From contig NZ_MDFN01000001.1 of assembly GCF_001730525.1 (NCBI RefSeq), positions 248,001-312,000 on the forward strand: DNA of 64,000 nucleotides, written 5' to 3'. The position numbers and the translations under genes are program-made. Positions 1 through 64,000 of this stretch are shown here, one piece after another. The first letter of the stretch is position 1, and the number at the start of each line of letters is the position of its first letter. The notes beneath the pieces are model-generated. The model was not told the DNA's origin, made no database searches, and saw only the letters and a program-made list of their open reading frames with translations. Source of the DNA: Arcticibacter eurypsychrophilus. GTDB lineage: Bacteria > Bacteroidota > Bacteroidia > Sphingobacteriales > Sphingobacteriaceae.

Positions 1-152
1 ACTCGCTCTGCCATATTATGAGTAAAAAAGCGGAGCAAGTGAAGGAGTCTGACCCATATAAAAGGAAGCATAAGCTGATTCAATACGGTTTAATGCGGGG
101 ATATGAAAGCGATATCATTTTTGATGCTCTGGAATTCAGTGCATTACTATAA
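1..152 (+). CDS. recX: Regulatory protein RecX, C-terminal fragment
   Basis: An open frame running in from the left edge ends at a TAA at 150-152. The 49 visible codons include AEQVKESDPYKRKHKLIQYG, then LMRGYESDII, and end FDALEFSALL. The pattern 'K..L...G..RG...D.I..A' is that of the last three-helix repeat of RecX, the small regulator that binds and inhibits RecA filaments. Only the C-terminus is present, so length and start cannot be judged. A promoter and two tRNA genes follow directly. Assignment rests on the tail alone. Confidence 0.72.
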   Translation, partial: SLCHIMSKKAEQVKESDPYKRKHKLIQYGLMRGYESDIIFDALEFSALL

Positions 153-177
153 AGTTAAAAAATAATTACATTTTCTC

Positions 178-207
178 TTGACAAAACTACTTTTCTATCT
201 ATATTTG
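178..207 (+). promoter_or_regulatory. Bacteroidota-type promoter for the tRNA pair
   Basis: TTG at 178-180 (within TTGAC) and TATATTTG at 200-207 match the Bacteroidota -33 (TTG) and -7 (TAnnTTTG) elements with a 19-nt spacer. The tRNA-Gly gene begins 48 nt downstream. This is the clearest sigma-ABfr-type promoter I found in the window. Confidence 0.72.
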
Positions 208-255
208 CAACATCAAAACGGATCGACGTTTTGATAAATACCAAACAATAACAAT

Positions 256-328
<73 letters not shown>

Positions 329-330
329 CC

Positions 331-363
331 AATCCCTTCCTCTACCGAGAAGGGATTTATTTT
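331..363 (+). terminator. Hairpin between the two tRNAs (possible terminator)
   Basis: AATCCCTT (331-338) pairs with AAGGGATT (350-357) and is followed by TATTTT. It lies directly after tRNA-Gly. It may end part of the transcription, or be a processing signal if both tRNAs are co-transcribed. Confidence 0.5.
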
Positions 364-380
364 AAAAGGTTTTTAAACCT

Positions 381-466
381 GCTGAAGTGGTGGAACTGGT
401 AGACACGCAGGACTTAAAATCCTGTTCGCCTTAAAGCGAGTGCGGGTTCGATTCCCGCCTTCAGTA
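381..466 (+). tRNA. tRNA-Leu (anticodon TAA)
   Basis: This is a class II tRNA with a long variable arm (about TTCGCCTTAAAGCGAG). The acceptor stem is GCTGAAG/CTTCAGT with a G-U first pair. The anticodon stem is CAGGA/TCCTG around CTTAAAA, giving anticodon TAA, which reads UUA/UUG. The T arm is GCGGGTTCGATTCCCGC. The discriminator is A, and CCA is not encoded (the next bases are CAAA), unlike the preceding tRNA-Gly. Confidence 0.96.
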
Positions 467-470
467 CAAA

Positions 471-504
471 TGCTCTCTAAGCCAACTTAGAGGGCATTTT
501 TTTT
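471..504 (+). terminator. Rho-independent terminator after tRNA-Leu
   Basis: TGCTCTCTAAG (471-481) pairs with CTTAGAGGGCA (486-496) and is followed by a run of eight T (497-504). This is a strong intrinsic terminator for the tRNA transcript. It also sits just past the stop of the convergent DUF4256 gene. Confidence 0.88.
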
Positions 505-506
505 GT

Positions 507-1073
507 TTAAACCCTTAGTGAGCCACGGAACCCTCTGCCGGCATAATATGATTCTGCACCATTGTGATACACGAAGACAGTGCCATAACGATAATCGGCA
601 AAGATGGCACCACCAAGGTTTCTAATCATAGTAGGTGTCATAATCCAGCTTGATGTTTTAGTGTCAAAATTTCCCAATTTCTGTAAATCCCGATATTGTT
701 CTTCTGTTAAGAGCTCAATACCTATGGAAGCGGCCATGTCAATAGCGTTATTTGCCGGTTTAAATTCTTTCCTCGACTCCAGTGCTTTACGGTCGTAGCA
801 AACGCTTCTACGACCCTTAGGACTTTCCGCTGAACAATCATAAAAAATATATTCGTCCGTCTTTTTATCATGTCCAATAACATCAGGTTCCCCATCAGTT
901 ATTTCCATTTCGTTAACTGCCCACAGTTTTTCAGTATTTGCTAACAGCTTTGCTTGTACTTTAGACCATTCAAGCTCTTTATGGCGGTTTATGTGTTTCT
1001 CAAAACGGACTTTCAATACGCTGAGTAGTACTTCACTCTGTTCTAATGTCAACTCTTTTTTATTGCTCTTCAT
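507..1073 (-). CDS. DUF4256 domain-containing protein
   Basis: A 188-residue cytoplasmic protein with no signal peptide or membrane segment. It begins MKSNKKELTLEQSEVLLSVL and carries motifs I recognise from the DUF4256 family: 'EPDVIGHD', 'YIFYDCSAESPKGRRSVCYD', 'EEQYRDLQ', 'DTKTSSWI', and a Y-rich C-terminus ending 'GFRGSLRV'. Its length is normal for the family, whose members nearly all consist of this one domain. The biochemical role is unknown to me. It is monocistronic and convergent with the tRNA genes, sharing their terminator region. ATG start at 1073. Confidence 0.82.
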   Translation of the reverse strand: MKSNKKELTLEQSEVLLSVLKVRFEKHINRHKELEWSKVQAKLLANTEKLWAVNEMEITDGEPDVIGHDKKTDEYIFYDCSAESPKGRRSVCYDRKALESRKEFKPANNAIDMAASIGIELLTEEQYRDLQKLGNFDTKTSSWIMTPTMIRNLGGAIFADYRYGTVFVYHNGAESYYAGRGFRGSLRV

Positions 1074-1174
1074 ATTATTGATTTTTTTATGTTATATTGA
1101 ACAGTTAACCGCAGCTACACGTATACACACCTAATAATCATAAAATAGAATTCTATAGTTTTCTTTGTTGCCAT

Positions 1175-1351
1175 ATGTCTAAGATTAGAAATAAAATTAA
1201 TGAATATTTTACGTATTAATCCAAAGAAATTACCAAGCGTACTGGTAGTCAAACACATCTTAAAAGCAAGCTATTTTATAAATATAAGCCGTACAAATAC
1301 GTATTTCCTTCAAATGAGGCAATTAGATTGTATAATCCTTCCAAGAATTAA
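1175..1351 (+). pseudogene. Possible decayed small ORF with an in-frame TAA
   Basis: This lies in the 328-base gap 1074-1401, which otherwise shows no clear feature. Starting at ATG 1175 a frame reads 14 codons, meets TAA at 1217-1219, then stays open for 43 more codons to TAA at 1349-1351. The end reads YKPYKYVFPSNEAIRLYNPS, which looks protein-like. I do not recognise a family. It could be a small gene broken by a nonsense mutation or a chance frame in AT-rich DNA. Confidence 0.25.
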
Positions 1352-1401
1352 GTAGTATTGACTGAATTTCCATAATTTAAAAAACTACCATTTAATAAAA
1401 A

Positions 1402-2022
1402 ATGAAACTACACATCAAGAACATGGTTTCGGTTCGCTGTAAAATGATTGTCAAACAAGAATTAAAAAAGCTTGGTCTTCATTTTATAATAGTAGAATTA
1501 GGAGAAGTGGAAATTATGGAAAACATCAGAGGCGAGCAGTTAGAGCAGGTAAAAATCGCTTTGCTTCAGTCTGGACTCGAACTATTGGATAACAAAAGAT
1601 CGGTTTTAATTGAAAAAATTAAAAACACGATTGTTGACATGGTTCATACAGATGGGTTGATTAACATGACTTTTTCTGATTATTTAAGTGGCAAATTGAA
1701 TCACGACTATACCTACCTGGCAAATTTATTTTCGGAGATACAAGGCACTACCATTGAGCAATTTATCATTTCGCATAAAATTGAACGGATAAAAGAGCTC
1801 ATCATTTATGATGAATTGAATATCACTGAGATTGCCTGGAAAATGAATTATAAAAGTGTAGCGCATTTATCAAACCAATTTAAAAAAGTAACAGGATTAT
1901 CACCCTCTCATTTTAAACAATTGAAGGATAGAAGAAGAAGTCCCATTGAAGAAATTGGATACCTGGGATCACAATCGTCAATTATTTCAGACGAGCTGCC
2001 TGCAACTGATTTAACAGATTGA
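1402..2022 (+). CDS. AraC-family helix-turn-helix transcriptional regulator
   Basis: A 206-residue protein. Residues about 85-175 form an AraC-type DNA-binding domain: 'FSDYLSGKLNHDYTYLANLF' is the first helix-turn-helix, and 'ITEIAWKMNYKSVAHLSNQF' with 'KKVTGLSPSHFK' is the conserved second helix-turn-helix and signature. The N-terminal ~80 residues contain a short beta-rich segment ('GEVEIMENI') and no recognisable sugar-binding cupin or periplasmic sensor, so it is a short regulator rather than an HTCS. The tail after the domain is low in structure. It sits 99 bp upstream of the hybrid kinase gene on the same strand and may act with it. Targets are unknown. There is no evidence that it controls the distant PUL. 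Confidence 0.88.
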   Translation: MKLHIKNMVSVRCKMIVKQELKKLGLHFIIVELGEVEIMENIRGEQLEQVKIALLQSGLELLDNKRSVLIEKIKNTIVDMVHTDGLINMTFSDYLSGKLNHDYTYLANLFSEIQGTTIEQFIISHKIERIKELIIYDELNITEIAWKMNYKSVAHLSNQFKKVTGLSPSHFKQLKDRRRSPIEEIGYLGSQSSIISDELPATDLTD

Positions 2023-2121
2023 TAGATCTAGTTCAAAAACCTCAAAATTCCGTCAGAATTGACAGTACTTTTAAATCAATCAATTACCCTCATTAAGCTC
2101 TTACATTATATAGAATAGCAA

Positions 2122-5100
2122 TTGTTCAAACAGAAAATGGTAAAAATTAAATCATCGGAAGAAGGCGCATTATTAATTGCCAGGAAGGAACTTGCCTTTC
2201 AAAAAGAAGAAAAGGAAAAGTTAGCTGCTGAGTTGGTTATTGCACGTAAAGAAGTTGCTTTTCAGAAAAAAGAGAAGAGTAAACGGGCGGCGGAGTTAGG
2301 AATTGCGAATAAAGAACTAGTTTTTCAGGATGAAGAAAAAGAGAAACGGGCAGCTGAATTAGGTATCGCCAACAAGGAGCTCGCTTTTCAGGATGAGGAA
2401 AAGGAAAAGCGTGCAGATGAATTGATCATTGCGAATATAGAACTTGCTTTTCAAGATGAAGAAAAGGGAAAACGAGCTGCTGAGCTGGATATAGCTATTA
2501 TTGAACTCGCTTTTCAGGATGAGGAAAAGGAAAAGCGGGCAGCTGAGCTGATTATTGCTAATTTAGAGTTGGCCTATCAGGATGAAGAAAAAGAAAAGCG
2601 GGCAGCTGAGCTGAACATTGCCAATGAAGAACTCATATTTCAAAATGATGAAAAAGAAAAACGGGCGGCTGAATTAGGCATTGCCAACAAAGAACTTATA
2701 TTTCAGAACGATGAAAAAGAAAAACGGGCGGCTGAACTAATCATAGCCAATAAAGAACTGGTATTCCAAAATGATGAAAAAGAAAAGCGGGCAGCTGAAT
2801 TAATTATTGCCAACAAAGAACTGGTATTTCAAAATGATGAAAAAGAAAAGCGGGCGGCTGAACTGATCATTGCCAATAAAGAACTTTTGTTTCAAACCGG
2901 GGAAAGAGAAAAGCGGGCTGCAGAGCTCATCATTGCCAACAAAGAACTGGTATTCCAAAATGGCGAAAAAGAAAAAAGAGCTGCGGAACTAATCATTGCC
3001 AATAAAGAACTGGTATTTCAGAATAACGAAAAAGAAAAAAGAGCAGCTGAATTAAGTATTGCCAACAAAGAACTGGTATTCCAAAATGAAGAAAAGGAAA
3101 AACGAGCAGCTGAATTGATTATTGCCAACAAAGAACTGGTATTTCAAAATGATGAAAAGGAAAAGCGGGCAGCAGAGTTATTCATAGCCAATAAGGAGCT
3201 TTTGTTTCAAACAGGTGAAAAAGAAAAACGGGCAGCAGAATTAGTTATCGCTGATATAGAACTTGCTTTTCAAAATAAAGAAAAAGAAAAGAGAGAGATT
3301 GCAAATAAAGAGCTCGAAGCTTTTAGCTATTCTGCGAAGCTGGCGTCTCAATATTCTTTGAGTTTAATAGAAGCCAGTCTTGATCCTTTGGTTACCATCA
3401 GCACTGAAGGTAAGATTACAGATATGAACCAGGCAACTGTAAATATTACAGGTATAACACGCGAAAAATTAACAGGCACTGACTTCTTCGATTATTTCAC
3501 AAAGCCTCAAAAAGCGCGTGAGGTTTATCAGGAAGTATTCGCAATAGGATCTGTAGCTGATTTCCCGCTTACGTTACGCCACAAAGATGGCAAATTAACA
3601 GACGTACTTTTCAACGGTTCTGTTTATAGAGATGATAAAGGACAGGTACTGGGGGTGGTTATTGTTGCCAGGGATGTTACGGAGCAAAAAAGAATTGCTA
3701 CTGAATTAACCGAGGCTAAAGTGTTTGCAGAGCTGGCAACAGGGATTGCCGAGAAAGCAAAAAGAAAAGCAGAAAGTGCAACGGGAATAGCGGAAGAGGC
3801 CGTAAAATCGAAACAACAGTTTTTGTCTAATATGAGTCACGAAATCCGTACGCCAATGAATGCAATAATTGGATTTACAAAGGTGGTTCTTAAAACAGAT
3901 TTATCTATCAAACAAAAAGAATATTTAACAGCCATAAAAATCAGTGGTGATGCATTAATTGTATTGATAAATGATATACTCGACCTTGCAAAAATAGAAG
4001 CCGGAAAAATGTCATTTGAGAAAACACCTTTTAAAATGGCGGCATCCATATCATCTATGCTTCATCTTTTTGAAACAAGAATCCAGGAGAAGAATATAGA
4101 ATTAGTTAAAGAATACGATAGCAATATTCCAGATGTGTTAGTGGGTGATCCGATCAGGTTACACCAGATCATCTTAAATTTAGTAAGCAATGCAGTAAAA
4201 TTTACAACAGACGGCTTGATAACAGTGAGTGTTTCCAGGATGGCAGATGAAGATTCTGATAGTGTTAATATTAAATTTGCAGTAACCGATACCGGCATCG
4301 GAATAGAGAACAATAAACTCGACCGCATATTTGAAAATTTTCAGCAGGCATCCAGTAACACCTCGAGGTTATTTGGCGGAACCGGCTTAGGACTTGCCAT
4401 AGTTAAACAACTAGTTGAACAACAAGGTGGAACAATTAGTGTAGAAAGTAAAATTGATAAAGGTTCAACATTTAGTTTCATTTTAAGATTTCAAAAAACT
4501 AAAGTAGAAGCAGAATTAAAAATTGGAATAGTGGAACTGGATACTAAATTTAAAGATATTAAGATACTGGTTGTAGAAGATATTGCTCTTAATCAGTTAC
4601 TGATGAAAACCTTCCTGGATGATTTTGGATTTGAAAGCGACATTGCACCTAATGGAAAAGTTGCTATTGAAAAATTAGCAGAACAGAACTTTAGTGGATC
4701 TGCCAAACCTTACGATATTGTTTTAATGGATCTGCAAATGCCGGTAATGAACGGATTTGAAGCTACTGAATACATCCGTAACAAAATAAATTTCACAATT
4801 CCTATCATCGCGTTGACCGCGGATGTAACAACAGTTGATTTAGCAAAATGTAAAGCTGTTGGCATGAATGATTATATTGCTAAGCCAGTTGACGAACAAC
4901 TACTGTATAGTAAGATAATTGAGTTTGTGAAGAAACCAACGTTGAATTTAAGTGGCATGGAGGAGATTTCCGCTGTTGGAGAGCCATTCAGGTTCCCTAC
5001 TATTGAGCATACTAAATCAGTAAAATGCATAGATCTTAGTTATTTAGTTAAACGAACCAGATCTAATTCGAAATTAATTGTTGAAATGATTTCTATATAT

Positions 5101-5412
5101 CTGGAGCAAACCCCCATTTTAATTGCCACTATAAATGAAGGATTAAAGGATAAGGACTGGAACTTATTAAAATCTGCTGTACATAAATTGATCCCGTCAT
5201 TCTCCATTATGGGGATGGATAAGAATTATGAAGAGCTTGCAAAGGAACTTCAGGAATGTGCACATTTGTCTGCCTGTACGAAAGCGGAAGGGAATGAGAT
5301 ATCTAACACTTTACAGATCAGCAACTTAGTTTTACAGCTTGAAAACGTATGTTTACAAGCTTGCAAGGAACTAAATATTGAGCATAATTACTACGTTAAA
5401 AACAATGATTAA
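2122..5412 (+). CDS. Hybrid histidine kinase: coiled-coil repeats, PAS, HisKA, HATPase, receiver, HPt
   Basis: A 1,096-residue phosphorelay kinase with no obvious membrane segment. Order: a charged repeat region (about residues 15-395), a PAS domain (about 414-518), HisKA with 'NMSHEIRTPMNAIIGF' (phospho-His about H573), HATPase with 'DTGIGIE' and 'FGGTGLGLAI', a receiver with 'IVLMDLQMPVMNG' (phospho-Asp about D870), and a C-terminal HPt with 'SAVHKL' (about H1021). It thus holds a full His-Asp-His relay lacking only an output. The frame opens at a TTG (2122); an ATG at 2137 is an equally likely start, as neither has a clear ribosome site. The stop overlaps the ATG of the next receiver gene by one base, suggesting that protein is the relay partner. 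Confidence 0.92.
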   Translation: MFKQKMVKIKSSEEGALLIARKELAFQKEEKEKLAAELVIARKEVAFQKKEKSKRAAELGIANKELVFQDEEKEKRAAELGIANKELAFQDEEKEKRADELIIANIELAFQDEEKGKRAAELDIAIIELAFQDEEKEKRAAELIIANLELAYQDEEKEKRAAELNIANEELIFQNDEKEKRAAELGIANKELIFQNDEKEKRAAELIIANKELVFQNDEKEKRAAELIIANKELVFQNDEKEKRAAELIIANKELLFQTGEREKRAAELIIANKELVFQNGEKEKRAAELIIANKELVFQNNEKEKRAAELSIANKELVFQNEEKEKRAAELIIANKELVFQNDEKEKRAAELFIANKELLFQTGEKEKRAAELVIADIELAFQNKEKEKREIANKELEAFSYSAKLASQYSLSLIEASLDPLVTISTEGKITDMNQATVNITGITREKLTGTDFFDYFTKPQKAREVYQEVFAIGSVADFPLTLRHKDGKLTDVLFNGSVYRDDKGQVLGVVIVARDVTEQKRIATELTEAKVFAELATGIAEKAKRKAESATGIAEEAVKSKQQFLSNMSHEIRTPMNAIIGFTKVVLKTDLSIKQKEYLTAIKISGDALIVLINDILDLAKIEAGKMSFEKTPFKMAASISSMLHLFETRIQEKNIELVKEYDSNIPDVLVGDPIRLHQIILNLVSNAVKFTTDGLITVSVSRMADEDSDSVNIKFAVTDTGIGIENNKLDRIFENFQQASSNTSRLFGGTGLGLAIVKQLVEQQGGTISVESKIDKGSTFSFILRFQKTKVEAELKIGIVELDTKFKDIKILVVEDIALNQLLMKTFLDDFGFESDIAPNGKVAIEKLAEQNFSGSAKPYDIVLMDLQMPVMNGFEATEYIRNKINFTIPIIALTADVTTVDLAKCKAVGMNDYIAKPVDEQLLYSKIIEFVKKPTLNLSGMEEISAVGEPFRFPTIEHTKSVKCIDLSYLVKRTRSNSKLIVEMISIYLEQTPILIATINEGLKDKDWNLLKSAVHKLIPSFSIMGMDKNYEELAKELQECAHLSACTKAEGNEISNTLQISNLVLQLENVCLQACKELNIEHNYYVKNND
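2224..3294 (+). repeat. 17 tandem 63-bp repeats encoding 21-residue coiled-coil units
   Basis: Seventeen consecutive units of exactly 63 bp encode variants of AAELIIANKELVFQNDEKEK plus R. A degenerate unit precedes them and a partial one follows. Twenty-one residues equal three heptads, so the register is kept through the array, which fits one long coiled coil or signalling helix in front of the PAS domain. Central units (about 2600-3200) are nearly identical at DNA level while outer units diverge, the pattern expected from ongoing unequal exchange or slippage. Copy number is likely to vary between strains. Confidence 0.93.
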
Positions 5413-5846
5413 TGGAAACTAAGCATAAAATAAAAATTTTTTTAGTAGATGACGACACTTTCTTTTTAAAGTCCCTGGAGATAGACTTCCTTCAAGATGC
5501 TGAATTTGAAATAGTAACATACATTACCGGTGAGCTCTGTGTAGAAAATTTATCGCTCAACCCTGATCTTATCATTTTGGATTATCATCTTGATGGCATT
5601 CAAAAAAACGCAATGAATGGCATAGAAACACTTGATAAGATAAAAGCTTACAATGAAGGCATTACGGTTATCATGCTTTCTTCTCAAGACAAAATAGAAG
5701 TGGCCGTGAACTGTATGCATCATAAGGCGTTCGATTATATAGTTAAAAGTGAAACGGCATTTTTTCGCTTACAAAAGACAATTGATAAGGTTCAACAGTT
5801 TAAAAAAATGGAAAAAGAATTAAACTGGTACATGGAAAGAATGTAA
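5412..5846 (+). CDS. Single-domain response regulator (receiver only)
   Basis: A 144-residue CheY-like protein. The acidic pocket is 'LVDDD' (D13-D15), the phospho-acceptor is D57 in 'LIILDYHLDG', the switch serine is in 'VIMLSSQD', and the conserved lysine is in 'DYIVKSE'. No DNA-binding or enzymatic output follows the domain. Its ATG overlaps the TAA of the hybrid kinase (TAATG), implying translational coupling and a role as a downstream phosphate acceptor of that kinase's HPt domain. Only 124 bp separate it from the next gene. Confidence 0.9.
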   Translation: METKHKIKIFLVDDDTFFLKSLEIDFLQDAEFEIVTYITGELCVENLSLNPDLIILDYHLDGIQKNAMNGIETLDKIKAYNEGITVIMLSSQDKIEVAVNCMHHKAFDYIVKSETAFFRLQKTIDKVQQFKKMEKELNWYMERM

Positions 5847-5970
5847 AGCGCTTAAACCCTTATTGCTAAATGTGGGAATTACGCAACTTATTGTCATAAT
5901 TATGCAACAGTTATTACTGTTTAAGCATGCATTTTTGTGGTGTGATAATGTTGTCACCTAGTTTAGTAAT

Positions 5971-6768
5971 ATGAAACGTAATTTATTTATACCAGTCATT
6001 GCAATGTTGTTGTTTATTAGCATAGGAGGTTGTCAAAAAGAGCAGGACAACGCTACTGATACTATATTGACTTCCGCTCAAAGCAATATCTCAGAAAGAA
6101 TAACTTCCAATTTAGTTGCAATAAAGGGAGTGGATTTAGGGGTTGCAGGTAACTTCGCCATTTTGTCTAAAACTGGTATAACCAGCGTCTATAAGTCTAC
6201 TATTACTGGCGACATTGGAACAAGCCCTATTACAGGTGCAGCAATGGTAGTTAGCTGTGGAGAAGTAACCGGAAACGTATTTTCTGTTGATGCTGCAGGT
6301 CCTGCATGCAAAACTACAAGTGCAACCATGTTAACTGCTGCCATTGGCGATATGCAAACTGCCTATACAAATGCTGCAGGTCGTATCAACCCAGACTTCT
6401 TAAATTTAGGTGCAGGAACTATTGGAGGCAAAACTCTAACACCTGGTCTTTATAAATGGACAAGTTCTGTAAAAATCCCAACTGATATAGCTATTGCAGG
6501 TGGTCCAAACGATATATGGATTTTTCAGGTTGCTGGCACTTTAAATGTAAGTTCTGGTGTTAGAGTAACTCTAAGCGGAGGTGCACAAGCAAAAAATATT
6601 ATCTGGCAGGTATCTGATGCCGTTACTTTTGGAACAACAAGTCACTTTGAAGGTGTTATTTTGGGTAAAACAGGAATTCATTTAAAAACTGGCGCTTCTA
6701 TAAATGGAAGATTGCTGGCACAAACTGCTGCTACTTTACAAATGAGCACCGTTACTGAACCACAATAG
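5971..6768 (+). CDS. DUF3494 ice-binding-like lipoprotein
   Basis: A 265-residue protein with a lipoprotein signal (lipobox ending IGG-C, Cys21), so it is predicted to be membrane-anchored. Residues about 52-262 form a DUF3494 domain: 'LGVAGNFAILSKTGI', 'GDIGTSPITG', 'TLTPGLYKWTSSV', 'GGPNDIWIFQVAGTL', 'GAQAKNIIWQV' and 'GRLLAQTAATL'. Known ice-binding members fold as a beta-solenoid, but many homologues in non-polar bacteria have no shown ice activity, so an adhesive or matrix role is also possible. The larger protein at 14079-16118 has the same domain at its C-terminus. No partner gene is adjacent. Confidence 0.88.
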   Translation: MKRNLFIPVIAMLLFISIGGCQKEQDNATDTILTSAQSNISERITSNLVAIKGVDLGVAGNFAILSKTGITSVYKSTITGDIGTSPITGAAMVVSCGEVTGNVFSVDAAGPACKTTSATMLTAAIGDMQTAYTNAAGRINPDFLNLGAGTIGGKTLTPGLYKWTSSVKIPTDIAIAGGPNDIWIFQVAGTLNVSSGVRVTLSGGAQAKNIIWQVSDAVTFGTTSHFEGVILGKTGIHLKTGASINGRLLAQTAATLQMSTVTEPQ

Positions 6769-7089
6769 ATATAATGATTTAATAATAATCAACCTTTTCT
6801 ACAATAAAAGCTTGATTACTTTATTACAGAATTGTTAAAATCTTAAAGATTCGATAGTCTCAAATCACCAAGATTAGTATGCTGTTAATAAAATTTTGAG
6901 TACAAGCCGTGAACAGTTCGAACCTTCGTTCTGCCACGGCTTCTTATTGATATGTTGTTGCAGAACTTAACAGGTTCAGGTGCTACTTACACATTTGACC
7001 TTATAGCAATCATATGAAACAATTAGGCTTAAACCTTAATCATATCTTTGAATGGCAAAACACCTTGCTTTGCTATCAAAAGATAATTT
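6769..7089. other. Intergenic region with a long hairpin
   Basis: This lies between the DUF3494 gene (+) and the GH78 gene (-), which converge. AAGCCGTG (6904-6911) pairs with CACGGCTT (6935-6942), with weaker inner pairing, and is followed by a pyrimidine-rich TTCTTATT. It may be a weak terminator. A 21-codon frame begins at ATG 6952 but has no other support. Confidence 0.35.
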
Positions 7090-9819
7090 TCACAATTGAC
7101 TTGTAAAATTGTACTTCCCTGATCCTACTTTTACAATACGATATCCGTCCATTACTGATTCAGTTTTATCCGTTTTATCTATTAGCAGTTTTTTTCCATT
7201 TATAGTAACCTCACCATCTTTCATGGAAGGGATATAAACGGTTGCTGATGAATTGACTGGTATTTGAATATCCATCTGTACTACCCCGGCCTCAACTTTC
7301 CAATGTGATTTTATAGTGCCGTAATTTGTATTGTAATCCGCATTAGCAAAAGTTAGCCCTCCTCCTATTGTAGGTTTAATAATGATATTCTTGTATCCGA
7401 CACCATCTTGTTTGGTATCAATTCCAGCAATAACCCGGTACATCCAATCACCAATTGCACCATAGGCATAGTGATTATAGGAATTCATGGAGGGTTCTTC
7501 AAAGCTTCCATCCGTTTTAATGCCGTCCCATCTTTCCCAGATAGTAGTGGCTCCTAACTTAACCGGATATAACCACGATGGATAAGTCTCCTGCAACAAT
7601 AACTTATAAGCTAAATCAGCGTAGCCAAACCGGCTTAGAACCTTACATAAATAAGGAGTACCTAGAAAACCTGTAGTCAAATGATTTCTATAACGATCTA
7701 TGTTTTTAGCAAGACGTTCAGCAGCTTGTGGACTTAACGTTTCAGGCAGCATGTCAAACTCCAAAGCTAATATATAAGCAGTTTGCGTGTCAGATGAAAT
7801 CAATCCATTTGGAGTTACATACTCTTTAACAAAAGCGGTTTTAATTTTGGTTAGTAAGGTGGAATAGTACTGTTCATCCGCTTTATTGCCTAACACTTTT
7901 GTCGTATTAATAAGAAGTTGAGTGGAGTAAGCATAAAAACACTGCGCAATCAGGAATTTACTGGTAATAGCCGAGCTACCATCATTGTCATTATTTACGC
8001 TGTAAAATAGCCAATCGCCAAAATGATTACCGGAACTCCAAAGGTCATTCTTGGACTGTTTTTGTATATAGTCAACCCAAGCTTTCATACTTGAATACTG
8101 CTCTTCCAGGATTCGTTTATCTCCATAAACAAGGTACATATTCCATGGTATAACGGTTGCAACATCACCCCAACCTGCACTGCCTCCTACCTGATTATGT
8201 CCATCCGTAAATATATCCGGCACTATGTATGGAATGCTACCATCCGGATACTGATCTGCAGCTACGTCTTTGAGCCATTTACTGAAAAAATTATGAACAT
8301 CCATATTAAACGATGCTGTACGGGAAAATACCTGAGCATCTCCTGTCCATCCCAAGCGTTCATCCCTTTGCGGACAATCTGTAGGTACGTCTAAGAAATT
8401 TCCTTTTTGTCCCCATACAATATTATGTTGCAACTGGTTAAGCAAGGGATTGGAACAAGAGAATGTTCCCATAACCTTCATGTCGGAATAGATGGCTATT
8501 GCTGTAAAATCAGCCGGATTAAGTTCTCCTGTAATACCCTCTACTTTCACATAGCGGAAACCCTGCCAGCTGAACTGGGGTTCAAAAGTCTGTTTGTTTT
8601 TCCCTTTTAAAATATAGGTGTTTTGAGCTTTCGCTGAACGTAAGTTCGCGGTATAGAAGTTGCCAGCTTTATCCAGCACTTCTGCGTGTGAAATTTTTAT
8701 TGAATCGCCATCGTGTCCCTGAAGTTCAACCTTTACCCAGCCAACAAGATTTTGTCCAAAGTCTAAAACTTTTTCACCGCTTGGGGTTAAGATGACTTTA
8801 ATGGGTTTAAAGACTTCGTGCTTGGTAACGGGTTCATTGTACGTTGCTATCAGGTTATTTTTAGGAAATGATTGTACATTTACACCGCTCCATTTTTGGT
8901 CGTTGAAAGATGCTGTAGACCACCCTTTCTGTTCCAGGCGGGCATCAACTACAGATCCGTTGTAGATTTCTCCTGATCTCAAAGCTCCTGTTGACGACTT
9001 CCAGTTTTCATCAGAAACAATAAGCTGCTCAGATCCATCGGTATAAAGTATTCGTATCTGCAATAGGAGCCCTAAATCATTGCCGTAAAAATGAGGCTTT
9101 GGATTATCGGGGCCTAAAGGACTCCTGTACCATCCGCTTCCTAGTGTAACTCCTATTGCATTTTTACCATCAGTTAAGAGTTCCCTTACATTGTAAGCCT
9201 GATATTGCAATCTTTTATTATAACTGGTCCATCCTGGTGTTAGGTATGCATCGCCTACTTTATGCCCATTTATTTCTGCTTCATAAAATCCATGCGCAGT
9301 GATATAAGCCGTAGCTTCCTTAATGGTTTTGTTTAAAACGAAACTTGTTCGGAGTAAAGGCGCTGGAGTATAAACAGCCTCCTTATGTTCAGGGCCAATC
9401 CATTTTGCTTTCCAGTCTGTTAATGAAAGTCCCATCTTCCAAAAAGATTGTGGACTCCAATCAGACACTTTACCATAATTATCCCAGACTCTAACCCGCC
9501 AATAATAACTATGCCCAGATGCTAAGGCCTTTCCTTTGTAAGGAACATATACGGACTGATCAGATTTTACCTTGCCACTTGACCAAAACACAGATTCGTT
9601 CTGATCAGTAAGAGCCGTTGTGTTGACCTGAATTTCGTATGCTTGCTGAAAGACGTTTTGCTTGTTAGTTTCGATCAGCTGCCAGCTAAAACGAGGCTCA
9701 GGCGAATCAATACTCATAGGATCTTTCAAATTTTCTATTAAAAGATTATTAACAGTGACTTGTGCAATACTGTTGTTTTGTATAAGCAGATAGCAAGCGA
9801 AAAAAAGAACTTTTTTCAT
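7090..9819 (-). CDS. GH78 alpha-L-rhamnosidase
   Basis: A 909-residue secreted enzyme with a short signal peptide ending near 'NNSIAQ'. It shows the standard order of GH78: an N-terminal fibronectin-like domain ('PRFSWQL', 'YYWRVRVWDNYGKVSDW'), a jelly-roll domain with 'HGFYEAEINGHKVGDAYLTP' and 'GWTSYNKRLQYQAYN', the (alpha/alpha)6 catalytic barrel, and a C-terminal beta-sheet domain ('YKNIIIKPTIGGGL'). The catalytic region has 'DVPTDCPQRDERLGWTGDAQ', with the general acid Glu at about residue 487. It would remove terminal alpha-L-rhamnose from plant polysaccharides such as arabinogalactan or rhamnogalacturonan, or from glycosides. It stands 8.6 kb from the PUL but could serve it. Confidence 0.94.
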   Translation of the reverse strand: MKKVLFFACYLLIQNNSIAQVTVNNLLIENLKDPMSIDSPEPRFSWQLIETNKQNVFQQAYEIQVNTTALTDQNESVFWSSGKVKSDQSVYVPYKGKALASGHSYYWRVRVWDNYGKVSDWSPQSFWKMGLSLTDWKAKWIGPEHKEAVYTPAPLLRTSFVLNKTIKEATAYITAHGFYEAEINGHKVGDAYLTPGWTSYNKRLQYQAYNVRELLTDGKNAIGVTLGSGWYRSPLGPDNPKPHFYGNDLGLLLQIRILYTDGSEQLIVSDENWKSSTGALRSGEIYNGSVVDARLEQKGWSTASFNDQKWSGVNVQSFPKNNLIATYNEPVTKHEVFKPIKVILTPSGEKVLDFGQNLVGWVKVELQGHDGDSIKISHAEVLDKAGNFYTANLRSAKAQNTYILKGKNKQTFEPQFSWQGFRYVKVEGITGELNPADFTAIAIYSDMKVMGTFSCSNPLLNQLQHNIVWGQKGNFLDVPTDCPQRDERLGWTGDAQVFSRTASFNMDVHNFFSKWLKDVAADQYPDGSIPYIVPDIFTDGHNQVGGSAGWGDVATVIPWNMYLVYGDKRILEEQYSSMKAWVDYIQKQSKNDLWSSGNHFGDWLFYSVNNDNDGSSAITSKFLIAQCFYAYSTQLLINTTKVLGNKADEQYYSTLLTKIKTAFVKEYVTPNGLISSDTQTAYILALEFDMLPETLSPQAAERLAKNIDRYRNHLTTGFLGTPYLCKVLSRFGYADLAYKLLLQETYPSWLYPVKLGATTIWERWDGIKTDGSFEEPSMNSYNHYAYGAIGDWMYRVIAGIDTKQDGVGYKNIIIKPTIGGGLTFANADYNTNYGTIKSHWKVEAGVVQMDIQIPVNSSATVYIPSMKDGEVTINGKKLLIDKTDKTESVMDGYRIVKVGSGKYNFTSQL

Positions 9820-10144
9820 AATTATAATTGGCTTTTTAATTATGTGGTTAAAGTACTATTAATTATTAAGTTTCCAAGTGCTAAAAGGTTTTATTATTGA
9901 TTAAAGATATATAGATACTGACGTTTTGTTTTGACATTTGTACAATTTTAAAATTCTATTGGGCGCAAATTACAAGCGGGGCTAATAAAGAGATCATGGT
10001 TACAAATTACATAAATAAACTACTAACAAGGTTAAACCACTCATTATCCAACTCATTTAAAAAAGTGGCTTGAATCATTTTTTACATAGATTATTCATTT
10101 TACTTTCGTTTCATCATTATTAACCAGATTAAATACCATTTCAC
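9820..10144. other. Divergent intergenic region between GH78 and pntAA
   Basis: A 325-bp AT-rich region that must hold the promoters of both divergent transcription units. No exact TTG/TAnnTTTG pair is seen. TACTTTCG at 10101-10108 is one mismatch from the -7 element, but the nearest TTG upstream is too far. No gene remnant or repeat was seen. Confidence 0.4.
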
Positions 10145-11281
10145 TTGAAAATTGCTGTTGTTAAAGAGTGCAAAGAACCCGAGAAACGGGTAGCACTTAC
10201 TCCAGATAGTGTTAAATCACTTGTAAAAGCTGGATTTGAATGTCTTATTGAAGCGGGTGCAGGTTTAGCAACCGGTTTTTACGATTCTACTTATGAAGCT
10301 GTAGGTGCACGTGTTTATTCAGATAAACAAACCCTTTTAACTGAGGCGGATGTTCTTTTGAAGGTAAATGCCCCCTTGGTTGATGAGTTATTGCTCCTTA
10401 AAGAAAGCTCTATAACCATATCTTTTCTTTATGGTTATACTGTTCCCGAAACAATAGAGACTCTGTTAGTAAAGAAGATATCGGCATTTGCTATGGATGC
10501 TGTACCACGTATTTCGCGTGCACAAAAAATGGATGCTTTAAGCTCCCAGGCTAATCTTGCAGGGTATAAAGCTGTGTTATTAGGTGCAAATGCTCTTGGT
10601 AAAATATTTCCATTAATGATGACAGCTGCGGGTACAATAACACCTGCACGTGTATTAATTTTTGGTGCCGGAGTTTCAGGTTTACAAGCAGTGGCTACAG
10701 CTAAACGTTTAGGTGCGGTGGTTGAAGTTACTGATGTTCGTGCCGAAACAAAGGAGCAGGTAGAGTCATTGGGAGGAAGGTTTCTAGAAGTGCAGGCCCA
10801 AGGGGTTCAAACAGAAGGAGGTTATGCTAAAGAAGTTTCTGCAGAATACCTTCAAAAACAAAAAGAACTTATTGTTAAACATATTGCTGAGGCTGATATC
10901 GTGATTACTACGGCACTTGTGATCGGGAAGAAAGCTCCTGTTTTGGTGACTGAAGATATGGTTAAGAGTATGAAACCTGGTTCTGTAATAGTTGATATGG
11001 CTGTAGAAAGCGGGGGAAATTGCGCGATAAGCGAACTTAATTGCACCGTAATCAAGCATGGTGTTACCATTATTGGTGAATCTAACCTGCCGGGAATGGT
11101 TTCGGTCAATGCGAGTGAACTTTATGCAAAGAATATTAGTACATTATTATTGCATCTTGCAAATAAAGAATCCTTTAAATGGGAAATGGAAGAGGAAATT
11201 ACAAAAGGCTCCCTCATTACCCATCAGGGCGAAGTTGTCCATCAGTTTACTAAAGAAATTTTAAATAAGAATAAAGCATGA
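10145..11281 (+). CDS. pntAA: Proton-translocating NAD(P) transhydrogenase, alpha subunit part 1 (NAD-binding domain I)
   Basis: A 378-residue soluble NAD(H)-binding domain I of transhydrogenase. It starts at a TTG giving MKIAVVKECKEPEKRVALTP, the usual N-terminus of the alanine dehydrogenase/PNT family. The Rossmann region has 'VLIFGAGVSGLQAVATAKRLGA' and the mobile-loop and NAD contacts 'DVRAETKEQVESLGGRF'. With PntB it couples hydride transfer between NADH and NADP+ to proton flow, chiefly supplying NADPH. Length is normal for the split-subunit form. Its stop overlaps the pntAB start (ATGA at 11278-11281). No in-frame ATG near the N-terminus fits better than the TTG. Confidence 0.95.
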   Translation: MKIAVVKECKEPEKRVALTPDSVKSLVKAGFECLIEAGAGLATGFYDSTYEAVGARVYSDKQTLLTEADVLLKVNAPLVDELLLLKESSITISFLYGYTVPETIETLLVKKISAFAMDAVPRISRAQKMDALSSQANLAGYKAVLLGANALGKIFPLMMTAAGTITPARVLIFGAGVSGLQAVATAKRLGAVVEVTDVRAETKEQVESLGGRFLEVQAQGVQTEGGYAKEVSAEYLQKQKELIVKHIAEADIVITTALVIGKKAPVLVTEDMVKSMKPGSVIVDMAVESGGNCAISELNCTVIKHGVTIIGESNLPGMVSVNASELYAKNISTLLLHLANKESFKWEMEEEITKGSLITHQGEVVHQFTKEILNKNKA

Positions 11282-11565
11282 ATGCAGAAACCTTAATAAT
11301 ACTGTTATATGTGCTGGTACTTGCCAGCTTTGTGGGCTTTGAGCTGATCGCTAAAGTTCCACCTACATTGCACACCCCGTTAATGTCGGGATCTAATGCC
11401 ATTTCGGGAATTACTATTGTTGGAGCAATAGTCGCTGCAGGCCCTGCAGGCCTTCCTGTTAGTAAAATATTAGGTATAGCAGCGTTATTCCTTGCTACCT
11501 TAAATGTGGTTGGAGGATATGCGGTGACTGACCGCATGTTAAGGATGTTTAAAAAGAAAAAATAG
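11278..11565 (+). CDS. pntAB: NAD(P) transhydrogenase, alpha subunit part 2 (membrane)
   Basis: A 95-residue membrane subunit with three hydrophobic helices (about residues 5-25, 38-60, 63-85). It carries the conserved 'KVPPTLHTPLMSGSNAISGI' segment that starts domain II of PntA. It pairs with the membrane part of PntB to form the proton path. It overlaps pntAA by four bases and ends 3 nt before pntB, so the three genes are clearly one translationally coupled operon. The C-terminus is basic ('RMFKKKK'), consistent with a cytoplasmic end. Confidence 0.95.
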   Translation: MNAETLIILLYVLVLASFVGFELIAKVPPTLHTPLMSGSNAISGITIVGAIVAAGPAGLPVSKILGIAALFLATLNVVGGYAVTDRMLRMFKKKK

Positions 11566-11568
11566 CAC

Positions 11569-12960
11569 ATGGATCTTAAATTAATTATACAGGTTTCTTA
11601 CCTGCTTGCTTCTATATTGTTTATTGTGGGCATTAAGATGCTTGGAAAAACAGCAACAGCACGACGGGGAAATATACTGAGTGCTGTAGCCATGCTTATT
11701 GCCGTTTTGGCAACCTTACTCGATTCGCAGGTATTAAGTTTTACCGAAATTTTTATCACCATTTTAATCGGCTCTGCTGTTGGTACCTATGCGGCTCAAA
11801 AGATTAAGATGACGCAAATGCCGGAGATGGTAGGTATATTAAATGGTTTTGGAGGTGCTTCATCTGTTCTTGTTGCCATTTCTGAATATTGGAAACAAGC
11901 ACATAACAGTGGCTTAACAATGGATGCAATCGTTGCAGTAACAGTTGTTTTAAGTGTGATCATTGGTTCGATAACCTTTACAGGATCTATGGTGGCATTT
12001 GGTAAACTGAGAGGATTGATTAACGGCCATGCCATTGTTTTTAAGGGACAACATTTAATTAATGCGATGATTCTACTTATCATACTTGTATTATCGGTGC
12101 TTGTTGTAATAAACCCCAACATAGAAGTCTGGATGATGGGTATTTTATTTTTAGGCTTGCTTCTGGGGGTACTTGTCGTGATACCAATTGGAGGTGCAGA
12201 TATGCCGGTAGTGATCTCGCTGCTGAACTCTTATTCAGGGGTTGCTGCTTGTACAACAGGATTTGTGCTCAACAATCAGGTATTGATTATAGCCGGTGCT
12301 CTTGTAGGTACTTCTGGCATAATTCTGACACAAATAATGTGTAAAGCCATGAATCGTTCTTTAGCGAATGTATTAATGGGTGGATTCGGTCAGACAGTAG
12401 GTACATCGTCTACAAGTGGTGAGGATATTGTTGTTAAAGATATAGGGGTGGAAGAAACAGCCATGCTTTTTGACTCTGCCTCCTCTGTTATTATAGTTCC
12501 AGGATATGGTATGGCTGTGGCTCAAGCGCAGCATGTTGTAAGAGAACTGACTGATTTGCTGGAGAAAAAGAATATATCAGTAAAATTTGCCATTCACCCT
12601 GTAGCCGGACGTATGCCAGGACATATGAATGTACTTCTTGCCGAAGCTAATATTCCGTATGATAAATTAATTGAGATGGATGATATTAACGATGAATTCG
12701 CAAATACGGATATCGCTTTAATTATCGGCGCAAACGATGTGGTTAATCCAGCTGCTCATACCAATCCTCAAAGTCCTATTTTTGGCATGCCAGTATTAAA
12801 TGTTGATAACGCTCGCACTGTAATCGTTTGTAAAAGAAGTATGAATGCAGGGTATGCTGGCATTGAGAATGAGCTATTCGGCTATCCTAACTGCCTGATG
12901 CTATTTGGCGATGCTAAATCAACAATGGCAAAAGTAGTAGGGGAACTGAAGGAGCTCTAG
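11569..12960 (+). CDS. pntB: NAD(P) transhydrogenase, beta subunit
   Basis: A 463-residue subunit. The N-terminal ~270 residues form about eight transmembrane helices with the domain II motifs 'MVGILNGFGGASS' and 'GGADMPVVISLLNSYSGVAA'. The C-terminal ~180 residues are the NADP-binding domain III with 'VIIVPGYGMAVAQAQH', 'HPVAGRMPGHMNVLLAEANI', 'DVVNPAA' and 'CKRSMNAGYAG'. Length and all key motifs are intact. It is the last gene of the pnt operon. No clear hairpin terminator follows in the 34 bp before the convergent small gene. Confidence 0.96.
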   Translation: MDLKLIIQVSYLLASILFIVGIKMLGKTATARRGNILSAVAMLIAVLATLLDSQVLSFTEIFITILIGSAVGTYAAQKIKMTQMPEMVGILNGFGGASSVLVAISEYWKQAHNSGLTMDAIVAVTVVLSVIIGSITFTGSMVAFGKLRGLINGHAIVFKGQHLINAMILLIILVLSVLVVINPNIEVWMMGILFLGLLLGVLVVIPIGGADMPVVISLLNSYSGVAACTTGFVLNNQVLIIAGALVGTSGIILTQIMCKAMNRSLANVLMGGFGQTVGTSSTSGEDIVVKDIGVEETAMLFDSASSVIIVPGYGMAVAQAQHVVRELTDLLEKKNISVKFAIHPVAGRMPGHMNVLLAEANIPYDKLIEMDDINDEFANTDIALIIGANDVVNPAAHTNPQSPIFGMPVLNVDNARTVIVCKRSMNAGYAGIENELFGYPNCLMLFGDAKSTMAKVVGELKEL

Positions 12961-12994
12961 ATTTAATGTTTGTATTGCAAACAGTTTGTATTAT

Positions 12995-13204
12995 TTAACC
13001 GTTCTTTTCAGGAAAGTCTGTTTCCTCCTGATTTTTTTCTATTTCCGCGTCAGTGTCATTGTCCTTAATAACTTCCAATGCTAAAGGAGTTAATTCGGTA
13101 TTTTCACCAATTGTATCATCTCCTGTACTAGCTGTATCATTCCTTTCCTCTTCTGTACCTACATTCTCTTCAGGCACCTGGTTATTGATTTCTTGATTTT
13201 TCAT
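12995..13204 (-). CDS. Small acidic hypothetical protein
   Basis: A 69-residue, strongly acidic protein (MKNQEINNQVPEENVGTEEE at its start; many E, D, N and T) with no cysteine, signal or membrane segment. It is predicted to be disordered. I do not recognise a family. It starts at ATG 13204 and ends 35 bp from the convergent pntB stop. The low-complexity composition makes coding hard to prove, but its length and its clean start and stop in an otherwise gene-free gap support a real small gene. Confidence 0.5.
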   Translation of the reverse strand: MKNQEINNQVPEENVGTEEERNDTASTGDDTIGENTELTPLALEVIKDNDTDAEIEKNQEETDFPEKNG

Positions 13205-13294
13205 AAGTAAGTTTTGTAATCAGAGAAGAATTTTTAATAAATTTTGTTTCAAAATGGACTAATTTTACTTCATAAATAAAAAAGGTTATACCTA

Positions 13295-13592
13295 ATGGAA
13301 ACAGACAATCAAATGGCGCCTGCTGTTCTGGTTGGAGCAATTATTTGTCCAGAAGATAAACAGTTTGCTTTTATTCATGTATTTTGATCATAGGAGAAAG
13401 AAAAAGGATACTTCTTTTTTCAAAAACTGAAGTAATAAAGAAGTTTAAAACTTGGGTTAGGTAGAAACAAAACCAGTAGAAGAGTTACTGGCAAATATTC
13501 AGATTATCAAAAAAGATGCTTTCTTTGCAATCAATGTCTATGGATACCGAATTAAATTAAGTGTCACCAAAAGTGCATTTTTTATTTCTTAG
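13295..13592 (+). pseudogene. Possible decayed ORF, family unknown
   Basis: From ATG 13295, 30 codons read METDNQMAPAVLVGAIICPE and onward to TGA at 13385-13387. Protein-like stretches then continue in shifted frames: 'RILLFSKTEVIKKFKTWV' (about 13402-13457) and 'VETKPVEELLANIQIIKKDA' (from 13461) running to a stop at 13590-13592. Read together they look like one protein of about 100 residues broken by frameshifts and stops. I cannot name the family, and chance open frames remain possible. Confidence 0.3.
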
Positions 13593-14078
13593 AAGTATCA
13601 TTATTTATACAGTATTTCACATAAAGAATACAATTAATCCTATAAAGTGAGCATTTTATTTTCTAGCGATATAATATTCCAGCTAGTATTATATGGGGTT
13701 GAAAAAAAATAAGATTGATGCTTTAATCCTAAAAGTGCCTTGTGCTCATGCCAAACCTTCATTTTCTTAAAAAAAAGATTTGAATTCACACCGCTTCAAC
13801 TAATAAAGTAAGAAGTTCAAAATTAGGAGGCACGTGTTTTGTAAATGGTTAGTCAACATGATATGCTATATTATTAATATTTTAATTCTTGGTTGAACCT
13901 AATTTGAGAGGCTTACTTAAACGCACTCGGCCATCTCAATCAGGCAAAATAAACAACTACACTTATAGGAGAAACATAAAAATCTCATAGCTTTTCAAAA
14001 GCTTAGTTAGTACTCCTATCATTCTCGTTTATAGCATTCAATTCTTCACGAATAAATACACAATAAATAAATAACATT
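13593..14078. other. Gene-free AT-rich region
   Basis: About 490 bp with no convincing open frame, RNA gene or repeat on either strand. The last ~150 bp should contain the promoter and leader of the DUF3494/OmpA pair, but I see no exact consensus. A short inverted stretch, AAAGCTTAG near 13998, is too small to call. Confidence 0.4.
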
Positions 14079-16118
14079 ATGAACAAAAAAGATACTTTGA
14101 CTATAAGTAGTTACAAAGTAAAACAAAACAAGCATTATTCAAAAACATATAATATTATATGTTCACTGATTGTACTGTTAGCAGTTTTTACAACAGGGTG
14201 TAAAAAAGACGATTTCGATGGAGAAATTACAGGAGTATGTCCGGTAGTAGTTTCCACAGACCCAATGGATAAAGCAGTTGATGTTGTCACTAATAAATTG
14301 ATTTCAGCAACATTTAATACGGATATGGAATCTTCAACAATCAGTAAGACTACATTCACTATTAAAGAGGGCACAACATTTGTTTCAGGAACTGTTTCTC
14401 CTACAGAAGATGGTAAATTTTTTACATTTGACCCAGATGTAGACCTTTTACCTTTTACTACCTATACGGGTACTATAACTACTGGAGCGACCGATACATT
14501 ACGTACAGCAATGGTAAGTGATTATGTATGGACATTTACAACTATTCCCCGAGTAACTTTATCAGAAAATCCAACTTTAAGTGGTACAACTGCTGGAGGA
14601 GGAGATTTTGCTCAAGGTTCCTTTGTAACAGTTACCGCAGTTCCAGAAAGTGGTTTCACATTTGCAAATTGGACTGACAATGGAACTGTTGTTTCAACAA
14701 GTTCAAGCTATCAGCTTACAATGGCAGGAAATAAAGCTTTAGTAGCTAATTTTACCGAAGTAACAGCTGGAAATTTTGCTATTAGTCTTGCATCAAGTCC
14801 TGCTGCAGGTGGAACGACAAACGGTGCAGGTTCATTTGCTGCTGGTACGCCAGTAACAGTAACTGCCACTCCAAATGTTGGTTACACCTTCGTTAACTGG
14901 ACAGAGGCCGGAGCAATCGTATCCCCTAGTTCAAGCTATTCTTTTGCCGTTAGTAGAAACAGGTCATTAGTAGCTAACTATACTCTGATTCCTGTTGCAC
15001 AACTTGCTGTTGTATTATCATCATCTCCCCCTGCAGGTGGTACAACTACTGGAAATGGTTCATACACTGCAGGCGCATCGGTAACAGTTATAGCTACTGC
15101 GAACAATGGTTATACATTTACAAATTGGACTGACAATGCCACTAAGGCAATTGTTTCAACAAGCTCAACTTTCATATTTCCGATAAGTGTAAACACATCA
15201 TTGGTTGCAAATTTCGCGCTTAACAGCTACACATTAAACGTAACTGCGACTAATGGATCCGTTGTTAAGAATCCTAATCAGCCGACCTATAACCATGGGT
15301 CTACAGTTTCATTAACAGCCACACCAAATCAAGGCTATATATTTTCATCATGGAGTGGAGACGCTACTGGCTCAGCGAACCCATTAACTGTGATCATGAA
15401 CTCAAATAAGAACATTACTGCTAATTTCATTCCAGCGCCTACTGTTGGTCCAGCACCAATAAATCTCGGATCATCAGCTGACTTTGGAATATTAACTAAG
15501 TCAGGTATTTCAACTACTGGAGTAACTGTAATTAATGGCAATATAGGAGTAAGTCCTGCTGCTGCTACTGCGATTACTGGTTTCGGTTTAATAATGGATT
15601 CTAATAATCAGTCGTCAACATCTCCTATTGTAACAGGGAAAGTATATGCATCTGACTATGCTGCTCCTACTCCTGCCAAAATGACGACAGCTGTAAGTGA
15701 CATGGAAACTGCATTTACTACAGGAAATAATCTGGTAACACCTGCACCAATAGTGGCATTGTACGCAGGAGATATCAGTGGAAGAACATTACCTGCCGGC
15801 TTATATAAATGGAGCACAGGAGTTCTGATAACAAATGCAGGCGTAACGCTTGAGGGTGGTCCTAATGATGTATGGGTATTCCAGATAGCACAAGACCTAA
15901 CCGTTAATAGTGGTATTATCACTTTGAAGGGCGGAGCACAAGCAAAGAATATCTTTTGGGTAGTATCAGGACAAGCCATTCTAGGTACAAACACAGATTT
16001 CAGCGGTAATATCTTAAGCAAGACGCTGATTTCCCTTAATACAGGAGCTAAAGTTACAGGAAGGTTACTGGCTCAGACAGCCGTTACGCTTAATACTTCT
16101 ACTGTTATTAAACCTTAA
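14079..16118 (+). CDS. Multidomain surface lipoprotein: Big_5, InlB-type repeats, DUF3494
   Basis: A 679-residue protein with a lipoprotein signal after a long basic start (lipobox TTG-C, Cys41). Residues about 52-158 form a bacterial Ig-like domain (Big_5 type: 'VVSTDPMDKAVDVVTNKLIS', ending 'VSDYVWTFTT'). Four bacterial repeats follow (about 160-450), each with 'G....V.V.A.P..G..F..W' and 'N..L.ANF'. The C-terminal ~215 residues are DUF3494, with 'LGSSADFGILTKSGI', 'AGLYKWSTGV', 'GGPNDVWVFQIA' and 'GRLLAQTAVTLNT'. Repeats plus DUF3494 suggest a surface-displayed adhesin or ice-binding-like protein on a stalk. The OmpA-family gene 90 bp downstream is a likely partner. Confidence 0.88.
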   Translation: MNKKDTLTISSYKVKQNKHYSKTYNIICSLIVLLAVFTTGCKKDDFDGEITGVCPVVVSTDPMDKAVDVVTNKLISATFNTDMESSTISKTTFTIKEGTTFVSGTVSPTEDGKFFTFDPDVDLLPFTTYTGTITTGATDTLRTAMVSDYVWTFTTIPRVTLSENPTLSGTTAGGGDFAQGSFVTVTAVPESGFTFANWTDNGTVVSTSSSYQLTMAGNKALVANFTEVTAGNFAISLASSPAAGGTTNGAGSFAAGTPVTVTATPNVGYTFVNWTEAGAIVSPSSSYSFAVSRNRSLVANYTLIPVAQLAVVLSSSPPAGGTTTGNGSYTAGASVTVIATANNGYTFTNWTDNATKAIVSTSSTFIFPISVNTSLVANFALNSYTLNVTATNGSVVKNPNQPTYNHGSTVSLTATPNQGYIFSSWSGDATGSANPLTVIMNSNKNITANFIPAPTVGPAPINLGSSADFGILTKSGISTTGVTVINGNIGVSPAAATAITGFGLIMDSNNQSSTSPIVTGKVYASDYAAPTPAKMTTAVSDMETAFTTGNNLVTPAPIVALYAGDISGRTLPAGLYKWSTGVLITNAGVTLEGGPNDVWVFQIAQDLTVNSGIITLKGGAQAKNIFWVVSGQAILGTNTDFSGNILSKTLISLNTGAKVTGRLLAQTAVTLNTSTVIKP

Positions 16119-16147
16119 TCCCTTAAAGGACAGGATACTGATTTTTA

Positions 16148-16165
16148 CCCCCCTAAAAAGGGGGG
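16148..16165. other. GC hairpin between the DUF3494 and OmpA genes
   Basis: CCCCCC (16148-16153) and GGGGGG (16160-16165) flank TAAAAA. There is no T-tract on the plus side, so it is not a clean terminator. It could stabilise the upstream message end or lower read-through into the OmpA-family gene. Confidence 0.5.
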
Positions 16166-16208
16166 ATATTATAGCTCAAATAACTAAAATAATTTAAACA
16201 AAATTTCT

Positions 16209-18143
16209 ATGTTACCCATAAATAAACTAACACAAAGATTCACCATTTGCTCCTTGATGCTATTTCTTGGCCATATGACGATTCAAGCGCAAACAACTCA
16301 ACCAACCTGGTGGTTTGGTGTATCCGGAGCAGCAAATTTCAATTTCTATGACGGCACAACCCAAAGGTTAAACAATACATTAATTGCACCTACTGCCTTT
16401 CATGACGGTTTTGGAATACGTCCCTACGGCTCATTCCTGATAGAATATCGCCCCGCTAGCGCTCTTGGAGTTATGCTGAATGTAGGCTATGATGGTCGTG
16501 GAGGTAAGTTTGATGATGTTATTGCTCCCTGCAACTGCCCAGCCACATTAGAAACCAACACAAGCTATATCACTGTAGAACCTAGTTTACGTTTAAGGGT
16601 TGCTTCTTCTAATTTTTATTTATTTGCAGGACCACGTGTGGCCTTCAACTTAAATAAAGATTTCTCCTACACCCAACTTAGACAACCGGATACTGATTCC
16701 GAACTAAGTGAGATGCGAAAAACAGTGGTATCAGGTCAGATTGGTGCAGGTTATGATTTTGATATATCTTCTCCAAACAGCCGTACCAAAATAAATCTAT
16801 CACCATTCGTTTCTTTCCATCCTTATTTTGGTCAGGATGCCCGTGATATAGAAAGCTGGTCTATCACTTCGGTAAGAACAGGTATCGCTCTAAAATTTGG
16901 AAGAGGAGAAAAGGATGCTATTGCAGATGCTCCAGTCGCAGTTCCTGTAACGGATGTTATTTTCACTGTTCGTGAACCTAAGGAGATATCCTTAAACCAT
17001 CAGATAAGTGAAACTTTACCATTGCGTAATTCTGTGTTTTTCAATCCAGGATCATCTGAAATTCCATCCAGGTATGTACTTCTTTCAGCAGATCAGGCTG
17101 GTAATTTTAAAGAAGAGCAATTACTTAACGAACAGTCAGCTAATACAAATGGACGATCTGCCAGACAATTAAATGTATATCACAATATCCTGAACATCTT
17201 GGGTGATCGTATGCGTGCCAATCCTACTACCTCTATAACTCTGGTTGGTGCTTCAGCCAAAGGAAAAAAAGAAGGCAGAGCATTTGCAGAATCGATCAAA
17301 GAATATATGGTTACCTCTTTTGGAATTGATGGTTCAAGAATCACTACCAACGGACGGACAGAACCAGTAATTCCTTCTAAACAACCTGATGGAACCAGGG
17401 AACTTGCACTTTTACGTGAAGAAGATCGCAGGGTTGATATTCAAAGCACCTCAGCTGAATTACTTATGGAAGTAGGCGGCGGAATGATGAAGCCAATCCA
17501 AATCAATGCATCTCAGGTAGATCCACTTGACAGCCATGTTATCTTAAATGTAAAAGGAGCTGAAAAGCAACTTAAATCATGGTCTGTAGCGCTTACTGAT
17601 GCTAATGGAATAGTTCAAAATTACGGACCATTCACAAAAGATCAGGCAAGTATACCAGGTAAGACTATCTTAAATAATAGTCAGGAAGGAACCTACCAGA
17701 TTGCTATGAATGGAGAAACAAAAGACGGACTTCCAGTTAAAAAAGAAAGTTCTCTTCATTTAATCAGTCAGAAGGAAACTATTGAAAAGAGCTTCCGTTA
17801 TAGCATATTGTTTGATTTCAATAAATCAAATACAGTAGCTTCCTACGAAAAGTTCTTAACTGATGTCGTTTCGCCGTTAATTACTTCAGGCTCTACTGTG
17901 ATTATACATGGTCATACTGACGTTATTGGAGATGTAACATATAACACTACTTTATCTCAAAGTAGGTCTGAGCAAACTCAAAACAGTATTGAGCGTGTAT
18001 TATCAGGTTCAGGTGTTACAAATGTAAAGTTTGAAACATCAGGTTTTGGTGAAGATTTGGATCACGCACCGTTCGAAAACAATCTTCCTGAAGAACGTTT
18101 TTATAACAGAACAGTTGTTATTGACATTATACCTGCCATTTAG
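16209..18143 (+). CDS. OmpA-family outer-membrane protein
   Basis: A 644-residue protein with an N-terminal signal peptide ending near 'MTIQAQ'. Residues about 30-235 look like an outer-membrane beta-barrel ('WWFGVSGAANFNFYDG', 'YITVEPSLRLRV', 'NFYLFAGPRVAFNL', 'SVRTGIALKFGRG'). The middle carries an OmpA-like segment ('ITLVGASAKGKKEGRAFAES', 'SFGIDGSRITTNG'). The C-terminal domain (about 530-644) has 'SILFDFNKSNT' and 'VIIHGHTDVIGD', the peptidoglycan-binding OmpA signature. It probably forms a two-gene unit with the preceding DUF3494 lipoprotein, anchoring or displaying it (inference). A strong terminator follows. Confidence 0.87.
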   Translation: MLPINKLTQRFTICSLMLFLGHMTIQAQTTQPTWWFGVSGAANFNFYDGTTQRLNNTLIAPTAFHDGFGIRPYGSFLIEYRPASALGVMLNVGYDGRGGKFDDVIAPCNCPATLETNTSYITVEPSLRLRVASSNFYLFAGPRVAFNLNKDFSYTQLRQPDTDSELSEMRKTVVSGQIGAGYDFDISSPNSRTKINLSPFVSFHPYFGQDARDIESWSITSVRTGIALKFGRGEKDAIADAPVAVPVTDVIFTVREPKEISLNHQISETLPLRNSVFFNPGSSEIPSRYVLLSADQAGNFKEEQLLNEQSANTNGRSARQLNVYHNILNILGDRMRANPTTSITLVGASAKGKKEGRAFAESIKEYMVTSFGIDGSRITTNGRTEPVIPSKQPDGTRELALLREEDRRVDIQSTSAELLMEVGGGMMKPIQINASQVDPLDSHVILNVKGAEKQLKSWSVALTDANGIVQNYGPFTKDQASIPGKTILNNSQEGTYQIAMNGETKDGLPVKKESSLHLISQKETIEKSFRYSILFDFNKSNTVASYEKFLTDVVSPLITSGSTVIIHGHTDVIGDVTYNTTLSQSRSEQTQNSIERVLSGSGVTNVKFETSGFGEDLDHAPFENNLPEERFYNRTVVIDIIPAI

Positions 18144-18149
18144 TATTTA

Positions 18150-18211
18150 AAACAAGCAAAAAACAGATAAGGCGGAAAATCTTTCTCCTTATCTGTTTAT
18201 TGCTTGTTTTT
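18150..18211 (+). terminator. Terminator after the OmpA-family gene
   Basis: AACAAGCAA and AAACAGATAAGG on the left arm pair with CCTTATCTGTTT and ATTGCTTGTT on the right arm, a stem of about 20 bp with one small bulge, followed by TTTTTA. It begins 7 nt after the stop. It also marks the left border of the PUL, next to the GH43 fragment on the opposite strand, and might act in both directions. Confidence 0.85.
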
Positions 18212-18350
18212 ATATTAACCAATTACTAATGGTCTTTGCCCTACCATCCGCGATGTCCAGGCATAGCGTATGGGTCAGATAGTAATAATCCCCTACCCAT
18301 ACCAAATCAGGGTCAAAAAACTCTTTGTAAAACAACGGATTTATAAATGT
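18210..18350 (-). pseudogene. GH43 glycosidase fragment (N-terminal part only)
   Basis: Reading the minus strand from about 18350, the frame gives INPLFYKEFFDPDLVWVGDY, then YYLTHT. This is the conserved start of the GH43 five-bladed propeller ('NP....FPDPD..RVGD.YY'), with the catalytic-base Asp region. After this the match moves to the +1 frame ('YAMPGH'), then returns ('AKTISNW', resembling 'SKDLVNW'), and ends at a stop near 18210. No signal peptide precedes it and the remaining ~85% of a GH43 gene is absent. It lies 38 nt past the DUF2264 stop, so it is probably the stump of a former last gene of the PUL. Confidence 0.68.
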
Positions 18351-18387
18351 TCAAAATAATCATGGCGTATAAATCGTCAGTTAGGTA

Positions 18388-19617
18388 TTATTTTAAGTCT
18401 AAAGCATGATCTGCCGGAGTATCCTGTCCGTTCCAAACCTTTACAGCTGTCCAAGGCAATGAAGGTGCCGACCAGAACTCATCTGTATCTGGTAATCCCA
18501 GAGGCAATAATATATCCATACACAGGTACAAACTCCCTGTAGTGATATAAAAATCGCCTAACTCTGGCTGATTTCCATAAAGACCAATAGTCAACCAACC
18601 ATCTTTAGTTAAAGTAGCTGGCGACTCAAATGTTTTATGGATCACTGCAGATAAAGCGCCTCTTACCTGAGCTGCAGGAAGAGAAACAGGCAACTGCTTT
18701 CTATAAGCCATATCAGCCAAATGATGAAAAGCTCCCCCACGATAAGTAATGGAGCGGCCAATAACAGGAAAACTCCCATCTGCATTAATAAGCCTTTCCA
18801 AAATCTCAGCATAACGTTTACTGATCTGATCAAACTTTGGTGTATACCAATTATAGCGACCGTTCTTCTTATTTACAGTTTCTAATATGGCAGCCAAATA
18901 AGGTTGAATCACATAGCTATTGTAATAATCCAGACTAAATTGCATACCATCCGAGAACATTCCATCACCTGTATACCAATGCTGAGCAAACTCCCTTACG
19001 CCATATTCCACTCTCACTTGATCATACTCTATATTATACTTACAAAAGAACGCTTCTATCACCCCTGAAAATAAAATCCAATTGGAGTAAACAGGTACAG
19101 TACTTCGGGTTGTCAGTAATGCTGTTACTACCTGATCTTGTACATTTTTATCAAGATGTTGCCATAACCAGGGACAACGTATCATTCCAAGAGCAAAAAA
19201 TGAAGCATCTACAAGAGGTTGTCCGCCATTCCAAACCATATAATCTTTAGCAGATGGATTTACTGCATTCGCTATGGCTTTTAATGTCCATTCCCGATAT
19301 TGTTTACGCAACGCAACCTCTTCCTTAGAACCTCCTTCCAGATTTAAGAAAGGAGCAATTCCACTTAAAGTCCTTCCAAAAGCTTCCAGATAAGCCACTT
19401 TTGTCCGTTGTTCTTTATTATCAATATGTGTAGATAACGTAACAGGCATTTTTTCTTTCAATTTGTCATTTGCCAAATTAAAAATGACTGGTCGTGCTAC
19501 CCTATCCAGATGATCTAACCAGAATTTTCTACTGTCAACAGGTTCAGTTCTTTTATTCTGTGCTTGTGTGGCAGATGTAAGACAATAAAACACTAAAAAT
19601 AATCCAATGACTTTCAC
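18388..19617 (-). CDS. Secreted DUF2264 protein, possible exo-acting glycosidase (GH154-like)
   Basis: A 409-residue protein with a signal peptide (MKVIGLFLVFYCLTSATQAQ). The body matches DUF2264: 'SRKFWLDHLDRVARPVIFNL', 'YLEAFGRTLSGIAPFLNLEG', 'KDYMVWNGGQPLVDASFFAL', 'RYNWYTPKFDQISKRYAEIL', 'SFPVIGRSITYRGGAFHHLA'. The predicted fold is an (alpha/alpha) barrel. From memory, relatives in arabinogalactan loci were assigned to GH154 with beta-glucuronidase activity; I could not verify this. It follows GH105 by 176 bp in the PUL, where a glucuronic-acid-removing enzyme would fit. Function beyond DUF2264 is inference. Confidence 0.82.
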   Translation of the reverse strand: MKVIGLFLVFYCLTSATQAQNKRTEPVDSRKFWLDHLDRVARPVIFNLANDKLKEKMPVTLSTHIDNKEQRTKVAYLEAFGRTLSGIAPFLNLEGGSKEEVALRKQYREWTLKAIANAVNPSAKDYMVWNGGQPLVDASFFALGMIRCPWLWQHLDKNVQDQVVTALLTTRSTVPVYSNWILFSGVIEAFFCKYNIEYDQVRVEYGVREFAQHWYTGDGMFSDGMQFSLDYYNSYVIQPYLAAILETVNKKNGRYNWYTPKFDQISKRYAEILERLINADGSFPVIGRSITYRGGAFHHLADMAYRKQLPVSLPAAQVRGALSAVIHKTFESPATLTKDGWLTIGLYGNQPELGDFYITTGSLYLCMDILLPLGLPDTDEFWSAPSLPWTAVKVWNGQDTPADHALDLK

Positions 19618-19793
19618 GCTTTTAAATTTGATTGATTGAAAAAACTGAATATTTTAAAATCGAATATCGTTAAGTAGCTAACTAAAGAACAACTTAGGAA
19701 CACAATATTGTAAAATTCCTAAGAACACGCTATTTCTAAATTCACAGAAAGCATAACATCCTTTCAGTCTCTTTTTTTTGCCCTTCCAGACGA

Positions 19794-20945
19794 TTAAGGC
19801 TTGCTCACATAGCGATACATTTCACAGGATGCCAATAAAAATGCCCCTACTCCAAAATTAGCAGTAGAATTTTTATCAACCACCTGTCCGGGTATTGCCC
19901 TTTCACCAATTGGCTGAACATAACCTATTTTACCATCCTTTTGTAAGGCAGTTTTAGTCAGATAACCCCAGCTTTTACTTACAGCGGGTATATATATTTT
20001 CTCTTTCAGATATCCATTGTTAATCCCCCATAACAAACCATACGTAAAAAAAGCTGTTCCACTCGTTTCAGGTCCGGGTGCATGTGCCGAATCAAGCATA
20101 CTTCTCGTCCAGTATCCTTCGGCTTGCTGAGATTTTAAAATTGCTTCAGCCATGCCCTTAAATTTAGCAATATACTCCTTTCGATGTTTATCATGCTTCG
20201 GAAGATCTTTTAACACCTTAGCCAGACCGGCAAAGACCCATCCATCCCCACGTGCCCAAAAATCTTTTTTACCGTTTGCACTGGTATGTTTCGGATAAAC
20301 ATATTTTGCATCCCTGTAGTACAACTTTTCTTTAGAATCATACATGATGCTATTCGCGTAATCGAAATACTCATGTAGCTTTTCCAGATACAACTCATTC
20401 CCGGTTATTCTATACAGTTTCGTCATCACCGGCATAACCATATAGAGACCATCTGCCCACCACCAATAATCGTGATGAGATGTACTCATCTCATATTCCA
20501 TAACTTCAATAGCTCTAGCGATCTTCTTTTCATCCTTATTGATTGCATATAGATCTGCATATGTTTGAAAACAGATCTGCCAGTCACCAAACAGTACATG
20601 TTCATCCGTTTCGCCATAGGTCGATTTCCATTGTGATTTATCGGGTGACTTTGCTCCCATCCATTCGTTTTTTTCTGCCCATTCTTCAGAGTAACGGAGA
20701 TAACGCTCTTCTTTAGTTAAGAAATAAACCTCCATATTTCCAGTATGATAAGCAGCAGGATCCCAGAATGCCCGATCCTGAACAGGATTTGCAGATTGCC
20801 AGTAATCATTTACCCCCCTGATGATTTCAAGCACCTGAGCTCCTGGATCTGTTACTTTGGCTTTATGAGTTTGTGCATATAGGGTGTTCACCAGCAATGT
20901 ACTTGTCAAAATAAGCATATACAGGCCAATTATGTTCCTTTTCAT
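19794..20945 (-). CDS. GH105/GH88-type unsaturated glucuronyl/galacturonyl hydrolase
   Basis: A 383-residue secreted protein (signal ending 'NTLYAQ') of the YteR/Rhi family. It shows 'WWWADGLYMVMPVM' with the likely catalytic Asp at D165, 'ARGDGWVFAGLAKVL', 'GPETSGTAFFTYGLLWGINN' and 'GIDNK'-region equivalents near the C-terminus ('STANFGVGAFLLASCEM'). These enzymes hydrate and release the 4,5-unsaturated uronic acid left at the non-reducing end by a polysaccharide lyase. Its gene starts 9 nt after the BNR_4 gene stop, so the two are co-translated and the BNR_4 protein is the natural candidate for the lyase supplying its substrate. Confidence 0.92.
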   Translation of the reverse strand: MKRNIIGLYMLILTSTLLVNTLYAQTHKAKVTDPGAQVLEIIRGVNDYWQSANPVQDRAFWDPAAYHTGNMEVYFLTKEERYLRYSEEWAEKNEWMGAKSPDKSQWKSTYGETDEHVLFGDWQICFQTYADLYAINKDEKKIARAIEVMEYEMSTSHHDYWWWADGLYMVMPVMTKLYRITGNELYLEKLHEYFDYANSIMYDSKEKLYYRDAKYVYPKHTSANGKKDFWARGDGWVFAGLAKVLKDLPKHDKHRKEYIAKFKGMAEAILKSQQAEGYWTRSMLDSAHAPGPETSGTAFFTYGLLWGINNGYLKEKIYIPAVSKSWGYLTKTALQKDGKIGYVQPIGERAIPGQVVDKNSTANFGVGAFLLASCEMYRYVSKP

Positions 20946-20954
20946 ATAGTAAAT

Positions 20955-22268
20955 TTAGTTTATATCGGTTTCAAGCACCTGAACTGCAGAAGGAGGAACA
21001 TCAGCCTTGCCCTCTCCGTCAACCTGCTCGACCCGCTGAACAAAAATATGCAGCTTATGCTGTTTTTTCCATAGTTCGGTATCATAAGACGGTTCCCAGG
21101 AATCAACTGGCAATAACGATAAATCTTTAATCCTCCATTCCGGTTGTTGTAAATCCTTGCAAATCGCGATGGAAACCTTACTTCCCCGCTCTTCATCACG
21201 AAATAACAAGGCAAGAGTCGTTCTTTTCCCTTTATTTAAAGCAAATACCTGCGGACGTGAAATAGGAATCCTTTTTGTACCACCACCTTTTAAAGAAAAT
21301 GGAATCTGCCTAAACCCTAAATTCAAATCTTTCCATAATGTTCCATCATGGTATATAATATGATATTGAGGAATCGCCGATCCAACAATTCGGTAATAAG
21401 TAGCAATAAAAGGATTTCCCTTTGAGTCCGCAGTCATAGAAGTCTGATTGATCAGCTCACTGTTTTGCGGAATTTTACTTGCATATTCAGCACTTACTGC
21501 TGTAATTGGTAATATATATTTTTCACTTGTAGACTTTTCCCATGTTTTCCCTCCATCTTTAGAACGGGCATAACACATGTCGTGATTGCTGGCAACATCA
21601 GGACTTTCTCTCCATACCCAGGAAATATGTATTGTTCCCTGCTGATCAATATTTGCCTGCCAGTATGCATTTCGTTTACCTTCTCCATCAATCAGGTCAC
21701 TATGCAATTGCGACCATTTTTTCGATGCCGTATCATACCGGTTAATCACCAAATTTCCTTTACCGGATTGTCCATTGCGATAAAAGAACAACAAGTTACC
21801 ATCTTTCATGGTATAAAACTCAGGATAAGCCACCTTTTCCTCCAACGAACCAGCCATAGGTAATTTTTCAGTAAGCTCTAATGAACCAGGACTTATACTT
21901 CGGCAATAGCGTAAGGCATTATCATGATGATCCCAGGCAATATGCAAATAGCCCTCTCCATCCACTATGATGCTGATTGTATTATGCGCATCAGAAGTAT
22001 TTCCCTGATAGCGTGTCTGTTTTAACTTCCATTTTTTCGTACCCAGTTTTCTTTTACCTAGTACTACATACCGGTCCTTATCATAGAAAGCAATATATTG
22101 TGTCAGCTTATGAGTAACCAATGAGTTCTTTCTGAATATTACAGCATTCACAGAGTTGTTTGCCCAGCCATCAGCAACGGAAACCACCTTAACCTTACTG
22201 ATACTTTGTGCATATAAGGTTGTGGACAAGAACAATGAAACTAAAAAGACTACTACTATTCGAATCAT
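20955..22268 (-). CDS. Secreted BNR_4 beta-propeller protein, candidate polysaccharide lyase
   Basis: A 437-residue protein with a signal peptide ending 'STTLYAQ'. It has BNR_4-type repeats: 'VVLGKRKLGTKKWKLKQTRY', 'NTISIIVDGEGYLHIAWDHH', 'YPEFYTMKDGNLLFFYRNGQ', 'IHISWVWRES', 'CYARSKDGGKTWEKS' and 'SWEPSYDTELWKKQHKLHIF'. Several polysaccharide lyase families that act on uronic acids next to rhamnose (ulvan lyases, rhamnose-glucuronate lyases) use this seven-bladed fold. The tight pairing with GH105 strongly suggests lyase activity here, most simply on a rhamnosyl-1,4-glucuronate cap. The exact family cannot be fixed by eye. It heads a short operon with GH105 and perhaps DUF2264. Confidence 0.8.
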   Translation of the reverse strand: MIRIVVVFLVSLFLSTTLYAQSISKVKVVSVADGWANNSVNAVIFRKNSLVTHKLTQYIAFYDKDRYVVLGKRKLGTKKWKLKQTRYQGNTSDAHNTISIIVDGEGYLHIAWDHHDNALRYCRSISPGSLELTEKLPMAGSLEEKVAYPEFYTMKDGNLLFFYRNGQSGKGNLVINRYDTASKKWSQLHSDLIDGEGKRNAYWQANIDQQGTIHISWVWRESPDVASNHDMCYARSKDGGKTWEKSTSEKYILPITAVSAEYASKIPQNSELINQTSMTADSKGNPFIATYYRIVGSAIPQYHIIYHDGTLWKDLNLGFRQIPFSLKGGGTKRIPISRPQVFALNKGKRTTLALLFRDEERGSKVSIAICKDLQQPEWRIKDLSLLPVDSWEPSYDTELWKKQHKLHIFVQRVEQVDGEGKADVPPSAVQVLETDIN

Positions 22269-22410
22269 ATCATTATTAGGATTAAATGCCTATAAGGGCT
22301 TTCGTTCCAATATTTAATTTCAATTTGAGCAAAATCAAGCTATTGGAACAAATATCCTAAATTGGGCAGGTTTACAAGTCGCAAAGTAGCAAAGCTTACT
22401 CATTAAACCA

Positions 22411-22443
22411 GGGGGTATATTCATAATGAATAAGGGGTAAATA
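22411..22443. promoter_or_regulatory. Candidate PUL operator upstream of the BNR_4 operon
   Basis: Two G-runs about 21 bp apart flank ATTCATAATGAAT, a perfect 6-1-6 palindrome, followed by AAGGGGTAAAT. A similar arrangement (AAGGGG...ATGATAAGGGGGTCAAAT) occurs at 36593-36624 upstream of susC1. Both sit 140-205 bp before a minus-strand operon start, as activator sites do. This is a sequence resemblance only. Confidence 0.3.
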
Positions 22444-22462
22444 AGTCAATCCAAATTTCAGA

Positions 22463-24772
22463 TTATTTAATCATGAAAGGCGTTTTAGAAACATATAAAT
22501 TATACCCTTTCACCCTTCCTGCACTATTTTTTATACGGGGAAGATAACGAAAGCCCGAAACACTTGAACTTTTACCAAGATCTATCACTACCTGATGAGG
22601 TTGCCCAGGTTTTTCTTTACTGTATTGCGTATGCCAAAAAGTAGTTGGTTGATTATCCATCAGCAAACTTGCTAAGCCATTCTCTTCCCCAAACTCTTCA
22701 CTATCAGCATACACAATGGTGTAATCTTCACGAGGGATATCCGCTCCTTTCGCATCAGTAATTCTTAATTCAGCAATGCTTGTAAAAGGCGAATCTTCAT
22801 AAGCTGCTGTACTCTCCAAACATATATACCTACCTGAAACCAGCGCAGATAGCTTCACTTCCTGCCATCCCTCTTTGTTCTCCAAAAGGCCACTTTTAAC
22901 CTTTTGCTTATTGACTAACTGAATGCGCTGTCCAGCACGGCTATGCATCAGTGAAGAATCCACTTCCGTTGACCATATCTGGTGTTTGATCCCTGTCAAA
23001 CTAAGTTTTTTAGGAGTTCCCATCTCCAAAACCTTAATCTCATTCTTCCCTTGATTTAACCAGCAACCGGGAACATATAACGTTTGTTGAGGGCCAATAA
23101 ACCAGTAGCGTCCTATTAAACGACCATTTACCCATAAAAGCCCTTTATCCAGATTTCGCGTATCAATATATGTATCCCCTACTTCAGAAACATCAAACGC
23201 TGCGGTATACAAATGCGGGTATCCTTCTTTGATAGCAGAAGCTTTAAACTGATCAATATTAGTTAAAGGCAACGTGTAATGTTGCCAGCTCTTTAATTCC
23301 TTCCCATTGATATACACCCCTTCAGTAATCCCTTTCCTTTCCTGATCAATGGCATTTCCAAAGTTAACACGTGCCTGGTGTTCCACTAAGATCTCCAGCC
23401 GATGTTTACCCTTACCGGCAGTAAAAGGCAAGGCTGATTGATTAAGCCTTCTGTCCAATGTTCCAATCTTTTTACCATCCAGATATATAGTTGCCCTATC
23501 CATTACCCGCTTAATCAGCAGGGTTCCTTTTAATACCCCGCTAAATTCGTGCGCATATAAAATCAGTCCTGATGTCTGATCAAGAGCTTCCATATTTTGA
23601 GGAGTATCAAATAGCTTCGCTTCAGGAAGATTATCTTCCAATGATGCATAAGCCTTCAGCTGAATTTCAGGTATCTCAATTTTCTTTATAGGCACAGGCA
23701 ACTCTGGTAAATCCAAATCCGGAAACTTATCCAGTATCACTTTTCTAAAAGCGAAGTACTTATCCGTAGGTTCCCCATTTTCATTGAGTAGCGCATCATA
23801 ATCATAACTAGTCGTATAAGGAGTATAATAATTGTTGCCCCCATTTGCACCTGCAAAAAAGCCGTTACTGGTTCCTCCATGAAACATATACAAATTAACA
23901 GAGACCCCATTATCAATCATCCACTTAAAGTCATCCAGTTTTTCCTTTACCGTATGTACTTCATGCTTTCCACCCCAGTAATCAAACCAACCTGTCCAAA
24001 ATTCCGAATTGAACCTTGGTGCATCAGGTGCATACTTTTCGAATATAGAAAAGTTCTTTTGTGCATCACCTCCAAAATTAATGGAAGGCATCACACCATC
24101 AATATGAGCCTTGTCAAAATAATTCTTTCCGGCCCAATCACAATGGAATAAAGGAACATCTACACCTGCGTCTAGAAGTGTATTTTTTATCCCATTCAGA
24201 TATACTTTATCACCAGCGTACACGCCGTACTCATTCTCCACCTGAACCATGAGTACATTACCTCCGTTCGTAATTAGGGATCCTTTAATCTGCTCAACCG
24301 CTTTACGAAGATAAGTCAAAGTCTGTGGCATATAGTTTGGGTCAGATGACCGCATCACAACGTTCTTTTTCTTCAATAACCATGCGGGAAGTCCCCCAAG
24401 ATCCCATTCTGCACATGTATATGGGCCAGGACGAATAATCACCCAAAGGCCTTCTTCTGCGGCCTCTTTACAAAATTCTGCTACATCCAGGGTTTCACTA
24501 AAGTTATATTGTCCTTCTACAGGTTCATGGGCATTCCAAAACATATAGGTACAAATGGCATTTAGCCCCATAGCTTTCGCTTTTTTAAAGCGGTCCCGCC
24601 AGTAAGGGCGCGGCACCCGGGCATAATGCATTTCGCCAGAGATAATTTGAAAAGGCTTACCATCGAGTAAAAACTCATTTTTACCAACCGCAAAGGTGTG
24701 TTTAGCTGTTTGTGCGAACGAATGATTTATCAGCAGGCTGGTCAGAACTAAAAACAGATATTTCTTTAACAT
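22463..24772 (-). CDS. GH35 beta-galactosidase
   Basis: About 769 residues from the ATG at 24772 (MLKKYLFLVLTSLLINHSFA, a clean signal peptide); an upstream ATG at 24799 would spoil it. The catalytic barrel has 'SGEMHYARVPRPYWRDR', 'RPGPYTCAEWDLGGLPAWLL', the acid/base Glu in 'MVQVENEYG' (about E181) and the nucleophile Glu in 'FNSEFWTGWFDYWG' (about E257). Beta-sandwich domains follow ('YVPGCWLNQGKNEIKVLEMG'), and the C-terminal ~120 residues resemble a discoidin-like module ('TTFWHTQYS', 'HQVVIDLGKSSSVSGFRYLP'). It would remove beta-galactose from arabinogalactan side chains. It stands alone between two gaps of 118 and about 190 bp. Confidence 0.95.
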   Translation of the reverse strand: MLKKYLFLVLTSLLINHSFAQTAKHTFAVGKNEFLLDGKPFQIISGEMHYARVPRPYWRDRFKKAKAMGLNAICTYMFWNAHEPVEGQYNFSETLDVAEFCKEAAEEGLWVIIRPGPYTCAEWDLGGLPAWLLKKKNVVMRSSDPNYMPQTLTYLRKAVEQIKGSLITNGGNVLMVQVENEYGVYAGDKVYLNGIKNTLLDAGVDVPLFHCDWAGKNYFDKAHIDGVMPSINFGGDAQKNFSIFEKYAPDAPRFNSEFWTGWFDYWGGKHEVHTVKEKLDDFKWMIDNGVSVNLYMFHGGTSNGFFAGANGGNNYYTPYTTSYDYDALLNENGEPTDKYFAFRKVILDKFPDLDLPELPVPIKKIEIPEIQLKAYASLEDNLPEAKLFDTPQNMEALDQTSGLILYAHEFSGVLKGTLLIKRVMDRATIYLDGKKIGTLDRRLNQSALPFTAGKGKHRLEILVEHQARVNFGNAIDQERKGITEGVYINGKELKSWQHYTLPLTNIDQFKASAIKEGYPHLYTAAFDVSEVGDTYIDTRNLDKGLLWVNGRLIGRYWFIGPQQTLYVPGCWLNQGKNEIKVLEMGTPKKLSLTGIKHQIWSTEVDSSLMHSRAGQRIQLVNKQKVKSGLLENKEGWQEVKLSALVSGRYICLESTAAYEDSPFTSIAELRITDAKGADIPREDYTIVYADSEEFGEENGLASLLMDNQPTTFWHTQYSKEKPGQPHQVVIDLGKSSSVSGFRYLPRIKNSAGRVKGYNLYVSKTPFMIK

Positions 24773-24917
24773 AATTTTATTTCGCTGAAAAATGAACATT
24801 GAAATTACTATAATCTAATTGTTTCCATTTAACCTTGAAATTGACTTGCAAGAGCCAAGAAAAAACCAAACATATTTCTTAAATTTTCATTGTACTGAAT
24901 TTATAAATAAGTGTTTA

Positions 24918-25919
24918 TTACAGTATAGTTTTTTTAAACCAATCTAAGTTCCATTGATCCATCCATTCTATTTTTACTTGACCTTCGATAAATTGAACAG
25001 GTAACCAAATATAACGGCTATCCATTAAATCTTTAGGATTCCATTTGTCAGCAATAAAAATAAATGCATCTTTTTTACCAACCAAAGGTAATACATATGT
25101 AGACTGGCCACCAAATGTCGATTTCGCATTCGGTCCTTTCATTGGATCACCCATAAGCTTCCACGGACCAAACAAATTATCAGCCATATGCACACTTGCT
25201 TCATTCGGTGCCCATCCTGTACATCCACTGGAAACTAAGTAATACCTCTTTTGATATTTAAAAATGGCAGGTGCCTCCCGTTGTCTTCTAAAGAGAAGTT
25301 TATCTTCTTTCGTTGCTTTAAGGTAATCATTTGTAAGCTTTGAAATACGCATATTCATATTTTCATCAGAAGAGTAGATATGGTATGCAGAACCGTCATC
25401 ATCTACAAATAAATTCATATCTCTGGACATGTTGCCATTCGGACGGAAGCTATCTACGAATTTATATGGACCAGTTACTTTATCACTTACTGCAACCCCT
25501 ACCTTTGCTGCAGCATACCCTTTTCCTTTTAATTCCAAATGAAACCACATCACATACTTACTCGTTTTCTTATTATAAATCACTTTCGGACGTTCTATAA
25601 GACAACCTTCCGTAATCTCACTTTCAGAATTCTTGTCCGGAGATAATGCAACACCTTCATATTTCCAGGCATACAAATCTTTAGACGAATACACTGTTAC
25701 TCCTTGAGAGACCTGCTTCCCTCTTTTTTCTCCAAACCAATAATACTTTTTATTGGCATAAAGTATCCCTCCGCCATGGGCATTGATCAATTGACCATCC
25801 GTATCATGCCAAAGTTCTGATGGCTTAAAACTTTTTTCCATTTTTTGCTGAGCATACGCAGAGGTCAAAGTAACCATTGCCCCCAGCATCATTAAAAAGC
25901 AAAGTGTGTGTTTTCTCAT
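24918..25919 (-). CDS. GH43 enzyme of exo-beta-1,3-galactanase type (GH43_24-like)
   Basis: A 333-residue secreted protein (signal ending 'TSAYAQ'). The N-terminus 'WHDTDGQLINAHGGGILYAN' and 'KYYWFGEKRG' are typical of the subfamily containing exo-beta-1,3-galactanases. The likely general acid is E215 in 'REAPAIFKY'. A Gln (Q272 in 'GGQSTYVL') stands where most GH43 families use other residues, as I recall for this subfamily, which lacks the usual Asp base. The substrate would be the beta-1,3-galactan backbone of type II arabinogalactan. It follows the MG2/TonB-plug gene by only 18 nt, and that spacer is a TG microsatellite. Confidence 0.86.
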   Translation of the reverse strand: MRKHTLCFLMMLGAMVTLTSAYAQQKMEKSFKPSELWHDTDGQLINAHGGGILYANKKYYWFGEKRGKQVSQGVTVYSSKDLYAWKYEGVALSPDKNSESEITEGCLIERPKVIYNKKTSKYVMWFHLELKGKGYAAAKVGVAVSDKVTGPYKFVDSFRPNGNMSRDMNLFVDDDGSAYHIYSSDENMNMRISKLTNDYLKATKEDKLLFRRQREAPAIFKYQKRYYLVSSGCTGWAPNEASVHMADNLFGPWKLMGDPMKGPNAKSTFGGQSTYVLPLVGKKDAFIFIADKWNPKDLMDSRYIWLPVQFIEGQVKIEWMDQWNLDWFKKTIL

Positions 25920-25920
25920 T

Positions 25921-25936
25921 TGTGTGTGTGTGTGTG
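25921..25936 (+). repeat. (TG)8 microsatellite in the leader of the GH43 gene
   Basis: Eight TG units (AC on the coding strand) fill almost the whole 18-nt spacer between the stop of the MG2/TonB-plug gene and the ATG of the GH43 gene. Slippage here would change the spacer and the translation-initiation context without touching either protein. Confidence 0.9.
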
Positions 25937-25937
25937 T

Positions 25938-28454
25938 TTACTTTTTTAATTTAAATTGTTGTCTCACTGATCCTAAATTGCCGTTCATATCGCTCCCTTC
26001 AATAATAACAGTATAATTACCCGGTTTATGTTTGTGATAAAAGCTAAGTTTTGCCTCCCCATTTAGATTAGTTAAAATAGAAGGTTCCCAAAAGGCCAAA
26101 GGATTAAAATCAGGCATTGAATCATCTTTTTCAATAAGGTACTTAGGATTATAAAATTTATGTGGCAAAGAAAAAGGAAGGACACGTATAACCTGCATAC
26201 CTGGCCGTTGCCTTATCGTTGGCCCACCACCACCATAAGTAGTAATCTCTACATATGCAGTATCACCCATTCTGAGCATACCACTTGTTCCACTACCTGA
26301 CGAAAGATTGGCGGCTCCTCGTTCAGGACTAAACCAATTCTGGTAAGTTTGCACATTTTTTATAGATGTCATTATTTCAATGCCTTTTACATTTTTAGCT
26401 TTAAAATCATTCAAGAAATTAATCTCAGGTGATTGTTCAACATAAAACGGATCGGTTCCATCGAACACTAATTTCAAAATTTTATTCCCAATTGCATAGC
26501 TATATATCCCAGGACCCCTGATTAATCTAAAGCCTTTTACTTGTTTTTGCAGCAGTTCCAGCAAAGTCATCTCAGGCACTTGTTTTAAATCCTTTTCATT
26601 AAATGTGATATCTGCATTCCCATCACCATTCTTATTTTTGGAGTTCTTTATAATTCTTTTACCAACCACGGTTACCTCGTCTAATGCATTTACTCCATTT
26701 ATGTTGTACCCAATAGTGTTCTTAAAAAAGTTATTTCTAATTGTATTAAATTTAAGTGCTCCTGTATCACTAGTGGCTAATGCATATTTTTCTAATTTAA
26801 AAATCTCTAGGCCGAGAGCTTTTTCTCCCTCTACCATGATCTTAACATTTGAATCCTTTCCCTTAGCATTTTTTGCCGTCAATAAATATGCTTCATTCTC
26901 CGATGGCGGGATATTTTTAAATGTAAAAGAGCCATCAGACTCAGTTAGTGTATCTAGAAACATCATCGGCTTTTTGGTATTTAACGCAATCAGCGCAGCT
27001 GACCTTGGCTTGCCTGTTAGTAGATTTATTGATTTTCCGCTAATAGTGAATTCCTTTTCTGGTTTAAATTTAGGTTCGGTAACTGGCTGCAGTATCTCTT
27101 CCCAACTATACCCTGTCCAGCCCTGAGTCAGCATGAGTAGATCTAAAGCCTTTTCCGAATCATCCGTATGACTCAAAAAATAAGCTGGATCTTCTATTTT
27201 TCCTTTGATATCAGCCTCCAAAAGAATACTACTAAGTAGATTAGATTGAAAAGAAGGTATACTTATTAAACTATCTACTGTTACTGCCATTGAAAAGACA
27301 CTTTCAACAGGATTACCCTCAGCATCTTTCACAGAAAAATCTATTAAAACGCTATCGCTGAATTCTTCATCCTTGAATTCAATATTCAGTGCGTCCTTTT
27401 TCTCAATATATACAGCCCGCTCATTTAGTGGCTGATATAAAGAATTAAAAAGAGTGAAACGAGCGACTCCAGAAGGAAACTGCGCCTTAGATACTAAAGA
27501 AACCACCTCTTTAATATTTTTGAAATTTATAGCCGCAGCATAACAAACCACTCCTCTTGACCGACCAATCAGATAATACATCTGTGTACTGATTTCATTT
27601 TTATTAATGATTACTTTTAAAGAATCTGAAAGTATATTTTGTACTCTTAAAACGATGCCATCCTCCTGTACATTAGGCAAATTAAACTTTTCTATATTAG
27701 CACCATTTCCACTCAATTCCGCATAATAGATCTCCCCTAATCCAGGTACTAAATCGAACGCGCCCATTCCTTTATAGCTCGATTCAAAAGTCAGTATTGG
27801 TTGTTTTTTTGAATTCAAGATACGTCCTTTAACTTCTTTGGCCCTTCCATCCTGTCCAAGTGCTTTAAATGCGACATGTGTGCTTAAACCAGCTACAAGT
27901 TTTCCTCCTTCAGGTAAAAATTGCAAATCAACCTCTGTATTCGTTATTGATCTCTCATTAGCAATCTGCCACTTTAATTGGTTATCAGAAACATCTGTAA
28001 TGAATAGCTTTTTCGTGAACACATAATCGCCCTTAAAATTCAGTATCCATTTTGTGTATGCACGCAAGGTGTAACTACCCACTGTCAAGTCTTTAGATTG
28101 GAGAGAAATGTTTCCCCATGCCATTCCGCCTATAACAGGAAACTTCATGCGCTGGACAACTGTATTAGTACCATCCACAAGTTCCGCATATAATATTCCA
28201 CTTTGATCTGACCATGTCAAAAATGGCCCTTGAAAAATATAAGCTCTGAACCAGATCGTATCATTAATAGAATAATAGGGTCTGTCTAGCTGTAAATACA
28301 GTTTTTCAACAGGTAATTTCTTATTTAAAGTATCGATTGCTTTCAGTATTATGGATACCTGATCTCCCTCAGATGCCTGTGAGTAAGCAAAAGTTGGAAA
28401 CACAAAACCTATTATCAGGAGAATCTGTAAAACAAAATAGGATTTATTTTTCAT
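25938..28454 (-). CDS. MG2-like protein with barrel-less TonB-plug domain
   Basis: About 838 residues from ATG 28454 (MKNKSYFVLQILLIIGFVFP, signal peptide ending 'TFAYSQA'); the longer frame to 28517 would bury the signal. The N-terminal half resembles macroglobulin MG2 modules ('PVEKLYLQLDRPYYSINDTI', 'SYTLRAYTKWILNFKGDYVF'). A carboxypeptidase-regulatory-like fold follows ('SGKSINLLTGKPRSAALIAL'), then a plug-like domain ('EVTVVGKRI', 'LLELLQKQVKGFRLIRGPGI') with no beta-barrel after it. Such proteins are common in Sphingobacteriaceae; their role is unknown. It starts a transcription unit after the terminator at 28598 and is followed by the exo-galactanase gene, so a role in substrate handling at the surface is possible. 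Confidence 0.82.
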   Translation of the reverse strand: MKNKSYFVLQILLIIGFVFPTFAYSQASEGDQVSIILKAIDTLNKKLPVEKLYLQLDRPYYSINDTIWFRAYIFQGPFLTWSDQSGILYAELVDGTNTVVQRMKFPVIGGMAWGNISLQSKDLTVGSYTLRAYTKWILNFKGDYVFTKKLFITDVSDNQLKWQIANERSITNTEVDLQFLPEGGKLVAGLSTHVAFKALGQDGRAKEVKGRILNSKKQPILTFESSYKGMGAFDLVPGLGEIYYAELSGNGANIEKFNLPNVQEDGIVLRVQNILSDSLKVIINKNEISTQMYYLIGRSRGVVCYAAAINFKNIKEVVSLVSKAQFPSGVARFTLFNSLYQPLNERAVYIEKKDALNIEFKDEEFSDSVLIDFSVKDAEGNPVESVFSMAVTVDSLISIPSFQSNLLSSILLEADIKGKIEDPAYFLSHTDDSEKALDLLMLTQGWTGYSWEEILQPVTEPKFKPEKEFTISGKSINLLTGKPRSAALIALNTKKPMMFLDTLTESDGSFTFKNIPPSENEAYLLTAKNAKGKDSNVKIMVEGEKALGLEIFKLEKYALATSDTGALKFNTIRNNFFKNTIGYNINGVNALDEVTVVGKRIIKNSKNKNGDGNADITFNEKDLKQVPEMTLLELLQKQVKGFRLIRGPGIYSYAIGNKILKLVFDGTDPFYVEQSPEINFLNDFKAKNVKGIEIMTSIKNVQTYQNWFSPERGAANLSSGSGTSGMLRMGDTAYVEITTYGGGGPTIRQRPGMQVIRVLPFSLPHKFYNPKYLIEKDDSMPDFNPLAFWEPSILTNLNGEAKLSFYHKHKPGNYTVIIEGSDMNGNLGSVRQQFKLKK

Positions 28455-28597
28455 AATAAGATAGGGATAAGTAAAATGGCTTATACATGAAAAAGTAGAG
28501 ACCTTATCAAGCTCCAATATCCATGGGAATTATCAATTTTCGGCGGATGTTACACTACTTCCTAAAGGCTTATATCCGAAGAATTATGGGCAGTAAA

Positions 28598-28641
28598 TTA
28601 AAAAATTACAGGGAGCTATTTTAGGCTTCCTGTAATTTTTT
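28598..28641 (-). terminator. Terminator after the susC1-susD1 operon
   Basis: AAAAATTACAGGgAGC pairs with GCTtCCTGTAATTTTT across a 7-nt loop (core about 28601-28640). T-runs occur on both sides, so it could work in either direction. It lies 17 nt past the stop of the DUF4998 gene and separates that operon from the MG2/TonB-plug gene. Confidence 0.85.
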
Positions 28642-28657
28642 ATGTATTTAAAACGAC

Positions 28658-29890
28658 TTAGTGATATACTATAGAGTAAAGCCTTACATTACCAATTTTA
28701 AGATATTGTCCCGTACTTGAATTTCCGCTAAGGTTTGCGCCAAAACCAATAGACACTTGTTGCGAAGATGCTAGAGTGAAGGTAAGTTTCTTAGTATCAA
28801 GTTTTGAAAAAGCAATAGATCTAGAAGTCATATTGGCTACATCCGGAAGAACAGCTCCAGCTGCTACTGAAATATACTTTGAACCACCAGAACTTTGTTC
28901 CATTGCATTTACTTCAAATGTATATGTTCCTGCTGGTAAAATAATAGTTTGATAAATTAATCCGTTTGGAACATTCACGAGACCCCAACCAGCTTCCATG
29001 GAAATTACACCAACACTGCTTTTAAATTCATATCCACCTACACCATTAAAATTTTTAACAGATGCGTTTGAGGTCCATCCGGCTAATATGCCCCAACGTG
29101 AACCATTCATTGCTGAAGCTGTTATTTTTGGACCGGCATTTACTAAATATGTACTTGTAATATCCGTTTTTATAAATCTAGGCACATAACGCTCTGTATA
29201 AGCAGTATAGAAAGTATCAATGCTTAAAGTATCTGGCAAAAATAAAGTACGATATCTAATTGATGTACTTAATTTAAAATTACTGAGTACTCGATTTGTA
29301 GACTCTATTGGGATCCTTATAGTCTGTTCGACATCATCATTATTTCTATAAATAACCTCGGTAGCAAAAACGCCACTCAAGCGATCCATACCACTAAAAT
29401 TAATCGTTGTTACACCAACTTCACTTGTAGTTGACTCATTAATACCTCTGTTTAATAAGGAAGCCTGATATATATCTCCGTAAACCCTCCCTGTTTTATA
29501 CACAGCAACTGATCTATTTCCCTCACCGTCAATAGTATAGATAACGAAATTCTGAACTCCTTCCTTCATATTTGGAATATAAAAGCTTAGCGTATCTACG
29601 TTATTTGTACGTGTTACCGGGATGACTATCGAATCAGCTTTATTTGTCCAATAAATCACGCACTTTTTTACTTTCGGATCAGCTATAAACAAACCTTTCA
29701 CAAGTACCCTATACTTTCCAGACATCACTTTGACTGAATCTAATTTGCCTGTATATTGGATTTCCCCACCAACAGCAAACTTTTTATAGTCATCAATTTT
29801 AGTGCAGGATGCAACTATCATTACAATTAATACCGGGAAAACAAGACCTATCCTTTGTTTAATCCAGCGATTTATATTAATAAATTTCAT
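28658..29890 (-). CDS. DUF4998/DUF5013 surface lipoprotein (PUL accessory)
   Basis: A 410-residue protein with a lipoprotein signal (VMIVAS-C, Cys29). Residues about 35-230 match DUF4998 ('GGEIQYTGKLDSVKVMSGKY', 'KKCVIYWTNKADSIVIPVTR', 'GVQNFVIYTIDGEGNRSV'). The C-terminal ~170 residues resemble DUF5013 ('YLVNAGPKITASAMNGSRWG', 'WTSNASVKN', 'PAGTYTFEVNAME'). Both domains are found in lipoproteins that follow SusD genes and probably bind glycans at the cell surface, a role like SusE or SusF. It is the last gene of the susC1 operon, 24 nt after the DUF4959 gene. Confidence 0.83.
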   Translation of the reverse strand: MKFININRWIKQRIGLVFPVLIVMIVASCTKIDDYKKFAVGGEIQYTGKLDSVKVMSGKYRVLVKGLFIADPKVKKCVIYWTNKADSIVIPVTRTNNVDTLSFYIPNMKEGVQNFVIYTIDGEGNRSVAVYKTGRVYGDIYQASLLNRGINESTTSEVGVTTINFSGMDRLSGVFATEVIYRNNDDVEQTIRIPIESTNRVLSNFKLSTSIRYRTLFLPDTLSIDTFYTAYTERYVPRFIKTDITSTYLVNAGPKITASAMNGSRWGILAGWTSNASVKNFNGVGGYEFKSSVGVISMEAGWGLVNVPNGLIYQTIILPAGTYTFEVNAMEQSSGGSKYISVAAGAVLPDVANMTSRSIAFSKLDTKKLTFTLASSQQVSIGFGANLSGNSSTGQYLKIGNVRLYSIVYH

Positions 29891-29914
29891 AATAATTCAA
29901 ATTTGATGTATAAC

Positions 29915-31108
29915 TTATCTAGGATCTCCATAAACCTGTACCTCTCCAATAGACATGAATGTTGTACCCTGCCAGTTTTCAAGATTTTTAATACGCAAGT
30001 ATCTTACTTTAGGTGCTCCTAAATCAAATGTATAATTAAGTCCTGCAGCTCCAATCGATACGTCCTCACTAGTATTAACACCATAAGCACTACCTGAAGG
30101 CTTCACTGATTCAAATGTTCCTAACTTCACCCAATTATTAAAGCTTCCATCAGCAGGCGGGCTATCGCTACCCCATACTTCGAATTTTTTAATATTACCA
30201 CCATAGAAATAGGTACGTCCATTTAAATACTCAGGATAATCCCAAATTACGATCCGACTAAGTGTGGACAATTTACCAATATCGAATGTGATCCACTGTT
30301 GAGATAGAACTGTTGAGCTCGTCATCAACATCCTGGGCCAATCTCTTGTATCTCCATCCCACAATCCAGCTATCGAAGTACTAGTATTTATACCAACATC
30401 AGTTGGTAAACTAACTGCCCGGTAACCAGATTTTGGAATGGTAGTTTCGTATAAAGGTTTAATGGTAGTAAAGAGCGTATCACTATAATTTAACCATCTA
30501 TCACGAATAGTGATAGCAAAATCATAATTAACCGTATCCATCCCCCTCAACGACTGATCAATTTGCTCAGCTGCAGTATAAATATTTCTGGATGTAGGTA
30601 TATATTTCCCGTTTGTTAATACAAGAATTTCAATGGCCAAATCAGCTTTTGTAGGATTGTCGGCAAGAAGTTTAACTCCTCCAAAATCCGCAGTTGAAGT
30701 TAAGCTCCTGAACACACCCCATACCGGGTTCTCTAAAGGGTGAACCTTAACTGAAACTGGAGCAGATACAATTTCGCTCCTATTAACTGCATAAAGTGAT
30801 ACTTCATGCTCATTAGTATCTCCAAATCCTTCAACGGTTAATGTATTACCATAATAAGATGCCTTAACTTCCATGACCCTTCCTGTGGCCAAAGTATAAA
30901 CAGCCTTTACATATAATAAGTCATTATCAACTGGAGGTGTATAATGTAAAATTGCATATGCCGGTCCATTAGTAACCGTTACGTTTGACACCACTCCTGG
31001 GGCTTTTGTATTGCTTTCCAGCGGGGTAAGCTTATCCTCTTTGCAGGCATACAGTAGCACTGCAAAAAACAACAACACAAAACACAGATTTAATTTATTT
31101 TTTTTCAT
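29915..31108 (-). CDS. DUF4959/DUF5126/DUF5000 surface lipoprotein (PUL accessory)
   Basis: A 397-residue protein with a lipobox (VLLYA-C, Cys22). It shows the usual trio: DUF4959 ('KAPGVVSNVTVTNGPAYAIL', 'NDLLYVKAVYTLATGRVMEV'), DUF5126 ('VWGVFRSLTSTADFGGVKLL', 'RDRWLNYSDTLFTTIKP'), and a C-terminal F5/8-type DUF5000 domain ('QQWITFDIGKLSTLSRIVIW', 'RYLRIKNLENWQGTTFMSIG'). The last is a discoidin-like carbohydrate-binding fold, so this is a probable surface glycan-binding protein. It lies 31 nt after susD1. Confidence 0.86.
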   Translation of the reverse strand: MKKNKLNLCFVLLFFAVLLYACKEDKLTPLESNTKAPGVVSNVTVTNGPAYAILHYTPPVDNDLLYVKAVYTLATGRVMEVKASYYGNTLTVEGFGDTNEHEVSLYAVNRSEIVSAPVSVKVHPLENPVWGVFRSLTSTADFGGVKLLADNPTKADLAIEILVLTNGKYIPTSRNIYTAAEQIDQSLRGMDTVNYDFAITIRDRWLNYSDTLFTTIKPLYETTIPKSGYRAVSLPTDVGINTSTSIAGLWDGDTRDWPRMLMTSSTVLSQQWITFDIGKLSTLSRIVIWDYPEYLNGRTYFYGGNIKKFEVWGSDSPPADGSFNNWVKLGTFESVKPSGSAYGVNTSEDVSIGAAGLNYTFDLGAPKVRYLRIKNLENWQGTTFMSIGEVQVYGDPR

Positions 31109-31139
31109 ATCTATACTAATTAAAATATATGTAACAAGC

Positions 31140-33110
31140 TTACCACCCTGGGTTTTGGATAAGGTTTGGGTTAACGGTTAAGTCGTAAGTTCTGATTGGC
31201 CACAAATAATCCCTTGGAGCAACAAAATTCTGAGAGTATATAGTCCTAACCCTGTAATAATCAGTTGTCGCCTGCTGAAATACACTCCAGCCTGTAATAG
31301 GTTGATTAAAGGAATCAGCAGCCTTTTTCCACCTTAGTATATCCCAAAAACGATTACCCTCAAAAGCAAGTTCAATACCTCTTTCCTGGTGAATAATTTC
31401 ACGCATCCCCTCTTTTGTCGTAAATTTTGTAGGATTTGTTGAATGAGCAGTCCAGGCATCTTGAAGATTTTGCAAGTCTGCTCTTCTACGTATCTTGTTC
31501 ACATACTCGTAAACTTCTTCACCTGGACCGTCACTTTCATTCAAAGCTTCCGCATACATCAAGTAAATATCCGATAAACGAACTTGAGGCCATGGATAAG
31601 TCTGATACGTAACACCACTTGAACTATTAGCCATATTCCAGTCTACAAGTTTCTTAATGTAGTATCCTGTCTCATTATAAAAACCTACATGAGTTGCACC
31701 TCCCAGTTGTGTATACTTACCTTCAATCGAATAAGTGCCTTCATCTGAATTGGTTGGACTATCATATTTATACCAAATTCCACCATCAAAGCTTAGATCA
31801 GCATAGAACCTAGGTTCGCGGTCAAAGTTTAAACGTGCTGTTTGGTATCCATCTTTTACATAAAAGCGTTCGCTTGTATTTGCTGTCCTTAAAGAATATT
31901 TATTCGAAAAATCGATATCCTTATCTTCATTTATAGGTACGCCATTACTGCTGTAAAACATTTCTGCAATTTTGAGAGGTGCAGCTAATTGCATTCTTGC
32001 ATCACCGCTGCCACCAGTAGATACCAATTTAGGCATGGCAACCCGTTGCATAAAATCAGCTCTGCTATTTGGATTTGCCCAAACATGCTCACTATTCCAA
32101 GGATCTGTCATTGCGCCTCTCAACTTTAACTGCAATAATGTGGTATCAGAAAGCTTGAATGTTGTTCCAGGAAATACATATAAACTAAATCCAGCAGTTT
32201 CCGATGCATCTATAGCAACTTTTGCGGCGTCCGCTGCGCTTTTCCATTTACCAGCGTCATAAGTAGGATTAAACAAATCAACCCCATCTTTATCTTTAAA
32301 ACCTGCATAATCTGAATTACCGTTAAACAGCGGACTGGCAGCCAACAATAAAAGCTTTGCTTTTATTGCCAAAGCAATTGGCTTTGTTATCCTTCCTAAT
32401 TCACTGTTTCTGTCTACAATAATTGATGGCAAGTCAACTACAGCTTCATCCAACAAAGTTGAAATATAAATCACACAGTCATCAAATGGCATTCTCTTAA
32501 CCCGAACTTCTTCTTCAGTTGCACTTACGTCAACGTTTTTGTCGACAAGAGGAATTGGCCCATACATGCGCAAAAGATAAAAATGATAATATGCCTTTAA
32601 AAATTTGACCTCTGCAATCCAACGCAAACGCTCGTCAGCTCTAAGGTCAAGCACCTTACTTTCATCTTGCACATTTTCCAAGAAAATATTACAATTACGG
32701 ATTCCTTTATATAAACCATAAAGATCACCACTTCCTCCACCCTGGTAGTTTCCATTCCATGCATTTAAGTAAGGATTAGCCGCACTTTGACCTCCTCTGG
32801 CCATTCTCCAACCATAAGAAAGTAATTCCCATTCTTGTGTTGGTATCCAAAGTTCATCTCCAGCAAGTAGACCAACATTATACAAAGGATCACCGTCTTT
32901 AGGCAGAAATGAATAGCAGGTAAACAGGTATTTTTCTGCTTCGGTACGCATTGTAAATGCATTATCTATAGTAGCCACATTATCGGGCACAATATCCAGG
33001 TATTTTTTGCAGGAAGGTAAAGTTAAAATAAGCCCCACAATTAAAGAAGAATATAAAATCCGCCTAATATTATTTTTTACTTTTATAATCAAAGTATTCC
33101 TGATTTTCAT
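31140..33110 (-). CDS. SusD-family nutrient-binding lipoprotein (pair 1)
   Basis: A 656-residue SusD homologue with a lipobox (LILTLPS-C, Cys34). SusD features: 'KKYLDIVPDN' at the mature N-terminus, TPR-like helices ('WIAEVKFLKAYYHFYLLRMY', 'GPIPLVDKNVD'), and the C-terminal 'EIIHQERGIELAFEGNRFWD', 'ILRWKKA' and 'DYLWPIRTYDLTVNPNLIQN'. It is longer than typical SusD. It forms the lid of the SusC1 pore on the outer membrane and captures oligosaccharides. Starts 33 nt after susC1; two accessory lipoprotein genes follow. Confidence 0.95.
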   Translation of the reverse strand: MKIRNTLIIKVKNNIRRILYSSLIVGLILTLPSCKKYLDIVPDNVATIDNAFTMRTEAEKYLFTCYSFLPKDGDPLYNVGLLAGDELWIPTQEWELLSYGWRMARGGQSAANPYLNAWNGNYQGGGSGDLYGLYKGIRNCNIFLENVQDESKVLDLRADERLRWIAEVKFLKAYYHFYLLRMYGPIPLVDKNVDVSATEEEVRVKRMPFDDCVIYISTLLDEAVVDLPSIIVDRNSELGRITKPIALAIKAKLLLLAASPLFNGNSDYAGFKDKDGVDLFNPTYDAGKWKSAADAAKVAIDASETAGFSLYVFPGTTFKLSDTTLLQLKLRGAMTDPWNSEHVWANPNSRADFMQRVAMPKLVSTGGSGDARMQLAAPLKIAEMFYSSNGVPINEDKDIDFSNKYSLRTANTSERFYVKDGYQTARLNFDREPRFYADLSFDGGIWYKYDSPTNSDEGTYSIEGKYTQLGGATHVGFYNETGYYIKKLVDWNMANSSSGVTYQTYPWPQVRLSDIYLMYAEALNESDGPGEEVYEYVNKIRRRADLQNLQDAWTAHSTNPTKFTTKEGMREIIHQERGIELAFEGNRFWDILRWKKAADSFNQPITGWSVFQQATTDYYRVRTIYSQNFVAPRDYLWPIRTYDLTVNPNLIQNPGW

Positions 33111-33143
33111 ATTATATCTTTTAAACTAATCTGTCGATGATTT

Positions 33144-36100
33144 TTAAAATGAAGCACTTAAACCAATGTTATATACGGTTTGAATCGGATAACCAAGACC
33201 ATTACCACCCATTTCCGGATCCCAGATCTTAAAGCTACTTATTGCTCCCAGGTTAGTGCTGTTTAAGTAAATCCTAATATTGCGCATTGCCAGCCTTTTC
33301 ACAAATCTATCAGATACGTTGTATCCAACTTCTACACTTTTTAACCTTAAGAAGCTGCCATTCCTCATCCACCAAGTAGACGTTTGATTGTTATTGTCTA
33401 TAAAATTGGGACTTAAGCGCGGCCACATAGCATAACTATCACGGTTATCCTCTGACCAATAACTCTCAGATATTGCTTGGAGCAAGCCATTCTGGCTACC
33501 ACCATTTAATACAAAAGGGGCTATATTCTTAGGATTTATAAAAAAGGAAGAACGAGCTGAACCCTGTATAAACGCAGAAATATCAAAGCCCTTAAACCCT
33601 ATTGTTCCTCCAAATCCATAAACAATTTCGGGGGATGTTGGAAGACCAATAGGAACCATATCCGCATCACTAATAACACCATCGTTGTTGATATCACGGT
33701 ACTTTATATCTCCACCTCCGTAAGTTGTTCCTGGTGTTCCAGCTAACTGAACAGGGGAATTTTTGGCTTCATTATCATCTATAAACAAACGCTCGGCAAC
33801 ATAGCCAAAAGCCTGCGTAGTTGGCATACCTACATGATATCTATAAGTTTCATTAGCATTGTATGTTGGTTCATCATAGATGAGAATTTTGTTAGCTGCA
33901 TATGTAAAATTACCTCTTGTTTGTACATACCATGAATTTCCAAATGATTTATTATAATTCATAGAAAAATCAAATCCTTTACTCTCAGCCTTATTGGTGT
34001 TAGCTTGTACATTTGCCTGAAGTCCCATTGTTGTTGGAATGTATGTTCGTCCAGTCAATATATTGGACCTTGAGTTTTTATATACATCAATTGTTAAATC
34101 AATTGAATTTAAAAACCTTAAATCTGCCCCAATATTAATTTGTTTAGACCTCTCCCAAGTAATTAATGGGTTTGCGTATCTTGATACAGAAACACCATCT
34201 TTATAATAAGCGTTTAGTTCGCCAAACGATGCTCCATAACTACCATTGTTCATGTTAACTTCCGACATATAGAAAAACCGATCTCCAGAGGCACCAATCT
34301 GATCATTTCCTACAAGGCCATATGTTGCTCTAAGCTTGAAAGAATTAATGACTTTAGTTAATGGTTCAAAGAATTTCTCATTAGAGACAACATACCCTAA
34401 ACCAAAAGATGGAAAGAAGCCAAAACGATCACTTTCAGAAAAGCGTTCCGAACCATTGTACCCAAAGTTAAATTCAGCAAGATAACGGTTGTCAAACCCG
34501 TAGGTAGCTCTTCCTGACACACCTTGATTTCTTGATGGTAAAGAAAGTTGTAAGCTACCTGCATTGCCGGCCAGGTAATTACGCATAGTTGTAATTAACA
34601 TTCCACTTACTGCATGCTTTTCCTTAAAAGTATGGTTATAGTTCAAAGCTGCTTCTAAATAAAAAGTAGAATTAAGCAACTTGCTACCTTCCGAATAATT
34701 TAGATATTCAGTTCCGGTAGTACCAATGGATCCTGTTCCGCCTGGATTTAAAACTTGCAAATCAATGGATGCATCTGGCAGTTCCGAAGATGAATAATAA
34801 AACGGAGCGTATTCCCTGGATAAATCAAAATAAGAATAACGCTTTGCATAGGTCATCATTCGCGCATTCAATCCTGGCACAATAAATTTCAAATCTTGTT
34901 TAAGCTCAATTTGAGTCTGTAATGTTGAAGTATTATATTCCGAATATCCCTTCACCATTTCAGCATATGGATTTACATATAAGCCGTTGTTTGGTGTAAT
35001 CGCGTTACCAAACAGTGAGTGCGTAGTAAAGGGCATTAAACTACTAGGATATACTGCAGGAAACATGACTGGATTTGACCAAATAGCTTGATTAAATATC
35101 TTTTGTCCACCATTGATTCTATTGCCATTTGAATCATACCCGCCAACAGGTCCTGAATAATCATCAAACTGTCCATAAACCCTTATTATAGCCTCAGTTG
35201 TATTGGTAAGGTCTAAGTTTACATTAGATCGTACTGAATAATTTTTAATTTTTATATTATTATTAAAATTATTGACCCCATCTACTTTAAGTGCGCCGTT
35301 GTCAATATTATATGTACCTGCTACATAATAACTAGCCTTTGATCCACCTCCAGATATATTTAGATTATAACGGCTGTTAACTGTATAGTCTTTGATCAAT
35401 TGATCAATCCAATTATTACTAGGATATAACAATGGATTCTCTCCTTTAGCTGTTGCGTCAATTTTAGTCTGTAAGTAAGGTAACACAGCTAATGGGTTCC
35501 TTGTTAATGAAGCCTCATTCGCCATATTCATATAGGAAATATTATCGGCAAATTGAAAGTTCCTGGTATTTGATGACACAGAATTCTCAGCTCTAAAACT
35601 AAACTTGGTTTGACCGGCTTCTCCAGATTTAGTAAGCACAAGAACAACACCATTTGCTCCGCGTGCTCCATATACTGCTGACGCTGTAGCATCCTTTAAA
35701 ACATTAAAAGAAGATATATCATCAGCTTGCAAACGTGCTAGATCACTTTGTGAAGATTCTATACCATCAATTAAAATTAAAGGATCTTGCTTTCCAGTGC
35801 CGAATGTTCCCAAACCGCGAATAAAAAACTGTGCATTATCTGCTCCAGGCTCCCCACTTCGTTGATAAGAAATCAAACCTGCAACCCTTCCTGCCAACAT
35901 TGTTGTTAAATTGCTGGTTGGCCCTTTCAATGCTTTTGGGCTGATTGAAGTAATAGAACTGATTACACTAATTTTCTTTTGCGTACCAAAACCCACAACA
36001 GTTACCTCGCTTAGTGCGTTTTCATCATTTTCAAGGAAAACATTAACAATATAAATGCCCTCCGCATTTTTTTCATAATCGGCTACAGCCACTGTCTTGG

Positions 36101-36389
36101 GTTTATAACCTATCATAGTAAATAGCAATCTGCCAGACCTAGGTAGGTTGATAACGTACCGTCCGTTTTCATCTGTAGAAGCACCTCTGTTTGTTCCTGA
36201 AACTTTAACACTGGCACCCGGTAAAGCACCTATTGAATCGCTAACAGTTCCTCTAACAATTATTGGTGTCTGTGCAAATGCAGCGGTACTTCCAATAAAT
36301 AAAACATAATAAATAAAGACTTTAAAAATTGATTTTAAGGGACTACAGGTTGAATAAAATCGAAACTTTTTAAGTAGTTTTCTGTTCAT
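33144..36389 (-). CDS. SusC-family TonB-dependent outer-membrane transporter (pair 1)
   Basis: About 1,081 residues from ATG 36389 (MNRKLLKKF), with a hydrophobic signal ending 'TAAFAQ'. A carboxypeptidase-like CarboxypepD domain comes first ('VRGTVSDSIGALPGASVKVS', 'DENGRYVINLP'), then the SusC signature 'VTVVGFGTQKK', the plug ('GRVAGLISYQRSGEPGADNA', 'DPLILIDGIES', 'DASASAVYGARGANGVVLV'-like region), and a 22-stranded barrel. No N-terminal STN domain is present, so no transmembrane signalling to an anti-sigma factor is expected. It imports oligosaccharides with SusD1. It heads a four-gene operon. Confidence 0.95.
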   Translation of the reverse strand: MNRKLLKKFRFYSTCSPLKSIFKVFIYYVLFIGSTAAFAQTPIIVRGTVSDSIGALPGASVKVSGTNRGASTDENGRYVINLPRSGRLLFTMIGYKPKTVAVADYEKNAEGIYIVNVFLENDENALSEVTVVGFGTQKKISVISSITSISPKALKGPTSNLTTMLAGRVAGLISYQRSGEPGADNAQFFIRGLGTFGTGKQDPLILIDGIESSQSDLARLQADDISSFNVLKDATASAVYGARGANGVVLVLTKSGEAGQTKFSFRAENSVSSNTRNFQFADNISYMNMANEASLTRNPLAVLPYLQTKIDATAKGENPLLYPSNNWIDQLIKDYTVNSRYNLNISGGGSKASYYVAGTYNIDNGALKVDGVNNFNNNIKIKNYSVRSNVNLDLTNTTEAIIRVYGQFDDYSGPVGGYDSNGNRINGGQKIFNQAIWSNPVMFPAVYPSSLMPFTTHSLFGNAITPNNGLYVNPYAEMVKGYSEYNTSTLQTQIELKQDLKFIVPGLNARMMTYAKRYSYFDLSREYAPFYYSSSELPDASIDLQVLNPGGTGSIGTTGTEYLNYSEGSKLLNSTFYLEAALNYNHTFKEKHAVSGMLITTMRNYLAGNAGSLQLSLPSRNQGVSGRATYGFDNRYLAEFNFGYNGSERFSESDRFGFFPSFGLGYVVSNEKFFEPLTKVINSFKLRATYGLVGNDQIGASGDRFFYMSEVNMNNGSYGASFGELNAYYKDGVSVSRYANPLITWERSKQINIGADLRFLNSIDLTIDVYKNSRSNILTGRTYIPTTMGLQANVQANTNKAESKGFDFSMNYNKSFGNSWYVQTRGNFTYAANKILIYDEPTYNANETYRYHVGMPTTQAFGYVAERLFIDDNEAKNSPVQLAGTPGTTYGGGDIKYRDINNDGVISDADMVPIGLPTSPEIVYGFGGTIGFKGFDISAFIQGSARSSFFINPKNIAPFVLNGGSQNGLLQAISESYWSEDNRDSYAMWPRLSPNFIDNNNQTSTWWMRNGSFLRLKSVEVGYNVSDRFVKRLAMRNIRIYLNSTNLGAISSFKIWDPEMGGNGLGYPIQTVYNIGLSASF

Positions 36390-36708
36390 ATACATATAGT
36401 TATTTAGTTAATAATTGTTCATTAATTTGTTGAATAGTGACTTTATCATCAGGATCAAATCGACTTTATTCAATGAAAGTTTACGTTTACTTTAAAAACG
36501 AAGGTTAGACATACTCAAAGCTTTTTTTGAATTGTTTATAATTGATTTTAATTTGGTTTATACAAATAAACGTTAAGTTTTGATGCCACTTAAGGGGCAG
36601 GACAATATGATAAGGGGGTCAAATCGTTATTTATTACTTTAATAAGGTATTAATAGTCATTTAAGCTTTAAACACATCATTTATTTAAGACTCTTGTAAG
36701 CTCAATTA
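36390..36708. other. Upstream region of susC1
   Basis: A 319-bp AT-rich gap that must hold the susC1 promoter. No exact TAnnTTTG element was found in the right orientation; TTTATTTG on the minus strand near 36563 is one mismatch away without a clear TTG. The candidate operator at 36593-36624 lies inside it. Confidence 0.4.
36593..36624. promoter_or_regulatory. Candidate PUL operator upstream of susC1
   Basis: AAGGGG, then about 20 bp later AAGGGGG, with the right half reading ATGATAAGGGGGTCAAAT. The site at 22411-22443 ends ATGAATAAGGGGTAAAT with the same spacing of G-runs. The two could be bound by one regulator encoded outside the window. Evidence is only this resemblance. Confidence 0.3.
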
Positions 36709-39300
36709 TTAATCTACAAATCCTAAACTCATCTGCAATACATCGCTATTTAACATTATTCGATATGCACCACGCTCAATTTGCAAACCTTTAAGCTAAT
36801 ACATCTTGTATTTTTCAGAAACGGAGTCAATACGCAAAAACGCATAAGGCGTAAATTCATTTCCAGGCTCCAATATTACACTCACACTTTTGTCACTTTC
36901 ATTGAATGACACTAATCAAACTTACCCGCATCCAAAGTAAGCCAAAGTCCTAAGCAGCAATATACACTCTTAATTTGCTCCTATTGTAATCTTAACATGG
37001 ATCCAATCTCCCTCTTTCTTAATATTACCTCCAAAGGATAGACATCCCAGTTCTTTACTCATTGTAATATACGTTTCAGTATTAACGGCATATCCAAAAA
37101 AATTAGAGCCGTAATCTCCCAACAATCCGTCTATCTGAAGCGGCGATGGAAAAGCATGAAAAGCCGCAGAACCAAATCCATCTTCTGTAATGTTAGATAT
37201 AGATCCCAACACCCCCCCTTGCCCAACGCGTAAAAGATATAGGTCATCCGGATTTTTTATAATCGGTATAGAACAGGAATCACATTAAGTCCTGACCAAT
37301 AATGATGTAACTGTCGCTCTATCCGAGACAATTTACCTCCATAAAGAAAATCCCAGTACCGTCTTGCACTTCCATTATAACCCCAATGTGAAATACTGGG
37401 CATATAAGCAAGAATAGCATTTATGGTGGCCTTGGCCTTGTCTATGCAACCAAAATAATCAGACCAAAGATAAACGTCTTCCTGACCGGTAGAATCCCAT
37501 GGAATCTCACTTCCAAAAGGATATTGCAAGATATCCCAGTGATTAGCACGCTTTTTCATAGCTTCTTCAAGCTTTGCAGACATTTCTGTCAAGCCCTCTG
37601 CTTTCAAATCCTGTAAGATCAAAAAGAAAACCGTTCCTTCCATCTGGCCAAACTGTGCATATTAAGGTGCCTGTTCAATCATGGCCATCATCGTATGATA
37701 GGAATTTTCCAGATACCATTTCCCGTTTTGCTCAGTCACCATGCCCCGATAATTTCGCGCCAAGCGGTATAGTACCCAATGTGCAACAGCTAACATGAGG
37801 ATAATATAAGAACGCCCCAGGTTATTAGCATCCTTTAAAGGCCATGCAGCTCATGTTTTATAATTAATGTTCGTACTATAGGTCCCCTTTGGCATTTTGT
37901 TAGGTTCATAACAAAATTAGCTTTTCTTTACGCCGTATTTATGCTTTCCTTCGCTATATTGAATCTACCCCCATAAGGTAAGAATAACAAATTGTTCCAG
38001 CTTTTTTACTCCTTCCCGATCTGGTTGAATTAACTCTTTCATTATAGGACTTCTTTTAAAAATATCGTTGGAATCTCGAAACCATTGCTGATAAGTATGA
38101 AACCTTCCAAAGTCGGCAACCATGTGCCCCTCCGGCTTAATCACCTTATAGTTAATCGTCTGTCTAAGTCAATTTTCATAAGTAATCGTCAACCTGGCTC
38201 GTCCCTATACTTTATCATTAATCGCATAAGTCTTCAATTCTCTACTACTGGATGGCAGTTGTTTTAATACTTATGCTCCCTTAGGCCCTATTTCCATAAA
38301 AGAAACCTTTTCAGGATAACTAAGAAACAAACGACCATCTACATCCTGAGGAAGGACATATCCGGGAACACATATCGCTACAGGACGTTTATTTTTAATC
38401 AAAGCCGCCTCTATTCCTTTAACAGAATCAGCTAGTATAAACTACAATCCATAAGAACGCAATTCACCTGGTTTCAAAACCACAGAAGTTGGATTATTCC
38501 ATGGCTTAGCATTTTTCCAGTCCTGTCCCGCACGTGCTTTGCTAAAAACCGTCCACTCGTAAAAGCCTTCAAAAGCTATTCCTCGGGGAGTAGGATCATC
38601 CAACAAGGGACTATATGCCTCAAAAGGTGTTTTACCATACGGAACAACAAGCAGCACTTTACCCTGACCATTTAAACGGGTAACCTGTAAATATCCGGCA
38701 TCCTGACCAATATAAGGGTCATAAAAAACATTGCTCCTGTGAGCTTCATCCACAGTTTTACCCTCCAGAATATTATTAAAGAAAGGAATTCCTAACGACC
38801 CTATTTCTACCGCCTGTTTACTTCTATTTCTTATCTCAAACCGCAGCATCAGGTGATTATTCTTTATCTACCAGTAACGTTTAATATGTAGTGGCAAATC
38901 TGTTGCATACGTAGGTGAAAGGTCAGCGGCGGCAAGAAACGATCCCTTTACACTTAAAACCCTTACAGGTGACCGTTTAGTTGCTGATTAATAATTTTTT
39001 CATAAGGATTCTCCTTCAACCCTTATACGCAAATTTAAATCGCCCTGATACAAGCCATCCTTATCGCGCTGGGGAATCCGATCAAATGGCATAAAACCCA
39101 CTCCATCAGCTCCTTTAGGGAATACTACCGCAACGGTTTGCGATGCACGTACCAACTTTAAGTTGAAATCTACCCCTTGCAAATCCATATACCCCTTTTC
39201 CAAACCCAATGAGGAAGGCCGTTTTGATAATGCTTCCCAAGGGTTTTGTGCACATAGTTCTAATGATGCAGATCCCAGTAAAAAAATACGATTATAAAAG
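36709..39300 (-). pseudogene. DUF5695-like PUL protein, broken by many in-frame stops
   Basis: Minus-strand reading gives a secreted protein of about 860 codons. It opens with a signal-like 'NRIFLLGSASLELCAQNPWE' but no ATG. Family-like segments include 'DFNLKLVRASQTVAVVFPKG', 'FYDPYIGQDAGYLQVTRLNG', 'LLDDPTPRGIAFEGFYEWTV', 'AAWPLKDANNLGRS', 'SHWGYNGSARRYWDFLYGGK' and 'GSISNITEDGFGSAAFHAFP'. These recall DUF5695 proteins of Bacteroidota PULs (from memory). From 39290 to 37257 a single frame is kept with stops whose lowest coordinates are 39000, 38988, 38868, 38442, 38271, 38205, 38169, 37965, 37917, 37851 and 37662. Near 37257, and again near 36920-36940, frameshifts occur. A TAG at 36796 and the final stop at 36709 follow. 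It lies about 20 nt past the S9 peptidase start region in the same operon order. Confidence 0.85.
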
Positions 39301-39319
39301 TGTTTATTCTCAACTTAAT

Positions 39320-41584
39320 TTATTGATTTCTATCTGGTGGATCAACTTGCAATAGACTTTTAACAAAAAAATCTCTCAGCTTTCTTCTTCCATATGGACC
39401 ACCATCACTGTGTCCCATTCCCGGAACAGTGAGCAGTTCGAAGTTCTTATTTGCCTTGATCAAAGCATCCGCCACTCTGTAAGTAGATTCTGGCGGAACA
39501 TTGGTATCGGCTTCTCCAACAATCAATAAAAGCTTCCCTTTTAATTTCCGCGCATTAGTCACATTCGATTGTTGTTCATAATGCGGCCCAATAGGAAAAC
39601 CCATCCATTGTTCATTCCACCATTGCTTATCTACACGGTTATCATGACAACCACATGCAGATACACCTGCTGTATAAAACTCAGGATGAAAAAGCAATGC
39701 TCCAAGTGAATTCTGCCCTCCCGCTGAAGTACCGTAAATACCAACCCTTTTCGTGTCGATGTAATCATATTTTGCTGCAAGCGCTTTAATCCATAAAATA
39801 CGATCGGGAAAACCACCATCAGCCAGATTCTTCCAGCACGTATCATGGAAAGCTTTTGAGCGGTTAGCCGTTCCCATTCCATCCATCATCACGACCATAA
39901 ATCCAAGTTCAGCTATACTCTGCATTTCACTGTATGATCTGAAATTTTTAGGCACAAACGAATCTTGCGGCCCTGCATATATATATTCGATTACCGGATA
40001 GCTTTTTAAGCTATCATACTGGGAAGGCCGGCATAGAATGCCCCATATATCAGTTTTACCATCTCTTGCCTTTGACACAAAAACTTCCGGAAGTTTCATC
40101 CCTGTTGCAGTTAATGCACTCATGTCTGCACGTTCAACTTCCATAACCAAACTTCCATCTGTTGTACGATGAAGTTCGGTAATAGGGGCAGTAGAAATTG
40201 TAGAATAGGTATCCAGATAATATTTACTATCCGGAGAATAGGTCACTTGATGGGTTGCACGGGCAGTGTTAAGCGTAATTAGATTTTTACCATTAAATCC
40301 AATCCGATAATGATGGATATAATAAGGGTCCTCTCCCTGATTTATTCCGCTGGCACTAAACCAGACCTCTCGTTTTGACCGGTCAACGCTATCTACAGTA
40401 CGAACAATCCAGTTCCCCTTAGTGATCTGAGATTTAACTTTCCCTGCTTTTGTATCCACAAGGTACAAATGACGCCAGCCATCCTTCTCAGATGACCATA
40501 ACATTTCATCTGTATCTGGTAGATAATGCGTATAAGTGCGTTGTTCATAAATGAATGTTGACGTCTTTTCGTCTATAATAGTACGGGTTTCTCCAGTGAA
40601 TGCATCCACTTCTATGACCCTGTACCGTTGATGTCCCCGGTCTGTCTTTGCATATAATACATGACGACCATCCTTCTCCCAATGCAGTTGAGGCATACCC
40701 AAAAAATCTATTTTTCCCACCTTAACCCTCAAGCCCCTCTTTTTCAACACATCGAATGTGTGCATTTCATAAGAAGTAAACTCTTCACCCGGTTGAGCAT
40801 AATCATGCGACTTTAATTCAGCTCTTGTGGTATTAGGTTGTGATGTAAGAAGATAGTATACCTTTTTGATTTCTTTAGGATCAGATAAATAGCTAATAAT
40901 ATGTTTGCTATCAGGAGACCACTTAAGCCCATCAAATGGCTTCTCTTTCGTGCCATGAATACTTAAGCGACTTTCAGCGCTTCCGTCAACAGGCTTTACA
41001 AATATGTTTCCCTCTTTAATAAACGCTATCCATTTCTTATCCGGAGATAAATTGTCTCTTCTTCCACCTCTTCGCCAATATTCAAATTCTCCCATGATAA
41101 CAGGCTTCTTTTCCCGATCCATAGCTTTAGACAGCGAGTATCTTAGCGGATCAAATTCCAACCATTGATTGTCCACTTGAAACAACAGATTTTTTCCATC
41201 TTTTGCATATATGATTCCATTCAACCTTAACTTTGTTGCATCAAAAGGCTTACCTATAAAAGATGTTAGCGCCTCTGCCAGTCGCCCGGAATCAAATGCG
41301 TTGGTTTTACTCTTACTTTTGACATCAATATATATAAACTCTATGCACCCATCCTTAGACATCACATTTTTGAATATAAAACCACTACCATCAGGTTTCC
41401 ATATAGCTTTTACATCCGTTTTGAATACGGTATTAATAACTGCCGAATCCATTGAAGCGGCCTGTGCATATGATTTTAAGACCTGCTCCCTTGCTGGTAA
41501 ATATTGAGGTAAGGGACTTTTCTGTGCATTAACCAGTAAAGGAATACTCAGTCCAATAAATAAGACAAAGTAAGATTTGAACAT
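39320..41584 (-). CDS. S9 family peptidase (DPP-IV/prolyl oligopeptidase type), in the PUL
   Basis: A 754-residue secreted protein with a signal peptide ending 'IPLLVNAQ'. The N-terminal ~480 residues form a DPP-IV-type beta-propeller ('RRGGRRDNLSPDKKWIAFIK', 'DEMLWSSEKDGWRHLYLVDT'). The C-terminal alpha/beta-hydrolase has 'GIYGTSAGGQNS' (nucleophile S620), D693 in 'LIVGEADTNVPPES' and H725 in 'VPGMGHSDGG', so the triad is intact. Known members cleave after proline; some PUL-associated alpha/beta-hydrolases are esterases instead. It sits 91 nt after GH97 in the arabinose-removing operon. A proline-directed peptidase could attack the hydroxyproline-rich protein of arabinogalactan-proteins (inference). 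Confidence 0.85.
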   Translation of the reverse strand: MFKSYFVLFIGLSIPLLVNAQKSPLPQYLPAREQVLKSYAQAASMDSAVINTVFKTDVKAIWKPDGSGFIFKNVMSKDGCIEFIYIDVKSKSKTNAFDSGRLAEALTSFIGKPFDATKLRLNGIIYAKDGKNLLFQVDNQWLEFDPLRYSLSKAMDREKKPVIMGEFEYWRRGGRRDNLSPDKKWIAFIKEGNIFVKPVDGSAESRLSIHGTKEKPFDGLKWSPDSKHIISYLSDPKEIKKVYYLLTSQPNTTRAELKSHDYAQPGEEFTSYEMHTFDVLKKRGLRVKVGKIDFLGMPQLHWEKDGRHVLYAKTDRGHQRYRVIEVDAFTGETRTIIDEKTSTFIYEQRTYTHYLPDTDEMLWSSEKDGWRHLYLVDTKAGKVKSQITKGNWIVRTVDSVDRSKREVWFSASGINQGEDPYYIHHYRIGFNGKNLITLNTARATHQVTYSPDSKYYLDTYSTISTAPITELHRTTDGSLVMEVERADMSALTATGMKLPEVFVSKARDGKTDIWGILCRPSQYDSLKSYPVIEYIYAGPQDSFVPKNFRSYSEMQSIAELGFMVVMMDGMGTANRSKAFHDTCWKNLADGGFPDRILWIKALAAKYDYIDTKRVGIYGTSAGGQNSLGALLFHPEFYTAGVSACGCHDNRVDKQWWNEQWMGFPIGPHYEQQSNVTNARKLKGKLLLIVGEADTNVPPESTYRVADALIKANKNFELLTVPGMGHSDGGPYGRRKLRDFFVKSLLQVDPPDRNQ

Positions 41585-41675
41585 ATTATATTTTTTGAAG
41601 GAACCTTAGGGATTTCGCAAAGACATACTTGATGAATGTTAGTGCGTTTGATGTGCATAATAACCACGTTTCCCT

Positions 41676-43613
41676 TTATTCAAATACGATCACAAAACCA
41701 CCAGCAGCCTTTACTTTGACTAGCGTATTTCTGGATGGTGTAACATCCGATTGAACAAAAGATAGATCCTGAGCTCCATCCGTAATCATCTTTCCAGTAG
41801 AATTTATAAACGAAAGATCCAGCGTAAGTTCTTTATCTTCTTTTTCACCATTAATCCCCGCGACAAACCATCTTGATCCCGAACGACGCGCAATGACTAC
41901 CCTTTTACCCGGGAAACCATCTATAAAACGAACATCATCCCAGTTACCTGGAAGTGTTTTAAGCATCTCTTTGACATAAGAAGGCACATGACTCATCCCT
42001 TCAGGAGTTTCCGCCAGATGTTGAATCCCGGACAGAAAAAGAACAGGCAGAGCCAGTTCAAATCCGTTAGTCGTACTTCTTTTGATATTAGGAATTTTGT
42101 ATAGAACCATTGGCGTATAATCCATCGGATCATAAACATTCCGCGTAAAAGGAATCGTAGTACAATGTACAGGCTGCATATCTTCAGTAGCCTGTAAAAA
42201 TGTCCTGAACTCCATTCCTTTAATCGACTCCATAGTCATCAGGTTAGGATAGGTACGCTGCAAACCACGTGGCAACGTAGCACCATGAAAATTCACCAAT
42301 ATATGATGATCAGCCGCATCCTGTAAAATATCCTGGTAATACTGCACGAAAGACTGCCCATCACCTCCAAAGAAATCAATTTTAACTCCCTTAACTCCCA
42401 TCTTCTCCAGCTTGCTAAACTCATTTACCCTGCTTTCTTTCGTCAGCAACATATTCCTTGGACTAAATGGAACAGTGTTCCATGGCCCTGCTGAGTTATA
42501 CCAAAGGATTAAGCCAATATCTTTTTTCGTAGCATAAGCAGCAAGTTCCGCAATTTTTTCATACCCAATCTTTTTATCCCATTCCGCATCTACCAGACAG
42601 TAATCCCACTTCATATCCGCAGCATAGTCTATAAAACGTTTCTGCACATTAAATACCGTAGAATCATCCTTTAAAAGCACCCAGCTCCATGCAGACTTTC
42701 CCGGTTTAATAAAAGAGGCATCCATTTTCAATGCTGGTTTAGCCAGGTCTGTCCCTAAAGTAGACTCTACAATAGTTTTCAGACTCCCTACCCCAATGAT
42801 CCTCCAGGGCGTGTACCAGGGAAGTTCAGACTCCGGATTTAAAGCCGCTCCCGCAGCAAACACTTCAGGACCCTGTGGGAATCCGATACTATATTCCCCA
42901 TTAGGGGACAAAGCATTCAATCGTGTGTAGCAATAATTCCGTTCTGGCGCAGATTCAGTAATTAACACCCAACTATCTCCTGCCTGAAAGAGTGCCGGAT
43001 AAACCCAGCCAGCCCTTATCGGAGAGGGTTTACCTACAGCAATACCCTGCTGATAATTTTCTTCATACGATGGATTAGAATGCTCAAATCCGGTTTGTGC
43101 ATCCGACATCGGCTGAAGCCATCCTTTCGCATTTTCTGCAAAATTATAAGATGTGGCTTCCAAAGTGATCTTCTTTACTACCGCAGATTTCTCAGGAAAG
43201 TAATACCGGAAAGCAACACCATCATTAGAAACCTGGAAGATAACATCCAGTTTAGCACCAGCAGCATTACTTAGATGGAATTCCTGTTTGTTCGCTGTAT
43301 ATTTATTCAGCTTGCGTTTAGCCGTCAACAACTCATATTGATCTGAAGTAACGGTGATATTAGACGCTGAAATTAACTTTAGATTGCGCGTAAAATCAGC
43401 ATCCTGACGAATTAGTCCTAATTTCGACTGTTCCAACACCACTACATTGTTTCGGTTTACAGAATAAAACAGTGTACCTGTACGACGGAGGCCAAATGTT
43501 ACGGATAAAGACTGATCCGGACTTTTAATCTGATATGTTTTATCCTGAGCAGCAGCCGTTAGGCCACTAAATAACAAAATCATCAGGTTTAATTTCTTTA
43601 AGTATAGTTTCAT
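41676..43613 (-). CDS. GH97 glycosidase, probably the retaining branch
   Basis: A 645-residue secreted enzyme (signal ending 'LTAAAQ'). The GH97 layout is clear: an N-terminal beta-sandwich ('YQIKSPDQSLSVTFGLRRTG'), a catalytic barrel ('WDYCLVDAEWDKKIGYEKIA', 'GVKGVKIDFFGGDGQ', 'NFHGATLPRGLQRTYPNLMT', 'MESIKGME') and a C-terminal domain ('DDVRFIDGFPGKRVVIARRS'). D413 in 'KIDFF' aligns with the Asp nucleophile of retaining GH97 enzymes (alpha-galactosidase and beta-L-arabinopyranosidase types), rather than the inverting alpha-glucosidase SusB type. With the surrounding arabinosidases, removal of alpha-galactose or beta-L-arabinopyranose caps is likely. Starts 21 nt after the GH43 stop. Confidence 0.9.
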   Translation of the reverse strand: MKLYLKKLNLMILLFSGLTAAAQDKTYQIKSPDQSLSVTFGLRRTGTLFYSVNRNNVVVLEQSKLGLIRQDADFTRNLKLISASNITVTSDQYELLTAKRKLNKYTANKQEFHLSNAAGAKLDVIFQVSNDGVAFRYYFPEKSAVVKKITLEATSYNFAENAKGWLQPMSDAQTGFEHSNPSYEENYQQGIAVGKPSPIRAGWVYPALFQAGDSWVLITESAPERNYCYTRLNALSPNGEYSIGFPQGPEVFAAGAALNPESELPWYTPWRIIGVGSLKTIVESTLGTDLAKPALKMDASFIKPGKSAWSWVLLKDDSTVFNVQKRFIDYAADMKWDYCLVDAEWDKKIGYEKIAELAAYATKKDIGLILWYNSAGPWNTVPFSPRNMLLTKESRVNEFSKLEKMGVKGVKIDFFGGDGQSFVQYYQDILQDAADHHILVNFHGATLPRGLQRTYPNLMTMESIKGMEFRTFLQATEDMQPVHCTTIPFTRNVYDPMDYTPMVLYKIPNIKRSTTNGFELALPVLFLSGIQHLAETPEGMSHVPSYVKEMLKTLPGNWDDVRFIDGFPGKRVVIARRSGSRWFVAGINGEKEDKELTLDLSFINSTGKMITDGAQDLSFVQSDVTPSRNTLVKVKAAGGFVIVFE

Positions 43614-43634
43614 TCTAAAATATGAATTATATTT

Positions 43635-44660
43635 TCAAATCACTTCAGGCCAACCTAAAGCATCCCATTTCAATTCTTTGATTTGTAATTTAGATTTACC
43701 ATCATCATGAGCATCATATCCATGATAGATCAAATAATCCTTTCCTTTAAACGTACAGACAGCGTTATGCCCTACACCATACCAATTTTCATTACCTTCA
43801 AGCAACAAGGAACCACCACCTCTTCGCATTTCTAAACCTTCCTTATCTATAAAAGGTCCAGTTACACTTTTAGACCTTCCTAATATCATTTTATAGGTAC
43901 TCTTTGGCCCTTTGCAGCAATAATCGATAGAAGCAAAAAGGTAAAAATAGTTACCTTTTTTAAATACAAAAGGCGCTTCAATAGTATTTCCCCCAGCATC
44001 AGGAGGATTATTATCCACCGAAGGCGGATTTGTTTTATCCGAAAGATCCTTCTTGCGACTGGCAATAGTTGGAAGCTCAATAGTATCTCCGATAATCTTC
44101 AAACGATCTTTACTGAGTCTTGCCATTTTTAACCCATCCCAAAAAGAACCAAAAGCAAGGTATGGATTCCCTTGATCATCTGTGATCAAATTCGGATCTA
44201 TAGCATTCCAGTTGGTAATCCCAGGATAAGATTGGATAATCTTTCCATGGTCCACCCATTTAAAATCAGGACTTTGTGGATCTAACGATCTATTTGTAGC
44301 CAAACCAATACAGGATGTATTTTTCCCAAATGCTGAAACAGAATAATACAAATAGTAATTCCCCTTCCAGTAACTGATATCGGGTGCCCAGATATGATTC
44401 TTGAAACTAGGAATTGCGCTTACAGCCCAAGAAGGCGCCTCATCAAATACAGGCTTTTCCCGCTTCCAATTAACCCTGTCAGTAGAGGACCAGACTGCAA
44501 TACCATGTCCGGTACAGAAAATATAATAAATCCCTTTCGCTTCGATCATGACAGGATCATGTACAGAGATCTCTTTTTGCAAACCAGGATTAACCGGTAA
44601 GCCCTGTCCTTTAAGGACAAGGCTACTGATACATAAAAGCAGAATAAGAATCTGTTTCAT
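43635..44660 (-). CDS. GH43 arabinanase-type enzyme
   Basis: A 341-residue secreted protein (signal ending about 'LVLKGQG'). The GH43 catalytic set is D35 in 'SVHDPVMI' (base), D155 in 'NAIDPNLI' (pKa-modulating) and E228 in 'NTIEAPFVFK' (acid). 'IWAPDISYWKGNYYLYYSVS' and 'SCIGLATNRSLDP' match the endo-alpha-1,5-L-arabinanase group. An extra polar loop (about residues 200-224, 'KKDLSDKTNPPSVDNNPPDA') precedes the acid and may shape the substrate site. It would cut or trim alpha-1,5-arabinan chains; exo-action cannot be excluded. Starts 10 nt after the GH51 stop. Confidence 0.9.
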   Translation of the reverse strand: MKQILILLLCISSLVLKGQGLPVNPGLQKEISVHDPVMIEAKGIYYIFCTGHGIAVWSSTDRVNWKREKPVFDEAPSWAVSAIPSFKNHIWAPDISYWKGNYYLYYSVSAFGKNTSCIGLATNRSLDPQSPDFKWVDHGKIIQSYPGITNWNAIDPNLITDDQGNPYLAFGSFWDGLKMARLSKDRLKIIGDTIELPTIASRKKDLSDKTNPPSVDNNPPDAGGNTIEAPFVFKKGNYFYLFASIDYCCKGPKSTYKMILGRSKSVTGPFIDKEGLEMRRGGGSLLLEGNENWYGVGHNAVCTFKGKDYLIYHGYDAHDDGKSKLQIKELKWDALGWPEVI

Positions 44661-44670
44661 TGTTTGTCAT

Positions 44671-46650
44671 CTAAAGTTTAACCCTTACCATATTAACAGA
44701 ATAAGGATTTAAAGTAAGATTCATAGTTTTATTTTTAACAGCAATTTGAGAAACCACCGGACTAATTGCTCCAGGTGTTTCAAAAGAATTTACCTGATCC
44801 AGATCAGTACTGCTCAGTACTGTCATTGTTCCCTTCGATTGTACCTTTGGAGCACCATCAATTAAGAAAGCCCCACTTTGCTTTTTACCAGTTGAGTTCA
44901 CCACTTTTAAGATCAGCTCATTGGTCTTTCTATCAATCGTAGCAGAAGCATAATACCCGTCCTGACCACTCACCGCCTCATTATTCAATAAAACAGGAAC
45001 CACGTCTGTTCCTTTGTTTACAGAAAACAGTTTCTGCACCTGGTAATTAGCTGTTCCATACGAACGAAGATTATCCACCCAGATCAAATCAGGAGTCCAC
45101 TGCCAACCTTCCGCATGAGCAAACAAAGGCGCATAAGAGGCCATCACCACAACATCAGCATTCCGCTCCAAACCAGTCATGAATGCTGCTTCAGACATAG
45201 CACAATTCCAGTTATTCTTATTATCCGGACTAGCAATTGCTACACTTTGGGCAGCATACTCACCCGCGAAGATCTTAGGACCTTTCCTGTCATAGTTATC
45301 ATACCGTTTTGCATTATCTAAAAACCATTTCGGTGCCCTGTAATAATGCTCATCTATTACATCCACATTCATGGACCTTAAATTATTATTTAAAAAGTCA
45401 AACCGATCCCCATTTGGATCCGTACCCGAACTGTTCACAATTTTCATATCCGGATACTTCGCCTTGATCGCTTTCGTGAATGCTGTTAACCGTTCAATAT
45501 ATTGAGGTCCCCAGTTTTCGTTACCCACACCCAACATGGTCAGGTTAAATGCTGCAGGATGTCCCATTTCAGCCCTTTTTTTACCCCATTCCGATTGCGC
45601 TGAACCATTTGCAAATTCAATTAAATCCAATGCATCCTGAATGTAAGGCTCAAGAAGGTCTAAAGGGACCACTTCGCCTGTATTAAACTGACAAGCCATT
45701 CCTGCATTTAAAATAGGAAGAGGAAAGGCTCCAATATCTTCACATAACTGAAAATATTCAAAGAAACCCAAACCGAATGATTGAAAATAATCAGGCGCAA
45801 GGCGATGTTTGAATTCCATATTCCAACGATTGACAATCAGCTCCCGATCTTCAATTTTACCGATGGTTTTTTTCCATTGAAAACGCTCATCCAAGTTTCT
45901 GCCCTCTACAATACAACCTCCCGGAAACCGTAAAAAGCCCGGTTTCATATCAGCTAAAAGCTGCACCATATCTGCCCGAAGACCATTTTTCCTTTGTTTC
46001 CAGGTATCCTGAGGGAAAAGGGAAATCATATCCAGGTCCATACCGCCTTTTCCACTTAGCTCCACATTTAAGGTCGCTTTATTCACTGTAGCCGTTGTAG
46101 TAAAACTTCCCTGATAGGTTTTCCATTCCGGACTATCTGGTTTTACAGTAACCGTCCCAATAACAGCACCCTTTTCATCAACCAGTTCAACAAGTAAACC
46201 GGCTGTATTACCGGCATGCTGACGAGCCAAAACAGAAAAATTGTATTGTTTTCCCTGTCTGATACCAATGCCTTTAAATCCTTCGTTTGAAAGGCCATAG
46301 CGACCTTCAGCAGTAGATTCCAACTTCACATACCGCCTGTTTGCCGGATTAAGGCTTCCCTTATTTAAAATTAGAAAACTACCCTTTGCCTGGTCATCTT
46401 TTTTCTCTTTCCATCCCATCATGGGAACATCGAACTCAAAAGACCTGTTTTTTACCAGTTCGGCATATAATCCTCCATCAGCACCTTGGTTAATATCTTC
46501 AAAAAACAGCCCCCACATTGTAGGAGCCACTTTTGCCTTAACCTCATTGGTCTTAATCGTAAATACTTTAGTATCCTGAGCGAAGGAAAAATTAACACTC
46601 GCAGAGCTTAATAAAGCCGTTAATACGATGAATCCTATCTGTTTATTCAT
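44671..46650 (-). CDS. GH51 alpha-L-arabinofuranosidase with N-terminal CBM-like domain
   Basis: A 659-residue secreted enzyme (signal ending 'VNFSFAQ'). After the first strand ('APTMWGLFFEDINQGADGGL') a beta-sandwich of about 130 residues resembling a CBM4/9 module is inserted (about 90-215). The barrel follows with 'GFLRFPGGCIVEG', the acid/base Glu in 'GVGNENWGPQY' (about E378), and the nucleophile Glu in 'KIFAGEYAAQ' (about E464). The C-terminal sandwich ends 'LNPYSVNMVRVKL'. It removes terminal alpha-L-arabinofuranose side chains. It follows the other GH51 gene by 21 nt; the two differ in architecture and so probably in linkage preference. Confidence 0.94.
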   Translation of the reverse strand: MNKQIGFIVLTALLSSASVNFSFAQDTKVFTIKTNEVKAKVAPTMWGLFFEDINQGADGGLYAELVKNRSFEFDVPMMGWKEKKDDQAKGSFLILNKGSLNPANRRYVKLESTAEGRYGLSNEGFKGIGIRQGKQYNFSVLARQHAGNTAGLLVELVDEKGAVIGTVTVKPDSPEWKTYQGSFTTTATVNKATLNVELSGKGGMDLDMISLFPQDTWKQRKNGLRADMVQLLADMKPGFLRFPGGCIVEGRNLDERFQWKKTIGKIEDRELIVNRWNMEFKHRLAPDYFQSFGLGFFEYFQLCEDIGAFPLPILNAGMACQFNTGEVVPLDLLEPYIQDALDLIEFANGSAQSEWGKKRAEMGHPAAFNLTMLGVGNENWGPQYIERLTAFTKAIKAKYPDMKIVNSSGTDPNGDRFDFLNNNLRSMNVDVIDEHYYRAPKWFLDNAKRYDNYDRKGPKIFAGEYAAQSVAIASPDNKNNWNCAMSEAAFMTGLERNADVVVMASYAPLFAHAEGWQWTPDLIWVDNLRSYGTANYQVQKLFSVNKGTDVVPVLLNNEAVSGQDGYYASATIDRKTNELILKVVNSTGKKQSGAFLIDGAPKVQSKGTMTVLSSTDLDQVNSFETPGAISPVVSQIAVKNKTMNLTLNPYSVNMVRVKL

Positions 46651-46671
46651 ATCTTAATCATTAATTATAAC

Positions 46672-48222
46672 CTATTTCAATTCCAGCTCTACTACTGACA
46701 AAGCAGGCAACTCAACCTTCAATTGATTCCCAGTCTTTTTAGCGCCTTTAAAACTAGCGGCAACAATCTTATTCGGATTTGCAAAGGAGTTAAAGTCATT
46801 AAACTTAGGAGAGGTAACAATCCGGCCTGTAACGCCTGACCATTTCAAACCATTTAAAGCTGTATTGATACTGATCTTCTTCTTAGGATCAAGATTGACC
46901 AACGTGATATGAACAACCCCATTTGAATCCACAGACGCAGAAGCATTCACTGCTGGAATTTTCTGGTCCCCTAAAACATAATCAGGACTGATAAAATCCA
47001 AAGGAATAAGTTTAGCCCCCATATGCACCTTATATAAATCAAACACATGATACGTTGGTGTAAGCAAAATCTTTTCCTTTTCGGTAAGGATCAAGGCCTG
47101 TAACACATTTACCGTTTGAGCTAAACTGGCCAATCTGACCCGGTCACTATGATTATTAAATATATTTAAAGTAGAGCCAGCAATCAGCGCATCACGCATT
47201 GAATTCTGTTGATAAAGAAATCCAGGATTAGTGCCAGGTTCAACATCAGTCCACACACCCCACTCATCTACCAGCAAGCCCACTTTTTTACCCGGATCAT
47301 ATTTATCCATAATCGCAGAATGCTTCTTCACCAAACTATCCATGGCAAGACCATTTTTCATCGTGTTGAAATATTCCTGTTCAGCAAACACAGTAGCAGA
47401 ACCCTTCTTTCCCCAGTTTCCTGTTGGCAAAGTATAGTAATGCAAGGAAATGCCCCACATATCACGTGCAGGAATATTTTTCATTAACACTTCAGTCCAG
47501 TTCAGATCCCATGAATTTGCACCGCTGGCAATCTTCTTTAAAGGAGATCCAGGATAATTACGAGCATAGGTAGCATAACGTTTATATAAATCAGCGTAAT
47601 ACTCAGGTGTCATGTTACCACCACAGCCCCAGCTCTCATTACCAACGCCCCAAAAGCTAACCTTCCAGGGTTTTTCCCTGCCATTCTGTTTCCTTAAATT
47701 AGCCATAGGACTTACACCATCAAAATTCAGGTATTCTACCCATTTCGCCATTTCTTCCACTGTTCCACTTCCCACATTACCTGCGATATAAGGTTCCGCA
47801 CCAAGCAAACTACACAGTTCTAAAAATTCATGCGTACCAAAGCTATTATCTTCCACTACACCACCCCAATTGGTGTTCACCATTTTAGGACGCTGTTCAC
47901 GGGGACCAATGCCATCCCTCCAATGATATTCATCTGCAAAACAACCTCCCGGCCATCTCAAATTTGGAATATTAATCTTTTTTAAAGCATCTACAATATC
48001 AAGTCTGATCCGATCCTTTTTAGGAACATTCATTGCAGGATCAACCCAAAAGCCGTCATAGATACAACGACCTAAATGTTCAGAAAACTGACCGTAAATA
48101 TCTTTACTGATCACCGTTTTAGCATTAGCTGCATTCAGGTTGATAGACACTGCGGTTTGTGCACTTAAATTAAAATTAGTGCATAAATACACAAATAGAA
48201 AAACTAGGGAGGTTTTTTTCAT
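46672..48222 (-). CDS. GH51 alpha-N-arabinofuranosidase
   Basis: About 516 residues from ATG 48222 ([20 protein letters not shown], a good signal peptide); the ATG at 48246 adds eight residues in front of it. The domain is a plain GH51: '[20 protein letters not shown]', '[20 protein letters not shown]', the acid/base Glu in '[13 protein letters not shown]' (about E196) and the nucleophile in '[11 protein letters not shown]' (about E320). Secretion is predicted, although many GH51 enzymes of this type are intracellular. It heads the GH51-GH51-GH43-GH97-S9 operon, starting below the terminator at 48393-48432. Confidence 0.95.
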
Positions 48223-48392
48223 TATAGAGGTTTGTTTAAAGGTCATCTAAAAGCATATCAGTTTTGATCAGCGTATTAAGATTAGCCTATTTCAATAATT
48301 AGTTTAATTCTGGAATTTAAAGTTAATCATAATTGTCATATAAACAGTTATGGTAAAATAATTATTTATTACAAATTTAATTCATTAAAAAC

Positions 48393-48432
48393 GTTTATTC
48401 AAAAAGCCCCTTTCGGGGCTCTTTGAATAAAC
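48393..48432 (-). terminator. Terminator of the susC2-susD2-DUF3823 operon
   Basis: On the minus strand AGCCCC-GAAA-GGGGCT is followed by TTTTT, and the stem extends outward through GTTTATTCAAA/TTTGAATAAAC. It is a textbook intrinsic terminator with a GNRA loop. It lies 21 nt after the DUF3823 stop and splits this operon from the GH51 operon. Confidence 0.93.
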
Positions 48433-48452
48433 TGCAAAATCAATAAAAGTAT

Positions 48453-49136
48453 TTATTTCAACTGAATTTTCTCAGCAAGAGAATATGCAAGTTCTGCAAC
48501 CCCAGCTGTTTTCACTCCTATCCTTACATATACCGCATCGGCATTCGCTAAAGATGCAGGAATGGTCACACTAATAGCAAGTGGCTGATTCACGTTAGTT
48601 ATTTCAGATGCATTAATTACGGTGATACCATCCTGATTCAGATCATCAATAAGCGCATTTCTATACACATACAGCCGAACTGATTCTAAAGGATTGGCTG
48701 CACTTACAGTCTGCAAATTAGCTGTGGCTGTCATCGTGGTTCCGTTTCTTTGATAGGTAGCCGTTTTAACAAAAGTATATGGGGTGACAGGAACGTCAAT
48801 CATCGTATTACCACTCACTTTTACATCAATGGAATCTGTATTGTTCACCCAGGGACCAACACCGTTTTGTCTGGTTAATTTATAATTACCATCAAATAAA
48901 AGAGCTGAAAAAGAACCATCCTGATTGACAAAAACCGGTATTTTTGTAAAGAATGCATAACCACGTTGCCATAGTTCCAGCTGTACTCCATTTGATCTGA
49001 CACCTATAGCTTGCCCTTCGTAAATCACTTTACCTGTAAGTAGAGATTCAGGAGAAGCATAATTATCTTTTTCACACCCAACACCCCCTACTGCTATAAT
49101 AAACAGTAGTATATATTTATATGGATTTATTTTCAT
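48453..49136 (-). CDS. DUF3823 surface lipoprotein (PUL accessory)
   Basis: About 227 residues from ATG 49136 (MKINPYKYILLFIIAVGGVG, then lipobox Cys); the longer frame to 49166 overlaps susD2 and spoils the signal. It matches DUF3823: an N-terminal carboxypeptidase-like sandwich ('LLTGKVIYEGQAIGVRSNGV', 'ALLFDGNYKLTRQNGVGPWV') and a C-terminal sandwich ('VRLYVYRNALI', 'VYVRIGVKTAGVAELAYSLA'). Members follow SusD genes and are thought to be surface glycan-binding proteins. It starts 8 nt after susD2 and ends the operon. Confidence 0.88.
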   Translation of the reverse strand: MKINPYKYILLFIIAVGGVGCEKDNYASPESLLTGKVIYEGQAIGVRSNGVQLELWQRGYAFFTKIPVFVNQDGSFSALLFDGNYKLTRQNGVGPWVNNTDSIDVKVSGNTMIDVPVTPYTFVKTATYQRNGTTMTATANLQTVSAANPLESVRLYVYRNALIDDLNQDGITVINASEITNVNQPLAISVTIPASLANADAVYVRIGVKTAGVAELAYSLAEKIQLK

Positions 49137-49143
49137 GATCTGA

Positions 49144-51024
49144 CTAGTTAAAAGGATTTTGTACAATTAAAGGATTATTATTAATAATGTCCTGACCGAA
49201 ACCCGCATAATAATTAAATATTTGAAAGAAACGTGGTGCGCCAAACTTAGGAGCTACGATTTTTACAAAAACGTATTTCCCATCACGAGTTGAATCTCCC
49301 GGCCGGATAACCCGATAAGGATACAGGGCATACACCCGGGTATCCGGATTATTAACATTACCATTCCAAACCTTATCAGCTTGTCTCCAGCGTTTTAAAT
49401 CCCAAAGACGATGATCTTCAAATGCCAGCTCGTTCCTTCTTTCATTCCTGATTTTGTCAATAGTGAGTGTACTAGCATTTAAGCTGTTTGCAGGAAAACC
49501 TGCACGTTCGCGAAGTGAGTTAACTAAAGGCAAAGCCGTATTTGTTTGTCCAAGTTCAAAAGCAGCTTCAGCAGCATTCAAATAGATTTCACCTAAACGA
49601 AACCAAATCCACCATACATCACTTTGAATACCTCTGGTTGAGGTTCCATCATTTGCATCAACGTATTTACGAAGGTAAAAACCAGTATTCGACACTTCTT
49701 GTATAGATCGGTTAGGACCAGATGCAGCAACCAATAATTTACCATCGGTATAATTTCCGCCTAAATCAGGACTTTCAACAGTCTGATACGAATTTGTAGT
49801 GGCGTTCCATACCATAACGCCTGCCTGCATATCTACGGTCAAACCTTTAAAAGGAGCACCCGGATAAATTACTGTTCCATATAAACGGGCATCTTTATTG
49901 GCAAATATATCCGTCGTCTTATCATAATAAATATAATCTGTATTGGCTACATTCCTGGTTTTAAGTGCTCCATTGGATCCATCCAAATAGTCATAGTTTT
50001 CAACTAGATTCAAAGAAGGAACAATGCTTGATGAACTTAAATTATCTTCACGAATACCACGCGCAATGTTTTCATAAGAGAAAAAATGCTTCTTTGATTT
50101 TGATGTCAAAAAGTCTCTGGCAAAGATTACTTCTGTGTTGTTGGTTTTTTTCACAACAGCCTCATAGAAATTCTCACCTAAAATCGGATTACTTTTATAC
50201 AAGGAATAAGGTCCAGCCATTACTTCCCTGGCAGCATCTAACGACTTTTGAAAATACTCATTTGCTCTTAAAGCAGGTATTCCAACTTCTCCACCAGGTG
50301 TAACTACATTGGGAGTCAATAAAGCATTATATTTTGCAATAGAACCAGCATAAAGCATCGCCCTGCTTTTCAACGCCATACAGGTATACTTATTTGCTCT
50401 TGATTTACTGACATTATTTCCAATATCATTCTTTATTGCATCAAGTTCAGAAGCTATAAAATCGTAAACTTCCGCCTCTTTAGCACGTGGTTGTCTTAAA
50501 TAGGTCGGATCTCCTTTGAAATCGTAAAGTAGTTGATTAACAACCAGAGGAACACCCCCCATCCGTTTTACCATTTCAAAATAAATATAGGCTCTTATAA
50601 ATCTGAACTCCGCTTTTAATTGTGCTCTTTCAGCATCTGTAAGTGTTTTACTTCCGAAGGTGTCCACATTTTCTATGGATAAGTTTAAATCACGAATATA
50701 GAAATAGTCGTACATACCCCAGCTACCTCTTCCATAATTGACAATGTTATTCCGCCATTCTTCATTGGAACCACCTGACCACATTGCATCATCATAGTTA
50801 GCCATGTTTCGCCATTGTGACCCTCCCTGATCATTTAATCCCATATCTGTCGGGATACGATCATAAAAACTAGCTAAAAGTCCATTTATTAATTTCTGGT
50901 CTTGCCATAATTGCTCATTATCAACGATAAATGTCGGCTCTCTCTCGAGATAATCTTTTTTACATGAGCCCATACTTAGCATAAATGCTAAGATAAACAT
51001 GAAATATTTTGATATAATTTTCAT
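49144..51024 (-). CDS. SusD-family nutrient-binding lipoprotein (pair 2)
   Basis: A 626-residue SusD/RagB homologue with a lipobox (MLSMGS-C, Cys21). Motifs: 'KKDYLEREPTFIVDNEQLWQ', 'AEFRFIRAYIYFEMVKRMGG', 'VPLVVNQLL', and near the end 'IRNERRNELAFEDHRLWDLK' and 'RWRQADKVWNG'. It forms the substrate-capturing lid on SusC2. It starts 12 nt after susC2 and is only distantly similar to the SusD of pair 1, so the two pairs probably import different oligosaccharides. Confidence 0.95.
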   Translation of the reverse strand: MKIISKYFMFILAFMLSMGSCKKDYLEREPTFIVDNEQLWQDQKLINGLLASFYDRIPTDMGLNDQGGSQWRNMANYDDAMWSGGSNEEWRNNIVNYGRGSWGMYDYFYIRDLNLSIENVDTFGSKTLTDAERAQLKAEFRFIRAYIYFEMVKRMGGVPLVVNQLLYDFKGDPTYLRQPRAKEAEVYDFIASELDAIKNDIGNNVSKSRANKYTCMALKSRAMLYAGSIAKYNALLTPNVVTPGGEVGIPALRANEYFQKSLDAAREVMAGPYSLYKSNPILGENFYEAVVKKTNNTEVIFARDFLTSKSKKHFFSYENIARGIREDNLSSSSIVPSLNLVENYDYLDGSNGALKTRNVANTDYIYYDKTTDIFANKDARLYGTVIYPGAPFKGLTVDMQAGVMVWNATTNSYQTVESPDLGGNYTDGKLLVAASGPNRSIQEVSNTGFYLRKYVDANDGTSTRGIQSDVWWIWFRLGEIYLNAAEAAFELGQTNTALPLVNSLRERAGFPANSLNASTLTIDKIRNERRNELAFEDHRLWDLKRWRQADKVWNGNVNNPDTRVYALYPYRVIRPGDSTRDGKYVFVKIVAPKFGAPRFFQIFNYYAGFGQDIINNNPLIVQNPFN

Positions 51025-51036
51025 AATATTTTCGTC

Positions 51037-54000
51037 CTATAGTGTTAAATTGAACCCTAGTGTGTAAATCTTTTGTTGCGGATAAATCAAACCATTGGTT
51101 GCTGAAATTTCCGGATCAATCTCAAAATCTTTTACATTATCAAAAGAAAACAGGTTTGATCCGTTTACATACATCCTCAAAGCGGAAATATTAACCTTTC
51201 CCAACAATGCCTTAGGAAAGCTATAGCCTAATTCTAGATTTTTTAATCTTAGATAACGAATATTGGTAGTCCAAAAATCATTGTGATTATTTCCACTCAA
51301 CGGACTGGTAAATACGGACAATCCACCATTATCTTTTCTTAGTGCAGGATATGTTCCAGGAATCCATTCACTCGTAGGATCAAATGGATCCGCTCTATGC
51401 CAACGATCAGTCAACATATAAGCAGGAGAGTTTCCATTATTTTGAAATGGATATTTAAGTTCCCAGTCTCTGAAATAGGTTTGCATCCCTGCCCCCATAA
51501 AATCAAAAGCAAGAGATAAACCCTTCCAAGTTACGCGTCCATTGATACCATAGTTGAAATATGGAAGGGTACCTTCTGCATATCCAATAGGTTTTATATC
51601 TAACCCATTGATAATACCATCACCATTCAAATCTTCATAAATTAGATCACCAGGCAACAAGGATCTATTTCCCTGTCCATCAACATTAACCGGATAATCA
51701 TTAATCTCCTGTTCAGATTGAAAACGTCCAACAATATGATGTCCCCAATTCACATTTTGCCAACGTTCAGTCCGATCTCCTCTATACTCATCATATGAGT
51801 TGCCAAAACGAGGTTTGTATATATAATCATCCTTAGTTCTTCCAATTGTCGCATTCCCTCCAATTGAAAAATCAATTTGACCAATTTTGTTACTATATGT
51901 AATAAAACCGTCCATTCCTTGGGTTATATCAGAGTTGAGATTTTCAAGACCTAGAATATACCCGACTTCACTAGGCAACACAACGTCGTAACGAGCCGCA
52001 GGGATTCCAGAACGCTTACGTCTAAAAGCATCTATTTGACCAGTAAAGTTTTTAAATACTGTAAAATCAATACCAATATTCGACATAGAATTGGTTAACC
52101 ACGACAAATTAGTTGTCGGTATTCCCCTGGGTCTTACACCATTATTAAATACACCATCAAAAATAGCACTGCCGTTGTTTATATTATATCCAGCTAAATA
52201 GGCGAATGGGGCTGGATCATAATAATTTCCATTTGTACCCTGCAATGATGTTCCTGTTTCACCATAAGAAGCTCTAAGCTTAAACTCGTTTATACTGGAT
52301 GAGAAAATCTTTTTGAAAAACCCTTCTTCTGAAAGACGCCATCCAACAGACACACCAGGAAAAAATCCAAACCGGCTACCTGACCGATATAGAAAGGATC
52401 CATCATACCTGGCAACCGCTTCGACTAAGTACTTCTTTTTATAGTCGTAGTTTAACCGCATGGCGTATCCTTCAAAAGCTTCTTCATAATGTGAGTCACC
52501 AAGATAATCCACGTCAGCAAAAAATTGCGTAGGAATAAGATTATTTGGAGGCACAGAGTGTAAGGCGATGTAATCATTTGTTGCATCCTTCCGTTCAAAG
52601 GCCACCAACGCTGCTATAGAGTGATCTTTAATTTGTTTAGCATAGTTCAACTGAAACTGTGCAAACTTAGAAATCACATTTCTTTTATGACGCTCTCTCC
52701 ATGGATTTTGATTACCGAATAATGCACCATTGTCTGCCCTGTCATTATATTTATCCGTGGCAGCATCATAGATATACGCTTTATATGTATATTCAAAACC
52801 ATCAAAATCTTCATTACTATAATCGTATGAATACAATCCCTTTGCAGATAGACCAAATCCAAATTCATATTGTGCATTGAACTTGGCACTCCCCCCACGG
52901 GTAATGTTATCAATGTAACCAGTGATATCATTAGAGTAAGTTGCTGGATTTACATTGACATTATGGGTTTGGTTAATATATAAAGGGTTATTGTTGGCGT
53001 ATGCTGTTTCTGTAGGCCACATACTTCCAACACTCAACAGTGGATTGAAGAAATCGTCTAGTCCCGGTACCCCAACATTATGGCGTTTTTCAACTCTTCC
53101 ACTGATCTGTGCACCTACTGTTAAACCTTTTAATACAGTACTGGAAATATTAGCCTGTAAATTAGTCCTGTTAAAATTAAAGTCCTTTATGGTAGCTTCC
53201 TGGTTGACATGACCTAAGGATAAATAATAGGTGGAATTCTCCGTTCCACCTGATACATTTGCACTCACATTATACTGAGGAACATTAGGCCTAACTACAA
53301 AATCATAATAGTCATTACTTTGATAACCAGGCTCTGTTCCTGCTTCCCATTTGGCTAATTCTTCGGGAGAATATAACAATGCGGGATTACGTCCCAGGTT
53401 TTGTTCCGATTCCAGTCGGCCACGTACATATTGACCAGCATTACCTGGTTTAGGAAAACGGGTAAAGTTTTGCAAACCATAATAACCAGTAATACCTAAG
53501 GAAGGTTTTCCTGATCCTCTTTTACCTTTTTTAGTGGTCACCAATACCACACCATTTCCAGCTGCCAATCCATATATAGAAGCAGAAGCATCCTTTAATA
53601 CCGTGATACTTTCGATATCATCCAAACCTAATTGATTAAAAGCATTAACACCGGAAATACCCGTATTGTAACCAAAAGCATCTGTTTCGTTACTGGTACT
53701 ATAAGCTACTCCATCAATTACATATAGGGGGTTACCCAAATTCCTGATCTGTAAACTGGCACCATTACCCGGACGAGCATCTGTTGTACGAGCCGTCACA
53801 CCCGGTATTTTCCCCACCAAGGCACTAGTTGCCGCCACAGAAGGAGAGCGCACAATATCAGCAGCCTGAATATTGCTGATCGCACCAGAAATAGTAGCTT
53901 TCTTTTGTGTACCATAAGCCACAACTACAACTTCTTCCAATGCCTCGCCTGCAGCGGTAATCATTCGCACATTAATTACGTTCTGCGTACCCGCTGTAAT

Positions 54001-54312
54001 TGACTGATTGGTATATCCGATGTACCTGAACTCCACTACAGATGCTGCAGTAGGAGCCTCAATTGCATACTTTCCGTTGACATCGGTCTGAGCGCCACCT
54101 TTTACTCCCCTTACTGTCACAGTAACTCCTATTAAAGGTTGGCTTTTTTCATCCGTTACCGTCCCAGTAACCCGTGTTTGTGAAAAGACACTGGACGAGA
54201 TCAACAGGGTCAGTATAAATAAGTTAAATTTAAATTGTAGTTTAGGGTACCAGTCTCCACCCTGAACACGGATGCCAATTTTTTGACATACCTCTAGTAA
54301 TTTTCTTTGCAT
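51037..54312 (-). CDS. SusC-family TonB-dependent outer-membrane transporter (pair 2)
   Basis: A 1,091-residue transporter. An unusually long N-terminal stretch (MQRKLLEVCQKIGIRVQGGD and about 10 more residues) precedes the hydrophobic signal 'LFILTLLISSSVFSQ'. Then come the CarboxypepD-like domain ('VTGTVTDEKSQPLIGVTVTV'), the SusC motif 'VVVAYGTQKKATISGAISNI', the plug ('NPLYVIDGVAY', 'LKDASASIYGLAAGNGVVLV') and the barrel, ending 'IYPQQKIYTLGFNLTL'. No STN domain. It heads the right-most PUL operon with susD2 and DUF3823. Confidence 0.94.
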   Translation of the reverse strand: MQRKLLEVCQKIGIRVQGGDWYPKLQFKFNLFILTLLISSSVFSQTRVTGTVTDEKSQPLIGVTVTVRGVKGGAQTDVNGKYAIEAPTAASVVEFRYIGYTNQSITAGTQNVINVRMITAAGEALEEVVVVAYGTQKKATISGAISNIQAADIVRSPSVAATSALVGKIPGVTARTTDARPGNGASLQIRNLGNPLYVIDGVAYSTSNETDAFGYNTGISGVNAFNQLGLDDIESITVLKDASASIYGLAAGNGVVLVTTKKGKRGSGKPSLGITGYYGLQNFTRFPKPGNAGQYVRGRLESEQNLGRNPALLYSPEELAKWEAGTEPGYQSNDYYDFVVRPNVPQYNVSANVSGGTENSTYYLSLGHVNQEATIKDFNFNRTNLQANISSTVLKGLTVGAQISGRVEKRHNVGVPGLDDFFNPLLSVGSMWPTETAYANNNPLYINQTHNVNVNPATYSNDITGYIDNITRGGSAKFNAQYEFGFGLSAKGLYSYDYSNEDFDGFEYTYKAYIYDAATDKYNDRADNGALFGNQNPWRERHKRNVISKFAQFQLNYAKQIKDHSIAALVAFERKDATNDYIALHSVPPNNLIPTQFFADVDYLGDSHYEEAFEGYAMRLNYDYKKKYLVEAVARYDGSFLYRSGSRFGFFPGVSVGWRLSEEGFFKKIFSSSINEFKLRASYGETGTSLQGTNGNYYDPAPFAYLAGYNINNGSAIFDGVFNNGVRPRGIPTTNLSWLTNSMSNIGIDFTVFKNFTGQIDAFRRKRSGIPAARYDVVLPSEVGYILGLENLNSDITQGMDGFITYSNKIGQIDFSIGGNATIGRTKDDYIYKPRFGNSYDEYRGDRTERWQNVNWGHHIVGRFQSEQEINDYPVNVDGQGNRSLLPGDLIYEDLNGDGIINGLDIKPIGYAEGTLPYFNYGINGRVTWKGLSLAFDFMGAGMQTYFRDWELKYPFQNNGNSPAYMLTDRWHRADPFDPTSEWIPGTYPALRKDNGGLSVFTSPLSGNNHNDFWTTNIRYLRLKNLELGYSFPKALLGKVNISALRMYVNGSNLFSFDNVKDFEIDPEISATNGLIYPQQKIYTLGFNLTL

Positions 54313-55203
54313 AGGTCCTTTTGATTAGTTTAAAAATTGATATTCTGATAATTAAAATCGTTAGTTAGATCTTAGTGTCTATTGAATATTTTTTGGGATT
54401 TAAGTTTTCATTTTCATTATTTTTTTTAGTTAGTTATTGAATATATTGGTTTATAAAATCACACTATATACATTTTAATAAAATCTAAATGGTATTTCTG
54501 GTTAGAGTTATCTAATAGTTAAGCAAAGCATCCTTTGTCCGTTTCAAAGATTTTATTTATACTATTTTATTATTGGTTTGTGAATACTAATATAGTATTT
54601 TTTTTCTTAAAGTGTACATATTACATTTTATTTATTAAAAATGCATTTATTCACATAAATAACTCAATATCAATATTTTAAATTAAAACACCCCTAATTG
54701 TGAGCTAGTTAATGTATACAATTTGGTTAGTTTAGCACATAAATGCAACCGCATAAGCGTCATTTTTACATTTATAAATCCTAAATTGTTCTTGCCTTCC
54801 CCCCCTGTACCAAGCCGGAAATTAGACCTGCGTATTAGTCAGAATAGTATTTCTATTTTAATCCTTCTAATAAGATTGCAATAAGAATCAGATATGAGTC
54901 CAATCACGGTTAGTTTAAGTCGGACTTACAGCGGAATTTTGTTAGTTAAATTTTGCTTTGAATTACAAGCATTTTATCTGTTAACCTGCCATATTCCAAT
55001 TTCGAACCTTAGTCAAAGCATATTAGAAAGATATTCAAAGAAGAGTAAATGATCATAAATGTTTTGTTTTGGAAAGTTTAAAATTTAAGCACGATGCACT
55101 GTATAGAAAATTCATACCGTTTCCGAGAAGATTTAAGAAATTTTAGCAATTTTTTCGTTCTTGAAAATCTTTAGTGATTACTTTATGCAAATAAGATAAC
55201 AGT
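54313..55203. other. Gene-free region at the right border of the PUL
   Basis: About 890 bp, very AT-rich, lying between the divergent susC2 and the hypothetical gene at 55204. It must contain both promoters. I see no regulator gene, RNA gene, insertion sequence or recognisable gene fragment. Two C-runs (ACCCCT near 54692 and CCTTCCCCCCCTG near 54795) recall the G-runs of the candidate operators but differ in orientation and spacing. Confidence 0.45.
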
Positions 55204-56169
55204 ATGGCGACAATAGATAATAAGGGAATGGTACACGGAACCGCAGGTTCGGTGATCTACCGTGCTTACAGAGGAAAGAATATCATCCAAGGCAAAGCAA
55301 AGACATTTAAGCAAACCGAAAAAACGATCAGGAGTGCTACTGAGTTCGGACTTTCGAGTTCAGCCGCGGCAGTGATCCGGACGGCATTTGAACCGGCTTA
55401 TTTCTTTAAGGATGGGACGGCAGCTTATAGAAGCACGCAACTGGTGTATCGGTCGATATTGAATAATATAAGCGTAGAGAAAGGGAAAAGAGATTTGCAT
55501 GACGGAAACCTTTCTCAACTTGAAGGAATGGACTTTAATGCCAACAGTAAATTGCATGATGTGCTGCAGATAAGCCACTCTGTATCTAAAAGTGTAGCTG
55601 GTTTGGTAAATGTTACCCTTGGATCCTTGAACACCAAAACACAGATCAAAAGGCCCAAAAACGCAAGCGGAGCCTACATAAAACACCGCATAAGGCTGAT
55701 GTTAGTTGCTTTTAACTTCAGGGAAGAGTATTATGAAAACCTGGGTTTTCAGGATCTGGATCTGGAGGGGTATCAAAGCTTTCAGGGACAAGTGGTCACT
55801 TTTACAGAAAAGGTTCCTGAAGATTGTCTGGCATTGGTAAGCATGTCCCTAATGTTGTACTCAACTGTCAGCCAAACGAATGAAAGTATCTTATTGAACA
55901 GTAAAGAATTTAGTCCATGTGCGATCATCGGTTCATTTCAATCTGTAAAGCCTTCTGAACACCCTTTAAAAAAGGTTGACACACAACCATTCAACTATCC
56001 TGGCAGGGAAGAAAAGATCAGGTTAATGGAATATAAAGGTAATCTCCTGAAGTTAGGGCTGGAAAGCAAAACCAGCAAACTGATTAGTGAAAGGAGCAAA
56101 AAGGCTACAGTAAAGGAAGTGGTAATAGACATCATCCCGAAAGGAAGAATTCCATTTCAAAAGAAATAG
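55204..56169 (+). CDS. Hypothetical protein (some likeness to DUF6266)
   Basis: A 321-residue protein with no signal peptide or membrane segment. The N-terminus 'GMVHGTAGSVIYRAYRGKNI' then 'QGKAKTFKQTEKTIRSATEF' resembles the 'G..G...G..V.R...GK.I' followed by 'T..Q...R..F' arrangement of DUF6266-type proteins of Bacteroidota. The rest is beta-rich with no motif I recognise. The C-terminus is basic ('ISERSKKATVKEVV', 'PKGRIPFQKK'). It is monocistronic, with a gene-free stretch before it. Function unknown; a structural or phage-derived origin is possible but not shown. Confidence 0.75.
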   Translation: MATIDNKGMVHGTAGSVIYRAYRGKNIIQGKAKTFKQTEKTIRSATEFGLSSSAAAVIRTAFEPAYFFKDGTAAYRSTQLVYRSILNNISVEKGKRDLHDGNLSQLEGMDFNANSKLHDVLQISHSVSKSVAGLVNVTLGSLNTKTQIKRPKNASGAYIKHRIRLMLVAFNFREEYYENLGFQDLDLEGYQSFQGQVVTFTEKVPEDCLALVSMSLMLYSTVSQTNESILLNSKEFSPCAIIGSFQSVKPSEHPLKKVDTQPFNYPGREEKIRLMEYKGNLLKLGLESKTSKLISERSKKATVKEVVIDIIPKGRIPFQKK

Positions 56170-56325
56170 GATTCGTTTCAAAAAAGAAAAGAGATTTCAT
56201 TTAATGAAAAGACTTTGTCTCCTCATAGAAAGCGGATAACACATTGATGATCAAAAGTAGATTAACAAGGTCAAATTATGCGATAGTCCTTGGATCAGAG
56301 GGGGCCAATAAAACCAGCACTAAAC

Positions 56326-56360
56326 AAAAAGAGGTCGGCCTTTAAAAGACAACCTCTTTA
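56326..56360 (-). terminator. Terminator after the RRM gene
   Basis: On the minus strand AAAGAGGT pairs with ACCTCTTT across an A/T-rich internal part and is followed by TTGTTTA. It lies 23 nt past the stop of the RNA-binding protein gene. Confidence 0.7.
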
Positions 56361-56382
56361 TAATATATTTTATAATCTGGAA

Positions 56383-56760
56383 TTAAATTCGTTTTCTAGG
56401 ACGCTTTCCACCTACACGTTCACCTGGTCTGCTTACCTTTTGATATATTTTTGGTTTAAACTTCACTTCCACCTTTCTTCCAAAAGTGCGGGGGGCAGGT
56501 TCAGGTTTTTCTTTTTTGCGGTCATCCGCATACGTAACGCTAATTACATCCTGATCAATGCTCGCTTCATGAAGATTCTGCAATGCCAGTACCGCCTCCT
56601 CTTCGTTAGGCATATCCACAAAGCCAAATCTTCTGCTTATACCAGTATGCTTATCTCGTACAATATTTACAGATTCAACTGTACCATATTGTTCGAAAAT
56701 ATCTTTTAGCTCTAATTCTTCTAAATCGCGGGGAAATCCGCCTGCAAATAACTTAATCAT
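56383..56760 (-). CDS. RRM-type RNA-binding protein
   Basis: A 125-residue protein with one RNA recognition motif at residues 1-80. RNP2 is 'KLFAGGF' (3-9) and RNP1 is 'RRFGFVDM' (43-50), with the aromatic residues needed for stacking on RNA. A basic tail follows ('RKVEVKFKPKIYQKVSRPGE', ending 'KRPRKRI'), longer than the glycine-rich tails of cyanobacterial homologues. Bacteroidota RRM proteins are abundant and bind single-stranded RNA to shape transcript levels. Monocistronic; ATG at 56760. Confidence 0.93.
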   Translation of the reverse strand: MIKLFAGGFPRDLEELELKDIFEQYGTVESVNIVRDKHTGISRRFGFVDMPNEEEAVLALQNLHEASIDQDVISVTYADDRKKEKPEPAPRTFGRKVEVKFKPKIYQKVSRPGERVGGKRPRKRI

Positions 56761-57148
56761 TACTTATGTATGTATTCTATGATTGGGTCTAGCCTATTAA
56801 TTATTTTATCTAACAATGATGATTGCATCAATAAATATGCCGTAACAAAAATTATATTTTTCCAAAAGGTAATAAGCAATCTTTTATTGCCTAAAAGAAT
56901 TTTTTCTTTAAAACAAGAATTAATTGATAATCAGTTAACATTAAACTTTATAAGGTTGTAAACGCCACAAATATATTATTTTCTTATCATAGTAGTGTGT
57001 GAGAATAACCTATTTACTGTAAATTTAATAATTAAAATATTAAAATTCGAGTCAAGCGGGATAAATATTTGTGTGATAATCAAAATAACGCGTAAAAAAG
57101 CCGTTGAAGGAAATTTCCTCAACGGCTTTTGTGTGTGTCATCAATTAA
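56761..57148. other. Intergenic region with one terminator
   Basis: A 388-bp AT-rich gap between two minus-strand genes. It should hold the RRM promoter. The only clear element is the terminator of the beta-barrel gene at 57095-57132. The 63-codon plus-strand frame at 56770-56961 is low-complexity and unsupported. Confidence 0.45.
57095..57132 (-). terminator. Terminator after the outer-membrane beta-barrel gene
   Basis: AAAAGCCGTTGAGGAAA on the minus strand pairs with TTTCCTTCAACGGCTTTT (one bulge), followed by TTACG. It is a 15-bp GC-bearing stem 17 nt after the stop. Confidence 0.88.
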
Positions 57149-57658
57149 TTATTTGCTTAGATTGAATCCGTATGCAATACGTAAAGCTACCTGACTTGCG
57201 TCATACTTGGTAAATTCTTCATAACGTATTCCAAGATCTAATCCGTTACCAAAGCCCCAACCAATAGCTGGTGCCCATACAAATGAGGTTTCAGCTCCAT
57301 CATTGGTTCCGAAACCAGCACCTAGTTCCCCACCTACATAAAAGTTAGGAGTAACAAATACTTTAACTCCAGCCTTCAACGGAATAATTCCCAGATCATC
57401 TGCTATAGGTTTGAAGTCATCCTTTACAAAGAAATTGGTGTAACCAGTACTTAATGTTAAAGACACAGGTCCTACAAAATCTTTCTGCAATTTAAGATCA
57501 CCTCCTAATACAAATCCGTAAGGATTATCGATTGACACACCGGGATTTATACCTACTCCAAGGCGCCATGCTTGTGAATCCTGAGCTTTTGTTTCTGTTG
57601 AAAATACTAATGCAGCTATTGCGAATGCTGCTGTGAATAGTTTAAATGACGTTTTCAT
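57149..57658 (-). CDS. Small outer-membrane beta-barrel protein
   Basis: A 169-residue protein with a signal peptide (MKTSFKLFTAAFAIAALVFS, cleavage near 'TKAQD'). The rest alternates polar and hydrophobic residues in beta-hairpins ('AWRLGVGINPGVSIDN', 'PVSLTLSTGYTNFFV', 'NFYVGGELGAGFGTNDG', 'LDLGIRYEEFTKY') and ends 'VALRIAYGFNLSK', a barrel-type end. It is an eight-stranded OmpX/OmpW-like barrel by size. The function is not evident. Single gene with its own terminator. Confidence 0.85.
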   Translation of the reverse strand: MKTSFKLFTAAFAIAALVFSTETKAQDSQAWRLGVGINPGVSIDNPYGFVLGGDLKLQKDFVGPVSLTLSTGYTNFFVKDDFKPIADDLGIIPLKAGVKVFVTPNFYVGGELGAGFGTNDGAETSFVWAPAIGWGFGNGLDLGIRYEEFTKYDASQVALRIAYGFNLSK

Positions 57659-58005
57659 ATTAATGTGTTAATAAATATTATTTATAGACACTTAATCTCA
57701 ATTTGTATGCCAAAGGAAGTAAACAGAACCTTCCAATCCTTGTTCTAATGTAAATTTCAATTTGAATATTCGCACTAAGCGCTTCATTTTAAAGCTATTC
57801 AATTAGGATAAAATCAGGCTTATAATGACTTATATAAATCAGGTTTGAATTAATTTATTTTATATAAAGTTTAACTTATTGACCGATTCTCACGATAAGT
57901 GTACTTATTTAGGTTCATTTTTTGTAAACAAGGCGATTAAATACTTCAATTAAACTTCTGCTTCATCTGCTCTTAATATTCATAAATTTGAGAAATTATT
58001 AATAT
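57659..58005. other. Divergent promoter region
   Basis: A 347-bp AT-rich gap between the beta-barrel gene (-) and the NAD-binding protein gene (+). It contains a possible -7 element at 57983-57990 for the plus-strand gene. No gene remnant, RNA or repeat was recognised. Confidence 0.45.
57983..57990 (+). promoter_or_regulatory. Possible -7 element (TAAATTTG)
   Basis: TAAATTTG matches TAnnTTTG and lies 16 nt before the ATG at 58006, giving a very short leader. No exact TTG is found at the expected -33 position (TTCTG occurs instead), so this is tentative. Confidence 0.35.
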
Positions 58006-58821
58006 ATGGCCAAAAAAATTGGGATTAGTATTCTGGGTTGCGGATGGTTTGGATTGCCCCTGGCCAAACAATTGATTGATTTGGGATGTCGGGTAAAAGG
58101 ATCTACTACCACTCCTGACAAACTAACAGCACTTACCGGCGAAGGGATAGAGGCTTACTTAATTGATCTAGCCAACGAGGAGGGTGCCACTGTATCTGGA
58201 TTCTTTGATTCTGAAGTCTTAGTTATCGCCATTCCACCCCGAATGCGTTCAGGAAAGGAAAGTAAATACCTTCCTAAAATTGAACTTGCACTGCGTATGA
58301 TTAAAAATTCGGCAGTTAAGCAGATTATATTTATCAGTTCAACCTCCGTATTTGGCGACACCAATACCAGAGTAGATGAAACCTCAATTCCACAACCTGA
58401 AACGGAATCAGGAAAAGCAATTCTTACTGCAGAGAAGCTTTTGCAATCCACTCCCGGCTTGACTACAACGGTGCTCCGCTTTGGGGGATTAGTAGGTCCG
58501 GGACGTGATCCTGGACGTTTTTTTGGAGGAAAGACAGACATTCCTAATGGACAGGCTCCAGTAAACCTGATTCATCTGGACGATTGCATTGGAATAACTT
58601 GCCAGATAATTGAAAAAGAGGAATACGGTCTGGTTTATCATGGTGTCACTCCTGATCACCCTTCCCGACAGGATTTTTATGCCCAGGCATCTTTAAAAGC
58701 AGGCTACACGGCCCCAGTTTTTATTGATGAATTAAATGAATGGAAGATGGTAGATAGCAAACATGTTCCGCTTTATTTAAATTATATGTTTGTAAATGGG
58801 ACCTTGCTTAACGTAACGTAG
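58006..58821 (+). CDS. YeeZ-like NAD(P)-binding epimerase-family protein
   Basis: A 271-residue Rossmann-fold protein. The dinucleotide-binding motif is 'GISILGCGWFGLPLAKQLID' (G11, G13, G16). 'VIAIPPRMRSG' and 'QIIFISSTSVFGDTNTRVDE' mark the extended short-chain dehydrogenase fold. The usual catalytic YxxxK is absent or shifted ('ESGKAILTAEKLL'), as in the YeeZ group, whose substrate is unknown. Later motifs are 'RFGGLVGPGRDPGRFF' and 'PVNLIHLDDCIG'. ATG start. It lies 98 bp upstream of the M3 peptidase gene and could share a transcript with it. Confidence 0.87.
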   Translation: MAKKIGISILGCGWFGLPLAKQLIDLGCRVKGSTTTPDKLTALTGEGIEAYLIDLANEEGATVSGFFDSEVLVIAIPPRMRSGKESKYLPKIELALRMIKNSAVKQIIFISSTSVFGDTNTRVDETSIPQPETESGKAILTAEKLLQSTPGLTTTVLRFGGLVGPGRDPGRFFGGKTDIPNGQAPVNLIHLDDCIGITCQIIEKEEYGLVYHGVTPDHPSRQDFYAQASLKAGYTAPVFIDELNEWKMVDSKHVPLYLNYMFVNGTLLNVT

Positions 58822-58919
58822 CATTATTGATACTAAGAGGGCTATATTAATAAAGCTTAATTATTTTTAAGCCCTATTTACACCGTCTTATTCCCGGATA
58901 AGTCACCATTTTATTTCCG

Positions 58920-61061
58920 ATGATTGACAAAAAGATACTTATTACTACTGCATTTGCTTTAAGTTTAACGTATATGCCAAATGCTAAAAGTCAAACTACT
59001 TCAATGAATCCATTTCTTACACCATACACTACCCCTTATCATGTTCCTCCTTTCGATAAGATTAAAAACGAACATTTCAAACCCGCTATTCTGGAGGGGA
59101 TTAAACAAGAGGAGGCGGAAATTAATTCCATAGCAAACAGTAAAGCTAAACCCAATTTTGCGAATACCATTTTAGCAATGGAAAATTCGGGACAGCTGTT
59201 AACCCGTGTATCATCGGTATTTTATAATCTTAATTCGGCTAATACCAATGAAGAGATTCAGGCAATTGCCAGGGAAGTAGCACCTGAGTTAGCGGCTCAT
59301 CACGATAATATTATTCTGAACCATCCGCTTTTCCTACGGGTAAAACAGTTATGGGACACGCATGAAAGCTTAAAGCTGAATGCAGAGCAGACCAAACTAT
59401 TGGAAAAGACGCATAAGTCTTTCGTTAGAAGTGGTGCGAATTTAAAGGAGGCAGACAAGGCTATACTTAGGAAGATCAACGCGGAACTTTCTTTATTAAG
59501 TTTAAACTTCGGACAGAATCTGTTAGCTGAAACAAATGCCTATCAATTACTGATTGATAATAAAGAAGATCTTTCAGGTTTATCGGAAGAATTGATTCTT
59601 GCCGCTGGCGAAAGGGCTAAACAGTCGGGTAAGGAAGGTTCCTGGATTTTTAGTTTACAGAATCCAAGTGTGATGCCTTTTCTTCAATATGCGAACAACA
59701 GGGAATTGCGAAAGCAAATTTGGGAGGCATATACGCTACGTGGGGACAATAATAATGCGCATGATAATAAAGAAATAGTCAGGAATATTGTTAATCTCCG
59801 TCGGGAAAAGGCACAGTTACTGGGTTACAAAGACCATGCGAGTTATGTGTTGGAGGAAACGATGGCTAAGACTCCGGAAAATGCATATAAATTATTGAAT
59901 CAGCTGTGGCAACCTGCATTGAATGTGGCAGGGAAAGAAGCTTTTGATCTTCAGAAAATGATTGATGCCTCAGGAGCTAAATTCAAATTAGCACCTTATG
60001 ATTGGAAATATTATACCGAAGAATTGCGCAAGGAGCGCTTTGATTTGGATGAACAAACGCTAAAGCCTTATTTCAGTCTGGATAAAGTTCGGGATGGTGT
60101 ATTTGGTGTGGCCACAAAGTTATATGGCTTACAATTCAAAGAACTAACAGACATCCCTAAATATCATGAAGAAGTAGCTGCTTATGCTGTATCGGAAGCG
60201 GATGGAACCTTTATCGGGATTTTATATACGGATTTCTTTCCTCGTGCATCCAAGCGCGGAGGGGCATGGATGACGTCTTACAACGCACAGAAAATGGAGA
60301 ACGGAAAGCGGATAAGTCCGGTGATCTCTATAGTATGCAATTTTTCAAAGCCTGCCGGGGACGCACCTGCCTTACTTACTTTTGATGAGGTGACTACTTT
60401 TTTTCACGAATTTGGGCATTCTTTACATGGCTTACTTTCCAATGTAACCTATCGAAGTCTTGCGGGTACGGCTGTATCGCGCGACTTTGTAGAGCTTCCT
60501 TCTCAGATTATGGAAAATTGGGCAGCTGAGCCTGAGGTATTAAAAATGTTTGCCCGGCATTATAAAACAAATGAGGTGATTCCTGATGAACTGATCAAGA
60601 AACTGCATAATGCAGGTACGTTCGATCAGGGCTTTGCAACGACTGAATACTTGGCGGCTTCCCTTCTGGATTTGGATTATCATACGCAGACAAAAGAGCT
60701 GACCAACAATGTAGATTCTTTTGAACTTCAGTCTATGAAGAAGGTGGGTTTGATAGATGAGATCATTCCTCGTTACCGCAGCACTTATTTCAATCATATA
60801 TTTGCTGGTGGATATTCTGCCGGATATTACAGTTACGTCTGGTCGGGCGTATTGGATACCGATGCTTTTGAGGCATTCAAGGAAACCGGTGATCTTTTCA
60901 ATCAGGAGAGAGCTCAAAGTTTCAGAAAAAATGTACTGGAGAGAGGAGGAACTGAGGATCCAATGGTGCTGTACAAGAACTTTCGTGGTGCTGAACCGGG
61001 GATTAAGGCATTGTTGAAAAAGAGGGGCTTAAATGTACAGCCGGAAAAGAAACCGATATAG
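58920..61061 (+). CDS. M3 family zinc metallopeptidase (peptidyl-dipeptidase Dcp type)
   Basis: A 713-residue protein with a signal-like N-terminus (ITTAFALSLTYMPNAKSQ), so probably periplasmic. The zinc site is 'FFHEFGHSLHGLLS' (H496, E497, H500), with a downstream Glu in 'ELPSQIMENWAAEPE'. Other M3 motifs are 'KREKAQLLGY'-like 'RREKAQLLGYKDHASYVLEE', 'GILYTDFFPRASKRGGAW' and 'FNHIFAGGYSAGYYSYVWSG'. Length fits Dcp and oligopeptidase A. It would degrade small peptides, releasing C-terminal dipeptides. A strong terminator follows 13 nt after the stop. Confidence 0.94.
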   Translation: MIDKKILITTAFALSLTYMPNAKSQTTSMNPFLTPYTTPYHVPPFDKIKNEHFKPAILEGIKQEEAEINSIANSKAKPNFANTILAMENSGQLLTRVSSVFYNLNSANTNEEIQAIAREVAPELAAHHDNIILNHPLFLRVKQLWDTHESLKLNAEQTKLLEKTHKSFVRSGANLKEADKAILRKINAELSLLSLNFGQNLLAETNAYQLLIDNKEDLSGLSEELILAAGERAKQSGKEGSWIFSLQNPSVMPFLQYANNRELRKQIWEAYTLRGDNNNAHDNKEIVRNIVNLRREKAQLLGYKDHASYVLEETMAKTPENAYKLLNQLWQPALNVAGKEAFDLQKMIDASGAKFKLAPYDWKYYTEELRKERFDLDEQTLKPYFSLDKVRDGVFGVATKLYGLQFKELTDIPKYHEEVAAYAVSEADGTFIGILYTDFFPRASKRGGAWMTSYNAQKMENGKRISPVISIVCNFSKPAGDAPALLTFDEVTTFFHEFGHSLHGLLSNVTYRSLAGTAVSRDFVELPSQIMENWAAEPEVLKMFARHYKTNEVIPDELIKKLHNAGTFDQGFATTEYLAASLLDLDYHTQTKELTNNVDSFELQSMKKVGLIDEIIPRYRSTYFNHIFAGGYSAGYYSYVWSGVLDTDAFEAFKETGDLFNQERAQSFRKNVLERGGTEDPMVLYKNFRGAEPGIKALLKKRGLNVQPEKKPI

Positions 61062-61074
61062 GGGGATTATTGTA

Positions 61075-61125
61075 GCCAATATTAACATTCAAAATCTTTA
61101 ACCTGAATGTTAATATTGGCTTTTT
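61075..61125 (+). terminator. Terminator after the M3 peptidase gene
   Basis: GCCAATATTAACATTCA (61075-61091) pairs perfectly with TGAATGTTAATATTGGC (61104-61120), a 17-bp stem, followed by TTTTT. It abuts the LD-carboxypeptidase fragment on the other strand. Confidence 0.92.
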
Positions 61126-61269
61126 ACCAATTACAACTTTGAAACTCCAGCTTTCCATAAGCTGCACAGATGGAAGAGTGGACTATGAACTGATATATTC
61201 TGCCGGACTGGTAATCTCAATAGTATCCCCTGCTTTTAAATAAGGGGGTATTTTATATTTCCTTCTCAT
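61121..61269 (-). pseudogene. LD-carboxypeptidase (S66, LdcA-like) N-terminal fragment
   Basis: On the minus strand ATG 61269 opens MRRKYKIPPYLKAGDTIEIT then SPAEYISS and stops at TAG 61183-61185. 'PPYLK.GD.I.I.SPA' is the signature N-terminus of S66 LD-carboxypeptidases, which trim muropeptides. After a frameshift the next frame reads 'VQLMESWSFKVVIGK' up to about 61121, matching the following 'LLESWGFKVVLGK' region of the family. About 50 of some 300 codons remain, and the rest is replaced by the M3 terminator. The catalytic Ser, Glu and His are all missing, so it is dead. The other bases of the 397-bp gap show no gene. Confidence 0.72.
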
Positions 61270-61458
61270 TTCTATCGCTGAGGGGGTAGCCCAGACATCA
61301 TAGGTTGATATGAGCCCTCAGGGCCGTTGCTAAAGAGGCGATAAAGTTTTTCCTGCCCATTTATGTGAATTAAAGAAAACTCTAATATTAAAAAAATATT
61401 TTTAAAAATTCATCTTAATTTCATGTTTGAGCTGGTACTTTGATGAAAAGAAAGCAAC

Positions 61459-61908
61459 ATGAAAAAGTTCATTATAGTACTCGCCATCTTAGTTACAGTT
61501 ATATCTGTAGGCACAACCAATGCGCAGGTAAGAGTTAACGTTAACATAGGCACACCTGCTTATTATTATATGCCGGATCAGAATGCCTATTACAATGTTT
61601 CCGAAAGATCCTATTATTATGAGGATGGAGGAAGGTGGATTCACCGCTCTTATTTACCTGGTAGATACCGGAATTATACTGTGTATAACGTCAGACATAT
61701 AGAAGTTAATGAACACCGTCCTTATTTAAGACATAATTATTACAGGGAGAAATATTCAAGATCAAAAAATTACCGGGGAGAAAGCCGTCGTCACGGACGT
61801 TATGATTATGATAGAGATAGAAACGATGACAGAGGACATAATGACAACAGAGGTGGTGGACATGATAAAGGTGGAGATCGTGGACATGGACATGGAAAAC
61901 ACAAATAA
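61459..61908 (+). CDS. Small secreted protein rich in Tyr, His, Gly, Asp and Arg
   Basis: A 149-residue protein with a signal peptide (MKKFIIVLAILVTVISVGTT, cleavage near 'NAQ'). The middle is Tyr-rich ('TPAYYYMPDQNAYYNVSERS', 'YYYEDGGRWI', 'YLPGRYRNYTVYNVRHIEVN'). The last ~50 residues are low-complexity, built of H, G, D, R and K. Such proteins are common in Sphingobacteriaceae; the tail could bind metal or polyanions. The stop abuts the stop of the convergent histidine kinase gene with no intervening base. Confidence 0.78.
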   Translation: MKKFIIVLAILVTVISVGTTNAQVRVNVNIGTPAYYYMPDQNAYYNVSERSYYYEDGGRWIHRSYLPGRYRNYTVYNVRHIEVNEHRPYLRHNYYREKYSRSKNYRGESRRHGRYDYDRDRNDDRGHNDNRGGGHDKGGDRGHGHGKHK

Positions 61909-63234
61909 TCAGGATGCCTTATAAATTGGGAAATATAAGGTAAAGGTAGTACCCTTGTTTACTTCTGATTGAACTTCAATATTAATATTGTGGTAGTTGG
62001 CAATACTTTTACTGATTGCTAACCCCAAACCGTAACCCCCTGAGGACCGCTGAACATGCACTTTTTTAAATCGGTTAAATATCAGGGGGAGGTCAGTTGA
62101 TGAGATACCTATACCAGTATCTCTGATAATCAACTGATACTGATGCTCCGGGGTGTATCTATCCGATATATGGATAGATCCCTGCGGAACATTGTATTTA
62201 ATAGAATTATTTAACAGGTTATAAATCAACTGAAACAGAAGATCTTTATTGCAGTTGGTAAATTCTACATCTTCATCAAATTGTATAGCTAACTGAATCC
62301 CTTTCTCCTCAAACCGATCTTCTATTTCTTCTATTACCTGTTTCACCAACACGCTTAAGGTTACCGTTTCATCCCTTGAATACTGATCATTATCGATTCT
62401 GGATATTAGCAACAGGGAGTTCACTATTCTTTTTAACCGGTTTACTGTGATCATCAGTTCGGCCAGTTTTTCATAGGTCTGCTCACCAATCTCCTCCTGC
62501 ATCATCAGGTTTTCAATCTTACTATTCAGAATACTAATAGGAGTCATGAGTTCATGCGAGGCATTTGCCGTGAATTCACGCTCTTTCTCAAATGCATCTC
62601 TTACCTGATCCATCAGACTGATCAGCGAGCTGTCCAGATATTTAAAATCCGTTGTATTGGTTTTTACCGGAATGGCCCCTTGTGTGAAGGGAAATGTCTG
62701 CCTGATGAGTTTTGTTTTGATGATTCGCTGCAAGGGCTTAAGCAGATAACGGGTATACAGCAGGTCAATGAGTACGGATAAGACAATTAAGCTAATCAAT
62801 ACGTATAAAGCAATGCGCTGTAAGGGTTTGTTGTATTCGCTGATAGAGGTTACTTTTTTTCCTACTTCCAATAAATAAGCCTTGTCCTTTTCCTTAAAGG
62901 TATAACTGAGTACCCTGTAAACAAGTGTATCTCTTTCCACAAGACGCCTGCTGGTTTCTATGGTGTCTACTTTTAGCTGTCGCACTGGTTCCAATGAGAT
63001 ATATTCTTGCTTAAGCATGGTATAGCTACCATAACTGCGTTCACCGTCAAGATAATATTCAACACCGTTTGTTTCAATATTCTTGATGACTGCTGCTTTC
63101 TGTTGTTTTAAGTTATAATCGGTAAAATCTGAGGCGATATTTTCTACGATGAAAGGAAGGATAATAATAAATAACAGTACGATACCCAATTTGGATAAGG
63201 TGATAAATAACGTTAATTTGTTGAGTAATTTCAC
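61909..63234 (-). CDS. Membrane sensor histidine kinase
   Basis: A 441-residue two-component sensor. The first transmembrane segment is at about residues 10-30, a periplasmic domain of about 105 residues follows, and the second segment is at about 140-160. HisKA has 'FTANASHELMTPISILNSKI' (phospho-His H227). The ATPase domain has an N box ('LIYNLLNNSIKYN'), 'IRDTGIGIS' and 'GGYGLGLAISKSIA'. The small periplasmic domain has no motif I recognise. It overlaps its response-regulator gene by four bases (63231-63234), so the two are coupled partners. Known Bacteroidota kinases of this type respond to envelope stress or ions; the signal here is unknown. Confidence 0.94.
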   Translation of the reverse strand: MKLLNKLTLFITLSKLGIVLLFIIILPFIVENIASDFTDYNLKQQKAAVIKNIETNGVEYYLDGERSYGSYTMLKQEYISLEPVRQLKVDTIETSRRLVERDTLVYRVLSYTFKEKDKAYLLEVGKKVTSISEYNKPLQRIALYVLISLIVLSVLIDLLYTRYLLKPLQRIIKTKLIRQTFPFTQGAIPVKTNTTDFKYLDSSLISLMDQVRDAFEKEREFTANASHELMTPISILNSKIENLMMQEEIGEQTYEKLAELMITVNRLKRIVNSLLLISRIDNDQYSRDETVTLSVLVKQVIEEIEDRFEEKGIQLAIQFDEDVEFTNCNKDLLFQLIYNLLNNSIKYNVPQGSIHISDRYTPEHQYQLIIRDTGIGISSTDLPLIFNRFKKVHVQRSSGGYGLGLAISKSIANYHNINIEVQSEVNKGTTFTLYFPIYKAS

Positions 63235-63911
63235 GCCTGTTTTTTTATTTTATAACCTACTCCGCGAATAGTTTCCAGCCATTCCGTACTGGCAAAGGCC
63301 CCAAGTTTCTTGCGCAGGTTTTTGACATGGGCATCGATGTAATTCGAGTCATTTTCATCTTCTATAAAATTACCCCATATATGTTCACACAATTGCATCC
63401 TGGTAAGGGGACGATTTTTATGCAACAGCAGGTAACTTAAAAGATCAAACTCTTTCTTAGAAAGCTCTATGGCCATTGTTGCATGGGTAATCGTTCTTTT
63501 TTGGAGGTCTACCATAAACTCTCCTATGCTTACTTCAGAATTGATTAATCCATATTTTCTTCGTGAAATTGCCTGCATTCGGGAATGAAGCTCTGGAAGG
63601 GAAAAGGGTTTTGGAAGGTAGTCATCGGCACCAAGATCAAGCCCTTTAATGCGATCTTCGGTATTGCCTCGGGCTGTTAAAATAATATAGGCCGCATCGG
63701 GGTTATACTTTTTTGCTTCCAAAAGAAGCTTCAGTCCGTCCATATCCGGAAGCCCAAGATCAAGCAGTACAAAATCATAGGCATTAGAATCAAGAAATTC
63801 AAGGGCTTTTTTAGCCGTATGGGCGAGATCGATTATATAAAAGGACTTTTTAAGAAATAGCTCTACTTCAAATGCAAGGATCTTTTCATCCTCAACTAAT
63901 AACACTTTCAA
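63231..63911 (-). CDS. OmpR/PhoB-family response regulator
   Basis: A 226-residue regulator. The receiver domain has acidic residues 'VEDE' (E7, D8), phospho-acceptor D51 in 'FVLLDLGLPDMDG', the switch Thr in 'ILTARGN' and Lys in 'LPKPFSLPEL'. The C-terminal winged helix has 'IELSKKEFDLLSYLLLHKNR' and 'SNYIDAHVKNLRKKLG', ending 'TIRGVGYKIKKQA'. It controls transcription with the downstream kinase. It starts 19 nt after the end of a partial gene on the same strand, so it is probably not first in its operon. Confidence 0.96.
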   Translation of the reverse strand: MKVLLVEDEKILAFEVELFLKKSFYIIDLAHTAKKALEFLDSNAYDFVLLDLGLPDMDGLKLLLEAKKYNPDAAYIILTARGNTEDRIKGLDLGADDYLPKPFSLPELHSRMQAISRRKYGLINSEVSIGEFMVDLQKRTITHATMAIELSKKEFDLLSYLLLHKNRPLTRMQLCEHIWGNFIEDENDSNYIDAHVKNLRKKLGAFASTEWLETIRGVGYKIKKQA

Positions 63912-63930
63912 TGTATTGTGTTTTAAAGTA

Positions 63931-64000
63931 CTACTTTTTGTGTTTTCTTACAGGCTCGGGTCTATCCTGCTTCCTGGATTTAGGGACTTCCTTTACTTGC
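63931..64000 (-). CDS. C-terminal tail of an unidentified gene
   Basis: On the minus strand an open frame enters from the right edge and ends at TAG 63931-63933. The visible tail reads QVKEVPKSRKQDRPEPVRKH then KK. It is very basic and gives no family clue. Position, strand and the 19-nt gap to the response regulator suggest it is the upstream gene of that operon. A chance open frame of 22 codons cannot be excluded. Confidence 0.4.
   Translation of the reverse strand, partial: QVKEVPKSRKQDRPEPVRKHKK

Follow-up and report, generated by a model that had tools for sequence, protein, structure and literature searches.

A stop-rich DUF5695 gene remnant, probably a unitary pseudogene, in a polysaccharide utilisation locus of Arcticibacter eurypsychrophilus

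The window, by which we mean the whole stretch of 64,000 nucleotides analysed here, contains between positions 22463 and 54312 a polysaccharide utilisation locus with two SusC/SusD pairs, GH35, two GH43, GH97 and S9 peptidase genes, and two genes for arabinofuranosidases, presumably of family GH51, all of which are open. Judging from this gene content, an arabinogalactan-protein is a plausible substrate for the locus. Among the scanned genes of the locus only one, belonging to the uncharacterised family DUF5695, is broken. A gap of about 1.1 kb elsewhere in the window (12961-14078) holds open frames of at most 69 codons. The broken gene, its lesions and its immediate neighbours are as follows:

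39320..41584, minus strand: open upstream neighbour, an S9 peptidase gene (DPP IV type)
36709..39313, minus strand: whole DUF5695 gene remnant, from a TTG at 39313 to the original stop TAA at 36711-36709 (end points read by eye)
39284..39313, minus strand: signal-peptide-like start (TTG), one base off the main frame (read by eye)
37260..39290, minus strand: main frame with eleven stops (frameshift-aware alignment; DUF5695 E 4.5e-259 with stops read as X)
First bases of the main-frame stops, minus strand: 39002 TGA, 38990 TAA, 38870 TAG, 38444 TAG, 38273 TAA, 38207 TAG, 38171 TGA, 37967 TAG, 37919 TAA, 37853 TGA, 37664 TAA
38045..38046, minus strand: junction of a 108-bp (36-codon) in-frame deletion that removed a conserved segment (alignment, and a jump in the Pfam match from 377 to 414)
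37785..37805, minus strand: compensating frameshift pair, -1 then +1, with slips at about 37805 and 37788 (alignment, penalty-dependent)
36709..37259, minus strand: C-terminal part, with four single-base frameshifts (37259, 36972, 36955 and 36914) and a stop at 36798
33144..36395, minus strand: open downstream neighbour, a gene for a SusC/TonB-dependent receptor

The match of the main frame to the Pfam DUF5695 profile (PF18951) reaches 862.4 bits against a cut-off of 25.2. A first-pass annotation of the sequence had counted eleven in-frame stops in a single DUF5695-like frame, and the alignment confirms this count exactly between 39290 and 37260, with four TAA, four TAG and three TGA codons extending from 39002 to 37664 on the minus strand; a twelfth stop, the TAG at 36798, lies in the C-terminal part. 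In a search of the same genome the profile, which is 857 positions long, matches in three abutting pieces (1-377, 414-675 and 677-851), so that the remnant resembles the family from position 1 to 851 and differs from it in its broken frame and in the loss of 36 codons from a conserved segment. Within the C-terminal part the piece 36970-37212 corresponds to profile positions 692-767 (E 1.7e-27). Complete homologues have 895-936 codons, whereas the remnant no longer has an uninterrupted frame of the expected 900 or so; open pieces of 135, 128 and 80 codons are left in it.

For the analysis of indels the DNA was aligned, with frameshifts allowed, to a profile of 12 intact homologues. The stretch from 39290 to 37257 had been described as free of frameshifts, a description overturned by the hidden 108-bp in-frame deletion and by the compensating -1/+1 pair; hidden compensating indels in this stretch are nevertheless few, not many. 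Of the 36 positions lost with the deletion, 16 do not vary among 35 homologues (I424 to A457 of the intact protein L040 of Pararcticibacter amylolyticus, counted by hand), so this lesion by itself would probably abolish the enzyme; at its junction there is no copy of any listed repeat. The -1/+1 pair appears at frameshift penalties of -10 and -14 and is absent at -18 and -24; we retained it because the shifted reading restores the motif YPHV, which is invariant in 35 homologues. At the harshest penalty the alignment has 13 stops and three frameshifts. The start codon had also been reported as missing, which is correct for the main frame only: a TTG with a signal-peptide-like reading exists at 39313, six bases after the stop of the S9 peptidase gene, and a single -1 slip in a run of T near 39283 joins this reading to the main frame (by eye). 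In the same-genus genome G001, 12 bases separate the S9 stop from the start of the gene, which is at about the same place as the TTG of the remnant, and the N termini of intact homologues are likewise signal-peptide-like (by eye). Leaving uncounted two single-residue gaps, at 39045 and 38784, which may be natural, the lesions total 20, namely 12 nonsense changes, seven frameshifts (six by alignment and one by eye) and one large deletion. The usual indel-to-substitution ratio in bacteria is near 0.1; set against the roughly 60 substitutions estimated below, seven frameshifts and one 108-bp deletion make an ordinary ratio, and the earlier impression that indels are scarce did not survive.

The genome, which we take to belong to a relative of Pararcticibacter amylolyticus, is 99.99% complete and has DUF5695 at this place only, the family search having found no second copy in it. 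The family occurs in three of the six genomes of the genus, this one included; both further copies, those of G001 and G004, are open. A tree of 87 rows places the remnant as sister to both of these, with an SH-aLRT of 92 from a quick method and with its long branch flagged. A survey of the order Sphingobacteriales recovered the family in 141 of 400 genomes, and among the rows listed in-frame stops occur only in the window's copy. The 80 named loci are the best 80 of 473, a selection that favours intact copies; the 92 extracted homologues, minus five duplicates and one truncated at the edge of a contig, leave 86 distinct complete homologues (L040 and L015 are identical over the compared core), every one of which is open. 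Four other copies are short or broken-looking: G129:C29:60113-62663, consisting of two overlapping open pieces; G358:C1:718682-719272, with a frame of 329 codons; G194, with 786 codons covering profile positions 1-721; and G313, with pieces on two contigs. None of the four has internal stops, and no matching stop-bearing pseudogene was available for calibration among the rows listed.

The gene-neighborhood of the remnant is shared with its closest relatives chiefly through the upstream S9 peptidase gene. The best relatives of this gene are in G004 (61%) and G001 (59%); the one in G001 immediately precedes the intact DUF5695 gene, and the one in G004 is situated about 4 kb upstream of it. Thus an open orthologue occupies the corresponding place in G001, with the same neighbour directly upstream and a sister position in the tree. 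More widely, 25 of the 80 named loci have a same-strand S9 gene upstream within the flanking sequence retrieved; in G020 an S9 gene of 47% adjoins DUF5695, and the closest S9 gene of that genome sits elsewhere. Other genes of the locus recur near intact copies, at a level of at least 40%, in 0 to 3 of 92 loci. Examples are a 55% SusC homologue downstream of the intact DUF5695 gene of Mucilaginibacter roseus (L103) and GH43 and a GH51-type gene at 65-69% near that of L044.

The model of L040 (L040:5983-8733), an intact homologue of the lost protein, has a mean pLDDT of 86.6 and matches the PL27 L-rhamnose-alpha-1,4-D-glucuronate lyase BACCELL_00875 (PDB 5nok and 5no8) with a Z of 28.1 over 638 residues at 3.1 A and 16% identity, the next-best structure entry having a Z of 16.7; Foldseek gives an E of 2.8e-30 for the same pair. 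PL27 enzymes are described in PMC8377490 as releasing rhamnose from gum arabic by beta-elimination and as combining a beta-sandwich with an (alpha/alpha)6 barrel. The predicted fold of L040, the intact homologue that was modelled, contains both an N-terminal beta-sandwich and an (alpha/alpha)6 barrel. The likeness to BACCELL_00875 lies in the predicted fold, whereas the two differ in sequence: identity is 16%, a 35-sequence HMMER profile found no match among PDB chains at E up to 1, and a phmmer search of PDB chains with L010 returned six tetracycline repressor chains at E 0.8-0.99 and no PL27 entry. On the strength of the model, DUF5695 is a candidate distant lyase family with a predicted PL27-like activity, and the enzyme lost here may have been a PL27-like lyase acting on arabinogalactan-type glycans.

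The most unusual aspect of the remnant is the proportion of stops to missense changes. The remnant has a median identity of 58.1% to the 86 homologues, compared with 59.8% among the homologues themselves, and it deviates at 25 of 301 columns conserved at 90% or above, at 20 of 253 at the 95% level and at 7 of 165 invariant columns. When each of the 86 homologues was assessed with its relatives of at least 65% identity set aside, mean deviations were 4.8% at the 90% columns and 2.8% at the 95% columns; one open homologue, L016, is as deviant as the remnant at the 90% columns (8.4%) and less so at the 95% and invariant ones (5.1% and 1.6%). We then simulated decay on the 86 homologues, with 12 runs each and hence 1032 runs per age, at 11 ages up to 300 substitutions and under three spectra. 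The remnant fits an age of about 60 neutral substitutions, at which about three stops are expected (up to about four with a G-to-T-rich spectrum) as against the 12 seen. At least 12 stops together with so few deviations arose in at most one of 1032 runs at any of the 11 ages by the two conserved-column measures, and in none of 1032 when the log-probability measure was matched. A simulation from 12 homologues likewise indicated that 11-13 stops would bring median deviations of 23-29%, compared with the 8.3% observed, and its runs matched on deviations reached at least 12 stops in 0 to 0.4% of cases. Simple arithmetic gives 2.0-4.7 expected stops, or 4.0-8.0 at the upper limit of the missense load, where P ranges from 0.0009 to 0.028 in five of six cases and is 0.11 with the most stop-prone ratio. 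Nonsense is thus not in the proportion to missense given by a simple neutral substitution model, the stops being about four times the expectation, and the earlier statement that nonsense dominates while the residues between stops stay recognisable is borne out.

Several features of the missense load bear on how this excess should be read. Of the columns on which the two same-genus copies agree, 144 of 589 differ in the remnant and 172 of 589 in the open S9 neighbour, a comparison between different proteins in which the same-genus S9 copies are also closer to each other (78.5%) than the DUF5695 copies are (71.7%); the lower count of the remnant argues against a general missense surplus in it. 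Its branch in the tree, at 0.82, somewhat exceeds those of its sisters, which measure 0.66 and 0.76 with the inner branch included, and this leaves some room for a missense load above that seen at the conserved columns. The mutation spectrum was considered as a cause of the excess by trying uniform, transition-rich, GC-to-AT, G-to-T-rich and one-directional spectra: the missense-per-nonsense ratio of about 15-18 falls at most to about 8, which is insufficient by itself. Inspected by eye, the changes at conserved columns are not dominated by any one type. Decay that varies along the gene was rejected as well, with deviations of 10/123, 12/136 and 3/42 in three segments, no one of which drives the result.

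The stops may also be set against the indels, for which published pseudogenes of Sodalis-type symbionts offer a benchmark. According to Table 2 of PMC3499248, nonsense changes make up 19% and 16%, respectively, of the 2249 and 4316 disrupting mutations counted in them, or 26% and 23% when compared with internal indels only. The 12 nonsense changes among the 20 lesions of the remnant depart from these last shares with binomial P of 0.0016 and 0.0005, respectively, and counting 12 of 22 against 26% gives P 0.0047, although the yardstick is rough, as symbionts may differ in indel rates, and the missense and indel comparisons share the count of 12 stops and are not independent. The pseudogenes of the Sodalis-allied symbionts, as tabulated in that paper, resemble the remnant in that nonsense changes, frameshifts and deletions have inactivated a gene where it stands, while relatives keep it. 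They differ in that small deletions are the commonest lesion there, whereas nonsense accounts for 12 of 20 here, and in that three other families tested in the present genome are without stops. Our literature search turned up no direct precedent for a nonsense excess, for such a decay pattern or for stacking of loss-of-function alleles in bacterial pseudogenes, a statement that concerns this search and no wider absence; for DUF5695 itself it returned only a paper on a fungal velvet regulator.

Taken together, these observations make it probable that the remnant is a unitary pseudogene, the sole DUF5695 gene found in the genome, which died in place within the polysaccharide utilisation locus. 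It carries several disabling lesions, relatives retain intact orthologues, and a functional second copy was not found. Its descent would have been vertical and its inactivation recent, with about 60 substitutions since, and the genome would thereby have lost a PL27-like lyase step on plant arabinogalactan-type glycans while keeping the surrounding genes. Ordinary gene decay fits better than any hidden use. What counts against decay by simple neutral substitution alone is the presence of 12 stops in place of about three. The case was, however, chosen for being stop-rich, so that an event of 1-in-1000 frequency is to be expected from a scan of many pseudogenes, and for this reason we regard a chance extreme picked out by the scan as the likeliest source of most of the excess. 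If the excess were real, loss of the gene could have been favoured, with independent null alleles (stops and frameshifts) from different strains stacked by recombination, or extra stops could have been favoured for halting the synthesis of a damaged exported protein from an mRNA still needed for the locus. Nonsense at about four times the number expected from missense, the share of 12 in 20 lesions against 23-26% in the Sodalis-type comparison of PMC3499248, and the open state of the named genes around the remnant all speak for such selection. Against it, the test was applied post hoc to a case selected for its stops, an early first stop should leave later ones almost neutral, and the survival of the open pieces noted above indicates that any silencing was not thorough; we hold selection, the principal alternative to chance, to be unlikely. 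Its specific form, in which the stop excess would be the signature of favoured loss of a rhamnose-cap lyase gene, with null alleles selected in a recombining population and stacked into one stop-rich, missense-poor haplotype, is rather more doubtful.

The remaining explanations require either that the stops are not real or that the remnant still has a use. The genome is a draft of 93 contigs, which leaves some room for sequence or assembly error; but 20 lesions fall within 2.6 kb while none occur in the scanned open flanking genes or in 130 family matches elsewhere, and random errors would give many more missense changes than stops. Error, which the first-pass annotation had listed among possible causes, is thus very improbable, the lesions being confined to one gene between open neighbours. 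That the stops are read through by recoding or suppression, so that the protein is still made, might be suggested by the conserved residues between them, but this is the least credible of the alternatives. All three stop types are used, as had been pointed out earlier against recoding; three of the stops stand on tryptophan columns (W in 86, 86 and 78 of 86 homologues), the frameshifts and the deletion of a conserved segment break the protein as well, and 0 of 130 other matches in the genome (46 SusD, 78 Plug and 6 sulfatase) contain stops. A role of the remnant as DNA or RNA found no supporting evidence and appears highly unlikely: as a donor cassette it would have no second copy in the genome as recipient, and as a regulatory RNA it shows no Rfam match at E up to 1, no terminator-like site and six promoter-like sites compared with a mean of 11.0 in shuffles.

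By itself the remnant is one more dead gene. If the excess of stops holds in sister strains, the contrast between stops and missense changes at family-conserved columns could serve as a test of favoured loss versus passive decay. The PL27 fold predicted for an intact DUF5695 protein and the frequent S9 neighbours of the gene provide a concrete enzymatic hypothesis for an uncharacterised family. In two same-genus genomes (L019:10751-19317 and L020:10486-11952) the intact gene is found near genes for peptidases (S9, M1), together with an amino-acid permease and DUF885 in G001 and a POT peptide transporter in G004. These peptidases and transporters hint that the substrate is a glycoprotein and not a plain polysaccharide.
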